Of a stretch of 64,000 nucleotides of DNA, positions 1 through 64,000 are shown in pieces. The DNA is from Pyrenophora tritici-repentis. Taxonomy: Eukaryota > Ascomycota > Dothideomycetes > Pleosporales > Pleosporaceae. How positions within the stretch are numbered: position 1 is the stretch's first letter; the number at the start of each line of letters is the position of its first letter. Made by a program: the position numbers and the translations under genes. Location: positions 1,798,001-1,862,000 of the forward strand of contig NC_089394.1 in NCBI RefSeq assembly GCF_003171515.1, in the 5' to 3' direction. The notes under the pieces are model-generated. The model was not told the origin of the DNA. It was given only the letters and a program-made list of their open reading frames with translations, and made no database searches.

Positions 1-979
1 TTTTTGTAGTATACAAAATTTTATAAAAAGGAAGGGAAAGGAAAGGAGATATCTATTCCCGTAGTATACAAATGTTCATGAAAAGGAAAGGAAAGGAAAG
101 GTAGTCCGCCAGCAGACCACCCTCCCAAATCCCGAACCTCAAAGTCCCTAATCCCTTCTGCTCACTCCTCCTCCTCATCCTCCTCCTCCTCCTCATCCAA
201 AACCAATCCCCCCCAGCCTACTCCTCCCCACCCTCCTCGCCACCTTCTCCCTCTCAAGCCGCTCCACTGTCTTCCACACACCCCTCCTCGCCCTCGGAAT
301 CCCACCCAACTATCTCCCGGGAAGAAGCTCCGACAGCTGCTTCACCTGCTGTCTTTGTTTGAATGACACAACGCCGTCCCTGCCCTTTTCGAGCTTCTTC
401 TTCAGCGCCAGACGCTTCCTGCAGAGCAGGCGCTCCGCGTGCTTTGTCTTGGTCTTTGTGATCTTCTTTTTGGTGAGGACACCGGTTTGCTGGGGGTGCG
501 GGGGCGGGCTTGGTGGTTGTGGTTGTGGTTGTGGAGGTTTTTGACCGTGTGCGTCCGGCCACGGGGCCCTTTTGTTGGGTGATAATACGGAGATTGGCGT
601 TGCATTGGTGGATCCAATGGCGAACGATGGTTGGGGGATAGGTGTCCATTGTGTGGTATGTAGGCGCCTGGGGGCTGGTTTGAAGGTGGTAGATGGTGTG
701 TTTTTGGGGATGTGGGAAGGTGCTCAGTGTATGATTTTGGTAGTATGTAGAGGTTTGGAAGTCTTGTGGGAAGTCTGGATATGGTAAGAAGATGGGGAGG
801 GAGAGGGTATAGGTAGTTGTCGGATACCTAGGTTCACTCACAATAGTAGAGTTACAATAGATCTACTAAATGCTAAAATGTAAGAGAACAGCGGTGGAAT
901 CGAGGGGAAATGGTCGTGTGTAGTATAGGATTGTAAACTTACACTATTGTGAAGAGTGAAAGTGAAAGTGGCTCCGCTT
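1..979. other. Left edge, no confident gene
   Basis: A purine-rich stretch at the edge repeats the 12-mer GTAGTATACAAA at 6-17 and 61-72, each copy followed by runs of GGAAA. Between 254 and 841 the minus strand is open and rich in Thr, Pro and Lys, but it has no ATG at its 5' end and two minus frames look equally codon-like, so no gene is called. Nothing else is recognised. Confidence 0.4.
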
Positions 980-2386
980 TCACCACTTTCGATACTCCTT
1001 CCTACTCCTTCTCACTCTATTGTGCAGCTCTTCACGCTCACTTATACCAGCGTTAAACCAATCGAAAGAAACCCGCTTCTCGAAACAGAATTCCAGGTTC
1101 GCCATGTCCGCTGCCACTTTCCGGCTCACATCCGTCCACACAATAGCGTTGCGCTTGCGGAGCGGGTAGCTTCTATTGTGCGCGTCAAGAGTGAAGACAT
1201 CGAATGTACAACCAGCCCATGGACCATTTTCGAAGAGTACGTGTTTTGTAGTGGGTCTGCCTTTATAGAGAAGAAGTCGCACTGCACGTCAACACGAGAA
1301 ACACGTTGGCGAGAGTGAAAGGCTTGGGGTCATCCGGTACTTGCTCGCCATATAGCAATCGGTCAAAAGAGCATTGCAGACTTCTCCAAAATCTTCCCAC
1401 TCTTTTACGATACGTGACAGGCTCCGGTGACGGTACAGATAGCTCCCAGCCCTTGTCCATATCGGCTGGTCTTTGCAGCTGATCTGAGCGTATATACTCC
1501 TTTGTGGTATTATTGCGCAAGATCCAGACTCTATTTTGGGGATACATGTACATCTGCGACAGATCCTTGTAAACCAGCACCCTTTTTGCAAGATCCAAAT
1601 CGTCGAGGAACCTCGTTGGATACCAGGATGCACCTCCATCTACTGCTGCACCCCACCTATCTTCAGGCGGGTTCGGATAGCGATCCCACTCCCATTCCTT
1701 CAAAACCTCCCGGGAGAATCTGTATTCGCTACGATGTTGGGTTCTGACGTCGTAATGGTGCCGGAACTCGTCCGTGAGTTCTGAGTGACCACCGTAGAAG
1801 ACAACCTTCTTTCCGGCCCAATTCGGTGATTGTGGACTCGCATAACTCCGGTGAATGTAGCTTAGGACCATTGGCCGCATTCGAGTAGAGGTAAGGCCTA
1901 GGGAGAGGACATCTTGTAGTTGATTCCTCAGAGGTGTTCAATACGTATCTCTGTTTGCAATGAAAAGCTGTTTGATTACGAGGTCGAAAATTCAGTTGGG
2001 AGGCGCTCTAATAGGAATGTATGCTTAGAACCGATGGCCCCTGCTGGCGGATGGTAATTTTGGTAACGCTGCGCTCCAACAATCGGTCTCGCAAAGGTAT
2101 GGAAGAACCATGTCTTGTTCTTTGGTTGGAGGAAGTGATCAAAGGACCAACACTCATACTCTCTATCGTCCCGGATATTGATCTGCTTAACTTCTGGACA
2201 AACAAGCATGTATGTGTGGAGAAAATCGTCACGCCTATATAAGACCAAGCCATGGTGAGCGTGACTGCAAACTGCGCGGGGGAGATTTCGGTGCAAACAC
2301 GACACCGTGTAATGAGATGATGTTTTGCAATCTACGTACGAGCTGAGAAGATGAGCTCGTAAGAACAAGAGATGTGGGTCAGTCAA
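980..2386 (-). CDS. F-box-like hypothetical protein, multi-exon, possibly decaying
   Basis: Three minus-strand open segments read as one protein. The first (to 1980) ends in LLERLPTE, a typical F-box opening. A 53-bp GT-AG intron (1927-1979) would join it in frame to a segment containing QDVLSLGLTSTRM, the usual second half of an F-box-like domain, then VWILRNNTTKEYIRSD, seen in a large family of fungal F-box-associated proteins. The last segment (980 to about 1280) has GPWAGCTFDVFTLD and a WTDVS motif of the same family. The junction near 1260-1310 cannot be joined cleanly in frame with the GT and AG sites I tried, and the 5' end has no ATG in frame, so the start is undefined. The protein family is unstudied; F-box proteins usually recruit substrates to SCF ubiquitin ligases. 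It may be a real gene with an unseen first exon or a pseudogene. Confidence 0.45.
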
Positions 2387-2878
2387 CCTGTCGCTGTCCC
2401 TCAGAAGAGGGGGAACTGTGCCGCTGCCAAGACGTCATCATGATTGTAAGGAGCACCCTTCACATCCGGAAGGAAGTACCGGTGACTACAGCCGGACGAC
2501 CTTCGCAGCCTAGTTCCGTTACGGGACTTGGATTACCACAAAAAGCCCAGTGCTTCGCATACACGAGTACCCGTAATTCACGGCTTACAGTTACATGAAT
2601 GTAGAATCAATCAGCGATCGACGTATTTTCGATTGATTGGTGGGACTTAGTCATCTCTTCACATGAATGTTGCGCACCAACCGGAAAAGGCTTACAAGGG
2701 GGGTAAAGGAGGCGGTGATATGTAGCCTGCTCACTGCAGGAACGCGGCGGATCTCTGCTGATCGTAATGGAATCACCTCAGTACCGTCGAATAGACTGTA
2801 ACGGACTACCAACCAGTTGAGGCAAAGCTACCGGGATACACCTGGACAGACCTACTAATTATAGTTATATAAAAGTTG
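2387..2878. other. Intergenic, no gene seen
   Basis: Short open frames only, none with codon character or an ATG in a plausible place. It is the 5' side of the F-box-like gene and the left flank of the miniature retrotransposon. Confidence 0.4.
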
Positions 2879-2883
2879 GATTG

Positions 2884-2946
2884 TGTTAGAAAGGTATCTA
2901 TACCAATCAACGCAGTGGCAAAGAGTGTTCACTTTTTGTCTCAACA
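2884..2946 (+). repeat. Left 63-bp LTR of the miniature element
   Basis: Perfect copy of 3182-3244. The identity extends two bases outward (TG) on the left and one base (G) on the right by coincidence with flanking sequence. Ends TGTTAG...CAACA. Confidence 0.85.
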
Positions 2947-2960
2947 GGTTATGAGCCCGG
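2947..2960 (+). other. Primer-binding site (half tRNA-iMet type)
   Basis: GGTTATGAGCCCGG begins at the base after the left LTR. Its complement contains GGGCTCATAACC, the anticodon stem and loop of initiator tRNA-Met. A primer cleaved in the anticodon loop is known from Drosophila copia and several fungal Copia elements. Confidence 0.65.
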
Positions 2961-3029
2961 GGCCGCTTTCAGCGCATCAGCAGGTTCGTGATGGACTGCT
3001 TGTTGGGTGAGTGACCACAGCCGATTTGC

Positions 3030-3134
3030 CAGAGCAAGAGGGCCAGCGCCAAGCAGGGCCAGCGCCAGAGCTAGAGCAAGAGGGCCAGAGCAAGAGGGCC
3101 AGCGCCGAGTAGGGCCAGCGCCAGAGCCAGAGTC
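3030..3134 (+). repeat. GC-rich minisatellite inside the miniature element
   Basis: Imperfect tandem units built from GAGCAAGAGGGCCAGCGCC and AGGGCCAGCGCCAGAGC, about two long periods. It makes up nearly half of the element's interior. Confidence 0.8.
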
Positions 3135-3181
3135 GCAAACCGCTCGCATTACTTTGTCCCCCTGCCTTGATTGCGGGGGTG

Positions 3182-3244
3182 TGTTAGAAAGGTATCTATA
3201 CCAATCAACGCAGTGGCAAAGAGTGTTCACTTTTTGTCTCAACA
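3182..3244 (+). repeat. Right 63-bp LTR of the miniature element
   Basis: Perfect copy of 2884-2946, preceded by a G-rich polypurine-like tract and followed by the GATTG target duplication. Confidence 0.85.
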
Positions 3245-3299
3245 GATTGTATAATTCCAACAGAGCTTCTTGTCAGTGCTGATAGCACGGCAGATCCGG

Positions 3300-3803
3300 C
3301 TACATGCAAGTTGTGAAGAGGCAAGCAAGTGTAAAAATTACGGAATCGACGAAAGCTGTTAAGCATAGCCCACTTCTCAATCCAATGGTGTTGATACAAA
3401 TTCGTCGTTCTTTGCAGTATGTGAAATGATGCGAATCGTCGAATTGGGCTTTCGAACAACCCACAAGCACCTTGGAATATGTACCCACACAAGTCTCAGT
3501 TTGGTTGTTGTATAGATTCGAACTCAGAGAGGTTCGTGACTCTTCCTGGCAGTTATTCGCAAAATCGCCATCCAGTGCACATTTGTCAATGCAATCCGCT
3601 ACATCGTATGGGGTGATTCGCGCACCATTCACTGTTGCAATCACAGAGTGGCAACCAGGCAAGCTATCGATAAAGGCGTACTTGAATTCACTCACTGCTG
3701 TCGCAGCCAGTCGTGAACAGCGGTTGCCACCGAGGCGCCCTGGCAAGTTCAAATAACTGTTGCCTTTGGTCAGTCCATACACAGACGTCGCACTCTCCAC
3801 CAC
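3300..3803 (-). CDS. Cysteine-rich hypothetical open frame, doubtful
   Basis: A 167-codon open frame with about eleven cysteines, opening at GTG directly after a stop, so it has no ATG of its own. If real it is an internal or final exon of a secreted-type protein whose signal-peptide exon lies between 3804 and 3890, a stretch that also serves as promoter for the rightward gene at 3894. No family is recognised. The cysteine content is unlike a random frame, which is the only reason for listing it. Confidence 0.22.
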   Translation of the reverse strand: MVESATSVYGLTKGNSYLNLPGRLGGNRCSRLAATAVSEFKYAFIDSLPGCHSVIATVNGARITPYDVADCIDKCALDGDFANNCQEESRTSLSSNLYNNQTETCVGTYSKVLVGCSKAQFDDSHHFTYCKERRICINTIGLRSGLCLTAFVDSVIFTLACLFTTCM

Positions 3804-3893
3804 TTAGTCGCTACACATACCATATATCCATGCCTGTTATATACCGGTCGCTCATACTACCTACCACAACTTACCCCACAATCAAAGCGAAAA

Positions 3894-4223
3894 ATGCCCT
3901 CGACAAACACCGCCACTGAAAACACATCAAAGTCGCAGCTCGACGACTTCCTGCGCCGAACCAACAACGCGGATCTTCATACAGCCAAGCCAGGCGCAAA
4001 GGATCAGGAAGATTGGGAACTCGTCGACGAGCAGGCCGTTCTAGACGACCAAGACAAGACTGAGTGGATTCTTGTGGGCAAGACCGAGGCGGAGATTCGT
4101 GCGCAGGATCAGAGCAAGGTGGTGGACATGGACAAGACAGCAAAGCGCAAACACGAGAAACACCAATTAGCCAAGCGACGCATGGCAAAGCGTGCAAGGC
4201 GCATGTATTCGATGTCCAAGTAG
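3894..4223 (+). CDS. Small charged conserved-type hypothetical protein
   Basis: Single-exon, 109 residues, ATG in an A-rich context (AAAAATGCC). The N-terminal half is acidic and Trp-containing (DWELVDEQ, TEWILVGKTEAE); the C-terminal third is strongly basic (AKRKHEKHQLAKRRMAKRARR), resembling a nuclear localisation or RNA-binding tail. No signal peptide or membrane segment. No family recognised and no function is proposed. Confidence 0.6.
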   Translation: MPSTNTATENTSKSQLDDFLRRTNNADLHTAKPGAKDQEDWELVDEQAVLDDQDKTEWILVGKTEAEIRAQDQSKVVDMDKTAKRKHEKHQLAKRRMAKRARRMYSMSK

Positions 4224-4679
4224 CATGTTATCCAGCACGGTGCGGTGGTTTCCTTGTCCGATCGACAGGAGTAATCTTGCTCTGTCGATCAGTGTGGTGT
4301 ACTCACATATGGCATGAGGGTCAGCCCAGACTTTTTTTATATTTTGCCGCTTATGGGGCATGTTAGCGGCGATCTTGCGATGACATCGACCGAAGTTCAT
4401 AGGACGGAAAATTTGAAAGATGCAGACATCTAGTGCCTTTGTATCGCACCTTAACTGCGGGTGGTTCTACAGTTGTGGTTCACTCATGTTGGACATGGAA
4501 CCAGACTTAGTAGCTTTTTCACAATGCACGACATGCGCTTGGTAAACACGTCCCCAACCACGGTAATTGGTGATGTACCTCACGGCCAGCACATGAACTT
4601 TTGTAGTGCCAAGCGCGATCATACCTCCGAGATAACAAAGTAAGAAGGATCTGCGAGAGCCAACATCGACGTCGTAACT

Positions 4680-4903
4680 CGGTGCTTACTTCGGCGATGG
4701 AACTCTTGTCAATCACATTCCCCAACCCCCGAGTCTGAGTAAAGAGCATCGATCGCGAGATGCAAAATGACCGTCATACGCGTCCCAAGGCGGTGCTTAC
4801 TTCGGCACTGAACCTTATCACTCTCGTTCTCTCGTGGCCATCGGGTGCGCTAAGTAAGACCAGCAGGAGAGACCATGTTCACCCGTGGTGATTCGGTGCT
4901 TAC
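4680..4903 (+). promoter_or_regulatory. Three spaced copies of CGGTGCTTAC
   Basis: Exact decamers at 4680-4689, 4791-4800 and 4894-4903, spacing 111 and 103 bp; the first two extend to CGGTGCTTACTTCGGC. They end about 70 bp before the TATA box of the secreted-protein gene. Either a repeated regulator-binding site or remains of a tandem duplication. Confidence 0.4.
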
Positions 4904-4973
4904 GCTAATATCCACCTGATGAAGTATCGGTGTAACTTTGGTGGTTGCAGTGACAACCGCTGATCTCTGGTGG

Positions 4974-4981
4974 TATAAATA
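4974..4981 (+). promoter_or_regulatory. TATA box of the secreted-protein gene
   Basis: TATAAATA, 104 bp upstream of the ATG at 5085, at a usual distance for a fungal gene with a short leader. No other gene nearby could use it. Confidence 0.6.
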
Positions 4982-5084
4982 GGCGTGTTACTGCCCACGT
5001 TCATATCTGCAAGCACAACATCTCTGTACTCTTGACTACACAACCAACACAACAGTTGTACCAAAGTCTTTGACCACCATCACC

Positions 5085-5696
5085 ATGCTTCTCAACCTCG
5101 CTACCCTCGCTACCTTGAGCACCCTCGGCTCCGTGGTTTCTGCCGCAAACATCTACACCTACTTCCAGCCTGGCTGCGGTGGATGCGGTACTTTCTTCAA
5201 GGACATTGGCCCGCAGACCTGTGCCCTGTCCTACCGCGGAACGAACAACGCTACCGAAGCCGTCGAGAAGCAGTGGACCGGGATCCAATCCGCCAAGCTC
5301 CAGGTCTGGTCACCCGCAAACAAGGTCTTCCAGCTCTGGAGGGCCGGCCCAGGCCTCGATAATGCCACCAAGCTACCGCTTCAATGCGGAACCGAGACAG
5401 TCGCAAAGGACGTCACTTACTTTGAAACTTGCATCGACGTACCGGGTACCGGCGCCAGCTGGTACAAGCCTAACCCTAACCAACTTAAGAGGGCGGATCG
5501 AGGTGACCATAAATGCACCTCCTCACAGGAATTCGCCGGCTGGTGGGACAGCAAGAAACAACAACACTACACCAAAGAGGGCATGACCCAGGACGAAAAG
5601 GATGAAATGGACGCTATCATGAAATCCGGAGGGGGCGCTCCGGACAAGTTTAACAATTTCAAGGTTGACGCTCCAGAGGTGAAGCCGGCGAACTAG
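5085..5696 (+). CDS. Small secreted cysteine-containing protein
   Basis: 203 residues, single exon. The ATG at 5085 gives a clean signal peptide of about 20 residues (hydrophobic Leu/Ala-rich core, likely cut after VVSA). The mature part has six cysteines, including a striking PGCGGCGTFF near its N-terminus, two N-glycosylation sequons (NNAT, DNAT), and a hydrophilic Lys/Asp/Glu tail with no membrane anchor. The cysteine number would allow three disulfides. The strong TATA box suggests regulated expression. No known domain is recognised; an apoplastic or effector-like role is possible but only inference. Confidence 0.75.
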   Translation: MLLNLATLATLSTLGSVVSAANIYTYFQPGCGGCGTFFKDIGPQTCALSYRGTNNATEAVEKQWTGIQSAKLQVWSPANKVFQLWRAGPGLDNATKLPLQCGTETVAKDVTYFETCIDVPGTGASWYKPNPNQLKRADRGDHKCTSSQEFAGWWDSKKQQHYTKEGMTQDEKDEMDAIMKSGGGAPDKFNNFKVDAPEVKPAN

Positions 5697-6204
5697 ATTG
5701 TTCAAGGAGGATTCTAGCAAACTGTTTGGAGGGATAATCTTCGGAAATGTGTCTGGTTTGAGCAGGAGAGTTGGTCTGTTGTTGCTGTTTGCTCATAACC
5801 TTGATCAATCAACATGGTGCGAGAACTTTGTTGTTATGATATATCAAAGTGAATCTTGTCATGTTACAATACTCATGACAGCGGACTCGTGAATTGTACT
5901 CACCATTCTCTGGTAGCGATATGGGCTCGCAGACCTACTCGAAGGCCAAAAGGACACGTGATACGATGCTCATGTCAGCGCGGACCTCACCGGAAGACAT
6001 GGTAGATGCAGGACTGGGTATCTCCATTCGGTAGTCATAATGAGTATTTTTAGCCCTCATCTGCATGCAAATGCTGAGATAGTAGTGGCCATGATAATTT
6101 CCCCCTTTTCCTCGCCTTTCCCTGCCGTCAATCTCTGGATGCGCTGAACACGCTGACAGCATGCGAATGCCCGTGAATCGTGATCGTAACCATGTGCCGA
6201 CCAA
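5697..6204. other. Intergenic between convergent genes
   Basis: Shared 3' region of the secreted-protein gene and the SRP9/21 gene. Only short frames in all six readings; nothing recognised. Confidence 0.5.
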
Positions 6205-6762
6205 TCATTTCTTACCCTTCTTTTTCTTCTTGCCACCCGTACCTGTGCCGGCCTTGGGATCCGCAGGGACCCCACCCATTTTGACATCTCCGCTCTCATC
6301 AGCCTGTGGTGCTGATGCGCCCTCACCGGCAGCTGACTCTTCTGCAAGCTCCGGGAGCGCGGCCATGTGTCGACCTAGTCTCCCCAAGTTCCCGATTAGC
6401 CTTCCAACCTCTGCACCCTTGGTTGTCTCATATTTCAATGACGTTCCCGATGCCGGGTCGTATGTCTTCAATGTAAAGGTAACCGTGACTTCCTCGACGT
6501 CTTGCGATTGCGGCGGCGGCGACGACGTCCGCGTTGTGTCAGCGGGTCTTGATGCCCTCTTGGCCTCGTAGGCTTTTCGCTTTGCGATTTTGGATGGCGT
6601 GGGCTTCAACACGGTGTATTTGGACGTGATTCGTGTCTAATAGCTCCATTAGATGGCGGATCGCATGCGCAGGAAGAAGCTGGCTCGTACGGAAGTTGGG
6701 CGTGCTTTAAGCAGTAGCGACGACTGCTCTAACCACTCGGCGCTGGTGGTGAAGTAGGGCAT
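6205..6762 (-). CDS. SRP9/SRP21: Signal recognition particle SRP9/SRP21-type protein
   Basis: Two exons, 6691-6762 (24 codons) and 6205-6636, with a 54-bp GT-AG intron in phase 0, giving 167 residues. The first exon starts MPYFTTSAEWLEQSSLLLKA, the hallmark opening of SRP9-21 proteins; the second continues TRITSKYTVLKP and later TLKTYDPASGTSLKYETTKGAEVGRLI, the conserved strand-helix of the SRP9/14 fold. In the SRP Alu domain this protein helps arrest elongation while the ribosome is delivered to the ER. The C-terminus is a Lys-rich tail (GGKKKKKGKK), common in fungal SRP21. It lies divergently to the DUF1308 gene with a shared 572-bp promoter. Confidence 0.92.
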
Positions 6763-7334
6763 TGTGTAGGCCGGGGGTGACGTCTGGGGTAATCGGAAGG
6801 TGAAGGATGGTTGGTGCGTTCGCGTTCAAGATGCGGGCAACTTTTGGCCGGGTCACGCTTACCGGAGGAACGTCGGTCCAGAACTGCAACCCTCCAGTTT
6901 CCTCGCGCACGCGACTGTGGAGACGGTGACATGAAATATCAAGCACCGATCAAGAAATGATAAAAAGTTCAAGAGCGGCAAAAATGCACATGCATTGAAT
7001 CAGGCAACTTCGTGACTCACTGACGCCGTGGCTTAAGGGAAGGGCTGAAGCTGTGGACTTTTCTGCCCCACCGTTCATGAGAAAAATGCATCTCTATACA
7101 AGAACATGTCTTCTTTCTGGGCATCAATTTTGAACGAATACTCAGAGTGATAAGTGGATTTGTTTCTTGGTACGATCTAGTGGCCCATTCCAAATTCCTC
7201 TCCACCTCACTTGACTACACCACGAAAACACAACTAGCGCATCAACTAATCAACCACAACGGCTAGATGTCCTCACAGAACTAAAACTTAACCCTAGTGT
7301 CTCAATATCCACCTACAACTTCGTCCTTTCCAAC
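6763..7334. promoter_or_regulatory. Bidirectional promoter, SRP9/21 and DUF1308 genes
   Basis: 572 bp between two divergent ATGs. No open frame with coding character. The 120 bp before the ATG at 7335 is CA-rich and pyrimidine-biased, usual for a fungal 5' leader. Confidence 0.5.
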
Positions 7335-8896
7335 ATGCCAGACTCCCTGAGCGAAGACCTAGGAAATCTCAAATTGGAAGCCGCCGCTGCAAATGACAAA
7401 ACTGCCACTTCGCGGGCCGAGCTCGAAGCCACCATACAGAGCTTAGTTCAACGCGGTCAGAATCTTCACTCTGAAGTAGAAACCTACGTCTCCGCCGTTC
7501 TCGAAAAGCAAAAAGTGGGAAAAGTCCAGCACCCCGTCGAATACCGGAATCTCCGCAATGACATGCGCAACGAGCTGGCCTTCCTCACAAAGCTAGCAGG
7601 ATCCAATATGGACGAGGAAAAGGCTAGACACTATATTGTTTCATCTAACCTTCTCTATTACGAAGCATTATGGAGTGCAGCAAAACGTTCGTCGGGACTA
7701 CAGGGCTTTCGAAAGTACTTCTTTTGGGCCCGACATACCGTGCCAGCTGGCAAAAGCACTTCCAAAGGACTCAGTCTGGCAAAGGGCAGTCAAGCCAAAT
7801 CCAAGGCTAAGACTGCCGCCCTAGTCGACATTGTTGCTGAAGAAGGCATGGAATGGATCCGCATCTCTACGGTGTCTGAAAAGCGACTTCTCTTCGATCT
7901 GGCAAAGTTGGGCTGGATGAACGATTCTGACTCTGACGAAGATGAGGATATACCCACTGTACAGCCAGATGACGACGAAGATGACGAAGACCAAGTAGAT
8001 GTTGTACGAAACGCGCGTGAACTCGCACGGGCAGCTTGTGCAAATCCTATACGAGGCCGCCGACCCAAAGTGCGCTTCGTACTAACGCGTATCGAATCTG
8101 GAAAAACACCGGCAATCGACATGATTATCAACAAAATCCGTGCAACGGGTGCTATCGTACAGTGTGGTGGTGACATCCCTCCAGCACTTCCCATCAACGA
8201 AGTCCTCCCGCAATTACTCATCGATCGGTCACGCGCTCTGTCTGAAACGCTGAACATCGATTGTACGATTTTGCTGGCACTCATCTCTGATATCTCGCAT
8301 AACCCATGTCCGATACTGGACTGGTATCCTGGGGAGGTACGGGCACAGATCAACGAGGAGGCTGAAGAACATTTACTTCCAACACATCTGTATCCTGCTA
8401 TTGGAGCTCATCCAATGGTATGCACACGCGAAGCGGCTGATCAGATGAATCTCATAGTAGAGACTCTGGCTACTGATACGGAGAAGTCGAGAGCGAATCT
8501 CCTACTTGGACAAGGCGACTGTGAGTCAAAGACTTCGGAAGAGCTGGTCGCAGAATGGGTATGTTGTTTCTCCTGAATACTCCAAGCTAAGAGCCTCTGA
8601 ATTCACGTATGCATTACTAAGCCTACCTCCAGACAAGTATCTCCGATTATCCACCTCCCCCAGGCTTCGTACTACCCATAAAAGTCGAGTCCGTCAACCT
8701 AGACACCATCACCGACGGCCTTCCAGAAGTAGCAAAAGAAATCGCCAACCAACTAGGTCTCCTGAACAAGTACGTCATCCTCACAACCAGCACTTCCCGT
8801 GCCCAACTAACGCGTCTAAAGATCCATATTTCTCCACGGCTGGGCACGCACTCTTACTACTTTGAGCGCAAACCGCGGTCGTATCCGGCAAATTGA
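7335..8896 (+). CDS. DUF1308 domain protein
   Basis: Two exons, 7335-8558 and 8633-8896, with a GTATGT...CTCCAG intron in phase 0 and an ACTAAG branch site; 495 residues. It matches the DUF1308 family (related to human C7orf25/UPF0415): an N-terminal helical region, an acidic linker around residues 195-225 (DSDSDEDED, DDDEDDED), and a C-terminal region with VRFVLTRIESGKTPAIDMII, ILALISDISHNP and, in exon 2, NKYVILTTSTSRAQLTRLKI. The biochemical function of the family is not established. The second exon is needed for the family's C-terminus, which supports the splice. Confidence 0.88.
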
Positions 8897-9326
8897 AACA
8901 CTCATCAATGAGCACGGCTTGAAAGATGGAGAAGCTGGGCCGCATATCTGGCTGTGCGGTGAGTCGCGGAGTCTGATTGCGAAGCATGGGCGGCGGAAGT
9001 AGAGCAATTGAGCAGAGCTGAGCTGAGCTGAGACGGCATGGATAGGGGCAACACGTGCATTTCGGAAACCGCGGCCGGGGATGGGGACGGAGGAAGAACT
9101 GGCAGTGTGGAAGCAGGGGATGGGTAGGGGAGGGTAGGAAGGGGATGCGGAGTAGCAGAAATTGCTCGCAATTCCAACGAGATTTTCCTCGTAAGATTTT
9201 TGATAGTGGCATGCTATGCTTTTCTTGAAAGAGCGTGGCGTGGTAATGAGACTCTCATGCGTACAAACTCCATCCATATTCATACCGGAATCCATCGGCG
9301 TGAAGTGCCAGTCTGTGATGACTACA
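8897..9326. other. Intergenic between convergent genes
   Basis: Common 3' region of the DUF1308 gene and the CHY zinc-finger gene. A short tandem run of GAGCT at about 9016-9033 is the only feature seen. Confidence 0.5.
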
Positions 9327-9728
9327 TCAATCCAGATGAGAATTTCTAGAACATGCAGCTTGCACAGTATCCTTAGCATCAATCTCAAAGTACAAGTCCC
9401 AATGGTTCTTGCAACCTGGGTTAAACCCGCTGCCACAGACCGTGCACTTGCTTCCGCTCTTCATGTACTCGTCGATAGTCAGCACATGCTTGCACTGTCC
9501 ACACAACACCGCCATTTCGTCCCGCCGAGTCTGTGGCCAGACGCTGGGGCAGTGTGTCTCGCATACGTTGTGGCAAGTAATGCATGCGTAGAACTTGTTG
9601 CAGCAAAAGTGCTTGATGGCGATGATGTCGAGCGAAGAGTGCCAGTGCGTGCATTGCGTGAGTGGCGTGACGGATAAGCCATGTACTACTGGTGCTGGAG
9701 TGGTGGGAGTTTTCATGGTATCAGACAT
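9327..9728 (-). CDS. HOT13: CHY zinc-finger protein, Hot13-like
   Basis: Single exon, 133 residues, ATG at 9728. It carries the CHY zinc-finger pattern: CTHWHSSLDIIAIKHFCC, CITCHNVCETHCP, then CGQC, CTVCGSGFNPGC and H, enough Cys/His ligands for several zinc ions. In yeast Hot13 sits in the mitochondrial intermembrane space and helps keep the Mia40-Erv1 import machinery in a zinc-free, oxidisable state. The size and the lack of a RING domain fit Hot13 rather than the larger CHY-RING ligases. Notably TIM9, a client of that pathway, is encoded 14 kb away. Confidence 0.85.
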   Translation of the reverse strand: MSDTMKTPTTPAPVVHGLSVTPLTQCTHWHSSLDIIAIKHFCCNKFYACITCHNVCETHCPSVWPQTRRDEMAVLCGQCKHVLTIDEYMKSGSKCTVCGSGFNPGCKNHWDLYFEIDAKDTVQAACSRNSHLD

Positions 9729-10312
9729 GGCGTGGTGTGGTCAATGATGCGTGCCGGGTTCTGAAGAGGTCGGCATGGTGAGGCTGAGCCAAGGAGGATT
9801 GCGGGACGATCGGTGGGTCGGTCTTTCATCATTGTGCTTTTCTCTGAAAACATTGTGCAATTGATGAATCTTGGATAGCATCAGATATTGCTAGCTATAT
9901 TCGAAAAGAGATAGTTGACCGGATACTATCATGGGCTAATGGGTCCGCGCATGGCTCTTCACCGGCCGGAAGATATGCCGCAACGCCTCCGGAGAGTATC
10001 GAAATCGCGACAGTTGCCAATGGAAGGAAGAGATTTCAACATGGGGTCCGCATCTCCAGTGTTTTGCAATCCCTTCGCCCAAGCCGTGGCAGAGGCAAGC
10101 CCGAGTTCCGGCGAAATGCTCCTAGACTGTCAGACGTCACTCGAGCTGCCCCGCGTACCCCCGCCAAACTCTATTAACTAGAGTAGCTCAGCTCAACAAC
10201 GCATTGCAGTTCCAACTCACTTCACACTTCAAGCTCAATTCAACTTTTGAACCTCAACACTACACTTCTTTATACACACCTTTGTAGTCAGTCTCATACA
10301 ACAATCGCCAAA
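9729..10312. promoter_or_regulatory. Bidirectional promoter, HOT13-like and TPI genes
   Basis: 584 bp between divergent starts. Pyrimidine- and CA-rich over the last 120 bp before the TPI ATG, as expected for a highly expressed glycolytic gene. A 267-bp plus-strand open frame at 9915-10181 lacks coding character. Confidence 0.5.
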
Positions 10313-11249
<937 letters not shown>

Positions 11250-11586
11250 ATTTATGGCGGCGAGGCTCGTCTGTAGATGACTGATCACGACGAATATGTT
11301 AGGAATGTTGGCTAGAGTTATATAAACTCAGCACAGCACAATAGACACATATGACAGACCATATGAGGATTTGATATGATGCATGATGTTTTGTATTTGA
11401 TACATTGTTTGTACAGACGCTATGCATGGTCAATTCAATGTGCGCCACCGATGCTTCTCTTACACCTGGTGGGACGTTATTTGGCGTATCCACGTGATTC
11501 TCAGCCTGTATTCCTGCTTCTTCCAATTCAACCATCGTAATCTTCCAGGCTCTTCATGTTCAGCAATCAGGTATCCCTCATGCCCC
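11250..11586. other. Intergenic between convergent genes
   Basis: Shared 3' region of the TPI and mL43 genes. AT-rich, no open frame of note. Confidence 0.5.
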
Positions 11587-12062
11587 TCATATCTTAATTT
11601 TGCTTCCGTGGAACGGACTCCAGATACCCCTAACACTCTCGTTGAGACTCTTCACCGGCCGTCCATCCAGCTTCCTATTCTTCTCTCCCGTGCTATTCCT
11701 CAACATTTCCGCCTTTTCCCTTACACCCTCGTTTTGCAGGTTCCTGACACAAATGGCCCGTTGTGCACCGTTGATGTAGTTTGCAATAATTACGGGGTGG
11801 TGCCTTGGCCGCGGGCTGACAGAGATTTCGATCTGAGGATTGCGCTTTGCGAATGTAGGCAACGAGGTCTTGAGGAAGGCATTCATGCCCCGGGAGGAGC
11901 CCCACCAGTTGCAGTAGTGGAAGGTTATGGATTTGCAGGGCAGGATAAAGGCGCCCACGCCATTCTGCGAATTTATGAGCACCGAGCAAGGTGGATAGAG
12001 GCAGAGTTTCACCAGGGACGTACTTGAGGCTTTGCGACCGTCTTGATAGCCGAGAGAGGCAT
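11587..12062 (-). CDS. MRPL51: Mitochondrial large-subunit ribosomal protein mL43 (Mrpl51)
   Basis: Two exons, 12024-12062 (MPLSAIKTVAKPQ) and 11587-11964, phase-0 GT-AG intron of 59 bp; 138 residues. The second exon begins NGVGAFILPCKSITFHYCNWW, followed by GSSRGMNAFL, NPQIEISVSPRPRHHPVI and NESVRGIWSP, the conserved L51/S25/CI-B8 domain in its mL43 form. It is a thioredoxin-like-fold component of the mitochondrial 54S subunit. It has no long presequence, typical of this family. It lies divergently to the U1-70K gene, sharing only about 250 bp of promoter. Confidence 0.93.
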
Positions 12063-12309
12063 GTTGACGTTCAATGGCGGTAGTGACGGTGCTTCTCTCT
12101 CACCTACCCTATGTAATCAGCCAAACTTTGGCCAGCTTCCCTCACGTGCCGTGGTTGCAGCCTAAGATTGCGCTAGTGCGAACTGCGCGTCGCAGCTTCC
12201 TCGTCGAAAGCGATCCCCCAACACCAACCTTCATCGCCATTCCCTCCACTCGGAGTATTCCAACTATCTCACATCGCCATCTGGAGCGCATTCCAGAAGT
12301 TAATTCATC
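12063..12309. promoter_or_regulatory. Bidirectional promoter, mL43 and U1-70K genes
   Basis: 247 bp between two ATGs, the tightest divergent pair in the window. No TATA box is seen. Confidence 0.5.
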
Positions 12310-13583
12310 ATGACGCATTTACTCCCGCCCATGCTGTTGAACCTGTTCGCCCCGCGTCCGCCGCTGCGATGGGTTGAACCAGCCGACCACGCGCCCGAGA
12401 AGCGGTGCACGCCCAAGATTGGCGGCATCGGACAGTACATGGACGCTCTGCGCGAGTACAAGGACAACGATGGCTATGTGCCGACCGACAGTTGGCTGCA
12501 GAAGCGCGATCGCAAGAAGCTGGAGAAGAAGGAGAAACAGGAGAAGTTGATTACCGAAGGTGTCAAAGACTGTACGACATCACCCCGCGCACTGTTATTT
12601 TCTTCATTTACTAACATTATACAGATAAACCGTCTGAGGATCCAAAGGTTCAGGGCGACGCCTTCAAGACTCTATTCGTATCGCGCCTTGCTTATGGTGT
12701 CACTTCCGACGACCTCGAGCGCGAATTCGGTCGCTACGGTCCAATTGAGCGCATTCGCATCGTCGAGGACGTTACCCAACCCGCCGACGCACCACTGAAG
12801 AAGCGAAAGCGCGGTTATGCTTTCATCGTCTTCGAGCGCGAAAAGGACATGAAAGCCGCGTACAAGGAAACCGACGGAATCAAGATCAAAGACCGACGCG
12901 TCCTCGTCGACGTCGAGCGCGGCCGCACCGTATCTGGATGGCGTCCTCGTCGCTTTGGTGGCGGGCTCGGTGGTCGAGGCTACACCAAGGGCCCGTCTGC
13001 TCGTGGTCCCGCTGCTCCCGGCGGCTTTGGAGCTGCCCCAGCAGGTCCTGGTGGCTTTGGTGGACGCGGTGGCTTCCAGAGCGGCGGTTTCGGCGGACGT
13101 GGCGGAGGCGGAGGCGGCGGCGGAGGCGGCTTCAGGGGTGGATTTGGGGGTGACCGAGGAGGCTTCCGAGGAGGATATGGCGGAGGAGGTCGAGGAGGTG
13201 GTGGCTTTAGCGGTGGCCGTGGAGGTATCGGCTACCAACCAGGCGGCTACGGTGGACCCCCAGATGGTGCACCTGCCGGACCTCGAGGCCCGCGAGGCGG
13301 AGGTTTCGGTGGCGATCGTGGAGGTAGGGGTGGCTTTGGCGGCGACCGCAGTGGAGGTGATCGATTCGACGATCGACGCGGTGGTGGTGGTGGTGGCGGC
13401 TATGATCGAGGATCCAGCGGCGCTAATAACGAACCACTCGGCAGCAGGGACCGATACCGCGACCGCGACGGTGGGTATGGTGGAGGCAGCCGAGACGGGC
13501 GCGACAGTCGCGATGATGGCTCCCGAAAGCGACCATACGAGGGTGACAGCTACGACGACTCACGAACCCGACGACGATACTAG
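12310..13583 (+). CDS. SNP1: U1 snRNP 70-kDa protein
   Basis: Two exons, 12310-12571 and 12625-13583, with an intron carrying a textbook TACTAAC-like branch site; 406 residues. The N-terminus [17 protein letters not shown] is the U1-70K N-terminal peptide that contacts other U1 proteins. An RRM follows, with RNP2 TLFVSRL and RNP1 RGYAFIVF, which binds stem-loop I of U1 snRNA. After [15 protein letters not shown] the rest, about 180 residues, is an RGG/Gly-rich low-complexity tail ending in Arg/Asp dipeptides. It acts in 5' splice-site recognition in the nucleus. The RGG tail, where animals have RS repeats, is the common form in filamentous ascomycetes. Confidence 0.95.
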
Positions 13584-14781
13584 GCTGGCCCAAGGCCTGA
13601 GGTATTTTCTTGCAAGGGTTTGTCAAAAAGGTTACCTCCCCTTTCTTCGCCTTGACCCTTTTTTCCGTCTGTGAGGGTAAGATCGACTTCTTGTCTAGCT
13701 CTTCACACGTACGACACAGCAACACACAAACATACAAAACACAAAACACGGTATAGGAGGGTAAGAAGCGTACATTCAACCCACTCCTAGGCTTGCTTCA
13801 TTCGGGATCCGTCTAATGACTCGCGTTGCGCGCTCTACAACACTATTGTCATGTCCAATTCGCCAAACAGAAGAGAAAAGTAAAAAGGTACAGCCAACAT
13901 CACCTTTACGCAACAGCAGTTTTATACCCTTTCCATCAACAAAGTTTTATGAGATACGCCACAAACACGGACTGGTAGGATGGAGCTGGACTTGACTGGA
14001 CTTTTCTGTTTTATCGCGAACGGGTGTGGCATGGCAACAGGTGAATCCTTTTCTTCTGCATGTCTTATCACATTTTTTTTCGTTGCTCTTTATTCGCTTT
14101 CCTGTTTTTCGGTCTCTGTAGAGAGGCTGCATAGGTAGGTAGTTTTTATTCCCGTGGTTTGTAAGTTTATTAGGAAGTGTTATCGTTACCGGTGCCGTAC
14201 CGTGTGTCATTATGCTGGTGCGTGTGAAAGGTAAGGCTAACGGGTAAGGAGTTTATGATGCTCCGAACTTTGTGGGCTTTTATCTAGCGTATATGGGTAG
14301 GGTAGGGCAGAGTGTGTTAGGTAGATTTATCAAAAGCTTTTCTTATATGTGCTGGTAATGTACGTGTGTGTATATGTTTACTCGGGTGGAGCGGTTTGTC
14401 TACGAAGATGGTGTGGATAGTGTGGTAATACTACCAACTATACCATGAAGCGGACTGTCTTCTAGACATGAATGTGAAGATAAGTAATTCGAATTTAAAC
14501 GAAAAACATAAATAATAGGAATTGTGGGTATCGTAATCTACATGCACGCGTCTCTCTCTCTCTCTCTCTCTAAAGGTCTATTCTACTCTCTACGTCACTC
14601 TAACCAACCAGCATACATAATCGTATATGGCAGTTAGTTAGTGTTGAAAATGCGTCCGACCGGTACTTTAGATCATGCCAACCCATTAAGATGCTCTCAT
14701 CATCTCAAACACATTAGATCATGCCAATCCGGCCAAACCCATGACCGTTCATTAGTAATGTTCGCAAAAAAACAACATCAT
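13584..14781. other. Intergenic between convergent genes, 1.2 kb
   Basis: Shared 3' region of the U1-70K gene and the fluoride exporter gene. It holds a (TC)10 microsatellite at 14551-14571 and many T-rich tracts. No gene seen on either strand. Confidence 0.5.
14551..14571. repeat. (TC)n microsatellite
   Basis: About ten uninterrupted TC units. Confidence 0.9.
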
Positions 14782-16566
14782 TCAAACAAGACAAACCAAA
14801 TCCTGCCACCCAAGCGTCCATCTCACACTCCCCATAACCACCAGCAACAAGCCCAATCCAGCGACCACACTGCCGCCCCCATAAACATAGGCTTTGCCCC
14901 TGGCCAGGGCATCTAGTTCAACAATCCACGTCGACACGGTAGTAAGACAGCCACAAAAGCCATCCATGATACCCTGTAGAATCTGGCAACCTACCAGACC
15001 CCCACCCACAAGTCCCGTGCTACTAAGCTGCACGTGCTGGAGGTCAAACGCCATGCCGAGGACAGCAGTACCGAAGACATTCACGGTAAAGGTTCCGAGG
15101 GGGAAAGCTGGCGACATGGGGTTCATGTGCAGGCTGATGTAGTAGCGTAGTATAGCGCCTGGAGGAGCGAAAACACAGGCGAAGAGGGCCTGGCTGCGCC
15201 ACGTGTCGTGTGGAGGTACTGTGGCCATGACGACGGCTCCGAGCCAGATGCCAGCGCCCAGAAAAACGAAGATAGGGTCGAGGATGCGGCGGGTGAGGCG
15301 GAAGCGGAGGGTAGGTGTCCATGGGTCTAGGGCGAGTGCGAGGTGCGATCCTACTTTAAGTGCGGCGAAGCATGTAGCGATTGTTAAGATGATGGTAGCG
15401 CAGATGGCGAGGAAGGAGTATCCACCGTTTCGGGGAAGTGTGGTGGCGATGGAGGGCGGGGGCAGGTTGGCTGGGTAAGCGTGGTTGAGGGGGGTATGGA
15501 GGTCGTTTGATAGGGCGAGGAAGATGTCGCGCATGAAGCTTGAGAAGGAGGTGAAGGAGCCGCAAAACCCGGTTGCGAGACCAATGTATAGCGGAATCGT
15601 CTTTTTGGTCTTGCCATGTCGCGCTTTGGCCTGACGTGTGGCTGGTTCGTCGGTTGGCTGCTCGGGGGTGGCCTCGTTGTTACCCCATTCCGCGGCGAAG
15701 AGTCGGCGGTCTTCGGAGAGGAAACCCATTACAAATGTGCCGGCGACGTTTGCCCAGAGCTCTGAGAAGACGACTGGCGCGCCTGGGTAAAAAGTTAGGG
15801 CTTGTAGGCCCAGTCGAGCTAGTGTTCCCCAGATAGAGAAGAAGATTAGGTATGATATGGTATAGAGTTCTGTCGCCAGTCGAGAAGCTTTCTGCGCCTC
15901 TGGTGTGCGATGGGAGCGCACATAATGTTCTTTGTAGTCGTCTTCCTTGACGGGCTTCATGCTGGGTAGCGCGGTAATGTCGAGTTGCGATACCGACGAT
16001 GACGGAAATATGCGGTCTGAAAGGCGCGAGCGCCGTACCTGCGAAGCGTCTCTAAGTGTTGGGTCTGACAGCCCTCTCTGTCCTCTGGGTCGCGGTGAGC
16101 GCAGCGGTGTGGGGAGGTTTGGCGGTAAAGCAGTTTCGTTGTATAAATTAAGCCACGTCTCCGACGCCAGTGGTTCTTCTCCTTCTCTTAGTCCAGCAAT
16201 GCGAGAATCTGTTGTGCTCCGCGATATCCGGCGGCCTATGCTGCTCTTGTCGCGCCGCTTGGCCGTGTCTGGTCGATCGCGTTGTTGTCGTGTGTAGGGG
16301 ACATTGGGGGCGGGTGACGAAGCTGAATTAATGCTCTCTGCACGGTCGTATTCCGTCTTGTCGTCCAGGTCAAAATGGCTGCTAAGGGTGCGCAGCTCGC
16401 TATGTGTTCGTGAGCGCGTCGTCTGCGGCTCAGCCGGGGCATCCTCGAGGCAGCGCGAAGAGCGGTGCGAGGAGCGCTGGCTGTTGAAGTGGGACTCGCG
16501 CTGCTGTGTACGGCCATCGTCGCCCAAAGCCATATCAACCATGTCTGCCGTGTGTGGTGGCTGCAT
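14782..16566 (-). CDS. FEX1: Fluoride export protein, two fused CrcB domains
   Basis: Single exon, 594 residues. The first 220 residues are hydrophilic, Ser/Arg-rich and predicted disordered. Then two CrcB/FEX domains: the first with NVAGTFVMGFLSE and GFCGSFTSFSSFM, the second with LRYYISLHMN, TFTVNVFGTAVLGM and GFCGCLTTVSTW. Each repeats the N-terminal Asn helix and the GFxGxxTTFS fluoride-pore signature, about nine membrane segments in all. Fungal FEX proteins are two-domain plasma-membrane channels that keep cytosolic fluoride low. Start chosen at the ATG at 16566; a second in-frame ATG lies eight codons on. The long N-terminal extension is usual for filamentous fungi. Confidence 0.93.
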   Translation of the reverse strand: MQPPHTADMVDMALGDDGRTQQRESHFNSQRSSHRSSRCLEDAPAEPQTTRSRTHSELRTLSSHFDLDDKTEYDRAESINSASSPAPNVPYTRQQRDRPDTAKRRDKSSIGRRISRSTTDSRIAGLREGEEPLASETWLNLYNETALPPNLPTPLRSPRPRGQRGLSDPTLRDASQVRRSRLSDRIFPSSSVSQLDITALPSMKPVKEDDYKEHYVRSHRTPEAQKASRLATELYTISYLIFFSIWGTLARLGLQALTFYPGAPVVFSELWANVAGTFVMGFLSEDRRLFAAEWGNNEATPEQPTDEPATRQAKARHGKTKKTIPLYIGLATGFCGSFTSFSSFMRDIFLALSNDLHTPLNHAYPANLPPPSIATTLPRNGGYSFLAICATIILTIATCFAALKVGSHLALALDPWTPTLRFRLTRRILDPIFVFLGAGIWLGAVVMATVPPHDTWRSQALFACVFAPPGAILRYYISLHMNPMSPAFPLGTFTVNVFGTAVLGMAFDLQHVQLSSTGLVGGGLVGCQILQGIMDGFCGCLTTVSTWIVELDALARGKAYVYGGGSVVAGLGLLLVVMGSVRWTLGWQDLVCLV

Positions 16567-17138
16567 ATGGCAAAATATGCAATGACGTGCACAACAGATT
16601 ATGTCGACAAGTCAAATAACGTCCCGTCGCTCGATTCTCTCTTCAGCGCGATCCATGGGTACCCAAGGCAAACATGTCGGACTTGTACTTTTTTCTATAT
16701 TAAAAAAAAATCGTAATAGGTAATTGTAGCAAAAGAGCAAGATGCAGCCGCGTTGGGGTATATGTAGCCCACGCCTCAGTGGGTTGCTCTGAAGCAAATA
16801 ACAAAGTATATCGAACCCCAGTTAAGGGCCCAAGAGCGAACACGCGACGACTATGACTCTGTTGCAGCCGTTTTGTCCGATTGGCGCAGGGAGGGCCCGG
16901 TCAGCCGCCATGCACGCCAGCAGGGGTCGACGACAGTAGGCCAACGGAGCTGCCCGACAGCATTGGCAACATGTGCTGTCATGGCACTGCTTGTTATCCG
17001 TCTCATTCACCTGTCTCAAGCACTGTAGTATTGCAATATCACAATAGCATATGACTGTTTGTATCCAAACAAGTTGAATTGCTTCATTATCATTTGATTA
17101 CCCTCATCTCAACCTCATCAACCCTCATCTCCTTCACA
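16567..17138. promoter_or_regulatory. Bidirectional promoter, FEX and UPRT genes
   Basis: 572 bp between divergent ATGs. The stretch before the UPRT start is CT-rich (CCTCATCTC repeats) and the far side has an A9 run near 16700. Nothing else seen. Confidence 0.45.
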
Positions 17139-17974
17139 ATGGCCATCCCAAAGAACGCCCACGTCTCGACACACCCTTGTCTCCAGGCGAAGCTGTCACA
17201 GCTCCGATCCGCGAGCACAGGGTCCAAGGATGCGCAGATGCTGGTGCACGAACTCGCCCTCATGGTCGGCTACGAGGCCTTGGGTGCAGCACTCAAGACA
17301 CAGCAGAACGGCACGGTAAGTAACTTTGGTCACTATCACATACATTGCACATGATTTATCACACTCCCTGCGTTACTATAACAATGCAAAACAAAACATG
17401 CGTGTGATTACCAGCAATGCTATGACCGACTCGTAGTAACCAGACCTCGCACGCACAGGACAAGTCCCCCCTCGGCTACGAGTACGACACGGCCACGACC
17501 TCCCCCTCCCCCTCGTCCATCTCGCTCGTCCCCATCCTCCGCTCCGGCCTCTCCATGGTCCCGGCCCTCTCCTCGCTACTGCCCACGCCCGTCCCCATCC
17601 ACCATCTAGGCCTATACCGCGAAAAGTCGACCCTACAACCCGTAGAGTACTACAACAACCTGCCCTACCATACGCCACACACATCCGGCGCTAGCAAGCC
17701 GCAACCCGAGCTGGCCATCATCGTCGACCCCATCATCGCCACGGGTGCGACGGCCTGCGCAGCCATTGACACGCTCAAGGACTGGGGCGTCAAGCGCATC
17801 ATCGTGTGCAGCATCCTCGCCACCGAGGAGGGGCTGCAAAAGGCGTGTAGTGAGTGGGAGGAAGGCGTCGAGGTGTGGGTTGGTGGCTGTGACAAGGACG
17901 TGGATGACAAGGGTATGATCAAGCCCGGTCTTGGTGACATTGGAGACAGGCTCTTCTTGACGCTTGGGAAATGA
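17139..17974 (+). CDS. FUR1: Uracil phosphoribosyltransferase
   Basis: Two exons, 17139-17315 and 17459-17974, phase-0 intron of 143 bp; 230 residues. It converts uracil and PRPP to UMP in pyrimidine salvage. Family signatures: THPCLQAKLSQLR and FUR-type helices in exon 1, DKSPLGYEYDT at the start of exon 2, LVPILRSGLSM, the PRPP-binding loop VDPIIATGATACAAID, and GDIGDRLF near the end. The acceptor was chosen because it restores the conserved T-DKSPLGYE junction; two earlier CAG sites would break it. Loss of this enzyme gives 5-fluorouracil resistance in fungi. Confidence 0.95.
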
Positions 17975-19175
17975 GGCCGTTAAGCATCACGAGATATGAT
18001 GAAATGATTCTACATGCATTTAGATCAATATAGAACAACGACAATGACTTTCATGACCAACACAACATCGAAGCCAAAGAAGCTTTTTCCCGTTACTATA
18101 CTTGTACCTGACATAATCGCCCTTGTTTCGCGTTCCGTGATACTTACACCCAAGCTCCCCACGTCCGTCCCACCTGGGCAACGCACAGATGATACCCATC
18201 CCAAACTAGCGCTAGCCCAGGTATCGAAAAACGAACCCCAACCCGATACAGCCTAGCGTGCCCACCTGTCTACTTTTCCCCTTCCAGCTTCCCTTGCCTT
18301 CTCTTGCCTTCCCGGGCTAAAACACAAGTCCCAAACCAAGCTCACACCAGCATCCCATGCCAAACATGTTGCCATGAAACCAGTTCGCTGCCTTGGACGT
18401 TCCCCGGCAGTTCGTCTCGGAGCCCAAATGAAACAAAACGCCGGCCTTGTTTTGTGTTGTGTCGTTTCCCCTTGCTTGGTGCCGACATCGGTTGGGCTGG
18501 GTTGGGTTGGGTTGGTTGGATTGGTTGGACTGGGTTGGTTGGCTTAGTAGACGTCACGCTGGAAAAAGCCCTGGAGAGTGAGAGCAAAAAACATGTCCGG
18601 TCCGTCGAGATCGAAAGAGAGAAATAACGCCGCACGCCGCACGTATTGGTATTGGTATTGACTGTCAGCAAAGCACGCACACACACGCAGGGTGACCCCC
18701 AAGACGGCAGCATACGCTTTCTCAGCGGAAAGCACCTGCGTCCGTTGTGTGGTTGCCTGGGACGGAGAGCCCTGCGCCCTGCGTCGTGCGAGCGGAGATG
18801 ATGGGGAAAGCTGGTGTGCGTGCGATCCGTGCCTGTAAGTCCGGTAAAGATATGTTTCTTGTTTTTTTTCTCTCCTTCTCTGTCTTTCTCGCGTTGGTTG
18901 AGAGAGGTTTGACTCCTTATCCTTGTTCTTAGCTATGGTTGTGGCCTTGGTCGTGGCTCGGGTTAATCTGCCTTCGACTCGCCTCGCCTCGTCGTGTGTG
19001 TGTGTACGATGGCGTGTTTGTTATTGCAGAACTTCCTTTTTTGGTCTTTCGCGATTCCTCCTTCCCTTTCCGTCCCGTATCGGCGTTTCCAAATTCCCGT
19101 GTCATGACGCCTTTCTTTCTCGTATTTGTAACACGCGGGCGTATGTCTGGTTGTTCCATTCTCCGCTCTCTCGTG
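17975..19175. other. Intergenic between convergent genes, 1.2 kb
   Basis: 3' region of the UPRT gene and of the small membrane-protein gene. It includes a GGTTG-rich simple repeat at 18491-18543. Open frames here are short and lack coding character. Confidence 0.45.
18491..18543. repeat. GGTTG-rich simple repeat
   Basis: Degenerate run of GGTT(G/A) units. It is not the TTAGGG telomere repeat. Confidence 0.8.
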
Positions 19176-19565
19176 TCAGCAACAGCACCCAACCGTCGCC
19201 GCCGCCGCTGGTGCGGCCTCGTATTGCGTGACGATGCGTAGTTTGGGAATTGGCTGTGGCTGCGATGGTGATGATGATGGTACTCCAGCATCGAGAATAC
19301 GCCCATGCATGTCGTTGGCTAGGTTTCGCAGGCTCGTGTGGTCAATCTCCGCGGCCGGTGGTGCTGGTGCTATGGAGAGACAGGTACGATGTGCGCCGAT
19401 GCGATCTTGGGCTTCTAGAATGGCGCGGCGCCCGCGTGTTCGGCGGCGTCGGGTGGTGGATTTAGCTGGGCCGATGTGGTCATGATCGTGGTGGTCATGT
19501 CGGCGTTGGAATAGGTAGACGAGGAGGGCTAAGATCAATGTTGTTACCAAGGTGAGTTCCAACAT
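19176..19565 (-). CDS. Small single-pass membrane protein, hypothetical
   Basis: 129 residues from the ATG at 19565. One hydrophobic segment at residues 4-20 (LTLVTTLILALLVYLF) acts as a signal anchor, followed by a His/Asp cluster (RRHDHHDHDH), an Arg-rich stretch, then a moderately conserved-looking part (EIDHTSLRNLANDMHGRILDAG) and a C-terminal AAAATVGCCC. The terminal triple Cys could be lipid-modified, which is inference. No family recognised. The open frame runs further upstream but only with GTG, so the ATG is preferred. Confidence 0.5.
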   Translation of the reverse strand: MLELTLVTTLILALLVYLFQRRHDHHDHDHIGPAKSTTRRRRTRGRRAILEAQDRIGAHRTCLSIAPAPPAAEIDHTSLRNLANDMHGRILDAGVPSSSPSQPQPIPKLRIVTQYEAAPAAAATVGCCC

Positions 19566-20542
19566 GGCGTTTGTATGTGGCTTGTTTTGTAGGTATGATT
19601 GGAGTTGTCTATTCAGAGAAGATCTGAGGTTTTCCACTAGAGAACAGCAGATGGATGAGATGTTTATGTGTGCGGGTTTATTTCATGGTCACGTCATCCC
19701 AGGGGCTGAGGTTCGGATTCTGTGACACGGGCGCGATGTGCTATATTCACACTATGCGTGGGTTGCTGTCCGACGCTGGATATTGTTCCCCCTGGCCGAG
19801 TACAAAAATCGGTGTTTGCACATCCAGCACATATCACCTCTACACTACACCCACCGCCCCTATCCTTCAAAAAACGCATCCATTCACATCCTACCACAAC
19901 ACCCATCTCCTCTCCATCACACCTCCCAATTTTCATAAAAACGCCCTCTCATAACCCTACCCACAACGCCCAACACCCTGGATCGACCCTGTACATCTCC
20001 CGTCAATCAAGCAAAGCAGCGTCAGCGTGGCTGTGCATTCCCGCACTATCCACCCTGTGGCTCAAGAGTGGCGTGACATAACTCGTAACTCTGTGAATCC
20101 GCCTTACCCAACCTATTTCGGAACACATTCCTCTGAGGCAGCAAGTTCGAAAAAAGGGCGCAAACAACGGACGGGACAGGGGGCGGGATGAAGCAAGTGC
20201 AGTGCGCATAAGCGAATAGGAAATATGCCGGTTCGAGGGGTAGATGGACTAGTGTGGCTGAGCGGGTTGATATACGGGCCGATTGTTTCTTTCTGTATGT
20301 AGATATGGGAGCCCGCAGGGTGGATAGATGCAAAAACTAGTGGATGTAGTTATGTATCGTGTCGACCTCGGCATCTACGTTTGTAGGATAAGGAGAGGGA
20401 GATAAGAGAAATTTACACTGGACTGGACTAAATGGGAAGGTACACGCTGATGATGGGGCAAGATGTGGGTTTTGTATGAGTGAAACAAGTTTTCATCACG
20501 GGTTCGTGCTGGTAGGTACGTTGATATCGTGGTGTTTGGTTT
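19566..20542. other. Intergenic, about 1 kb
   Basis: Promoter side of the small membrane protein and 3' side of the DUF3237 gene. CA-rich around 19850-20000. No gene seen. Confidence 0.45.
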
Positions 20543-21261
20543 CTACGATGTGGTTGTTGTTCCGTTTACCCAGGGTGTGTCTGTCCACTCGTTTCCGAGC
20601 TAAAACATGTGTTAGCAATCATGAAGTAAAGAAACAGAGATAACAGAGGAAAACTTACATTCCAAACATCAATCTGCAACCAATACCCGCCCTCATAATC
20701 CAGTGCCGTTTGCAACACCGCAACAGCTAAAAAAACATACAAGTTAGTAAATCTCCCCTATCGACCTAATTGTCGCAAACCAGACTTACCAACAACACTA
20801 TTCAACCAATAATATCGCCTATCCCCCGTCTCAAAAACCACCCTCAAATGACTCTCTCCCCCGGGCTGCGTCGCCCCACCCGTCCTAACATAAATCCACG
20901 CGCCATCATAAGTCTGCAGCTGATACCTAGTATCCGCACTAAAAATGCCCGTCTTTGGGTCTGTGAGGCCCCAATCGGCGCCTAGGTCGATGACGCGACC
21001 GTTGAGGCGGGGACCCAGGAATTCTCCTTCTACGATGGGAATGGCGGTGCGGATGCCCTGTGGGGACGCCATTTCGTAGAGCCCGGCTTTGCAGTTTACT
21101 TGCATTGTATAGAGGAAGTTGAAGCCGGGGGTGACGACGGGGAGTTTGGTTATGTTTTTGGGTATGTCCAGCGGGGGGAAGGTGGGATTTGGTGGTGTGG
21201 CCGTCGCCGTGGCCGTGGTGAAGAGAGAGAGGGCGAGGGGGAGGGTGGAGAGGAGGTGCAT
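20543..21261 (-). CDS. Secreted DUF3237 protein
   Basis: Three exons, 20790-21261, 20659-20726 and 20543-20599, all GT-AG and in phase; 198 residues. A signal peptide of about 20 residues precedes the DUF3237 domain, with GIRTAIPIVEGEFLGPRLNG, VIDLGADWGL, FSADTRYQLQTYDGAWIYVR and YYWLNSVVAVAV. The last two exons supply the family's final strand (DYEGGYWLQIDVW) and a short NGTTTTS tail. DUF3237 proteins adopt a lipocalin-like barrel; their reaction is unknown. Secretion is predicted only from the N-terminus. Confidence 0.85.
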
Positions 21262-21811
21262 GATGGCGGATTGTTGTTGTAGTAGACGGATGAACCGGAG
21301 GTGTTCTGAGAATAGTCAAAGCCAATCGAGATTATAACAATGAATGTCGAGATTGTTCCGTGGGACCAATGTATTCAACACGATACCATCGTATTTATAC
21401 ACAAACATTAACTGACGCTGATAAACTGCCGGCATGTTTTACCGAAGGTACCGAAGGTTATCTGGGTTCCATGCAAAGATGCGATCGGTAGATGGAGAAC
21501 CCCGCAACAAGATAGATCCATGACTAGATCTAGTTTAGCGTGACGGGTAAGTGCTGTCGACCCCGGACTCTTGGACATGTTCAAAGTGCGATCAGCAGGG
21601 CGGTTGTCGTGGCCCTTCGTATCGCTATCGCCGTCGTGACGAGTAAGCTCGGTTGTGTGCGATGTCCGGAGGGGTACAACGGGTCGGATGTACATACTAG
21701 ATGTTTTCGATCACGTGGAGCTTTGATTCCCCCTCACTAGCACCCGTATGTTCCCTTTTAACGCAACAGTCATGAATCTGCTCTTCTTCAATATCACATC
21801 TTGAATCCCTG
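21262..21811. other. Intergenic, 550 bp
   Basis: Upstream of the DUF3237 gene and downstream of the racemase gene. No gene or striking motif seen. Confidence 0.5.
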
Positions 21812-22595
21812 CTAAAACCCAGCGCGAATCGCACCTTCCAACCACGCCACACCAGCCATAACTCCATCCACAACTCTCACCCTACTACCCTCCACATCCC
21901 CCAACTCCTCCACACAAGCCTCCCTAACCATCTCATCCATCCCAGACATACCGGCACAACCCAAACAGATAGCGCCAACCTTTCCCTTGTTCAAAAGCCT
22001 CTTAACAGCATCCTTCATCCGCCTCCGCACCTCGTCAGCAGGCGCATCATGCAAATCCGTAGCATTCAACCCCGTCGTTTCGACCCCCGCAAACCTTTTA
22101 CTAGCTTCGAAGCCCATGCCTAGAAAAGCAGTCGTCGCGTCGGTGAGAATCGTTTCCCACACTTTTCCAGTGCTTACGATGCCGAACTTTTCGTCCGGGT
22201 GCATGATTTGCAGTGCAGTGCTGACGCTAGCTTCGAAGATGCCCGTGACGGGTTTGCGTGACTTTTGCACGGCGGCTTCGTCCTTGAGGAGCGGGACTAG
22301 CGGATGTTGCGAGTAACATGCTACGAGGAAGCCGTGGTAGCGGTCGAGGTCTTTGCGTAGGGCTGGGAGGCAGTGTTGTACGGATTCGGCGGCATCGTCT
22401 TCATTGTTGATGCTTTTGGGGCCAGAGGGCGCGGTAAAGTATTCGTGGGCCGTCTGCTTGATGTGGTTAGTTGCTGGGTAGTGGTTGTGAGCGGTGCTTA
22501 TTAACGTCTTTGAACTGCAGCGCATCGACAAGAGGCTTTAGGCCGTTTGTCATTTGCTCGGTCGAGTTTGGGTTGATGATGAGGATGGACCGCAT
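21812..22595 (-). CDS. DCG1: Asp/Glu/hydantoin racemase family protein (DCG1-like)
   Basis: Two exons, 22506-22595 and 21812-22453, with a 52-bp intron bearing an AACTAACC branch site; 243 residues. Exon 1 encodes MRSILIINPNSTEQMTNGLK, the family's opening strand and substrate-binding NPNST. Exon 2 has FTAPSGPKSINNEDDA, the first catalytic Cys in FLVACYSQHPLV, TGIFEASV, and the second catalytic Cys in ICLGCAGMSGM. The two-Cys arrangement is that of cofactor-independent amino-acid or hydantoin racemases. DCG1 in yeast sits among allantoin genes, so a role in purine or hydantoin nitrogen use is plausible. Confidence 0.93.
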
Positions 22596-23970
22596 CTTGC
22601 TATATCTTGGATTGTGACCGTGACGGTATTCACCCATTAGTTTTGTTCGCAGCGCTGGACCAGCTTTATGAGGGCGGGTGCGGGCGGCGTGTGAGCGGAG
22701 GTGGAGTAGCGAGCAAGGGTTCGCGCTACGTCATTGCCTCGGGCTGTTTACATGTTGTTATGGGCACACAAAAGGACGCAACAAAGCATCACGGCAAGTT
22801 TGATAAGTTCAAATTGTCATAGTATTCTACTGTGAATGCAGCCGTGCATAGGACAAGTTATCGAAACCGCAGAATTCCCAGTATTAACCGCCATGCATCT
22901 TCAACCCATGCCAACGCCATCGCAAGACAAGATCAATGTAGGAAGCTGGGCATGTCAGGAGCTATTCATAGCTACACATCAAAAGCAACTTACAGGTCGT
23001 GAATCGTGAGCCAGAGCCCTCAAGCCGCAGAATCATCTGAAGCAGGAAAAGCGTCCACAGGAAATGCGGAAGGGAGCGCGACGGACGCCGTGTCGGTCAG
23101 CAACAACACCACCGCCTAGAAGCTATTAGTAGATGCCTGTGGGACAAAAAGCCTCTGACCGGAACAGACGGCTTCAAGGACGAGCTAACGTACCGGCATG
23201 GCGGCCTCCCCATTGTTTAGTCCACAGAAGACCCATGGTTATACGGTATTGATTGGTGTTTCGAGGTTGTAGTCGGCAAGGGGTAGTTTTGCGCGTCAGA
23301 AGTGGGTAAATCGGAGAGTTTGTGATTGTCTTGCTGTATTTGGCTTGTGGTGGTGGATCAAAGGGTACTCGCAGCGCACGGCGGAATATATAGCAGCTAC
23401 CCCAGCTCAAATGGCGGAGGCTGGACTTGTGAAGCAGGGACGATGGACATGTGGGCACCACGTCATAGGCTGGAAGCCAAGGGCTTGGAACATGCAGCAC
23501 AGCCACGCTAGGACTACGATATTTTGGTACGTGAATATTGAGATGGTTTAGTATGGGCTAGCATGTTAGTGCTTGGGGTTGTTATTGGTTACGTCAAACC
23601 CCGCGAAGTGGTGCGCCACAGTATCTGGGCTCTAGTGATGGGACCGCGCGGTAAAAGCTCCTCATGACGAGTACGTGTGGCTCAGTCTGATCCCAGTGTT
23701 TCATGTCAATAGATGGGTATCGTGGCGTGAAACGATTTGGCCATGAAGATTTATTCGTCACATAGCGGGTTATGTACTTGCATAGGGTGTTTCTGATTGA
23801 ACGTACACTTCTCAAGCAAAGACCATGACTTGCTTGAACCAGATGGAATTTTCTAGTGTATCCGTTTGTATCCGTTTTCGATCCAATACCGTATGCTGAC
23901 CAGCTTTCGTTCCTATAGTACAATGTCGTGTCTACAGACGTAGACTAGACCCAGATATGGCTGTAGGTTA
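22596..23970. other. Intergenic, 1.4 kb
   Basis: No confident gene. On the minus strand an ATG near 23238 opens MGLLWTKQWGGRHA before a GTACG donor-like site, and a TACTAAT...CTTCTAG acceptor-like site follows about 125 bp on, so a very short spliced transcript is possible. The rest has only short frames. Confidence 0.35.
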
Positions 23971-24340
23971 TTATCTTCCACCCATACCGCCTCCTTGTGC
24001 CATTGCAGCGTTCTGCTCCTGGAAGCGGTCGCCTAATCGCTGCGAGCCCTTCATGTGCTTGTCTACGCAGCGCATAACGCAGCTCTCTTCGCGCGAGGTG
24101 AGCGACTTGCTCTCGAAGCCATTGACGCAGTGGTCGAAGCATTGTTGGACGAGGTTGGAGTACATCTGGCTGTGTCAACATGGGCAATATTGGCTTGCCT
24201 GTTACTATCATACGTTCATGAATTCCTTCATCTGCTTCTTCTCCATGCGCGACTGCAGCTCGCGCTGCTCAGAGGCTGTGAGTCTAGCAGACGATTAGTT
24301 TTTCACACATATAAACTGACAACAATACGTACGACTCCAT
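23971..24340 (-). CDS. TIM9: Mitochondrial import chaperone Tim9
   Basis: Three exons, 24333-24340 (8 bp), 24214-24283 and 23971-24165, all with GT-AG introns; 90 residues, the normal small-Tim size. It reads [20 protein letters not shown] and then MYSNLVQQC, with the twin CX3C motifs CFDHC and CVMRC, and ends in a Gly/Met-rich tail. Tim9 and Tim10 form a hexameric chaperone in the intermembrane space that carries hydrophobic carrier proteins to TIM22 and outer-membrane proteins to SAM. The first exon holds only two codons and two bases of a third, so it is easily missed. Confidence 0.93.
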
Positions 24341-25417
24341 GGTGTGTATGTGTGTGTGTGTGTGTGTGTGTGTATGGACGGACGACGGAAATTTGGCTGT
24401 GTAATGTGTCCGAGAGGGAATTATTGGTATGACGTCGGGTGGTAGTCTCGTTGCTGTATTGACGAGCTTTCGCCCATGAGCGTGGGAGAGAGCTTTGGCC
24501 GCCGGGCGGTCCGTTCTTGACCCTTCACCCTCCAAACGCGGGAAGAAGCGCCCATGACAGCTCTGCCTGCCTTGAAGAGGATGAAAAACCGGCCATATCC
24601 AGGAAGCTTGCTGTCCTTGTCACGTCTCTCCTTTTGCACTGCACCCCGTATACGCTCTCACTCTCGTAGACGCGCAATCAATCACTATCGTCGCCACTTG
24701 TACCTGTTACCTTTTCCCGCCAAGGCCGTCTTTATTATTGGAATCCTACTCCAGCGATATAGCAGAACAATAGCGATAGCACAATAACACGCCCCTCTTA
24801 AGCCCACGTCCACATCTATCCCGCCCCCCGTCTGCCGTCTGCCGTCTGCCGTCGCCGTTCTGATCGCCGCTGTATTCTGCCAACGACGACAGAGGCAGAG
24901 CAGGACGTCAGACAACGCTGTGCCGTCTCCGTCTTTTTACTGCATAGTCGCAATTGGTCGGCAGCCACACATCACAGCCGCCAAGTCAGTCGAAGGTTGG
25001 CTTTTGACCAGCTATCCACGGCGCGCCTCGATACAGTATTGCGCAGCCCTGCCCTGCACGCCTAGGGTCCTAACGTTAACCGTTGCCGGCCACAAGTCGC
25101 GTACCAAACCAAACTCGACGTGTACCGGTAAAGTCTCACGTCTGTCTGCTCGTGCGTCTGCGCCCGCGCCCTCAGCGTCTTCTACTGCCCGCCCTGCGCA
25201 TCAAACCTCGGGCAGAATACGAGCAGAGCCCCGCCGCTGACAGCGCGCGCTTCATCGCCATACGCCGACGTCACGTAGCGGCCGCCCAGACAGCTGCCGC
25301 CTGCCCACTTTGGGCCCACCTGTGCCTGGACAAGACCACTCCACACGACGCTGCGATCGCCCCAACGCTTGCGATACAGTCGTCTGAAGAGCTGCGCCGC
25401 TCTTCAGCACGCCTGCC
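24341..25417. promoter_or_regulatory. Bidirectional promoter, TIM9 and RhoGAP genes
   Basis: 1.08 kb between divergent starts. It holds a (TG)12 tract beginning nine bases upstream of the TIM9 ATG (24349-24373), three-plus tandem copies of GTCTGCC at 24829-24853, and a long GC-rich leader before the RhoGAP ATG. Confidence 0.5.
24349..24373. repeat. (TG)n microsatellite in the TIM9 5' leader
   Basis: About twelve TG units close to the TIM9 start codon, so it is probably transcribed as part of the leader. Confidence 0.9.
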
Positions 25418-28400
25418 ATGCCCGCCCAAACGCAAACAAACCCAAATACTCCGCGCGTGCGCAATGGAGACCCCCAGCCCGCCCCCGTCGCAACTCCAGA
25501 ACCTGCCTCGTCGCGCCGCGACTTGACCTCGTGGTGGAGGCAGTTTAGCAAGCGCCCCGCGAAAAAGGACGACGACAAAGGTACCGCCCATTGCTCTTTT
25601 TCGCTAGAGACTCTCCCCCCCAACGCCTGCGCGTGCCTGTCCTCCCCATTTCCGCTTGTCGCGAGCCCTCACTGACTGCATCTCCCTACATAGATCAAGC
25701 GCAGCCCGGCATCTTCGGCGTGCCCCTCATACAAAGCATCCCCTATGCCAATGTCGCCATCTCGCTCTTCAACGAGCACGGCGAGAGCTACATCTACGGC
25801 TACGTCCCCATTGTCGTCGCCAAATGCGGTGTATTCTTGAAGGAAAAGGGTCAGTCATGTCAGACTTTACCTAACATCAGCTGTTAACAGCGCACAGCGA
25901 CCGACGTAGAGGGGATTTTTCGCTTGGCCGGCTCGGAAAAGCGCATCAAGGAGCTCAAGGCTGCGTTCGACACCCCGCCACGATATGGAAAAGGCCTGGA
26001 TTGGTCCGGCTATACTGTACATGACGCCGCCAATATTTTGCGCCGCTACTTTAACAATCTCCCGGAGCCCATAATACCACTGCAGCATTATGACCCCTTC
26101 CGGAATCCACTCAAAGGCCACCAAGCCGAAGCTGTAGGCCCCAGCGAAGGACAGCAACCCTCGGTTGGAGGCTTCGACCCAGATGCCGCCGTTCGCATAT
26201 ATCAGCATCAGATCAAAGCTCTACCATCGTTGAACCGACAATTGCTACTATACATCTTGGACTTGCTCGCCGTCTTCGCCGCCAAGGCCGATGTCAATAA
26301 GATGACGACCTCGAATCTCGCTGCTATTTTCCAACCAGGCCTTCTGTCACATCCCCAGCACGACATGTCTCCCCAGGACTACCGTCTCAGTCAAGATGTT
26401 TTGATTTTTCTCATTGATAACCAGGACCACTTCTTGATCGGTATGGAGGGCACAGCTGTCGACGAGGGGACCGTGAAGCATATTGAAAGCGGACCCTCTA
26501 CTCCGCAAGCCAGAACACCCACCACCCCGGGCCGCAATAATTCCGGCATTGGCCGTTCTGCGTCGACTACTTCCAGCGCTGGAGCAGAAAGCCTCCGCAT
26601 GCATGGTGGTATTCGTCGCAATGTCTCCACGTCTTCAAAGCGATCACGTCATTCCGGCGCCGTACCTAGTCCCATCACACCTGCCTTTTCCTCGCCCACT
26701 GCATCTGGAGTACATCGGAGCAACACACTACCCTCGAAGCGCGGACCGACGCTCGGCAGTCCTCGCTTTCCCCCGCCAAAGCAATCTGGCCACTCCCCTA
26801 CTGCCGCGGATGAGGTCAAGAGCCCGATTGCCGAGTTAATCCCTACAGATGCGGAAACTAGTATTGCTGAAATGAAGCAAGAACCTGAGCAGTCACGCTC
26901 AGAGCAAGTTCCAGAGCCTGTAGCTCCCGCAGCGGAGCCGGTCCCAGCGACGCAGCCAGTCGAGCCGGAACCCGCACTACCACAACGATCCCAGACGATG
27001 CCTCCGAATAAAATAGAGATGCCGAGACCCTACGAACCCGGTCATACGCGAGAGGCATCTCTCCCCTTTGCTTTTTCTCAACAGCAGAGGGCCTCGGTTA
27101 CGCCTCTAGTCAATGACATGCCCGGTGCATTCCCTCTTCCCTCTCCTGGAATAATCCCCCCAAGCCAGCCTACCACACCAAATGTTACCGCACAGAACGT
27201 CCAAGCTTTGTTACCTCCTCCACGATCGACCACGCCGGGTCAACGTAGCCCCCAGCGCAGCCCCCTTAATACACCTACGCGCGAAAGATTGGAATTTCTA
27301 GAAGGACCTATCGACTCTGGTCCGTCAATTGAGCCAACTCCGGCTGTGCGTACCTTTACCCAAATTCTTGCCAAAGTATCGGCTTCGCCAGGCGAAATCA
27401 AGGACAACAAGGATTCACGCAAGCCGAACAAACTCCAAAAAAAGCGGTTGCCAAACAGCATTAGCCAGAGCACCCACAGCTCCACACATTCTCTCGGTGG
27501 CAGTGACAATGGATTTGGTGCGGGTCACTTTTTCCAAGGGCCACCTTCACCTTTGCAGCCCCCTCATCTTCCGTTTGCGCATGGCCAGTCTCAGGCAAGT
27601 ACATCAAGAGAAGCGGTACACGATGCAAGTTCTTCGCGCACTTCAGGTAATACTCTGAAACCTAGCATGTCGCCCTCTGCCTCTTTTAGGTCGCATTCGA
27701 CTGCAACGGAATACTCTGAGACTGAGCTGGCGGAAGAGCAACCAAAAGAGGAGAAGCGCAGCTTTTGGAAAGGCCACAAGCGTGGGGAGAGTAAAGCAAC
27801 ACCGACAGCAAGTCAGACGGACTTGCATGGCTCTGTACCCGGCGCTGATAGGAGTATGAGCTCATTCGCTAGCAGTTCTGGGCTAACAGGTGGCGGTCGA
27901 AGAAGCATGCAGTTTGATCAAAGCTCAGAAACGCCCATGATTTTTGGCAGCCCACCTGACCCCGACAGACTGGAGAAGAAGGGCACATTCGACTGGTTTC
28001 ATAAGCGCCGGCATGAACACAGGGATCGCGCAGACAAGAAAGAGAGAGCAAAGAGTCCGCCTGGCAGTTCTGGCTTTCTGCCTCCTCCACAAAATATGAC
28101 ACAACCCACGGAAACGCTCACTGTCCGTGGATGGCCATCTGACACTCAGCACATATCGGATGATGCGCAGGCGAAAGGGGACAAATCCAATAACGTCACA
28201 CCTACTGGTACAAGTCCAACTCCGCCGCCGGCAGTCTCCACGTCTAGTCCAAAACCACATAGTCCACAGCCTCGAATGGCAGTACGGACGGATCTTCCAG
28301 CTGCTTTGACCGAACCAAGATCAATCGCCCGATCTCCAGATAGGAGCCAAATGTCATCCCCTGTGGCACCGAAATCCTACTCCCAGGGCTTTCTTACCGC

Positions 28401-28632
28401 TGGGAATGGCGACAATGCACCTCAGGCTAACAACGAAGCAACGGCTCAGCGGAACGCTTCAGCTTCTCCTCCACAGCCCGTGGAGTCCAACTCGACGCCG
28501 TCTGGACCTCATCACGCTTCATCTAATTCTACCATTACTGTCACTCCCGAGACGATGAAGACAGAGGCAGCCTCGAGCGCACCTCTAGCTGACGAAAATC
28601 GCTCCCAGCTAACAGACCAACCCGCTCCGTAG
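25418..28632 (+). CDS. Rho GTPase-activating protein, Sac7/Bag7 type
   Basis: Three exons, 25418-25580, 25694-25849 and 25898-28632, GT-AG and in phase; 1017 residues. The RhoGAP domain (about residues 60-270) begins FGVPLIQSIPYANVAISL, includes the arginine finger in EGIFRLAGSEKR, YTVHDAANILRRYFNNLPEP and NLAAIFQPGLLSHP. The rest, about 750 residues, is a Ser/Pro/Thr-rich disordered tail with basic patches (KHRDR-type) and many SP/TP sites. The pattern fits Sac7/Bag7, which switch off Rho1 and so control cell-wall synthesis and actin polarity. The third intron acceptor was chosen at CACAG because it gives K-ATDVEGIFR. Confidence 0.92.
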
Positions 28633-30285
28633 GTTAGAGCGGTGGAGGATACATGTGTTCATGTAGAAGATACCAATGGGAATCATGTGTTTGGCAGGGA
28701 TTGATGATTTGTACAGCAATGCAATGGACAGTTGCAGTCCACAATATGTAAGCGTTGAGCGTGTTTTGCATATAAAGGACATTGCAGTGGACGATAAAGC
28801 TGCATACAGGCATGGGGTAGTGTTGTATAGCTACGGAGCGCGCAGAAGTAGGAACAATACGTTTTGTTTCTTTCTACACTATCATCATGGCCAAGAATGT
28901 GTGCGGGGATGTACCCCTGGCTAGCACACGTGATGTTGAGCGTTGGGTGGTGTTGAGTAACGCGGATCCAAAGGCCGCTCTGCCGTGTCAGCCGTGTTCC
29001 CGCGCCAACAAAATAGGTGGGCCGGTGGCGAAGAAGCGTAGCTCGGTGTCGGCGGTCCGAGAAGCTAGCCAGTGAAAGCAGAGTGCTGGGCTCCTGACAC
29101 GATCTGAGTGGTGGCTTTGCGGCAGTTCTGGATGGTGAGAAAGGCTATTTTTACCCATTGTTTTTCAGGGGTTCCTGATTGGCAAAGGCTTCTGGACCGC
29201 AGCTCTGAACACGTCGTTAAACACGAGCAACAAAACAAGCAAATCCAGATAGATTGGCGATGATGATATTAGGGTTTATGCGGTCTAGATGTCATTTGCG
29301 GAGCAAAAGTGTCAAATGGTCCACAAGCGCACTCGGTGGATGCCCTAAGCAGCCTCAGCACGGCTCCAACCTTGAACGAAGCAGTCGCGGCGCCGGTAGC
29401 GTTGGCACAGACATGACGTTGTTTAGAAAGAAACCCATGCGCAGTTTCTACCAGAGAACGTAACAAGGGCGTCGCATATAGCGACCCTGAACTGTATGTG
29501 CCAACTCCATGGCTGTCCTGTTTCATGACACCGATTGCGTCACGCTGTCGTAAATGCTTCGCTTCAGGATGAATCGCCGCTGTGCGGAGAATGTAGAAGG
29601 GCATGAATAGGTAATGATGATTGGTGATGGGTACATGCAGTATCGGAATGCTTGAATGCGGACAAGCATGAGGTGCGCGGAAGGGTCGGGGCACATGTGA
29701 AGGTGGCTTAGCTATTTTAGGCGTGGTGAGAGGCGAAGGATGCGGGTCTACACTTCGTGTTTCTGTCATGTAGTGCATGTATCAGCAGCCTTCTTAGTTT
29801 GGACCACCTTCTGCCTTAAGGGCTGATCTTCCCTTTGCCGACCTGGACCTTTTTTACTCCGCCCAAAACCCTGGTTCCTGTGACTTCTCCGACTTGCACT
29901 CCCTTCCCGACTAATTGTTCCGAACCCGACCTTGCTTTGACGTACCCTACATTCGCTTTCTTCTGTTTGAAAAGAAACGACCATCTGTAGTCCCGGATAA
30001 GAACCGAAAAACAAGCAACGAGGCTATTGATTGTTTGGCAAGTGGCGTCTGACCTGCAACCCAGCCACTCGGAAGCGACAGAATGTGAGTAACCCAGTTT
30101 CGCGTACACACGACACTCGTATAAGCTTCAGCAGCGGGTTTGCTGCAACGGCCGCCGTGTTCTTGATTACAACATGGCCTGCTAACAGGATCTGCGCAGT
30201 TTCTGTTTCCGTTTGTTGACATCAGCCCACATTCGCTTTCCCTCCACCTTCTTCCCACTTCGGTTATCCACGACACAATCTCGCC
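28633..30285. other. Intergenic, 1.65 kb
   Basis: 3' region of the RhoGAP gene and promoter of the GPI-protein gene. A 169-codon minus frame at 29269-29778 starts with ATG but has no recognisable family or codon pattern. Nothing else seen. Confidence 0.4.
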
Positions 30286-31386
30286 ATGCGTTCGTTCTGC
30301 CAATTGGCTGTTTTGGCCCTTCCCCTGTTCAGCACTGCAGTTGTTGCCTCAGCGGATGATCAAGCCGAGAAACCTTCGACGCTATACGCAAGTGCACAGG
30401 ATGTATTTCAAGACCTTCTCAACGCGCTACCCGAGGAGTCTCTGCAAGCGGCATTGAGTGGACTGAAGGACTTTAAGAACGGTGTCTTCGAGTCACACCA
30501 CCGCGGCGTCGAACATGTTCACAGCAGCAACCCAGCGCTTGCCACGAAGCTTATCGTCGACGCCGTCATGGACTTGAGGAAGCGACAGGCGCCCCAGGCC
30601 AACAACGGCACCACCACTGTTACCGAAGCTGCTGCATCCTCACCCCAGTCAAATTCACCTCCGCCGCAGACGGAGCAAGCCTCGACACCTGCTGCGACTA
30701 GCAATGCACCACCTGCCCAAAGCAGCAACGCACCCCCAACTCAGAGCAGCCAGGCACCAGCAGAGAGCTCTGCCGAGCCTTCGAAGCCTCAATCCAATCC
30801 TGGTAGCACAGCCAATGCGCCAACAGCCACTGTGACAACTACAGCCGAGAAGACGACTACAGCTCAACGTCCGGCCCTCATCCCCGTTGTAGCCACTGTC
30901 ACCCAAGATGGCACCACTGTTGTGAAAACAACCGAGGTACTCAGCGCCGTCACAGCCTCTGTCGCCGTGACCGTCGTCCGCACAAACCAACAAGGCAGCA
31001 CCGTAACACAGACTGAAAACCGCCCTGCTGTCATCAAGACAGTAACCGACAGCGCCGGCCGTACAACCGTCACCACCTCTGCCGCAAACTACGCCCCAAC
31101 TGCCGGAGAAGTAAAGACCCAAACCAACGAACAGGGCTCGACCTTCTTGACCACTTACACCCCTGGCGGCGGCCTCGTCAGCAGCATCCAGCTCATCACC
31201 ACCACAGATTCAGAGGGTCGTCCTAGTACCATGACCAGCTACACATTCGTGGACCCCATCCAAGCAACGCAAACCGATGACAAGACAACTGCCACCGGCA
31301 AGCCATCCCTCCAAACCGGTGCTGCCATCAAGAACGCAGCGCAGTACGCCGCCGTCGGCGTGGGCGCGTTTGCCTTTTTTTTATAG
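30286..31386 (+). CDS. GPI-anchored Ser/Thr-rich surface protein
   Basis: Single exon, 366 residues. Signal peptide of about 22 residues (MRSFCQLAVLALPLFSTAVV). Residues 30-105 are a helical, hydrophilic domain with a KR dibasic site. Residues 105-190 are Ser/Pro/Gln/Thr-rich, clearly an O-glycosylated stalk. A Thr/Val-rich part with repeated TVT and QGST segments follows (VRTNQQGSTVTQT, KTQTNEQGSTFLTT). The C-terminus GAAIKNAAQYAAVGVGAFAFFL is a GPI attachment signal, with Asn or Ala of KNAAQ as the likely site. Expected on the plasma membrane or cell wall. No catalytic domain is recognised. Confidence 0.85.
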   Translation: MRSFCQLAVLALPLFSTAVVASADDQAEKPSTLYASAQDVFQDLLNALPEESLQAALSGLKDFKNGVFESHHRGVEHVHSSNPALATKLIVDAVMDLRKRQAPQANNGTTTVTEAAASSPQSNSPPPQTEQASTPAATSNAPPAQSSNAPPTQSSQAPAESSAEPSKPQSNPGSTANAPTATVTTTAEKTTTAQRPALIPVVATVTQDGTTVVKTTEVLSAVTASVAVTVVRTNQQGSTVTQTENRPAVIKTVTDSAGRTTVTTSAANYAPTAGEVKTQTNEQGSTFLTTYTPGGGLVSSIQLITTTDSEGRPSTMTSYTFVDPIQATQTDDKTTATGKPSLQTGAAIKNAAQYAAVGVGAFAFFL

Positions 31387-31806
31387 AAATTATGCGCTAG
31401 GAACATTGTACATATAACGAGCAACACGACAATTTTCCTCATCTTTCTGTCTCTCTAATTCTTTGGCATTTCCAGCGACAAAAAAACTCCTTTTTTTGAT
31501 ACCCCGGATACACACTCCTTTGAGAAACAAAACTTTGGCATGGTTTGTTTACCTTTTAATCGGTTTGGGCTGGGCATGATAGGTATATATGGGATGGATG
31601 GGATGGATGGGTATTTAAGTTGGGCACAAAACGGCGTGGCATTGTAGTATACATGACGGAAACCTACTATTTCACAGAAGGGCGCTCGGTCTCTTGGTTT
31701 GCGTTTAGGGTCTACATACTGGGACTTTACATACGCATTAATCAAGTAGAAGTAAAGAAATACACGAGGAAAATGTTCAAATTGAAATTGCCGTTGTACT
31801 ACTTAC
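31387..31806. other. Intergenic, 3' of the GPI-protein gene
   Basis: T-rich with a GGGATGGAT tandem near 31590. No gene called. Confidence 0.4.
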
Positions 31807-32008
31807 ATGTGATGTCTTCTTCACATTGATTGTCGAAGCAAACACAACTAAAGCCTGTCCGTCGTCCCGGCTCCACTCGACCCACTGAGTAATATAGTTC
31901 CCCCACCCGTCGACCGTCAGAACCCGTTCCTCATGCACCTTCTCGGGTGTGATGCGGAAAGAAAACCACGAGCTCAGATCCGTCGTTCGTTCGTGGTGGA
32001 CTAACACC
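31807..32008 (-). other. Orphan internal exon candidate
   Basis: 202 bp bounded by an acceptor (CACCCAG) and a good donor (GTAAGT), open and protein-like throughout (HHERTTDLSSWFSF, VLTVDGWGNYITQWVEW). No upstream exon with an ATG is visible within 250 bp. Its family is not recognised. It may be the remnant of a gene whose other exons are lost, or belong to an unrecognised spliced gene. Confidence 0.35.
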
Positions 32009-32464
32009 CTGGGTGTAAAGACTAGGAAGAAAGAAAGATGGGTGATGGTGATGGAGGGGAAGGTAGGTGACCGTAGATGTAAGCGTAGGCCTCAGCAAAA
32101 AGGGCAGAGTATGAGAGGGGTAGCGGCGTTCTTAGACGCGAAAGAAGGTGTAGGTGATAAAGATGGTTGAGAAGGATATAGATAATATTGTGGGTGTTTG
32201 GATAAGGGGTTTGTGTCGACGCAAGGAGTGAACAATGGAGTAGCAAAGAAACCGGGAAAAATAGACGTGTGTAGTGCTAGGGGTGTGTGTACGTGATTGG
32301 AAGAGTATGTACGGTAAGGCCGATGCCAGGATGGATGATGTGATGGGATGATTGTATAGAGAAGATTGTAAGTTTTCGCTTCTTCTTAAGAGAGAGGGGG
32401 GAAGGAGAAGGTAATAGAGGGTTACTTACATGATCAATGAGATAGCCTGAGCCAACTAGAGAGC
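32009..32464. other. Intergenic, no gene seen
   Basis: Pyrimidine-rich on the minus strand. No coding frame of note. Confidence 0.4.
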
Positions 32465-32905
32465 TTACTTTCGAGACACAAGCTTGAGCCAGAGTGGCTT
32501 GTCTTTCCACGTCACGTAGAGCTCCTGGTCTGCCCGGCTCTCCTTGGGATTTGCCAAAGAAAAGTCAAAGTTCAGAATAGGCAAGGTCAGAATCAGCCTC
32601 ATTTTCATGAATGCGACCCTGCGAGTCGCTGATTAGTAAGGTATGTAACGGCGCGAACAGATTCATACGTACTTTCATCGGAGACAGCTTCTTGGACCCA
32701 GTGCAAAAGGCTGTGATGCTCGGTGTCGATCGTTGATGTGGGCTTCATTGTTTTCAACAGGATGCGGTGGCAGCCAGCGCTCAGGAACCAAGTCTTCGGG
32801 ATGGTGGAAGTATCGAGGCAAATGAGCTGCTGTGTGGAAACCCGGGTCTATGAGATTGGTTGCCTTGCCAGCAAATTTGGAAGAGGAGAGGGTGCCAGAG
32901 TCAGA
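32465..32905 (-). pseudogene. Cytochrome P450 relic, C-terminal third only
   Basis: The minus strand reads GFHTAAHLPRYFHHPEDLVPERWL, the PERW region before the heme loop, then SQPFALGPRSCL, the heme-binding FxxGxRxC motif. Directly after the Cys-Leu the reading runs CGA TGA, so the Gly of the motif is lost and a stop follows. A GTACGT...CGCAG intron leads to MKMRLILTLPILNFDFSL and a normal P450 end (TWKDKPLWLKLVSRK, stop at 32465). No N-terminal anchor, I-helix or ExxR motif can be found upstream in frame, so about two thirds of the gene is missing or scrambled. It lies alone among housekeeping genes. Confidence 0.75.
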
Positions 32906-33739
32906 GAAACATAGAGGCTCAAGTTAACAGTCATCATGCCAGCTTCAAATGCACCGTATGCAACTTTAGGCCATGGATGCCACTCGCGGTCTCGTAGGCA
33001 GTTGAAGGACTCCAAGAACAACGTAGGGGAGTATGTAAGTTCGGTAAAGCCATGGCCCAGGAAACATTCGCAGAGGGTGAAAGTATGTGTTGTACGATCC
33101 AAGTGCTAACATGTATAATATAATCTAACCATAACCATCTTAGTTTGCGTGGAGTAAGTGAGTAGTTGTACTTGTGCTTACACAAAATAACAGCATCGTT
33201 GTAAAGCTTTGCCCGGGTCATGTTGGCGATCCACTGGCCTATAATCCCCCTATGATGGCTGTCAAAAAGTATTGGTGCCCGGTCTGACGTTCGATACATT
33301 CTGGTAATTTCCCAGCGATCAAAAACCCCGGAGCAGCTTTCATCAATCTAGTTCAAACACAACTAGACAACCCGCACAAAAGAGATAAGTAGAAAGAATG
33401 GGTATTGAAGATTTTGTATAAAAATGACAACGCCACTATGCTATGCGCAGTCAGGTCAGAGAAAGAATAGAGTGAGTGTGACACCTGTATCCATCCAGTA
33501 GCCGAATACCGCCTGCCCGTCCGCCCACGCGCGCAAAATGCAAGCCCCAAAAGCATGTTTGCCCTACTTGAGCCCATCCAACCATGACTCAGAAGACAGA
33601 CGGAGAGAGGGGGAGATGCTAAGCAAAAGTGGATCACCGTCCTCCCTACAGATATAATACAAGAACCAAACCCGAAGTTAAACAAGTCCTAGCGAAGGAG
33701 GAAAAGACTAAATGATCAACAGGTATATGCCATGCCGCC
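32906..33739. other. Intergenic, possible scrambled P450 remains
   Basis: Short minus-strand frames next to the P450 relic may derive from its lost upstream exons, but none shows a P450 motif. No other gene seen. Confidence 0.35.
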
Positions 33740-35347
33740 TCAACGCGCCTTTGTCGCAATAAAATACTCGACGCTCTCTCCTGCCCAACTCACGCTGTTA
33801 GTACCGGACTCATAGCGTTCCTCATCAAAGAGGCCGGCAATGCTTTGTTCGTTGCGCACGCCCTGCTTTGCGCCGCCGCCAAAGCTCTCCAAGCTAACAA
33901 CCTTACAGCCCTGCTTCAAGTCTAGAAACTTTTGCAGCAACAGGTTGTTCAGCGTTTCGCCAAACACCTTGTTGTTGACAAGCACGACGTCTGCTCTACG
34001 TAGCACGTCGTCTATCTCGGGGCTTTCAAGGAAGTCGCCTTCGATGAGTTCGATGCGGCCAAGGGCAATGTTCCAGAGTTTTGAGCGCGCTTTGAGCTCA
34101 GAGGCTTGTTGGGAGCCGAGCGAGGCGGCGAGCTTCATTTTTTCTATGCCCCAGCTTTCCGCGCCAGTCTGCAGGGCCGACTGCAGGACGACGTTGCCGA
34201 CGCCGGAGCCGAGATCAACAAATGTGTGCGTGGAGTTTAGGCCGGTTTGGGCGAAGATCTTATGGACAAAGGGGGTGAGGAGTTCGCCGTACGTCGTCTC
34301 CTTTCCTTCGACCTTACGTAAGCGGTGGGCATGGGGTGATACGATGCGGTTGTAGCTTTGGGCGGTGATGCGCTTGACGAGGCTGAGGGGGATGGCATGC
34401 ATATCGTCGAGAATGCGGGGTATTGTGCCGTCGCTATATCGGTCCTTGATCAGCTTGTTGAACTTGGCTAGCTCCTGCTTAAAAAGGTCGGGGTCATCCT
34501 TGGTTACGGCGCGCTTGAGCAGGCGGACGGTGCCGAGCGCATCAGACGATAGCTCTGCGGAGAGATCTGGCGGGAGATAGTGCTGGATAATCTCCTCGAT
34601 GCTGAAGTAGATGTCTTCTAGCGGACTGTATTCCTCATCCACCTCTTTGCGCGCGACCGCCTCGAACTTTTCTGGCCGGGATGGGCTTGGATACTGTAGC
34701 TCCATGACAAACTTGTTGTCGCTACTCGGAAATGCTGGCTTATAGGCCTTTGCTCCATCGTCTTTTGTCATCTCATAACCGTGTTTCAAGGTACTCTTGC
34801 CGGCTATAGCCTTCTTCTTCCGGAACGCGGCGTTCTCTTGGGCCAGCTTGATCATCTGGTCTGGTGTGCCATTCGAGGTGCCGTTGGTGTCCCCGTTTGC
34901 TGTCCCGTTGACAGCATCTTTCTTTTCTGGGTCTTGTATCCGTATACGCCGCTTTAGATCTGGTTCGAGGGCGCGGTTCAAACTCATAGGCTCAGTACTA
35001 CTGCTGGCAGGCCGTGTCTTGCGGCGCTTGACGCCCAGGTGGTCGCTATCCTCCTCATCGCTGGACTCGTCACTGCTCGCCCACTGGGGGGTATCGGTTC
35101 CCTTGCGCTTACGGGTGTCGACACGCGACACGGTTACTGACGTGCGTGTGGGTTCTCGCGAGCCTGTTTGCGAACGAGGGGTCGACTGAAAGCGATTTGA
35201 TGGAGGCCCTGATGAACTATGACTGCGGGCGCCGTTGGCTGGTCTTGACTGTGTGCGCGGCTGCGGCGATGGTCTTTGAGCGGGGACGGGCGCCTTCTTG
35301 ACGAGGACGGTTCTCGTCTTGATCTTCGGTTTTCCAGGAACGAACAT
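33740..35347 (-). CDS. DOT1: Histone H3-K79 methyltransferase Dot1
   Basis: 535 residues from the ATG at 35347; the frame stays open upstream, but that part has Cys/Leu-rich non-protein character and is taken as leader. Residues 1-170 are disordered and basic, with an acidic patch (DESSDEEDSD). The DOT1 domain fills the C-terminal 330 residues: YGELLTPFVHKIF, SAM-binding motif I FVDLGSGVGNVVLQ, the acidic post-I GIEKM, ELIEGDFLE, and VLVNNKVFG, which holds the conserved Asn near the active site. It methylates Lys79 in the nucleosome core, acting in silencing and DNA-damage checkpoints. No SET domain, as expected. Confidence 0.95.
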   Translation of the reverse strand: MFVPGKPKIKTRTVLVKKAPVPAQRPSPQPRTQSRPANGARSHSSSGPPSNRFQSTPRSQTGSREPTRTSVTVSRVDTRKRKGTDTPQWASSDESSDEEDSDHLGVKRRKTRPASSSTEPMSLNRALEPDLKRRIRIQDPEKKDAVNGTANGDTNGTSNGTPDQMIKLAQENAAFRKKKAIAGKSTLKHGYEMTKDDGAKAYKPAFPSSDNKFVMELQYPSPSRPEKFEAVARKEVDEEYSPLEDIYFSIEEIIQHYLPPDLSAELSSDALGTVRLLKRAVTKDDPDLFKQELAKFNKLIKDRYSDGTIPRILDDMHAIPLSLVKRITAQSYNRIVSPHAHRLRKVEGKETTYGELLTPFVHKIFAQTGLNSTHTFVDLGSGVGNVVLQSALQTGAESWGIEKMKLAASLGSQQASELKARSKLWNIALGRIELIEGDFLESPEIDDVLRRADVVLVNNKVFGETLNNLLLQKFLDLKQGCKVVSLESFGGGAKQGVRNEQSIAGLFDEERYESGTNSVSWAGESVEYFIATKAR

Positions 35348-36273
35348 AACGGCGGCGCTAACTAAAGTTTGTCGTAAAGGGTGTGAGTGGGTGAATGCAG
35401 GCAAAAGGCGGGGTACGCAGCGGGCCGGTGCAGATAAGAAGGAGTGTATCGGTGAGGGCAGCCGGCAGCGAGAGAGAAGACAAAGAAAGGCAACAGCCAG
35501 CCAGCCAATACCGAAGACGTCGCACGCGCAATCCAGAAGATACCTGACCGGCCACGCTTGCAAGCCTGACAGGGATCGTCTCGCGTAGCCCGCCTTGGCA
35601 CACGGAACAAGCCCCTTGACATCACCAGCCTGACCTTCTTGCCATCTACGCCAGCCTGGACTATACAACACCATGTTGCGCATTGATGAGCGTTGCTATG
35701 TCCACATCATGCATAGTCTTTCATGCCCGAGGCAGCAGCTTATCTTGACTCTGCATACCATCACTGCCTGCCAGCGCAGGCAACATCGTGCAGCATGCGC
35801 ACTTCACAAGCACTGCAGCATAAGTACATGTCCTTTGTGCTCCTACATTTCTCCGAACATCTTGCCCCTTGATTCCTTGACTCTTGGTAAGCTCTCAGTG
35901 TCAACCTCACATTGACCTGAAATACCGCGGTAGACCGGTCTTGGCATACCACACATAGAGGTACCGCCAAACTAAGCTTTGAGTGACACGTTTCGAAAAT
36001 ACTATCAGAAGAATTTAGAGCGGATAAACAAAATGCGCATCTTTAGCGAGGACCACATCGTGTGCGGTACTAGAAGCGGTCAGGGGAGTCCATTTATGAC
36101 CCGCTTCGATCAGACCGCTTCTGATACAGACCACTCAGGGCCATGTGATCAAAGGGAGGATTGTGGCTTGGGTGTGGAAGAGACTCTTATCATACAACCC
36201 CACACACCCGTACATATCCCCCCCACCCACGTCCACCCCCATAGATTCCCCCCCAGAAACCCAAACCCCCCCA
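35348..36273. other. Intergenic, 0.9 kb
   Basis: Leader and promoter of DOT1 and upstream region of the next rightward gene. The last 100 bp is a C-rich pyrimidine tract (36190-36270). No gene called. Confidence 0.4.
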
Positions 36274-37047
36274 TGGCCCAGCCAACCAGCCAGCCACCGA
36301 TAAACTTGTCAAAACCTTCCCATCTTCAATCCGCAGCCGCGTTCGCTCCTTCACAGACGCCGAACCGCTCGCTTTCCGATGGAAGTTCCCTGTCAACAAG
36401 CGGTACCGCGTCAAGGACGAAGAGGCCTTTGCAGCACTGCGAGAGAAGAACATTGAATGGTATGTCACCACCGGCCTGCTCAAAGAAGACCATCTCGGCT
36501 TGCAGTGGGCTGCCGGTGACTACACGTATTTGTTGTACTGGCACCATGACTGGATGCCGACTCCAGCTGGTGTGGATAGCACGTGTAGGGGGCTGCACAT
36601 AGCACCAGAATTCATTAGAGAGTGGCAGGTAGGGAACTGGGAGAAGCATTTCGCAGATGTAGTCTTGGAAGATCGACCCGCGACGCCGTTTGTTGATCAG
36701 TCTGATTCGAGCATTGCACCGCTGTTTCTTTGGAAGGGGTAGGAGGTCTCGTAAACACTCCCAACATTGCCGAGACTTTGCCTTTGTGTCGTAGAAGTGC
36801 ACTAAGTAAATGTCGAGTTCCGCCCCCTCTATCATCCGACTCCGATGCAGGCTCCCCCGTTAGAGGGAAGAGGGTGCGTCTGCATCGGGAGAAGAGTTAC
36901 AGGATCTTGGAGCTTGCCATGGACGACTCGGGTGTCCCGGTGGAGGAGGAAGGTAAGGTGGTTGAGACCAAGATCGACGAGACTGCTATTTTGACGGACA
37001 ACGAGGGCAAGACAGTGAAGAGTTGGTTGCGTATGTTATTAGAGTGA
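36274..37047 (+). CDS. Conserved-type hypothetical protein, N-terminus uncertain
   Basis: The well-formed reading runs from about 36306 (VKTFPSSIRSRVRSFTDAEP) through RWKFPVNKRYRVKDEEAF, GDYTYLLYWHHDWMPTP and VGNWEKHFADVVLEDRP to a donor at 36739; a 56-bp intron leads to 36795-37047, which ends KTVKSWLRMLLE. The only good ATG nearby, at 36274, opens MAQPTSQP and would fit as the start, but it is in another frame: a one- or two-base shift between about 36298 and 36306 separates them. Either a frameshift, a sequence error, or an unseen 5' intron. No known domain. The Trp/Tyr-rich core suggests a folded protein. Confidence 0.6.
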
Positions 37048-37279
37048 GCATCCACGTTACATTGCTATAATACCTCACTAGTCTTTAATTCAACCACAAG
37101 CCATTAGCATTCGTAATTGTCCAGTACAAATACCGTGAGCGTTTACAAGCAAGGTTCATAGAAGAAGCCACATGGGCTGATTAGAGTTAAAAGACATAGT
37201 CTCTTCCGCACGCAAGCTCGAAGTCGAGTGCAGGTGGCTAGGTACTAATACAATTGGGAATGTGAAGTTTACGCTCCCA

Positions 37280-39443
37280 TCAGCGTCTTCGATCCCGACT
37301 ACGGCTTCGGGTGCGGCTCCTTGCACGCCTCCGCCTGTCTCTATCATCTCGTCCTCTGTCACGACTTCGCTCACGACTCCTGTCCCTAGGCTTGCGATCG
37401 CGATCTTTGTCATCGACATCGCCACCACCGCCTGGTTGGTAGCAGTCGGACTCTAGACGTCTACTTCCTCGTTCTCTACCGCCATCCCAACGGTCGTAGT
37501 CTCGTGCACGGTAGCCTCGTGGACGGTCACGGCTGTTGTCACGTTTCCGAGGCGGCCGACTGTCCTCACGCTTACGATCTCGACTGTCCTCGCGTTTACG
37601 GGAGGCACCAGTGGCTGCAACGCCACCACCTGGTACATAGCGATCAATGTTGTCGGGACTCCTAGAGCGAGAATGGCGGCGGCGGCGTTCGCGCTCGCGC
37701 CGTCCCCCTCGTGACCTCGAGCGCGAACGATCGCGACGCCGTTCTTCTCGAGGTGGCGAAGGACTGCGAGACCCGTAGCGCGACTTGCGGCGGCTAGTAT
37801 GCGTCTCGCGTGAGCGACTGCGACTGCCACGGCGCGAGTGTTTGTCATCCCGGTCATCTCGATCCCGCCGTGAAGGTCTGTATGAATGTCTATCGTCATC
37901 CCGTCGAGACCGGCGGTCGTCTGCATAACGAGACGATTGCCTATCGTAACGACTTCCACGAGATGGTGAGCGGGTTTTGCTACGTTTTCTAGTACTGCGA
38001 GCGACACTACGTGATCGTGAACGACCCCGCGACTTGTCAAGCTTGGATGGCAGCTCAGGCGGATAATCCCATCTCGACTTTTCGATTGATGGAGCGTCCG
38101 TCATAGCCGTGTCGTCGTCCTTTGCGAGCGCAGTTGGTGTCTTTGGGGCGGGGGTCTTGCTATCCTTGCTTGGCGAACCATGTGCGGGTGAAGTAGACTT
38201 GCTTTCGAGCTTCGCCAGTCGGGTGGTTGCCGGGTCTCTGGGAACAAGGGACTTGGGAGGTTGCGCTTTACGCATAGGAGGTTCAAGTGATTCCGATCGT
38301 TCTAGAACAGGCCGTTGTCGAGACTTCTTCATCTGCTCGCTTTCCTGCAGCAGTAACTGAAGCGCTAGGTCATCATCCACTTTGATATCTCCAGGTTTGA
38401 GGGACGGGCGACGTTCGGGTGACCGGGTCCTTGTCCTACTCCTCCGCCTGCTCCTGTCTCGTCCGCGACGGTCCCTATCACGTTCGGGAGTCCTGCTACG
38501 TCCACGACCACCCCGACGACGGCCGCCCCGATCTCGGTCGAGCTCCTCCTGTATGCGTCGCTCCCTTTCGGCATCTTCCTCGCGAATCTTCTTGAGGCGT
38601 GCCTCACGGCTCTTTTCGTGTTCCTCGCGTTCCTTCTTGAGGCGTAGGCGCTCCTCCTCTCTCTCCTTATCGATCCTCTCGCGGTCCTTGCGCCGCCGCT
38701 CCTCGTCTTCCTTTTCTCGTTCCTCGCGCTCTTTGCGCCTCCGCTCCTTCTCTTCCTGGCGCGCCTTTTCACGAGCCTCATCCTCTTCCCTCTCGCGACG
38801 CTTGCGCTCCTCCTTCTTCGCTCTTTCCTCGCGCTCCCTCTCACGCTCTTCCTCAAGTTCTTTCTCACGCCTGGCCTCACGTCTCTCACGTCGCGCCTCT
38901 GCTTCTTGCGCCCATTCTTCCTCGGTTTTGCTGCCCCGCTTCTCTTCCTCGGCGGCTGCTTCAGCGCCAATTTCTTGGATGCGGTACTCGCGCATCTTTG
39001 GCAGACCTTGCTCTTGGATCAATCGGTCCAGCAAAGTGTTCACAGTGTTCATGATGTTCCCGTAAATATCGCTGCGTTCGCCTGCGCCTTCAATAAGTGT
39101 CGTCGCCATTCGGGGGTCTTTGGACAGCAATGAGGGATTGCGATCAGTCTCGCGCTCGACGAGATCCTTGAGAGCGGCTTGGAGCTCATCCTTGGCTGGC
39201 TAGAGTATGAAAGTCAGAACTGCGTGCATGCGAAAAATATGTAGCACTTACTCCTGATACGTATTGCTTCATCAGGTCTCGGCGGATATCGTCGTACGTT
39301 CCCTTTTTCTGGAACATATGCACCAAGCCGTCGATGGCTGCTCGTTTGGCCTGCGACAACGGGAGCTCCGAGGGCCTCAGTTTCTTGCGCACAGTCGCAG
39401 GCCCATCGCCGTCAAGCGCGCGCTTGCGGCCAACGTCGGCCAT
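37280..39443 (-). CDS. SHG1: Shg1-domain (COMPASS) protein with long RS tail
   Basis: Two exons, 39252-39443 and 37280-39199, phase-0 intron; 703 residues. The first 150 residues form the BOD1/Shg1 domain of the Set1 COMPASS complex: AIDGLVHMFQKKGTYDDIRRDLM, then ELQAALKDLVERETDRNPSL, LSKDPRMATTLIEGAGERSD and IYGNIMNTVNTLLDRLI. A Lys/Arg/Glu coiled coil of about 200 residues follows, then about 350 residues dominated by RS, RD and RE dipeptides. COMPASS methylates H3K4. Yeast Shg1 is short and lacks this tail. Long antisense frames across this gene are mirror images of the repetitive codons. Confidence 0.88.
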
Positions 39444-39875
39444 GGTTGTTTGATTGCTGTTGCGCTCACTCGTGCAGTCGTTGTTGCTGTACTATGGGTG
39501 CAGTCGTTCGCATCCAGGTACGGGCTGATTGCCAGCAATCAAGTGACGTAAGACGACGAGAAAGCGCTACAAGACCATGCGTCCCAAAAAGGAACGTGGT
39601 GCAGCACTAGGACTAGCAGGATGGTTGCGATATTAGGAGCGTGGTGCAAACGACAATGTCGCGGAAGTTGGGCGTTGGCGGACATTACTACCGTATCCGC
39701 GAGGGTGCTTCTGTCTTGGCACTACCGAGCTTCACTTGCACCATCGCTTTCACCATCGCCTGCCGAATCCCTTAGCAGCGCTGACGACGCGTCCTCACTC
39801 GACTGGACCCAATTGCAGTAGCAACACGTGGCGCACACAATACCCTCTGAACACCGATAAATCTCCCAATTCACC
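39444..39875. promoter_or_regulatory. Bidirectional promoter, SHG1 and complex I subunit genes
   Basis: 432 bp between divergent ATGs, no coding frame of note. Confidence 0.45.
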
Positions 39876-40191
39876 ATGGTTCACAAGGTTCTCCTCTGGA
39901 GCGGGCTCGGTACGTCTCCCACCACGCACGCCTGCCCACCCAGGCCACTACTGACGACATTGACCAGGCGTCGTGGCGCGATTATGGCAGCTGGGCATTG
40001 AAAGACGACCGCTCTTCAATAAGGAATCCGTCTGGGTCTACCCCGTTTTTGCTTCTATCGGTGGCAGCTTTGGCTACTGGCTCACCGGCGTCGAGCAGCG
40101 ACAATTCCGACTATTAGCCGACCGTCGGGATGCCCTACTCGAAAAGCGAGCACGAAGGAAGGAGCGCGAGGCCGCCGCAGGCGACGAGTAG
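39876..40191 (+). CDS. Complex I small accessory subunit (14-kDa/NUXM type)
   Basis: Two exons, 39876-39909 and 39968-40191, phase-1 intron; 85 residues. MVHKVLLWSGLG then ARLWQLGIERRPLFNKESVWVYPVFASIGGSFGYWLTGVEQRQ matches the short fungal NADH:ubiquinone oxidoreductase membrane-arm subunit annotated as the 14-kDa or NUXM-like subunit. It has one or two membrane helices and a charged Arg/Glu tail facing the soluble side. It would act in the inner mitochondrial membrane as a non-catalytic complex I component. Which named subunit it is I cannot fix from memory alone. Confidence 0.75.
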
Positions 40192-40713
40192 GGCACGACC
40201 TGGCACCAGGTCAGGATGAGCGAGAGTGAGGGGTAACCGGAAGACAAAGATTGGGCAGATCAAGGCATGCCCGGGGCGTCACCACAGTCGCAACTAATCT
40301 GCATATGTCGTACGGTGCATGTAGTGCTCATCATGAAGGAGACTTGGACATGGCATCTTGGTGGAATATGACGCGAATTGGAGGCAAGCCTCTGTCACGT
40401 CTAAGTTGGAGGCCTGTTCTTCTCAAATATTCAATACAAACTCAATTACATATACAATCACAATCTCAAAGATATCCTTCAAGGACCTCCATGACTTTGC
40501 TCCAAAACTGCGAGATATTGCCTAGTCGGGTAAAGCGTGGAATGCTGCTGACCTAAGGGTTAGTGCATGACTCCTGCCTACGCTATCTTGAGCCCATGGA
40601 GCGACCATATAATCAGGCCACTCTGTTCAATCCAACATGACCTGATATAGCGCTTTCAAGGCCGTCGTGGTCAAATCGTCGACCTTGGTTTGATACGCCT
40701 CACAAATCCCTCC
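40192..40713. other. Intergenic, 520 bp
   Basis: 3' of the complex I subunit gene and promoter of the UPF0052 gene. No gene seen. Confidence 0.5.
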
Positions 40714-42351
40714 ATGTCTGATAACTTCCTAATGCCGCCAAATGGCGACAACTCAGTACCAGCCTCGCCCACAACCAACACCATCTTCAAGGCCAAAGGG
40801 ATTGTCGTATTCTCCGGCGGCAGTGCAGCCAACAGCCTGGTCGATGTATTCAAGACTGTGCGGGAGGGCAAGAAGTGTCCGCTGAGCTACGTCATCCCTA
40901 TCAGTGACAATGGCGGGAGCTCGTCTGAGCTCATCCGTGTCTTTGGCGGACCAGGTGCGTACCAGACAGCATGCTAAGGTGCAAACTTGCTAATGAGAAA
41001 AAGGTATTGGTGATGTGCGAAGTATGCCAACCAACCTGTGCGAAAGTACAGAGTATTCATTGATCCATTTCAGGTCGACTCGTTCGCCTCATTCCAGATG
41101 ACCCAGATCACGACGACAGCGAAAAAGCGGCCATCAAAACTTTCTTTAACCACAGGCTACCCAAAGAGCGCGCTTCTGCTCGCGAAGAATGGCAGCAAAT
41201 TATAGAAGCTGAACATGCGCTCTGGAGTAACATTTCTACAGCGAAGAAAGAGCTGGTGCGATCGATACTCAACGTCGTCGCATACGAGATAGTCAAGCGT
41301 CGCCGGCCCTCCTCCAGCTTTGACTTTTCGGGTGCTAGCATTGGCAACCTTTTTCTCACTGGGTAAGTGATACATTGCATGGCCACTGAAAATCCCGTGC
41401 ACTGGCGTAATGAGTGTGTCTATTCACAACGCTGACATCCACAGCGCTCGACTCTTTACCGGCTCATTCGAATCGGCCATCTACCTTCTCTCCAGTGTTT
41501 GTTCAGTTCCCAGTCATACTTCAGTTCTCCCTGCAATCAATACCAATTTCACCCATCACATCTCTGTTGGTCTTGCCAATGGCGACGTCATCACCGGTCA
41601 AAACTCCATATCGCATCCATCCGTATCAACGGCTTTGGTATTCGCCGGTGCACCGACCGAGATTGATGAGACCGAACAGCACGATCGCATTGAAGATGCC
41701 AATCTACCAGGTTCTTTGCCTACACTTCGCAAGCAGTACATCACCTTCTCAAAGGCCGACGAGGAAGAGTTGCCTGCAAGGATCGAGAGGCTGTGGTACA
41801 TCAATCCCTACGGCCAAGAGATTCGTCTATCCGCAAATCCAATGGTGTTAAATGCTCTCAAGGATGCACAGGCAGTGGTGTATAGCATCGGTTCATTATA
41901 CACGTCGATAATCCCTTCGCTGGTACTAAAAGGCATTGGACAAGCCATCAGCAACCCCTTGATCCGCTATAAGATTCTCATTCTCAATTCCACAATCGAC
42001 CGCGAAACAGGGCCGTCCTCCAATCCGTACTCCGCGCTAGACTTTGTCGCATCCATTGCGAAGGCGGGTGAGGACTCGAAGGGTATCTTTGGGCCTGTTG
42101 ACATGAGCAAATACAAAGAATACGTGACACATGTCATTCATCTGCAGGGACCAGGCACGCCAGCCGTGAACCGTGAAGAGCTGAAGACTATTGGCATTGA
42201 GGCGATTAGATTGTATGGAAGGACAAACAAGGGAGAAAACTTTGTTCGGTACGACAAGCGGGGGTTGATTCAGGCGCTGGAGGTTACCATGGGTAAGAGA
42301 GACCCACGGGTACCCAGCCGACGTAACACTTTAGAGGGGCCGACGAGGTAG
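40714..42351 (+). CDS. UPF0052/CofD-like family protein
   Basis: Four exons, 40714-40954, 41004-41021 (an 18-bp microexon), 41074-41362 and 41445-42351; all GT-AG and in phase, 484 residues. The CofD/YvcK fold signatures are GIVVFSGGSAANSLVDVF, PISDNGGSSSELIRVFGGPG, then GIGDVRS-RLVRLIP formed across the microexon, GNLFLTGARLFTGSFESA and VVYSIGSLYTSIIPSL. Bacterial relatives include YvcK/GlmR, which binds UDP-sugars, and CofD, a phospholactate transferase; the fungal function is unknown. Without the microexon the frame and the conserved GDVRSRL are lost. It marks the right edge of the housekeeping part. Confidence 0.9.
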
Positions 42352-42494
42352 CAAACAACCGTGAGCTACAAATTGGGGGGAAGGCTCACATTCTTGGCCG
42401 TTCTTGGCTATATCCTTAACTTGAGATAGCTTCGCTACCATACTTAGCTGATGCAACACGGCGTATTTCCTTACATATTTGTCCGACCCCAAGA

Positions 42495-44320
42495 CTATGC
42501 ACCTAACGACCTTGCAGCAACGATCATCACGAAGACACTGAGTGAAATCCAGAGAAGCCAATGTAGATATCCTCCGCTCTGCACCAGATCCAACAGGCTA
42601 TTCGAGGCGACCTTTAGGCAAGCTCTTGCCCTACCCCACGGAATCCGGCTGTGCAGCTCCAACCCCTGCAGAACCTGCTCGGAAAACAGTTTGGCGCTTG
42701 AAAGGACCATGGGAACGCCTCCACCTGGGTGGGTGTTTGAACCGACAAAGTATAAGCGCTCAATAGAGGCATGCTTAGTCTTCGGTCTGAAGCCAAGCAG
42801 GTTGAAGAGTGAATGGCTCAGGCCCAGAATAGCACCGCGGTCGACGTTCAACATGGTTTTCTAGGTCAGTGGTGTGTTGAAGCTTTCCTCGATTATATGA
42901 GGAATCAAGTCGATATCCAATCGTGCCTTGACAGTTTCGAGAATTGTGTCGCGCGTCGTCACTACAATATCGTCCCAATATTTTGTAGACTCATCCGTTT
43001 GCTTGAAGCCTCTGTAAGATTTTCTTGACGCGGCTTGCAAGTTACTGATAGGGAGACAGACTGACACAGCATCGCAGCCCTCGGGAGCTGCAGACGGATC
43101 TATGCGCGATGGCACATGCATGTAGAAACTAGTCTGCTCAGGCACCAGATATTTCTTGTCGAAATTATCTAAGCTTTCGTTGTAGTCTTTGACAATAAAC
43201 ATGTTGTGAGACCTAAGTTCAGGGAATTGCCGGTTTAGTCCCTAATAGAAGGATATACTAGAACAGGATGCTTTGCGTTGAAGCAGGGAGGTTGCGTATG
43301 AGGATTTTGGCAGGAGGTTGTTGTAAGCGTAGACCAAGTCGGCGTTGCAGACAACCACGCCTGCCATCAGTTGTGCTTTGCCATCTTCGAACACAACACC
43401 TGTTGCGGGCTTGCCGTCTTCTGACAACGAGATCTTGCGAATATAACTATTGAACATGTATTCAACGCCTAGGCGCTCGCTCACACCGACCAGACCCTCT
43501 ATAATCTAGAAAAGTTAACATACAACTCTCTTTTCTTCGTTTAGTGACGTAGGAACCTTGTAATAACCGCAGATAGGGTACCAAACACCTTCCGTTAGAT
43601 CCGTAATACTGCAACAAGCTGAAAGTTCCTGGGGACTCGTGTGGACTTATCCCCATGTACAAGTCCGCAAAGGTAAACGCCTTCCTCAAAGCATCTGTTG
43701 AAAAATACTTCGTCATTCTGCTCTACGAGCTTTGAAATGTATGCAGCTCAAAGATATGCGATAATAAACTAGGACGGAATATGCTCTACAGCGAATGGAA
43801 GTTCTTTTTGAAGATATGAATAGTCGAGGCTCTAAGGTGGCGATGGCTCTCTCGCAAGAAAGAGAGATAAAGTTTGAACCCGGCCGTGCTTTTAAACAGC
43901 TTAATCTCCTCCTTCATCACAGACAGGTCGGTCGATAACTTCAATGAGTTGTCATGGAGGTGGATATGATAGTTACAGTCGCACTTGACCAGCTCAACTT
44001 TCTCCGCACTGAGCGAGGTACCTAAGTCCTCGATCGTTTCATGGTCAAAGCGATTGAGCAAAACTATGCTTGCGCCCTAGTCAAATCTCTGTGTTTTGTA
44101 TTAGCAAAAAGCGTTCCTCTAAAAGGTATTGGAGTTGGTTCCGTAAATATCCTTGGCGACGGATTAAATTACAATGTTCACCTGGAGAATCACCCTTCCC
44201 TACGATGGTCACTTTGCAGCCTGCAGCCGCCAAAATTGCGGCGATAGTGACACCGCCAGCACCTGCACCGATGACAATGACACTCGGAACCGTCGCACTT
44301 GCACTCCTGAAGTCTCCCAT
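42495..44320 (-). pseudogene. Phytoene desaturase-like FAD oxidoreductase, five nonsense codons
   Basis: The translated remains start at an ATG at 44320 with the dinucleotide-binding VIVIGAGAGGVTIAAILAAA and run through LGTSLSAEKVELVKC, VVVCNADLVYAYNNLLPKSS, PSRIDPSAAPEGCDAV and FVGSNTHPGGGVPMVLSSAK, the CrtI/al-1 desaturase signature order, ending in a C-terminal membrane segment. Five TAG stops lie in the protein frame (in D*GASIVLL, FHSL*S, FQSS*S, SISFY*G and NTPLT*K); each fits CAG or TGG changed to TAG. A one-base shift near 43600 and a lost 5' splice site near the RRQGY segment add to the damage. The enzyme would have desaturated an isoprenoid; the adjacent terpene synthase makes a terpenoid-cluster role likely. 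Confidence 0.85.
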
Positions 44321-45572
44321 TTCCTTGCTTCTACCTCTCCTGGTAGATAAGCCAGTGGTCCCCAAGGTAACCAGCTGCTAATAAGATCAAATATGCGGTG
44401 AATGTATCAGAGAAAAGTGGATGTAATACCTAGGTATGTATCGCAATCGTATCGTGAAGTGATAATGAAATAGCGCACGAAGCCTTAACGTAACTCAACA
44501 TGGGACTGTTCCAGGGTACACCTGCATTCGAGACAACACACGCATATATGCATACATTATCACATGTGCATCGTGTACGTGGAATACTTTTGCTTTTGTT
44601 CAATAATTGCTGGCAATGCGCGCATGCCCTGCGTGACACAAATGCCAAGGTTATCACAGTTTATCACACCATAACAACCATAACGACAAGAGGAACCAAA
44701 AATTGTATCGAGTGATTCTAATTGGGTTTATTACTATCTTATGCTCTCATACGTGTACCTTATTTCCTACTTCGCCGTAGCGTTCACAGCCTATAGCAAA
44801 AGGTTTACCCACTCCAGCACGTACCTTCTTCTTTGCATCTTGTTACTATGTGGCTATATTCTGTGAAAGTTGCTAAGCGCTCCCCGTCTCTGAGAATGTG
44901 GGTACCGTAACCGTAACATTACTTTCTTATGCGCACTTTGGGTCACGTGGCGGCCTTCAGCTGCTTCAAGCTTGGGCAGCGACGCACTTATCACTAGCGC
45001 AATACAATACACACCCGTCGCACGCGCTAGCTAGACTTGTTGAAAGACATACTGCAGGCTGTTTTGCTACGTTGCGTTGTGTAGGTTTACTTATTTTGAA
45101 CATCCATGACTGTACGTAGGTATGATGTAACATGCTACGCAGGGCCGATACAAGGATCCAGATAATTCCCTTGGCGCGATTACTGACTGCAACTACACCC
45201 AACAATGTCTCTATTGTATCGGCAGCACGCATGGCCTATTCTTCAGGATCAAACACGATGAAACGAGCCATGCAGACCATGTCTTTTTCTATGCAAAAGC
45301 AAAACACTTACACCGCCATCTATCGACCGCTGCCTCGACCACTGTCTTTACGGGGTTGCAAAACCGTGAAAAAAGAGGTGTGAAGCAAGGGAATAGTGTG
45401 CTGTTCTCCGGGAGGGTGTCATGCTTTGTTCGTCAGGAGGGTGTAGTGCACTGTTCTTTCGGAGTCCCGTAGAGAGATGTAGGGCGAAAGGGACTCTATA
45501 AGTACCTTCGGATTCTTCTGCTACTATCACTAACGACTTTCATCCTTCTCTACTCACGACATCTCAAAAAAC
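44321..45572. other. Intergenic, 1.25 kb
   Basis: Divergent region between the desaturase relic and the terpene synthase. AT-rich, no gene. Between about 45400 and 45480 the motif GGGAGGGTGT / GGAGGGTGTAG occurs twice close together upstream of the synthase start. Confidence 0.4.
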
Positions 45573-47861
45573 ATGTCGAGCCAAGCACTAGACGATGCAA
45601 CCTCTTACATCATTCCCCTCTCGACTTACGACACCCATGGCCTTTGCACCAACTACCCCCTGAGAAGACACAAGTGGGAAGCGGAAGCCAATGCAGGATC
45701 TCAGCAGGCAAGATCGGATTGGATCAAGTATATCGGGCCTATCGAGGAGTTTGGGACATGTAATCCCATCAACGGAAACTACCCAGCTGTTGCGCTACCG
45801 TTTACCAAGCCGGAGCGATTGAGTTTGATAGCTTACTTGATGGAATGTATGTAGCCTAGCTAGTCATTCGTTTTGTTACAGGACTGTGACAATAAGTTTT
45901 TTATCAGCTCACTGATTACATACCAGATTTATTCCTGTACGACACCGTCGTCGAGCATGAGCAACAAGAGTGGAACGACACGGATCCCGCGCTAGGAAGG
46001 GTCCAACTTCAGGCCAAGATCCTATTACAGCTCGCTTCAACCGACAGTGACTGCACCGAAAGAGTCAAAAGCAGACTGAAAGAAGCGCTCGCCATGACCT
46101 TGCGCGAGAAGGATACGCATTTTGACTCTCTGGAACAGTATCTAGAGTGTCGGATGGTTGATTGTGGAGCGCCGTGAGTATCTTCAACCAGGAACTACTA
46201 TTAGAACAGATGCTAAAGTGTTGAATAGTTTGTTGGAGGCATTGTCACTCTTTGGTATGGGTGTGACACTTACTGAAGAAGAAGACGCCAAACTCGAACC
46301 CATCCGCAGACCATGCTTCATTGCGATAGGCCTGGCCAACGACTACCTCTCTTTCGACCGTGAATATCTCGAGTTTTCGGAGTCAGTAGAACCTAAAACC
46401 CTCAAGAACGCTGTTTGGCTGCACATGCAATGGTATCACGTGGACGTCAGTGCCGCGAAGAAGATGGTGCTGGACAAGACGCGACAACAGGAAGACGAGT
46501 TCCTAGAGAACTGTGCACGATTTCGGAGGGAGAATAATGACATGCCAGAGAAGCTGAACAGGCATCTAGAAGCGTTGGCATATCAGGTCAGCGGGAACGT
46601 GGTTTGGAGTTTGAACTGTCCCAGGTATTGTCCTGACTATAGATACGATCCAAATGCTGGTATCGAAGACGTGCTGACAAAGAAGTCGATGCCGGAGATG
46701 TTGGGAATCAATTATGATGCTCTGTTCGTACACAAAGCCGACGAGGATTCCGATAAACAAGTTGATACGGGGTCTGATTCCAACACTGGATACTCCCGGA
46801 CGTCTTCTACCGATAGCTTTACAACCAATACGAGTACGGAACCGGAAACGCATCGCGACGCCTCTACTTCATCATGCACATCGGCTCAGTCTAGTATTGG
46901 AATTGAGAAGTCGATGGCTCATCATCTCCCAAAGGGCGAGCTTTTGGATTGCGAACATATCAAAGCACCCTTCGATTACATCAGCTCACTTCCCTCGAAA
47001 GGTGCACGAGATGTTTTCATTGATGCCCTGAACATCTGGCTCAACGTCCCCGCACCCGCCGTATCGCACATCAAGTCGATAAGCAATCGCCTTCACTCTG
47101 CCTCCTTGATGCTCGACGACATTGAGGACGGATCCAGCCTTCGAAGAGGCCAGCCGGCTACGCACACTGTCTTTGGTACTGCCCAGACGATCAACTCAGG
47201 ATGCTGGGAGATTCTGAACGCAGTGCAAGAGACCCAGCAGCTGGGTCTAAAGGCTGTCAAGATCGTCCTCGAGGAGTTGAGTGAATTGCACATTGGGCAG
47301 TCGTACGACCTCTACTGGACGGAACACAGCCGTTGCCCGTCGGAAGATGAGTACTTGGAGATGGTGTCGAAGAAAACAGGGGGCTTGTTCCGACTCATTG
47401 TGCGACTACTTCTGGATAGTTCAGAGTCCAAAGCGCCAAAGGGCAACCTACATACCGATATGGGGCATCTCGCAGGCCTCATCGGGATACAGTACCAGAT
47501 CCGCGACGACTATCAGAACCTGTATTGTCGAGATTACGGTGTGCAGAAGGGATTCTGTCAGGACCTGGACGAAGGGAAGTTTTCTTTTCCGTTGTTACAC
47601 GCTTTGAGCGTGCAGCCAGGCAGTAAGAAGCTACTGTACGAGCTCATCCAGCGAAGAAGGGATGCAGGATGCCTATCCTACGAGCAAAAGTTGCTCGTAC
47701 TGGAGCAGCTTGATTGCGCGGGCAGTATGACATATACCCGCGAGACGTTGAAGCGGTTACAAGGTGAGGTCCACAAGGACGTGAAGAAGATTGAGGATAT
47801 GACAGGGAAGGAGAACTGGATATTGAGGGCTTTGTTGCAGAAGTTGAAGATACACAGTTAG
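45573..47861 (+). CDS. Chimeric terpene synthase (cyclase plus prenyltransferase)
   Basis: Three exons, 45573-45846, 45927-46173 and 46229-47861, phases 1 and 2; 717 residues, intact. The N-terminal half is a class I terpene cyclase: an Asp-rich motif D97-T-V-V-E101 and the NSE triad N211-D-Y-L-S-F-D-R-E. A variable Ser/Thr linker (about 290-340) leads to a prenyltransferase with LDDIEDGSSLRRG (DDxxD at 470-474) and YQIRDDYQN (second Asp-rich motif at 600-604). This architecture matches fungal bifunctional di/sesterterpene synthases of the fusicoccadiene and ophiobolin F type: the C-terminal domain makes GGPP or GFPP and the N-terminal domain cyclises it. The product cannot be predicted. It is the only clearly complete enzyme gene of the right-hand cluster. 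Confidence 0.93.
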
Positions 47862-48319
47862 AGTTAGAGTCCCTTTGTCGCAATGTTCAGTTTTGTCAGA
47901 ATGCAGATCTTTCGTGAATCTATATTTGCGTTGAGAGAAGGAATATTTTGTTGGTTTCTTGAAAACAATTTGAGTAATAACTTCGAACTGGTGGCAGCGG
48001 TTCAATAAACATGGGCAACATCAGTCCGAGATTTGTACCTATCCTGAAATAATACTCTTCGCAGACGCTTTCGACTGTGCGCATATGTGAATGACGAAAC
48101 AAGTTTCTTAAAGCTCCGTTTATTTGGTGTATACCTATTTCATGCTTTGGATGCTTATCACAGCAAGCGAGATGGAATATGAAGTATTTACCTGATTAGT
48201 ATACCGATGTAGCCCATATACACCCATCTCTCGTCCTATGCCACTGCTTCTGATGCAGGTTCTTTGTTAGCTAAATGCGCTGTGAGTATAATAAAGACAA
48301 TTAAACAAATCACTTCAAC
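47862..48319. other. Intergenic, 460 bp
   Basis: 3' region of the terpene synthase gene, AT-rich. No gene seen. Confidence 0.5.
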
Positions 48320-48780
48320 CCGCCCATGGGTTTTCTGAGCTTCTGTAGGTGGGAATGCGTTTGGGGTAAACTTTCCTTGGATTGGGGTCCTGTCATCGAG
48401 GACAACATCATGGTCAGTGGATGGTTGCTACAGGCTCTGGCGTTCTACACAAGATTTTGTGTGACATGAGATACAATAAGCCAGGTTCATTGCGATTCAA
48501 GGCTGACAGGGACCATATCTACAATTACGACATGCAATCCATATCCGAGGCTCTTGTGCGACAGTGGGAAGCAAATCCGTACACCCGTTTCCTATGAGAG
48601 CCGAATTGGATCTACCCGCCATGCGATTTTATGGGTTGGATTGGCCAGACAATCTGTGATCGTATCTTTGATACCGATCATACGAAGCGGTTGGAACCCA
48701 GGTTGGACAAGCTTGAGCTAAGGAGTTTGGCGAGGCAGATGGTTTTATTTACCCATGCGCTCAGAACTAAGTAATTCCAC
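48320..48780 (+). pseudogene. Linalool dehydratase/isomerase-like gene, 5' fragment
   Basis: The plus strand reads LDWGPVIEDNIMVSGWLLQAL, then after a frameshift near 48455 DMRYNKPGSLRF, YNYDMQSISEALVRQ, NPYTRFL, a TGA stop, and EPNWIYPPCDF. These are consecutive motifs of the linalool dehydratase/isomerase (LDI) domain found in some fungal terpenoid clusters (SGW...L, EALV, NPYT...CEPNWIY). The matching C-terminal part lies about 9 kb downstream (58056-58350), beyond two transposons. Frameshift, stop and insertions together make it non-functional. Confidence 0.72.
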
Positions 48781-49169
48781 TATAATTAGTCTTTATAGTG
48801 CTCTAGACAATGTTTCTAACATACTGTATTATTAGAGCTTATTTAAGTACGTTTGTTACGGATCCATAGACTCGCTCGGCCCATGGCCCCCATATCGATA
48901 AGATCCTTATCTTATCGGACTAGCGCCTTGGCGCCCACAGCATAAGTTCGGGCTCACAACGTAGATAGCTCGATAGCTTGTATCTTGTCAAATCCAATCT
49001 TTCTTGATCGATCCCTCACACGTTATATATAGGATATAGGCTATCTTTTACTATAAAACTAGAACTTAAGAACCTTGAAGGGGTAGACAAAATTAATACT
49101 AGAATTTATTTACCTAGGTACTTTCTACGCTATATGCCGTTATAGCAAATGCCGCTACTAAGTCTAGTA
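48781..49169. other. AT-rich flank of the mariner-like element
   Basis: Non-coding. A stretch starting TGTTACGGATCC at about 48855 and running to CTCACACG near 49022 looks LTR-like and could be a decayed solo LTR; no target duplication was found. Confidence 0.3.
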
Positions 49170-49262
49170 TTGTGGTTTTCGAAATACCTTGAGCCGCCTG
49201 GATCTGGTTAGCTTGGTGCCCAAGAACATCAACTCCCATAGTAATTTGTTAGTAAATTAATG
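49170..49262 (+). repeat. Left terminal inverted repeat
   Basis: Matches, inverted, 52465-52560 with scattered substitutions and small gaps; includes CTTGAGCCGCCTGGATCTGG and GTAATTTGTTAGTAAAT. Confidence 0.85.
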
Positions 49263-49379
49263 CAGCAGCCGTTTCCCACCTCCAGAAGCCCATGAAGCTA
49301 GTCCTGTACTCTAAATCGTTCGTGTATAGCGTTTTGTTTGTGTGGAGCTTGTTGCGAGCTCAATCTAGCTGCTGTTGGG

Positions 49380-51074
49380 ATGCCGCCCAAGCGCCAGCGT
49401 AAGCCGAAGCAGCCATTCGATCAAGGCGTTAACCCGTCCTCCCAGAAGCGTAGAGCGCCAGCAACTAGACAAAATCCTACCCATTTAACGCCTAAACGTG
49501 TCCGCCGTGAGGCGCTGCCGTCGCCTCCAGCGACTGCCCCGCCGCGCCGTCAAAGCCCGTTGTCCGAGCCTGAGCTGCAAGCCACCCAAACAGCTGCCTC
49601 CGCGCAAGCTGAAGATATCGTTGGCGATGATGAGGATACTTTCGAGGATGGAGATGGCGATCCGCTGCCTGAGGATGAGGATGAGATCGCTGCTAAGGGC
49701 GCTGCCGGTAGTGTTGAGGATGAGGGAGAGCCAGCGTACCGACGTCAAGAAGGCACTCCATGGCTGCCTCGCTCATCGCAAGCGCTAGAGGATGAGGTTA
49801 ATCCTGTACTGCGCGTTAGGTGGAGGGCTTGCCTTGGTGGTGATATGGAGAAACACTTTATTCCTGAAGCTGCCGATAGCGAGCACGGCGTACGGCTGTA
49901 CTCGCTGCATTTCGACGACCTATGGCAGTGGGTAGATGACGTTGTTGCAGAATTACGGCCAAAAAGAGCGAAGATCTCATCTGTTTGCACTGTTGTTTAC
50001 CCAGCTAAGCAGGCCAAACGCGAGCGCGCGATAAAGCGATTGCGGCGAGGTGTTGATGCAACGTGGAATAGCTTTCAGCGCCTTGTTGTAGAGGTTGATA
50101 ACTATGTCAGCGAGCCAGTAAACGTCGATTTCGAGCTCATCTTGGCTGAAATTCCAGGGGAGCAGCAGCCGTTGCCAACGGTTGTCGACGGTCCTCGTCG
50201 ACGCACCGCAACGGTGATTCAAGAGGAGGGGCTTGCTGGTGTAACAGCAGCTGAACAAGCAGGTAGCGGGCATGCTATTGCTATCCGGGATAGATGGCGC
50301 TGTACAGATACCCATTGCGAGAACTATCCTTATTGCTGCTGGATGGCGCCAACAGCGAGGCAGCCAGCGCGCTTCGAAGATCACCTCTTTGTCAACGGCA
50401 ACATTATCTCCATGTGGGCAAGAGCAATTACAGCGAGAAGGGCAACGTACGATGAGCCATCTGATGATGTACGGCTTGCAATTTTGAGAGCAAAGGACCT
50501 GCGGGTGCATGAGAAAACGCGCAAGTTGCGGGCGGCTGGAGATGGCGACGATGATATCAAAAGCTTAACAAAACTGCTCATCGTTGGACAGCTTGAGCGG
50601 ATGAACAGGCAACCTCAACAGGAGTCTAACTTGCAGGCAGCTGCACCAACGATAACAAGAGCTGAGGTATCTAGTGCATCTCAGTGGGCGCCTATCCGAT
50701 ATGATCATGAGCAGGAGATTAACGAGCATACTAGTAATTTCTTTAACTACCTTAAGTTAAAATTTCCTACAGTTGGAGAGGACATTAACGAGCTTTATAA
50801 GACTCTTGTTATTGACGGAGCTATGGATATCAACCTCTTGATGCAGCCATCTGGTGATATCTTGAAGTTGTGGACGCAGCATTTCAAGCAGCCTCCTGGC
50901 TGGTTTTTCACGCTACAAAACACTGCAAAAGAATGGCAAGCTGGGTACCAGGGTCTCACAGATCGTAACTGGAGACGAGTCGAACGTTGTAAGAAAAGAG
51001 AAGAGATTGCGCGCAAGAAATTGGTGGTTGAACCGTCTAGCAGTGTTGTGGAGGATGATGGCGAGAATGCTTGA
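49380..51074 (+). CDS. Transposon accessory protein, unknown function
   Basis: 564 residues from the ATG at 49380 (MPPKRQRKPKQ), single exon, intact. Residues 1-60 are basic with Lys/Arg-rich motifs, residues 90-150 acidic, a pattern common in DNA-binding proteins of mobile elements. The middle has LYSLHFDDLWQWVDDVVAEL and a Cys cluster WRCTDTHCENYPYCCWM that could bind zinc. The C-terminal part (INELYKTLVIDGAMDINLLM, GDILKLWTQHF, PPGWFFTLQNTAKEW) is helical. No catalytic motif is recognised. It lies within the inverted repeats, so it travels with the transposase. A recombinase-helper or regulator role is inference. Confidence 0.75.
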   Translation: MPPKRQRKPKQPFDQGVNPSSQKRRAPATRQNPTHLTPKRVRREALPSPPATAPPRRQSPLSEPELQATQTAASAQAEDIVGDDEDTFEDGDGDPLPEDEDEIAAKGAAGSVEDEGEPAYRRQEGTPWLPRSSQALEDEVNPVLRVRWRACLGGDMEKHFIPEAADSEHGVRLYSLHFDDLWQWVDDVVAELRPKRAKISSVCTVVYPAKQAKRERAIKRLRRGVDATWNSFQRLVVEVDNYVSEPVNVDFELILAEIPGEQQPLPTVVDGPRRRTATVIQEEGLAGVTAAEQAGSGHAIAIRDRWRCTDTHCENYPYCCWMAPTARQPARFEDHLFVNGNIISMWARAITARRATYDEPSDDVRLAILRAKDLRVHEKTRKLRAAGDGDDDIKSLTKLLIVGQLERMNRQPQQESNLQAAAPTITRAEVSSASQWAPIRYDHEQEINEHTSNFFNYLKLKFPTVGEDINELYKTLVIDGAMDINLLMQPSGDILKLWTQHFKQPPGWFFTLQNTAKEWQAGYQGLTDRNWRRVERCKKREEIARKKLVVEPSSSVVEDDGENA

Positions 51075-51378
51075 AGCTTAGTGGCCTGAGCGTTTTTGGT
51101 GACAGCGGCCCGTGCCCGCTATAGTGTTGAGGTTTTTCAGGCGTTTCAAATGCGCTGCAACAATAGTCTATTTGGATAGCCCTATGTACAACACTACAAC
51201 GTTATGCGATTATAACAGGTTAACTTCCTAAGATAGTTCTATATGTATAGAAATAGCTCTTATTTTTTTAGAATTATTAAATCGCTTTTGTGGGTTGCGC
51301 ATTAAGGTGTAATCGTTCGCATTTGTATGGTATCATCTACCTATAGAAACGTACTGTGGCATCCATTTAAAAGCACAA

Positions 51379-52352
51379 TTAATAGGGATAGCCACACCTA
51401 TGGAACCAGCTTCTGCAGTTAATATTACAGCACACCAGCTGCGCTGCATACTCAAGAAAGACCCCAAAGTCAATGAAGTTCTCCGCTTGCGCTGAATTCC
51501 TTTTCATCCACCGCTTGAGCTGCTTAAAGCTCTTCTCGATGGGTTGAAATCTGGTGAGTATGGCGGCAGATACTCAAGGAGTACTCCAGCACTTTGGCAA
51601 AGCACCCGTACACGCTCTGATCGATGGATGGAGGCGTTATCAAGCACGATTACTGAGGCTGGCCCTGGGTGAGGATTGCAGAACGGCAGCACTTGAAACT
51701 CTAAGAAGTCTTCTAGGATCTCAGATGTAATCGCGCCTTGAAAGATCTTATAGCTTATGTAGCCATCTATCGTCATGGCTGGCAGCAGCGACCACCGTTC
51801 TGATCGCCTGAAGCTGTGTGATAGCTCCACCGGCTCCCCGATTGGAGACCAGCCATACTTGCGGTCGCCCGTACGCTCATTGCAGGCGCTCTCGTCCAAC
51901 GCAACGATCTGCTCCGCCTTATAGTGTTGCGCCATCCTGGCAAGATAGAGGCGGCGGAGTGGCTCACTCTGCTCCTTTGCCCGCTTTGTTGCAAGCTTGC
52001 GAGACCATCTCATCTTCTCTAGCTCTCGGTAAACGCTCGCAAGGCTTATCCTAACGTCGTACTCGTCGTACAAGAAGTCCCTCATCTCATCCATGTATGC
52101 GCCCGGTGAGCCATTGAGGTATGCCTGAAGGCCTTCGCGCTGAGCTTGCCGGAGTATAGATGGCCGCCCAAGTCGAACGCAGCGCGGCGGATAAGGCACG
52201 CCCCAAAACTCTAAGCTCAACCTCAGCTTTGCTACTGTGTTACGGCTCGCACCTGTAGCTCTAGAGATGGCTCGATCACTTTCGCAGGCAGCAATTCGGT
52301 CGAGGATAGCCTGGAGAACAGCGGGCTGCAAGCGGTGGCCGGTGCCTGGCAT
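51379..52352 (-). pseudogene. DDE transposase of the mariner-like element, frameshifted
   Basis: From the ATG at 52352: an HTH region (AISRATGASRNTVAKLRLSLE), a second helix set, then the DDE_3 nuclease with the first catalytic Asp in VALDESACN and the second in VIVLDNASIHRS, followed by LPPYSPDFNP. The family continues NP-IE, where the Glu is catalytic. Here the C run at 51541-51543 is one base short, so the frame ends at 51504; the other frame carries IEKSFKQLKRWMK and stays open to a stop at 51379. So the protein loses its catalytic Glu through a single-base deletion. All else looks intact, so inactivation is recent. Confidence 0.85.
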
Positions 52353-52464
52353 CGCGATGAGATGGGCTCGAGAAAATTGCAACACCAAAAACGCGAGTCA
52401 GTAGAGGCGATCGCAGCAAACAATGAACTTCAAATACGTTGTGGGTGTTAGAAAGCGTGGCTGC

Positions 52465-52560
52465 ATCGATTTACTAACAAATTACTATAGGAGTTGATGT
52501 TCTTGGCCACCAAGCCAACCAGATCCAGGTGGCTCAAGGTATTTCGAGAAACACCCATAA
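52465..52560 (-). repeat. Right terminal inverted repeat
   Basis: Inverted partner of 49170-49262, ending in CGAGAAACACCCATAA before the TA duplication. Confidence 0.85.
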
Positions 52561-52572
52561 TAAGAAGATTTG

Positions 52573-52737
52573 TGTCAGATTAGATAAGATATTGCACAAA
52601 AGTGATGGATGTTTATGATTTATTTGTTCTTGTCTCTGTTCTAAGGTGCGCGCTGAGAGTTTTGTTCTGCTAAGACGCTAACCCGTTATTAGCTAGCGGT
52701 GTCGGCACTTTCGGCTCGACACGCCTGCTATCTGACA
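52573..52737 (-). repeat. 3' LTR of the Copia element
   Basis: 165 bp, identical to 57673-57837; TG...CA ends with a longer inverted TGTCAGAT/ATCTGACA. Confidence 0.95.
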
Positions 52738-52750
52738 CACCCCCTCAGCT
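52738..52750 (-). other. Polypurine tract of the Copia element
   Basis: On the minus strand CTGAGGGGGTG abuts the 3' LTR, the expected place for priming second-strand synthesis. Confidence 0.65.
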
Positions 52751-52791
52751 TGGAAGGCATATTGCAAGCTGCATAAACTGGTTGATCGATC

Positions 52792-55700
52792 CTACATAAT
52801 GAGGCCTTCCAGTTGCTCTTGCACCTCCTTGAGCTCAATCTCTCTGAGCGGGGCTTCTTCGCGCTCGACGAGTCCCAGTTGATCAAGGAACCTGGCCCAT
52901 TTATTGGCTGGCAGTGGCTTTGTGAACCCGTCTGCGATCATGTTGTCAGACGGCACATACTCTACCTTGATCACCTTTCGGGTAACCTCCTGTCGTAGCC
53001 AGTGATTGTGTATGTCAACGTGCCGAAGCTTTGTTTGCAATTTGGCAACGTCTTCATTTACTAGACGGATCGTCTGAGTATTGTCGCACTTGATTGTGAT
53101 AATTGGATTGCTTAGCTTTACCTGAAGCTCTTTTAACAACCGCGACGTTAAGATTGCCTCCTTAGCAACTTGTGATAGGGCAAGCAGCTCTGCTTCTGTT
53201 GTTGATGTTGTCACAGTATCTTGCTTGCTTGCTCTCCAGGCGATGAGTCCTCCGAACAGCTTGATTGCGTATCCCTGCGAGCTTTTCCTGTCCAGTGTGT
53301 TGTCTGCAAACGACGCGTCACTTGCTACCTCGAGGCCATCGCCTCTACCGAGTTCGAGGGCTAGGGATTCTGTTTTCTTGAGATACAGGAGCACACGGTC
53401 TGCAGCGTCTTGGTGTTCTGTACTTGGATTGATTAGGAAGCGAGCAAGTCGTGATGTTGCAAAGGCTATGTCGGGTCTTGTTGTGACTGCAGCGAATAGA
53501 AGCGATCCAATCTTGCGTTGGTACTTGTTGACTTCAGCTGGTGCTGCGAGTCCTTCTCGTGGTCGGAGTTCGATGCCTGACATTGGCGTATCATGCCTTA
53601 CATTTTGGTGGTTGATGAGTTGACTGATTTTGTCGACGTATGCAGCTTGAGATAGCTGTATGGTCTTCTGCTTGCGATTGCGCATAACCTCTACACCGAG
53701 AAACCACTGTAAGTTGTCTCCTCCCGTACAAGCGTATTTTTCTTGGATCCAGTTGATGGCCTTCATGGCCTCTGATTCTTGCTTTGAACGGTACGCAACG
53801 ATGATGTCGTCCACATAGAAGAAGATGATAACTCCGTCTTTGATCATGCAGCATGGCTCCTGTGGTATTTGTTGAAACCCTATCGAAGCAAGAGTTGCGG
53901 TGAATTCTTTCTGCCACAGTAATGGTGAGATCCGGAGCCCGTAGAGTGCCTTTTGCACTTTGAGTAGAGTGCCAGGCTTCTGATATCCTTTTGGCATCCT
54001 CATGTATATTTCTCTGTCGATTGCAGCATGCACAAAAGCATTAGTGACGTCGTATTGTTTCAGCTCAAGATCGTATTTGGCGGCGATTGCCATAAGCATT
54101 CTGAATGAGCGTCCTGCCAATGTTGCTGCGTATGTGTCTTGGGAGGTGATGTTGCGTTGTTGGTCTCCCCTTACTACCAATCTTGCCTTGCATTTGATGA
54201 GGCGGTGATGCTTGTCGAGTTTGTAGGTGTATACCCACATACAGTCTAGGATCTGGTGCCCTGCTCGTTTGACTGGTGATGCTTGGACCTCAGTCCATGA
54301 CTTCATTTGTTGGTGACTCCGAAGGTGTGTCTTTTCTGCTTCCTTGAACATTTCGTATAGTGGATGGTCTTCCAGCTTTGAGTATGCTGTTGGGAGTGGC
54401 GGTAGCTGGTTACGATGGGGCTTGATTCCCTTGGATAGTAGTCTCTTCACCTGAGCCTTGTCGATTGACTTTCCTTCGTGTTGACCAATGTGTCCTGATT
54501 CGGTGCCGGCCATGAATGCGGCTGCCCATGGACTGGTCATTGATGTTGATTGGTTGGACATGTTCGTCATATCCTCGTTGTTCACCTCTCCTTGAACTAG
54601 CAAGGCCACAGGTGGAGGAGTTGGTGGCGGGGTTAGATATGCCTCTACCACCTTCCTTCCTTGGTGGTATCTGGTTTTCTGAGTGCGCGGGCTCTCTTCC
54701 TGCGTCGTATCGTCCTCGTAGAACGTCTCGGTTTCTGCTTGTTGGCTCTGAGTACCTGGGAGTTCGACTGTTCTCACCCACGTTGCGATTTCCTCTAGGG
54801 TGTTGTGCATGAGATTGTCCATCAGGTCCTCAGTCTTGCCATTGAAGATTGTTTCTTCGTCAAACACTACGTCGCGAGTGCTGATTACCTTTGCCATAGA
54901 TGGGATCCATATGCGGTAAATGTTCGTCGACTGGTATCCCACTAGGTATCCAATCCAGGCCTTCGGATCTAGTCTCTGTAGCCTGGACTTTCCTCTGTGG
55001 GTGTCGTCTGTCATTGCGAAAGCCTTACACCCATATGCTTTTAGGTGAGCTTGATTTGGTTTTCGAGGTCCGGTGACTATGCCGTTCATGGCAGCTGCGT
55101 GTGTATAGAATATTTCGTATGGTGTCTTCCAATTGTTTGGGTAATTTGGCGTTCGATTGTATAGGTATACCGCCGCTCTGGTAGTTTCTGGCCAGAGTTC
55201 CCATGGAAGGTTTGCATCCAGTCGAATTGCGCGTGCCTTTTCTTTTATAACACCCCCTGAGCGCTCAGCTCCTCCGTTTTGAGCTTGAGTATCTAGAGCG
55301 GAGGGCTCGAGTTTGATTGATAGGGACGTGCACCATTTTTCGACCTCTTGTTTGACGGTAACGATCTCGTTGTCAGTCTCGATGACTTTGACTGTGATGT
55401 TGAATTGTTTCTTCATGAACTGGACGAAGAGGCCTAGGAGGCGAATGATTGAGCGAGCCGGTCTGTTGTCCTTGAAGTAGAAGTCCCATGTGTATCGGGA
55501 CCGTCGGCAAGTGATCAGCATTTGGCTCTTCTCCTTGGTGAAACTGCCGTCCTCATACTCATGGAAGTCGATGGCTACCCTTTCACCTGGCCCTTCGTCG
55601 TTCAGTCTAGGCGTCCTGCGTATTTGTCGTTTCGATTTTGACCTGCCGCAGGCGTCACACTCCACGGTGGTGATGCCCTTGATCCTCACCCCCTCAGATT

Positions 55701-56274
55701 GCTGCACGAGGTGCTCGATCGCGGATGGCCCGGGATGTCCGAGTCGTTTGTGCCATAGTATGGCAGTAGCCTTTTGTGGTGATCGTTTGGCTCGATTCAT
55801 ACGCACATGAAAGGCTGAAGTTGATGTAGTAGGTGGCTCGATAACCCATTGCCCATAGTGTTCCGATAAGGTGGCAATGGTTGAACCATCCCATCGCCGT
55901 AGGCTTGTCGGGTCTCCTCGATTGTCCCACCATATACCTTGTCTTCGGAGCAGCCTGAATGATACGAGGCTGCAGAGGAAGTCTGGGCACCAGGCAACAT
56001 TGCTTAGGTGTAGAATTTGTTTGCCCTGAGCCCCCTCTGCCGTCACCTTGACTGCTCCGTATCCTTGTATCCAAACCCTTGAGTTGCCAGCCCAAATGTA
56101 ATCTCCCATCGCAGGCGGGCGTACGTCTTCGAGCCTTGAGAGGTTGTTGCAGATGTGCGTCGTCGAGCCAGAATCCAGGATGAATGCATCCTTTAATGGG
56201 TATCCTTGATTGCTCGCATTGAATGCCGCTTTCATCATGCCCTCGTCCAGCCTCGAGATCTCGCGTCCATCTAG
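52792..56274 (-). CDS. Copia Pol: protease, integrase, reverse transcriptase, RNase H
   Basis: Frame open from directly after the gag UGA, with about 1160 codons; first internal ATG at 56238. Protease with ILDSGSTTHI; integrase with the HHCC zinc finger (HKRLGHPGPSAIEHL, CDACGRSK) and catalytic core (VAIDFHEYEDG, VIETDNE, NGGAERSGG); reverse transcriptase with GLRISPLLWQKEF and the catalytic FFYVDDIIV; RNase H with VASDASFAD and STTEAELLALS. All catalytic residues I can check are present. Produced presumably as a Gag-Pol fusion by readthrough, since the first ATG after the stop would cut only 12 residues and no separate promoter is seen. Confidence 0.93.
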   Translation of the reverse strand, partial: LDGREISRLDEGMMKAAFNASNQGYPLKDAFILDSGSTTHICNNLSRLEDVRPPAMGDYIWAGNSRVWIQGYGAVKVTAEGAQGKQILHLSNVAWCPDFLCSLVSFRLLRRQGIWWDNRGDPTSLRRWDGSTIATLSEHYGQWVIEPPTTSTSAFHVRMNRAKRSPQKATAILWHKRLGHPGPSAIEHLVQQSEGVRIKGITTVECDACGRSKSKRQIRRTPRLNDEGPGERVAIDFHEYEDGSFTKEKSQMLITCRRSRYTWDFYFKDNRPARSIIRLLGLFVQFMKKQFNITVKVIETDNEIVTVKQEVEKWCTSLSIKLEPSALDTQAQNGGAERSGGVIKEKARAIRLDANLPWELWPETTRAAVYLYNRTPNYPNNWKTPYEIFYTHAAAMNGIVTGPRKPNQAHLKAYGCKAFAMTDDTHRGKSRLQRLDPKAWIGYLVGYQSTNIYRIWIPSMAKVISTRDVVFDEETIFNGKTEDLMDNLMHNTLEEIATWVRTVELPGTQSQQAETETFYEDDTTQEESPRTQKTRYHQGRKVVEAYLTPPPTPPPVALLVQGEVNNEDMTNMSNQSTSMTSPWAAAFMAGTESGHIGQHEGKSIDKAQVKRLLSKGIKPHRNQLPPLPTAYSKLEDHPLYEMFKEAEKTHLRSHQQMKSWTEVQASPVKRAGHQILDCMWVYTYKLDKHHRLIKCKARLVVRGDQQRNITSQDTYAATLAGRSFRMLMAIAAKYDLELKQYDVTNAFVHAAIDREIYMRMPKGYQKPGTLLKVQKALYGLRISPLLWQKEFTATLASIGFQQIPQEPCCMIKDGVIIFFYVDDIIVAYRSKQESEAMKAINWIQEKYACTGGDNLQWFLGVEVMRNRKQKTIQLSQAAYVDKISQLINHQNVRHDTPMSGIELRPREGLAAPAEVNKYQRKIGSLLFAAVTTRPDIAFATSRLARFLINPSTEHQDAADRVLLYLKKTESLALELGRGDGLEVASDASFADNTLDRKSSQGYAIKLFGGLIAWRASKQDTVTTSTTEAELLALSQVAKEAILTSRLLKELQVKLSNPIITIKCDNTQTIRLVNEDVAKLQTKLRHVDIHNHWLRQEVTRKVIKVEYVPSDNMIADGFTKPLPANKWARFLDQLGLVEREEAPLREIELKEVQEQLEGLIM

Positions 56275-56280
56275 TCAATC
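56262..56280 (-). promoter_or_regulatory. Stop-codon readthrough site between gag and pol
   Basis: On the minus strand the gag frame ends GTC ACT GAT TGA and continues in the same frame CTA GAT GGA CGC GAG into pol. UGA followed by CUA(G) is the best-known eukaryotic readthrough signal, used in alphaviruses and in fungal peroxisomal isoforms of glycolytic enzymes. The stop codon is at 56275-56277. Confidence 0.8.
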
Positions 56281-57627
56281 AGTGACTGAGTCCGGTGTTT
56301 GTGATGTCTTGATGTAGGGTGTAATCGATCGTGATGCCGTAGTTAGGCGTGGTCGCTTCGTTTCCAGGTTTGTTTCCTGTATTATTCTTTGTAAGTCTGC
56401 ATCATGCTGAAGTTTGTACTGTACCAGCTTTGTGATGTGTTTGTTCGGTTTGAACCAATCTGGGGTCTCCAAAGTTGGGTTGACATAGTAGCAGCTACTG
56501 ATGTCATGGCGTTGTTCACAAGCAGGACATATATCGCCAGCTTCTGCTGTATTCCTTTTCTGGAATTGCTTGGACTTGTTGCCAGGTGCATTCATTTTGC
56601 GTTTGTTTGTTTGCCTTTGGTTTCCCTGGCTAGGGTTGGTAGATGGCGCTCTAATTTGCACACTTGAGGCGTCCCCCTGTGTGTTCGAGTCGGATTCACC
56701 GCTCGCCGCGTAGGCTGCTTCACCCGTCATAAAGGCACTTCTTGATTTGCCTCGTGTTGGGTGAGCTAGGCTCATATGTTCGCGGAAGAGTTTCATCATC
56801 TGCCTTCTTTCTATATTGTTCCGGTCGCTTCCCGCTCCAGTGAATGTTGCCATCCATGCTGGGGCAATCTTAGAGACTGCTTTTAGGAAGTCGTCCACAA
56901 CCAGCTTGCTTTGTATCACGTCCCCTATCTTTAGGGCTTCGGCGCGAGTTGCAGCTTGGTCGTATTCGCTGAGCCATGATTCCCAATTTTGCGGGCTTCT
57001 CATAGGTCTCAAGGAATCGTGGTACCTCTCTCGTACCCTTCTGATCTCATCGTCGAGGTCTACTCCAACTGCTACCTGGAGGTTTGTGATCCAGGTGCGG
57101 AGAGTTCCATGTTCCTCAAAGCAGCTCACTTGGAGGTGTGGGCTAACTGTTGCATTCAGGTGTCTGATCATTGCCGCAATGTTTGTGCGTTCGTCTCGAT
57201 AGTTTCGTTCGCGTATTTTGTATGATTCAAAAACCATCTTGAATTCCCTTGAGTCCCCATCGTATGCCTCCTTCCCCTCCGCTGAGAGTTCTGAGTATCG
57301 AGCTGGTATGGCTGGAGTTTGAACAGCAGGGTTGACTATGTCAACTGTATCTTGTGTAGGCGCTCGGGCATTGGCTCTCGCGGTTCGTGTAGAGGAGGAT
57401 GGAGCTGATGATGTATTTCTCAGAGCAGCGGCTGGTTCATAGTCGGATACGAGTGGAGGGAGAGGTTCGGTCGGCTTTGTACGAGGCTGTGTGTTGCCCG
57501 CTGGATCTACAATGTCCCAGATCTCTAGGGCTTCGCATTGCATCTTGATTTGGCGGTACCAGGGGATCCATTTGCTCGAGTCGGTTAGGATAACTGTCGC
57601 GTCCCTCTGGTTCTGGTTTATCGTCAT
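56275..57627 (-). CDS. Copia Gag
   Basis: 450 residues from the ATG at 57627 (MTINQNQRDATVIL); the frame is open a little further but only with TTG. Contains the Gag helical domain (WESWLSEYDQAATRAEAL, VVDDFLKAVSKIAPAWMATF), a basic Asn/Gln/Lys-rich stretch, and a CCHC zinc knuckle CPACEQRHDISSC for RNA packaging. Ends in a UGA that is likely partly read through. It forms the particle in which reverse transcription occurs. Confidence 0.9.
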   Translation of the reverse strand: MTINQNQRDATVILTDSSKWIPWYRQIKMQCEALEIWDIVDPAGNTQPRTKPTEPLPPLVSDYEPAAALRNTSSAPSSSTRTARANARAPTQDTVDIVNPAVQTPAIPARYSELSAEGKEAYDGDSREFKMVFESYKIRERNYRDERTNIAAMIRHLNATVSPHLQVSCFEEHGTLRTWITNLQVAVGVDLDDEIRRVRERYHDSLRPMRSPQNWESWLSEYDQAATRAEALKIGDVIQSKLVVDDFLKAVSKIAPAWMATFTGAGSDRNNIERRQMMKLFREHMSLAHPTRGKSRSAFMTGEAAYAASGESDSNTQGDASSVQIRAPSTNPSQGNQRQTNKRKMNAPGNKSKQFQKRNTAEAGDICPACEQRHDISSCYYVNPTLETPDWFKPNKHITKLVQYKLQHDADLQRIIQETNLETKRPRLTTASRSITPYIKTSQTPDSVTD

Positions 57628-57654
57628 TATTGCGTGTTCGTTGCTCTTTATAGA

Positions 57655-57672
57655 GGCAGTGAGACTCTTAAT
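57655..57672 (-). other. Primer-binding site (half tRNA-Lys type)
   Basis: ATTAAGAGTCTCACTGCC directly follows the 5' LTR on the minus strand. Its complement contains GAGACTCTTAAT, the anticodon arm of tRNA-Lys(CUU), so the primer would be a tRNA cut in its anticodon loop. Confidence 0.6.
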
Positions 57673-57837
57673 TGTCAGATTAGATAAGATATTGCACAAA
57701 AGTGATGGATGTTTATGATTTATTTGTTCTTGTCTCTGTTCTAAGGTGCGCGCTGAGAGTTTTGTTCTGCTAAGACGCTAACCCGTTATTAGCTAGCGGT
57801 GTCGGCACTTTCGGCTCGACACGCCTGCTATCTGACA
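57673..57837 (-). repeat. 5' LTR of the Copia element
   Basis: 165 bp, identical to 52573-52737; followed by the ATTTG duplication. Confidence 0.95.
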
Positions 57838-58055
57838 ATTTGACAGAAGGCTATTAAGAAACTTAAAAACAGCTTCTACTCTATCGTAATCAAGAAGGGT
57901 GTAGTTCAAGTTAGTGAGAAAGAGACATTATTCTTTATAAACACGTCTACTATTAAAGCGTAGCTACTACAGAATGGATATTGGCGAAAGATTATCACTA
58001 AGGTCAGTTATGTAAAGATACCCGTGAGAGAAGATCTTTGTAATCAAGTGTCATT
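57838..58055. other. AT-rich segment between Copia element and LDI-like 3' fragment
   Basis: Non-coding, with several stops in every frame. It may be an older insertion or heavily mutated gene sequence. Confidence 0.35.
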
Positions 58056-58350
58056 TTAGGGCCCCTCAAAGAACAAAAAGAAGGGTCCTATCCTATACAG
58101 CATTTCGTACCCCGGAGTGTTGGTAGCGAGAGCTAGGAGCACCATTATAAAAGACTTGAATCTCATGCTATATCCTTCAGGTGAGCCTGGCGACTTTAAC
58201 GTCGGACTCAAAGACCTTCAGCCAGGACAGACATATGTCATTATGGCATACGGTGCTACCGTTGTTGCGGACGAAAGTGGGAATGCTCAGTTCAAAGCGC
58301 ATTCAAATGGTCGCACAGTGATACCCATTAGGAAGCAGGCCAAACATTAG
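58056..58350 (+). pseudogene. Linalool dehydratase/isomerase-like gene, 3' fragment
   Basis: The frame reads GPILYSISYPGVLVARARS, DLNLMLYPSGEPGDFNVGLKD, LQPGQTYVIMAYGA and VVADESGNAQFKAHSNGRT, then a natural stop after KQAKH. The LDI family's C-terminal beta domain has this pattern (P..L....YP.V.VARA..., L..L.PG..Y, ADE.G.A......GRT). With 48320-48780 it accounts for both ends of one gene; the middle is missing or hidden by the two transposons. Confidence 0.7.
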
Positions 58351-58598
58351 TCGCCGTTTGTTTATCCTACAGAAGGGTCCTTGATTTACCAGCAGAATGA
58401 ACCTTAGCCTATAACTCACAGTCTTTCGATCGCACTCTCGCTCACAGCATAATTCAATACAGACAATAATGGACGACCAGGAAACGTTTCTAATTTAGCG
58501 ACTTTCATTGAGTACCAATTTACAAGGCAAAGATTGCATAGTGACTATACGTCACTCGCTGCAGCTGTAGGATACTTTGTGCTGAGTTCTGTACGCAA

Positions 58599-60408
58599 TT
58601 AGTCAAGGTCACTGGTCGGTTTTGGATCGGCATCATACTGACCCTGTTGTGTAACGAGATATGAATGGTCTTCCCACCACTTCCGACTCAACTTCCATCC
58701 AGAGAGTCGCGTGACTCCCAATCTATGTGCGAAATGATTCTCAGCAGGCTGTGGTTTTGGCGTATTTTGCATATTCGAGCCATGCATTCTTTTAGACATT
58801 TCGCGCACAATTTCGAACCAATATTGCGCTGTATAGTTGCAACCCATCTGGGAAATTATAGGGGACTCTCCTTCGAATTTTCGCCGGATCTCGTGTTGTG
58901 AAAGAGGCGGGAAGCCCTGCTTATGGCCTATGGTGTTATAGTAAGCATCCAGAGTGCTAAAGGACAGGTTGAGATGGGGAACTTCGAAGACAGTGTGAAA
59001 CAAAATATCACGAACAGCTTGGTCGATGTTGAGAGTTCGGTCTTTTTTCGCGAGCATAATAAAACGATCCCGTAAATGAGGCCAGTTCAGCATGTCAATG
59101 ACGGCGGAGTGAGTAGGATTCCGTTGTAGTGGAGTTGGTCGAAACGGCTCCGGTATCTGTGCGATATTGTCTTCAGTGGGTGCCAGGCGCCACTGTATAA
59201 TGGCTTCTAGTGTAGAAATAGCACCCTAATATAACAATTGTCAATTAGTAAAATCAACTCAGGCGAGTATCGGTAAGACAATAAATCTACTTACTACTCC
59301 CTGAAGATAATCGCCGACTCCGCTGTACCTCACCGCAACACCTACGGCCACAGCAGCTAGATCATGTACCATCTTGCTGCTCGCAATGTTCATGCACCTA
59401 AGCTTCAGGTCTAACAATGTCGCTGGTTCATGTAGCTTGGTAGAATCGTGTTGGACATCTAACTCTTCGCACAAATAGATCATGCAGGCCTTCTCGAGTG
59501 CATCCATCATTCGTACGTACGATAGTCTCCCAAAAGAACCAATGAGTGAATTAGGAGCTGCGAAGGTTGGTGGGCTCGGACTGAGAGTCCTGAAAAATGA
59601 CACATTTCGAGCTGGACCATCCGGAAAATCACAAGGGGTAGGCATCACGAAGTGATCCAGGAAATCGTAATCGATCTCCCGCGAGAATGCGCCGAAAGGA
59701 TCTCCTACCCTGTTCTCCCTCTCTATATCATCGCCCTCTAGTAACGAATCATGGCCGGCGTAGTTTGATAAACCCAAATCATCTGGTAAAGGGTCAGTTT
59801 CAATGGAGCCGCTGAGGTCAATGACGGGTACCAAGGTAGGGCTGCATGAGGGGTATGTATCCAGATCAAGATCTTGGCCCGTCAATGAGGATGGATAAAT
59901 CGATTGGAGCTTTTTTTGCATCCTGCAGCAGCACAGTCGTTGTCGACGTTCGCCCATGCCGCGGCTGGTCGGAATGGTTGATGGACTGACGGCGCTGGTT
60001 GCCTTTAGGCTCTAGGAGTTTTTCGAAGATAGGGTCATCTTGAGTAACATCAGTTACAAACTGGCCTCGCCATTTGTTCGCATGCGACGGAAAAAACCAC
60101 ATACTCGCTGCCGCCTCTGAACTGTTGCTAATGCTCAGAAGCTTCTTGCGCATACGAAGGAGCGCCTCGTTCAATTGGTCATTCTCTTGCATTAATTCTG
60201 CATAAGCATTTACAAGAACCTTATTGTTCTCATGACTGCCTGTTTGGGCTTTTTTGACCAGCTCTATAAAGTTGGCTATATTGCGATTCTGGGTCAGCTT
60301 CTTCTCGCGGGAGCACCGTTGCGAAATGCGGTTCTGGACGCGTTTGCGTTGGCTCTTCTCATCCTCATTGGTGATGTTGGCTGCGCTACTAGATCTCTTT
60401 TTGGGCAT
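58599..60408 (-). CDS. bZIP transcription factor, candidate cluster regulator
   Basis: Proposed exons 59991-60408, 59295-59872 and 58599-59225; the second junction (59226-59294, phase 0) is clear, the first (GTCAGT donor, CCAAG acceptor) is a best guess that keeps the frame; 540 residues. The basic region QRKRVQNRISQRCSREKKLTQNR is a fungal bZIP basic motif, followed by a coiled coil (ELMQENDQLNEALLRMRKKL) for dimerisation. The C-terminal 350 residues contain LEKACMIYLCEEL and WPHLRDRFIMLAKKDRTLN, typical of the DUF3425 region that accompanies many fungal bZIP factors. Its place inside the terpenoid cluster suggests a pathway regulator, which is inference. No nonsense codons seen. Confidence 0.8.
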
Positions 60409-60769
60409 TACTGAGTTGAGTGTAGGTATGCCGCTTGAATGTTGATGGCTACATTGACGCGATGTAGTAGCAGACCAAAAGCGAGATAACTAGCACAGCC
60501 CGACTTCCGTGCGGGGTGCAACTTAGGCGATAGCGCTACATACTCTATTTTCGAGCCTTGCAGTTATGCAGCGAATACGAGACGACCATGGCTGTGAAAC
60601 AAGGTGGGCGTAGAGACGGCCCTTCCACCTGCAGTGCCAAGTGCCAAACGTGCGGGGTGCTCTTTGCCTTGGTTCCGCCCGGCTATTCGCAGTTTCCGTT
60701 CCGGTTGTGAGATTATCTCAGCAAGCTTAGACTTACGTGAAGGTGACTAAGACGCAAGTATGTAGCTAC
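60409..60769. promoter_or_regulatory. Upstream region of the bZIP gene
   Basis: 360 bp with no coding frame. Contains the bZIP gene's presumed promoter and the 3' end of the hydrolase relic. Confidence 0.4.
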
Positions 60770-61235
60770 GCTACTTGCATCGCGCCAGTCAGGGCAAGAG
60801 CCCTATGTACTAGCAGCCCGTGCCACCACTCTGGCAGTGCATTGAAAGGTGTAGTATAGCTGTCCCCTATCGAACGTCCGAGAAAGGCATCAGATCATGT
60901 TTTCAACAAGCTAGGAGTCAATACGTCTCTTTTCGCGTTTTTGCTGAAGGCACGAGAGCTTTGATCAAAAGTCACCCAAGGAGAGACGACTACCATAGCC
61001 CCGAATCTGCAGCCAGCATAGGCAAGAGCTAGAACACTCTTGTTAGGATAGCGGCGTATAATATATCAAAGAAGTGTCAAAGCAAGATTATCACCAGCAG
61101 AGTCGCTACCAATGACAATCTTCGACTCATGAGCAACGATGCTTCTCCAGGAAGATTGTGGGCAGCGAACATGTGCGCTTAATAGTCCTGTATCACCTTC
61201 TAGGTATTCATCATCATCAGGTGTTCGCAATTCAT
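60770..61235 (-). pseudogene. Alpha/beta-hydrolase relic (GDSAG esterase/lipase type)
   Basis: The minus strand reads KIVIGSDSAGDNLALTLL, the nucleophile elbow GDSAG of HSL-type hydrolases, then a stop, then AMVVVSPWVTFDQSSRAFSKNAKRD, SLLKT, a TGA at 60895-60897, SDAFLG and LPEWWHGLLV. These follow the order seen in fungal secondary-metabolite hydrolases (SPW...D.....N...D......W.DAFLG). The oxyanion-hole part upstream is not recognisable. Two stops inside the core mean it is dead. Confidence 0.65.
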
Positions 61236-61844
61236 AGCAGAGTTTGGCAGATGTGGGCTTACCTGTTTTTAGAACAGCGACACTGACGGACAAATAACCA
61301 AGGATCGAAAGAGTTGGCCGTTGATGCATGTTTGCAATGATGAATATGGTGCAGAAATTAGTGCTAGTATTTCTTGTGAGGATTGTTACCGAAAAGTTTA
61401 CTACTATAATGATACCTAGGTATGTTACAATCGCATGTAAAAGGTTACTCCCGCTGTAGTAGGCATAATGGCAGAACATCAATTACCTCTATGCCAATGG
61501 TATTATATTTTTTCCCATGCGCAAATTCAATTGCGCTGCGCAGGAAAAAGGTAAAGGTGTGTCAGAAAAGTCTGACTGGCGCCAGAGTGGGGTAAGATGG
61601 CGACCGCTAGCTATGCTAACACTTGACGATTCGAGGAGTTGTGTCGATGAGGTATCCTTGTGAAGCGTGTAATTCCCACAGATTTATCTTGGGGACGTTA
61701 TCATGGAAGCCTTCTTTACAACCGAATAAGTCTCTACACACAACTTCACAGTAAGACATCAAGACCATAGCGTATAGTCGATATCATGGGATTGTTAGCA
61801 GCACTGGATCGTGAAACCGCTGCGGTTTTGAGGGCCATACAGAG
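61236..61844. other. Intergenic, 600 bp
   Basis: Possible remains of the hydrolase 5' end on the left, promoter of the monooxygenase on the right. An ATG at 61785 opens a short frame that does not join the monooxygenase frame. Confidence 0.35.
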
Positions 61845-63656
61845 TTGGGCTCAATCTTTGCACCGAAGCGCACACTGTCTGTAATAGTCATTGGAGGAGG
61901 TGCATCTGGCCTTTTGTTGGCGTACAAAATACAGCGACACTTCGGCAATTTCACGTTGGATGTATTTGAAAAAAACCCGGCCGTTTCTGGCACATGGTAT
62001 GAGAATAGGTACCCAGAGTATGTTCATTTCTCTTCTTCATGTAGTGTTAGGGGAGCTTGCGCTGATTACAATGAACAGGTGCGCGTGCGACGTCCCAAGC
62101 CACAATTACACATGGAGTTTTGAACCGAAGACAGACTGGAGCGCAAACTATGCCACTTCGGAGGAAATTTATGACTACTTCAAGAGCTTCAGTGACAAGT
62201 ATGGGTTAGAAAAATTTATCAAATTCCGTCACCAAGTCATTGGGGCGCGATGGGATGAACAAGAGGCCTTGTGGCATGTAACAGTCCAAGATCTTGCTAC
62301 AGGCAACACCATTGAACGGACAGCGCAAATACTCATCAACGCTGGCGGCATCCTCAACTCTTGGCGCTTTCCACCAATCCCTGGAATCAATTCGTTCAAA
62401 GGACCGCTGGTCCACTCAGCTGCATGGCCCAAATTCGGTCTTGAGCTTACCGGGAAGACGGTGGGCTTGATAGGTAACGGCTCGTCTGGGATCCAAATCC
62501 TCCCTGCGATTAAAGATAGAGTTGGGAAACTTGTAACATTCATTCGTGAGGGAACCTGGGTCGCACCTCCGCTAGGCGGCGAGTACAAGGCATATTCGAA
62601 AGAAGACAAGGAAAATTTCGCCGCGGACAAGTAGGTCCACTTAGTTCTGCGCAGGGAGACAGAAGCCCAGTCCAACAGCATGTTTGGAATTTTTCATCAG
62701 GGATCGCAGCAGCAGAAGAGCCTCCAACAGTACATGAATGGTTTGATGAAGCAGAAGCTCGGTAACCCACAGCTGGAGAAGGTGCTGATTCCCAAATGGG
62801 CAGTTGGATGTCGCAGATTGACGCCGGGCACCAACTATCTTGAATCGCTCAATGACCCCAAGGTACAGACAGTGTATGGCGAGATCACCAATATCACGCC
62901 TACCGGCGTCATTTGCGACGATGGGAAGGGCGAATACCCTGTCGATGTGCTCATCTGCGCTACAGGGTTCGACACGACTTTCAAGCCGCGATTTTCAGTT
63001 GACGGCGCCAGGGGCGCCAAGCTTCAGGACATGTGGAAAGGTGCGTAGCGCTGCTGGAGAAGGTCTCGTTGAGAGGAGGTCTTGTTCCACATGTCGAATA
63101 ATATCAGTGAAGATATTGACAACGCTACACAGATGAACCTCAAGCATATCTAGGCATCGCAGTCGACCATTGCCCAAACTATATGTTCACTCTAGGTCCC
63201 AATTGTCCTATTGGCAACGGCCCGGTACTCATCAGCATCGAGGCAGAAGTTGAATACATGATCAAAATACTTTCGAAATTCCAAAAAGAGAACATCAGCG
63301 CTTTCGAGGTGCGCAGCGACGCAGTGGAGGATTTCAACCAGTGGACGGCTACATGGATGAAAGACACCATCTGGGCTGAACCGTGTCGATCGTGGTACAA
63401 GGCCGGGTCAGCGTCGGGCAAGATCCTCGCTTTGTGGCCTGGATCCACTCTTCATTATCTCGAAGCGCTGCGTGAACCACGCTGGGAGGATTGGATCTTC
63501 ACTCGCCCGAGCGGCAGCAATCGGTTTCAGTATCTTGGTAATGGTCACAGCACGGCTGAAGCAAATGGAGGCGATTTGGCGTATTATATCCGCAATCACG
63601 ATGACTCATATATTGATCCGTCGTTGAAGAGGGTGCATTGCCCTTCCTTAGGATGA
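61845..63656 (+). pseudogene. Baeyer-Villiger-type flavin monooxygenase with one nonsense codon
   Basis: Exons 61845-62017, 62079-63040 and 63133-63656, GT-AG and in phase, 553 codons. FAD-binding VIVIGGGASGLLLAYKI, GTWYENRYP, CDVPSHNYTW, the BVMO fingerprint FKGPLVHSAAWP, NADPH-binding GNGSSGIQI, ICATGFDTTF and GIAVDHCPNYMF are all present. A TAG at 62632-62634 interrupts the middle exon (AADK*VHL) while the frame continues unharmed on both sides, as expected from CAG or TGG changed to TAG. The start is a TTG with no ATG in frame. Family members insert oxygen next to ketones in terpenoids. Damage is slight, so loss is recent. Confidence 0.85.
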
Positions 63657-64000
63657 CAGGAAGGCTGCTAGACCTGAAATTTATTTCCTATCTATCCTAG
63701 TGTCGAAATAGATGGTGCTCGGCAACAAAACTGCGTTGTGAAAATCTGCTGCTAAGCATCGACATCACTTACATATACCATCATAGATGGTGCTCGGCTC
63801 TAGAGATTAGATAATGGAAGATGAGACTGCTCACTGTGGTCGCTTACCCAATGTGGTCTGGAATGTGTGCATGTGATAAGAAGGTGAGGTAACCAGAGCT
63901 GGAGTTCACATTCCTTTTCCTTCTGTCATGAAGAAGGCATCCTCATGCGAAACTAGCTAAGCAAGATACTACGTGTGAGTTCCCCAGGTATAGAGCAAGT
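63657..64000. other. Right edge, no gene
   Basis: 3' of the monooxygenase. The 16-mer ATAGATGGTGCTCGGC occurs twice, at 63708 and 63783. No coding frame. Confidence 0.45.

Follow-up and report, generated by a model that had tools for sequence, protein, structure and literature searches.

Near the left end of the window – the 64,000-nt stretch of DNA that was analysed, positions 1798001-1862000 of contig 5 in Pyrenophora tritici-repentis M4 – lies a miniature LTR retrotransposon of the TRIM type, 361 bp in length (2884-3244), which was located in the genome by a search with the whole element. Its parts are as follows.

2879..2883, no strand: left copy of the target-site duplication GATTG (read from the sequence and by flank comparison)
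2884..2946, + strand: 5' LTR, 63 bp, TGTTAG...CAACA (read from the sequence and by genome search)
2947..2960, + strand: primer-binding site (PBS) GGTTATGAGCCCGG, 14 nt, complementary to the anticodon arm of tRNA-Met(CAT)
2947..3181, + strand: internal region, 235 bp, with no convincing coding frame
3028..3132, + strand: internal direct repeat of 49-bp units (3028-3076 and 3084-3132), 94% alike
3173..3181, + strand: putative polypurine tract GCGGGGG (3173-3179) followed by TG, assigned from position and composition
3182..3244, + strand: 3' LTR, 63 bp, same sequence as the 5' LTR (alignment)
3245..3249, no strand: right copy of the target-site duplication GATTG (read from the sequence and by flank comparison)

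A sequence-only reading of this DNA had claimed identical LTRs with TGTTAG...CAACA ends, a GATTG on either side and a purine tract, and each of these is borne out: none of the 63 positions differs between the two LTRs, the GATTG copies are read at both borders, and the tract stands ahead of the right LTR. The claim that the element codes for nothing also holds. There is no ATG-started frame of at least 20 aa overlapping the window copy, and the longest frames with GTG or TTG starts (91 and 103 aa) both extend past the element ends; at one copy of a sister element (L049) the longest overlapping frame has 85 aa, mostly beyond the element, with at most 36-44 aa inside. Both elements have the form of TRIMs, reportedly described by Witte in 2001: direct LTRs with TG...CA ends (63 bp, TGTT...AACA), a PBS adjoining the 5' LTR, a polypurine tract adjoining the 3' LTR, and a length (361 and 323 bp) below about 1 kb. 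The predicted RNA fold of the whole TRIM is not unusual (z -1.09; 15 of 100 shuffles are equally good), Rfam at gathering cut-offs and ARAGORN returned no match and no tRNA in the window, and the TRIM LTR pattern has no match in viral_contigs. Two side observations concern the same stretch: TRIM LTRs (window 2893-2904 and others) carry an inverted repeat, GGTA-N4-TACC, whose arms are kept in most copies while the centre varies, and another Copia element, with a polyprotein frame of 1148 aa and an RVT_2 match, lies at 52792-56238.

Searches of the genome with the whole element, its LTR and the sister element gave at least 37 LTR matches at no fewer than 24 loci. These comprise five full copies of the window type (TRIM-A), seven full copies of the sister type (TRIM-B), three TRIM-Copia hybrids and nine single LTRs, to which all 37 LTR matches are assigned (10, 14, 4 and 9, respectively). 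The five copies of TRIM-A (361 bp) show no differences from one another; those of TRIM-B (323 bp) differ by 0-6 substitutions. Reading of all 24 loci revealed flanking direct repeats at every full copy (12 of 12), at all three hybrids and at eight of the nine single LTRs, the exception being an old LTR at C1:9800426. The repeats of the full copies are exactly 5 bp in 11 of the 12 cases (in the twelfth, which falls within a TA repeat, an apparent 7 bp leaves the length ambiguous) and each is different: GATTG, CAATG, GTTTA, AATAT, TTTCT, ATGCA, TATAC, GAGCT, GTTGT, GATCT, TATAT (the ambiguous case) and ATTTT. Comparison of the 400-bp flanks of TRIM-A with the sequences examined showed no flank common to two TRIM-A copies (the left flank of L042 has short matches to other repeats), and the copies thus look like independent insertions. 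Scattered copies with their own 5-bp duplications, predicted if the element had been retrotransposed, are present in both families, and the contrary possibility – that the repeat pair occurs only at this locus – is excluded within this one genome.

An empty site was found for one TRIM-B copy. This copy (C1:6801612-6801934) lies, with GTTGT on both sides, in a duplicated segment, and the paralogous segment on contig 9 (L058 1-1237; 99.2% identical to the C1 segment over 1237 bp) has a single GTTGT, then 11 further matching bases and no element, the right-hand match being short. No paralogous empty site was found for the window copy, the 300-bp left flank of which matches only itself in the genome. 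TRIM structure and retrotransposition are upheld by the duplications, the identical LTRs, the scattered copies and this one paralogous empty site (for TRIM-B).

The primer site proposed by the sequence-only reading, a half-tRNA-Met site, finds its counterpart in the genome: the 14 nt are complemented in three tRNA-Met(CAT) genes. A search with GGGCTCATAACCC gave five genome matches, three within tRNA-Met(CAT) genes called by ARAGORN and two outside; the reversed-pattern control gave two. By general tRNA rules, we take the three genes to be probable initiator tRNAs. The pattern of LTR end plus PBS, AAYAGGTTATGAGCNC, has 111 matches in the genome compared to none for its reversed control, and at the sites examined (among the matches listed) the leaders belong to several Copia types.

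One abundant Copia family, Copia-235, has a 235-bp LTR and 125 candidate LTRs, of which the best 40 are all 100% identical (the LTR copy in L067 shows 99.6% identity). TRIM-less copies also bear 5-bp duplications (ATTTG, AATTC, CAAGT and GTAGT, at 4 of 4 examined, one of them internally deleted). A plain TRIM-less copy at C4:547179-552567 is 5389 bp long, and between it and TRIM-A (361 nt) there is just one exact match of at least 11 nt: the 18-nt AACAGGTTATGAGCCCGG, which sits at the LTR/PBS border and consists of AACA (2943-2946) plus the 14-nt PBS. The two elements also share TGTT...AACA ends. The genome thus does contain an autonomous Copia with the same ends and primer site, as anticipated from the TRIM sequence. 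The LTR of this Copia, at 235 bp, has no other exact stretch of at least 11 nt in common with the TRIM LTR, however. Given the five identical TRIM-A copies and the 40 identical LTRs (best of 125), both TRIM-A and Copia-235 look to have been recently active. The first interpretation – a retrotransposed TRIM with a tRNA-Met primer site and a Copia partner – is supported. A relative of Copia-235, with an LTR of about 226 bp (Copia-226), is represented solely by an interrupted coding region in one of the hybrids (hybrid B, below) and by stretches of LTR plus leader. Some Copia LTRs (L074, L075, L077 and L078) end in AATA, not AACA, with the same start of the primer site.

Three loci combine TRIM and Copia sequence, each with its own 5-bp duplication; in this one isolate they make up 3 of the 15 TRIM-LTR loci other than single LTRs. 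With LTR63 and LTR235 denoting the 63-bp TRIM LTR and the 235-bp Copia LTR, their organization is as follows.

Hybrid A, C5:2475123-2480810, duplication CATAC: LTR235 - PBS - TRIM-A interior - LTR63 - PBS - gag-pol - LTR235
Hybrid B, C3:1183852-1192494, duplication ATATT: LTR63 - PBS - gag-pol - 226-bp Copia LTR - PBS - TRIM-B interior - LTR63
Hybrid C, C1:2645417-2645898, duplication GCTTT: 222-bp Copia LTR - PBS - TRIM-B interior - LTR63

The TRIM part of hybrid A (298 bp) is identical to TRIM-A and is exactly the part absent from the TRIM-less Copia-235 on C4; the reading frame of the hybrid has gag, integrase and RVT_2 Pfam matches in Copia order (rve and gag_pre-integrs fall below curated cut-offs). 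In hybrid B the two LTR63s are identical and the TRIM part shows no substitution against copy L047 over the 256 bases compared, while the TRIM part of hybrid C has 4-6 substitutions against TRIM-B copies. Hybrids A and B are circular permutations of a single two-element order. The gag-pol region of hybrid B is split by a 3124-bp insert (L050 3027-6150; C3:1186027-1189150) bearing CA...TG ends and direct repeats of 8 bp, CTTGCGAG, presumably a hAT element. A fourth candidate, L060 (the old LTR at C1:9800426), was rejected: it consists of a lone, old TRIM LTR and a 226-type Copia LTR (L060 1508-1790, duplication CAAAT) that inserted separately, at most 3 bp from the end of the former. Hybrids between Copias, sought with one pattern as an LTR235-type end on a Copia-226 leader, gave no matches.

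When the five hybrid junctions were lined up with the plain elements, four fell in the shared LTR-end/PBS stretch and the fifth there or 2-5 nt upstream. Each of the two junctions of hybrid A has a shared stretch of 18 nt; hybrid C and the first junction of hybrid B have one of 11 nt, made up of the LTR's last A followed by GGTTATGAGC. The Copia LTR at the second junction of hybrid B ends in CAACA compared to CAATA in L074 and L075, and the switch may have taken place 2-5 nt upstream of the PBS, or the difference may be a mutation. Copia complexes free of TRIM sequence are also present. At C18:12536-28232 (L080-L083) three Copia-235 units with four LTRs are enclosed by one CGTAG duplication, and at C6:189792-200396 (L078, L079 and L084) two units of a Copia relative with a 237-bp LTR, having three identical LTRs, are enclosed by one AGTTA duplication. 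With a single duplication each, these show that multi-unit Copia insertions can enter this genome as single events; both can also be explained by other kinds of template switching.

Reverse transcription normally involves a plus-strand strong-stop DNA, made up of the LTR and a copy of the PBS templated by the tRNA; this pairs with the PBS complement in which the minus strand ends. We think it probable, on the evidence of sequence, that TRIM uses the proteins of Ty1/Copia elements (Copia-235 in the case of TRIM-A, Copia-226 in that of TRIM-B) and that the hybrids arose through plus-strand jumps at the PBS. The observed structures, junctions, duplications, common PBS and identical copies on both sides are the ground on which we infer co-packaging and jumping. 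If TRIM and Copia RNAs were enclosed in one particle, then the plus-strand strong-stop DNA of one element could anneal to the PBS complement on the minus strand of the other. A single jump would yield an element whose left LTR comes from the donor and whose right LTR is that of the acceptor, with the join at the PBS; this is the arrangement of hybrid C. Were the growing strand to copy the right LTR of the acceptor, together with the attached tRNA, and then to jump again, two successive jumps would give hybrid A or hybrid B, depending on the starting element; that two are called for in these hybrids is more demanding than one, and counts against the mechanism. A plus-strand jump at the PBS would make R homology of the minus strands unnecessary. 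Since the LTRs of TRIM-A and Copia-235 show no R homology (AACA plus PBS is all that this pair shares at 11 nt or more), the R-R minus-strand switch of Sabot and Schulman (2007; PMC1950507) does not fit, whereas the PBS does. Intermolecular plus-strand transfer has been proposed for HIV-1 proviruses with unequal LTRs (PMC9278108). Weighing against the proposal, the second transfer is reported to be generally intramolecular in HIV-1 single-cycle work (PMC5651808), although the same paper argues for intermolecular events.

Any homology-driven event would need the same stretch, and junction position alone is thus no proof of strand transfer. The main rival is DNA recombination at the same short homology after integration: one-LTR circles would integrate into a resident element where LTR and PBS meet, with a TRIM circle entering a Copia in hybrid A, a Copia circle entering a TRIM in hybrid B, and gene conversion of the left LTR of a TRIM in hybrid C. 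The junction positions fit this equally well, A and B have exactly the form that insertion of a one-unit circle leaves, and the outer duplications would be kept. Yet for homologous recombination the homology is short (18 nt in A; in C and at B's first junction, 11 nt), hybrid C requires another exchange, in the 9 nt with which the LTR starts (TGTTGAGAA), and the two multi-unit Copia insertions demonstrate entry as a unit for complexes of their kind, if not for these hybrids; we regard recombination as unlikely, albeit a serious contender. It is less likely still that a different Copia family with the same PBS mobilizes TRIM, which would then have become fused to Copia-235 and Copia-226 only incidentally. 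The 111 sites of LTR end plus PBS (none in the control), spread over several Copia types, mean that several families share the site, but in each of the three hybrids the partner is Copia-235 or the related Copia-226, and identical Copia-235 copies match identical TRIM-A copies in apparent age.

The hybrids might also be ancestral, TRIM having been born from a B-type autonomous element by deletion between two LTR-end/PBS repeats. Removal of the segment of hybrid B between its two PBS copies would indeed leave TRIM-B, and an internal deletion has been deduced for rice OsajLTRA10/OsajRetroS10 (Gao et al. 2016, PMC4717578). Against this, hybrid B holds a complete 226-bp Copia LTR following a Copia polypurine tract and so is already two elements; TRIM-A and TRIM-B are each hybridized with a different Copia; and hybrid A, bounded by Copia LTRs and with a single LTR63, gives no TRIM by one such deletion. 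We consider this origin distinctly improbable. That chance repeats or misassembly account for the observations is hardly credible: while the hybrids are read from the assembly alone, flanking duplications mark 23 of the 24 loci, and one copy has a paralogous empty site.

A further question is whether each TRIM has kept to one Copia. Between TRIM-A and TRIM-B (one copy of each) 37 of 319 aligned sites differ, with most gaps within the internal direct repeat at 3028..3132. In hybrids A and B, the two aligned parts of gag-pol show differences at 72 of 200 and 90 of 231 fourfold sites; for the large LTRs the figure is 100 of 224 sites. Provided that TRIM sequence is not strongly constrained, the TRIMs have diverged less than the Copias to which they are fused and would have split after them. 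This suggests that TRIMs changed helper, a lead from one pair compared.

TRIM helpers are rarely known: related large elements are recorded for 11 of 289 plant TRIM subfamilies (Gao et al., PMC4717578). Hybrids flanked by duplications are physical evidence that TRIM and a given Copia met during replication, and they suggest that a common primer site plus LTR tips suffice for contact. Tentatively, and with somewhat less confidence than we place in the mechanism itself, we propose a general picture in which a TRIM and a Copia with unrelated LTRs are tied only by an 18-nt LTR-end/PBS stretch, plus strands hop in mixed particles to give both elements with two unlike LTRs and circularly permuted composites, and TRIMs may change helper. 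If true, a composite bounded by TRIM LTRs and containing gag-pol would look like the "autonomous parent" of the TRIM, and published parents, rice OsajLTRA10 among them, may descend from TRIMs instead of being their ancestors. The hybrids offer a second origin for such elements.

Among known systems, plant TRIMs (Gao et al. 2016; PMC4717578) resemble the present elements in size, two LTRs, PBS, polypurine tract, lack of coding and 5-bp duplications. The sequence-only reading had held LTRs this short to be unusual; a precedent stands in the same text, where a 233-bp plant TRIM has 52-bp LTRs. The large elements related to 11 of Gao's subfamilies have LTRs 79-98% identical to those of the TRIM, whereas the LTRs of TRIM-A and Copia-235 share only the LTR-end/PBS stretch at 11 nt or more. 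Nor are TRIMs as little described in fungi as had been supposed, fungal examples having been published (PMC10886601, PMC7014611 and PMC4646964). Among these, the Helenus TRIMs (311-1263 bp; PMC10886601) are likewise Copia-linked, with 5-bp duplications and anticodon-loop PBSs including tRNA-iMet. Membership in Helenus, marked by a tRNA-like LTR, was rejected: no tRNA was found by Rfam at E up to 10 (one TRIM-A copy) or by ARAGORN (three loci). For P. tritici-repentis itself, 20 Copia families are given by Donnart et al. 2017 (PMC5445492); the words "TRIM" and "miniature" occur in neither that paper nor the pangenome paper PMC9594970, and once each in PMC3538342, where the one names a kit and the other helps to define MITE. 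Neither this element nor any TRIM-Copia hybrid joined at the PBS was found described in the open-licence PMC papers searched.

SMART elements (FRetro129, with proposed helper FRetro64; PMC3281118) are likewise tiny, copia-mobilized and accompanied by solo LTRs. There the two elements share PBS and polypurine tract while their LTRs share only an 11-bp motif; FRetro64 shares 96% of the internal region, whereas here the interior shares nothing of at least 11 nt except the PBS, and here hybrids provide the physical evidence of contact. The complexes of Sabot and Schulman (2007; PMC1950507) have three LTRs and one outer duplication, as do hybrids A and B and the Copia dimer on C6; the trimer on C18 has four LTRs. 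Hybrids A and B have the internal LTR, two cores, like outer LTRs and single duplication of template-switching complexes, while hybrid C differs in having two different outer LTRs. A further difference is that highly similar elements are there joined through R, and here unrelated LTRs are joined at the PBS. The HIV-1 proviruses with asymmetric LTRs (PMC9278108) involve one virus and deletions of one LTR, compared to two element families here.

A further likeness is to rice OsajLTRA10, a large copia with TRIM-like LTRs and interior, a 25-bp duplication at the TRIM breakpoint (near TRIM position 130, with a 115-bp LTR), and the published status of the TRIM's parent; in the literature searched it appears only in PMC4717578. 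The arrangement of the duplicated 25-mer resembles that of hybrid B, and the rice element may itself be a hybrid of this kind. We take its end, TGGTATCAGAGCC, to be a tRNA-Met primer site following an LTR end. LTR swapping in soybean, reportedly described by Du et al. in 2010, is another close case. Set beside these systems, what is new here is the partner Copia together with the PBS-joined hybrids, which suggest which element moves TRIM and how the two are copied together.
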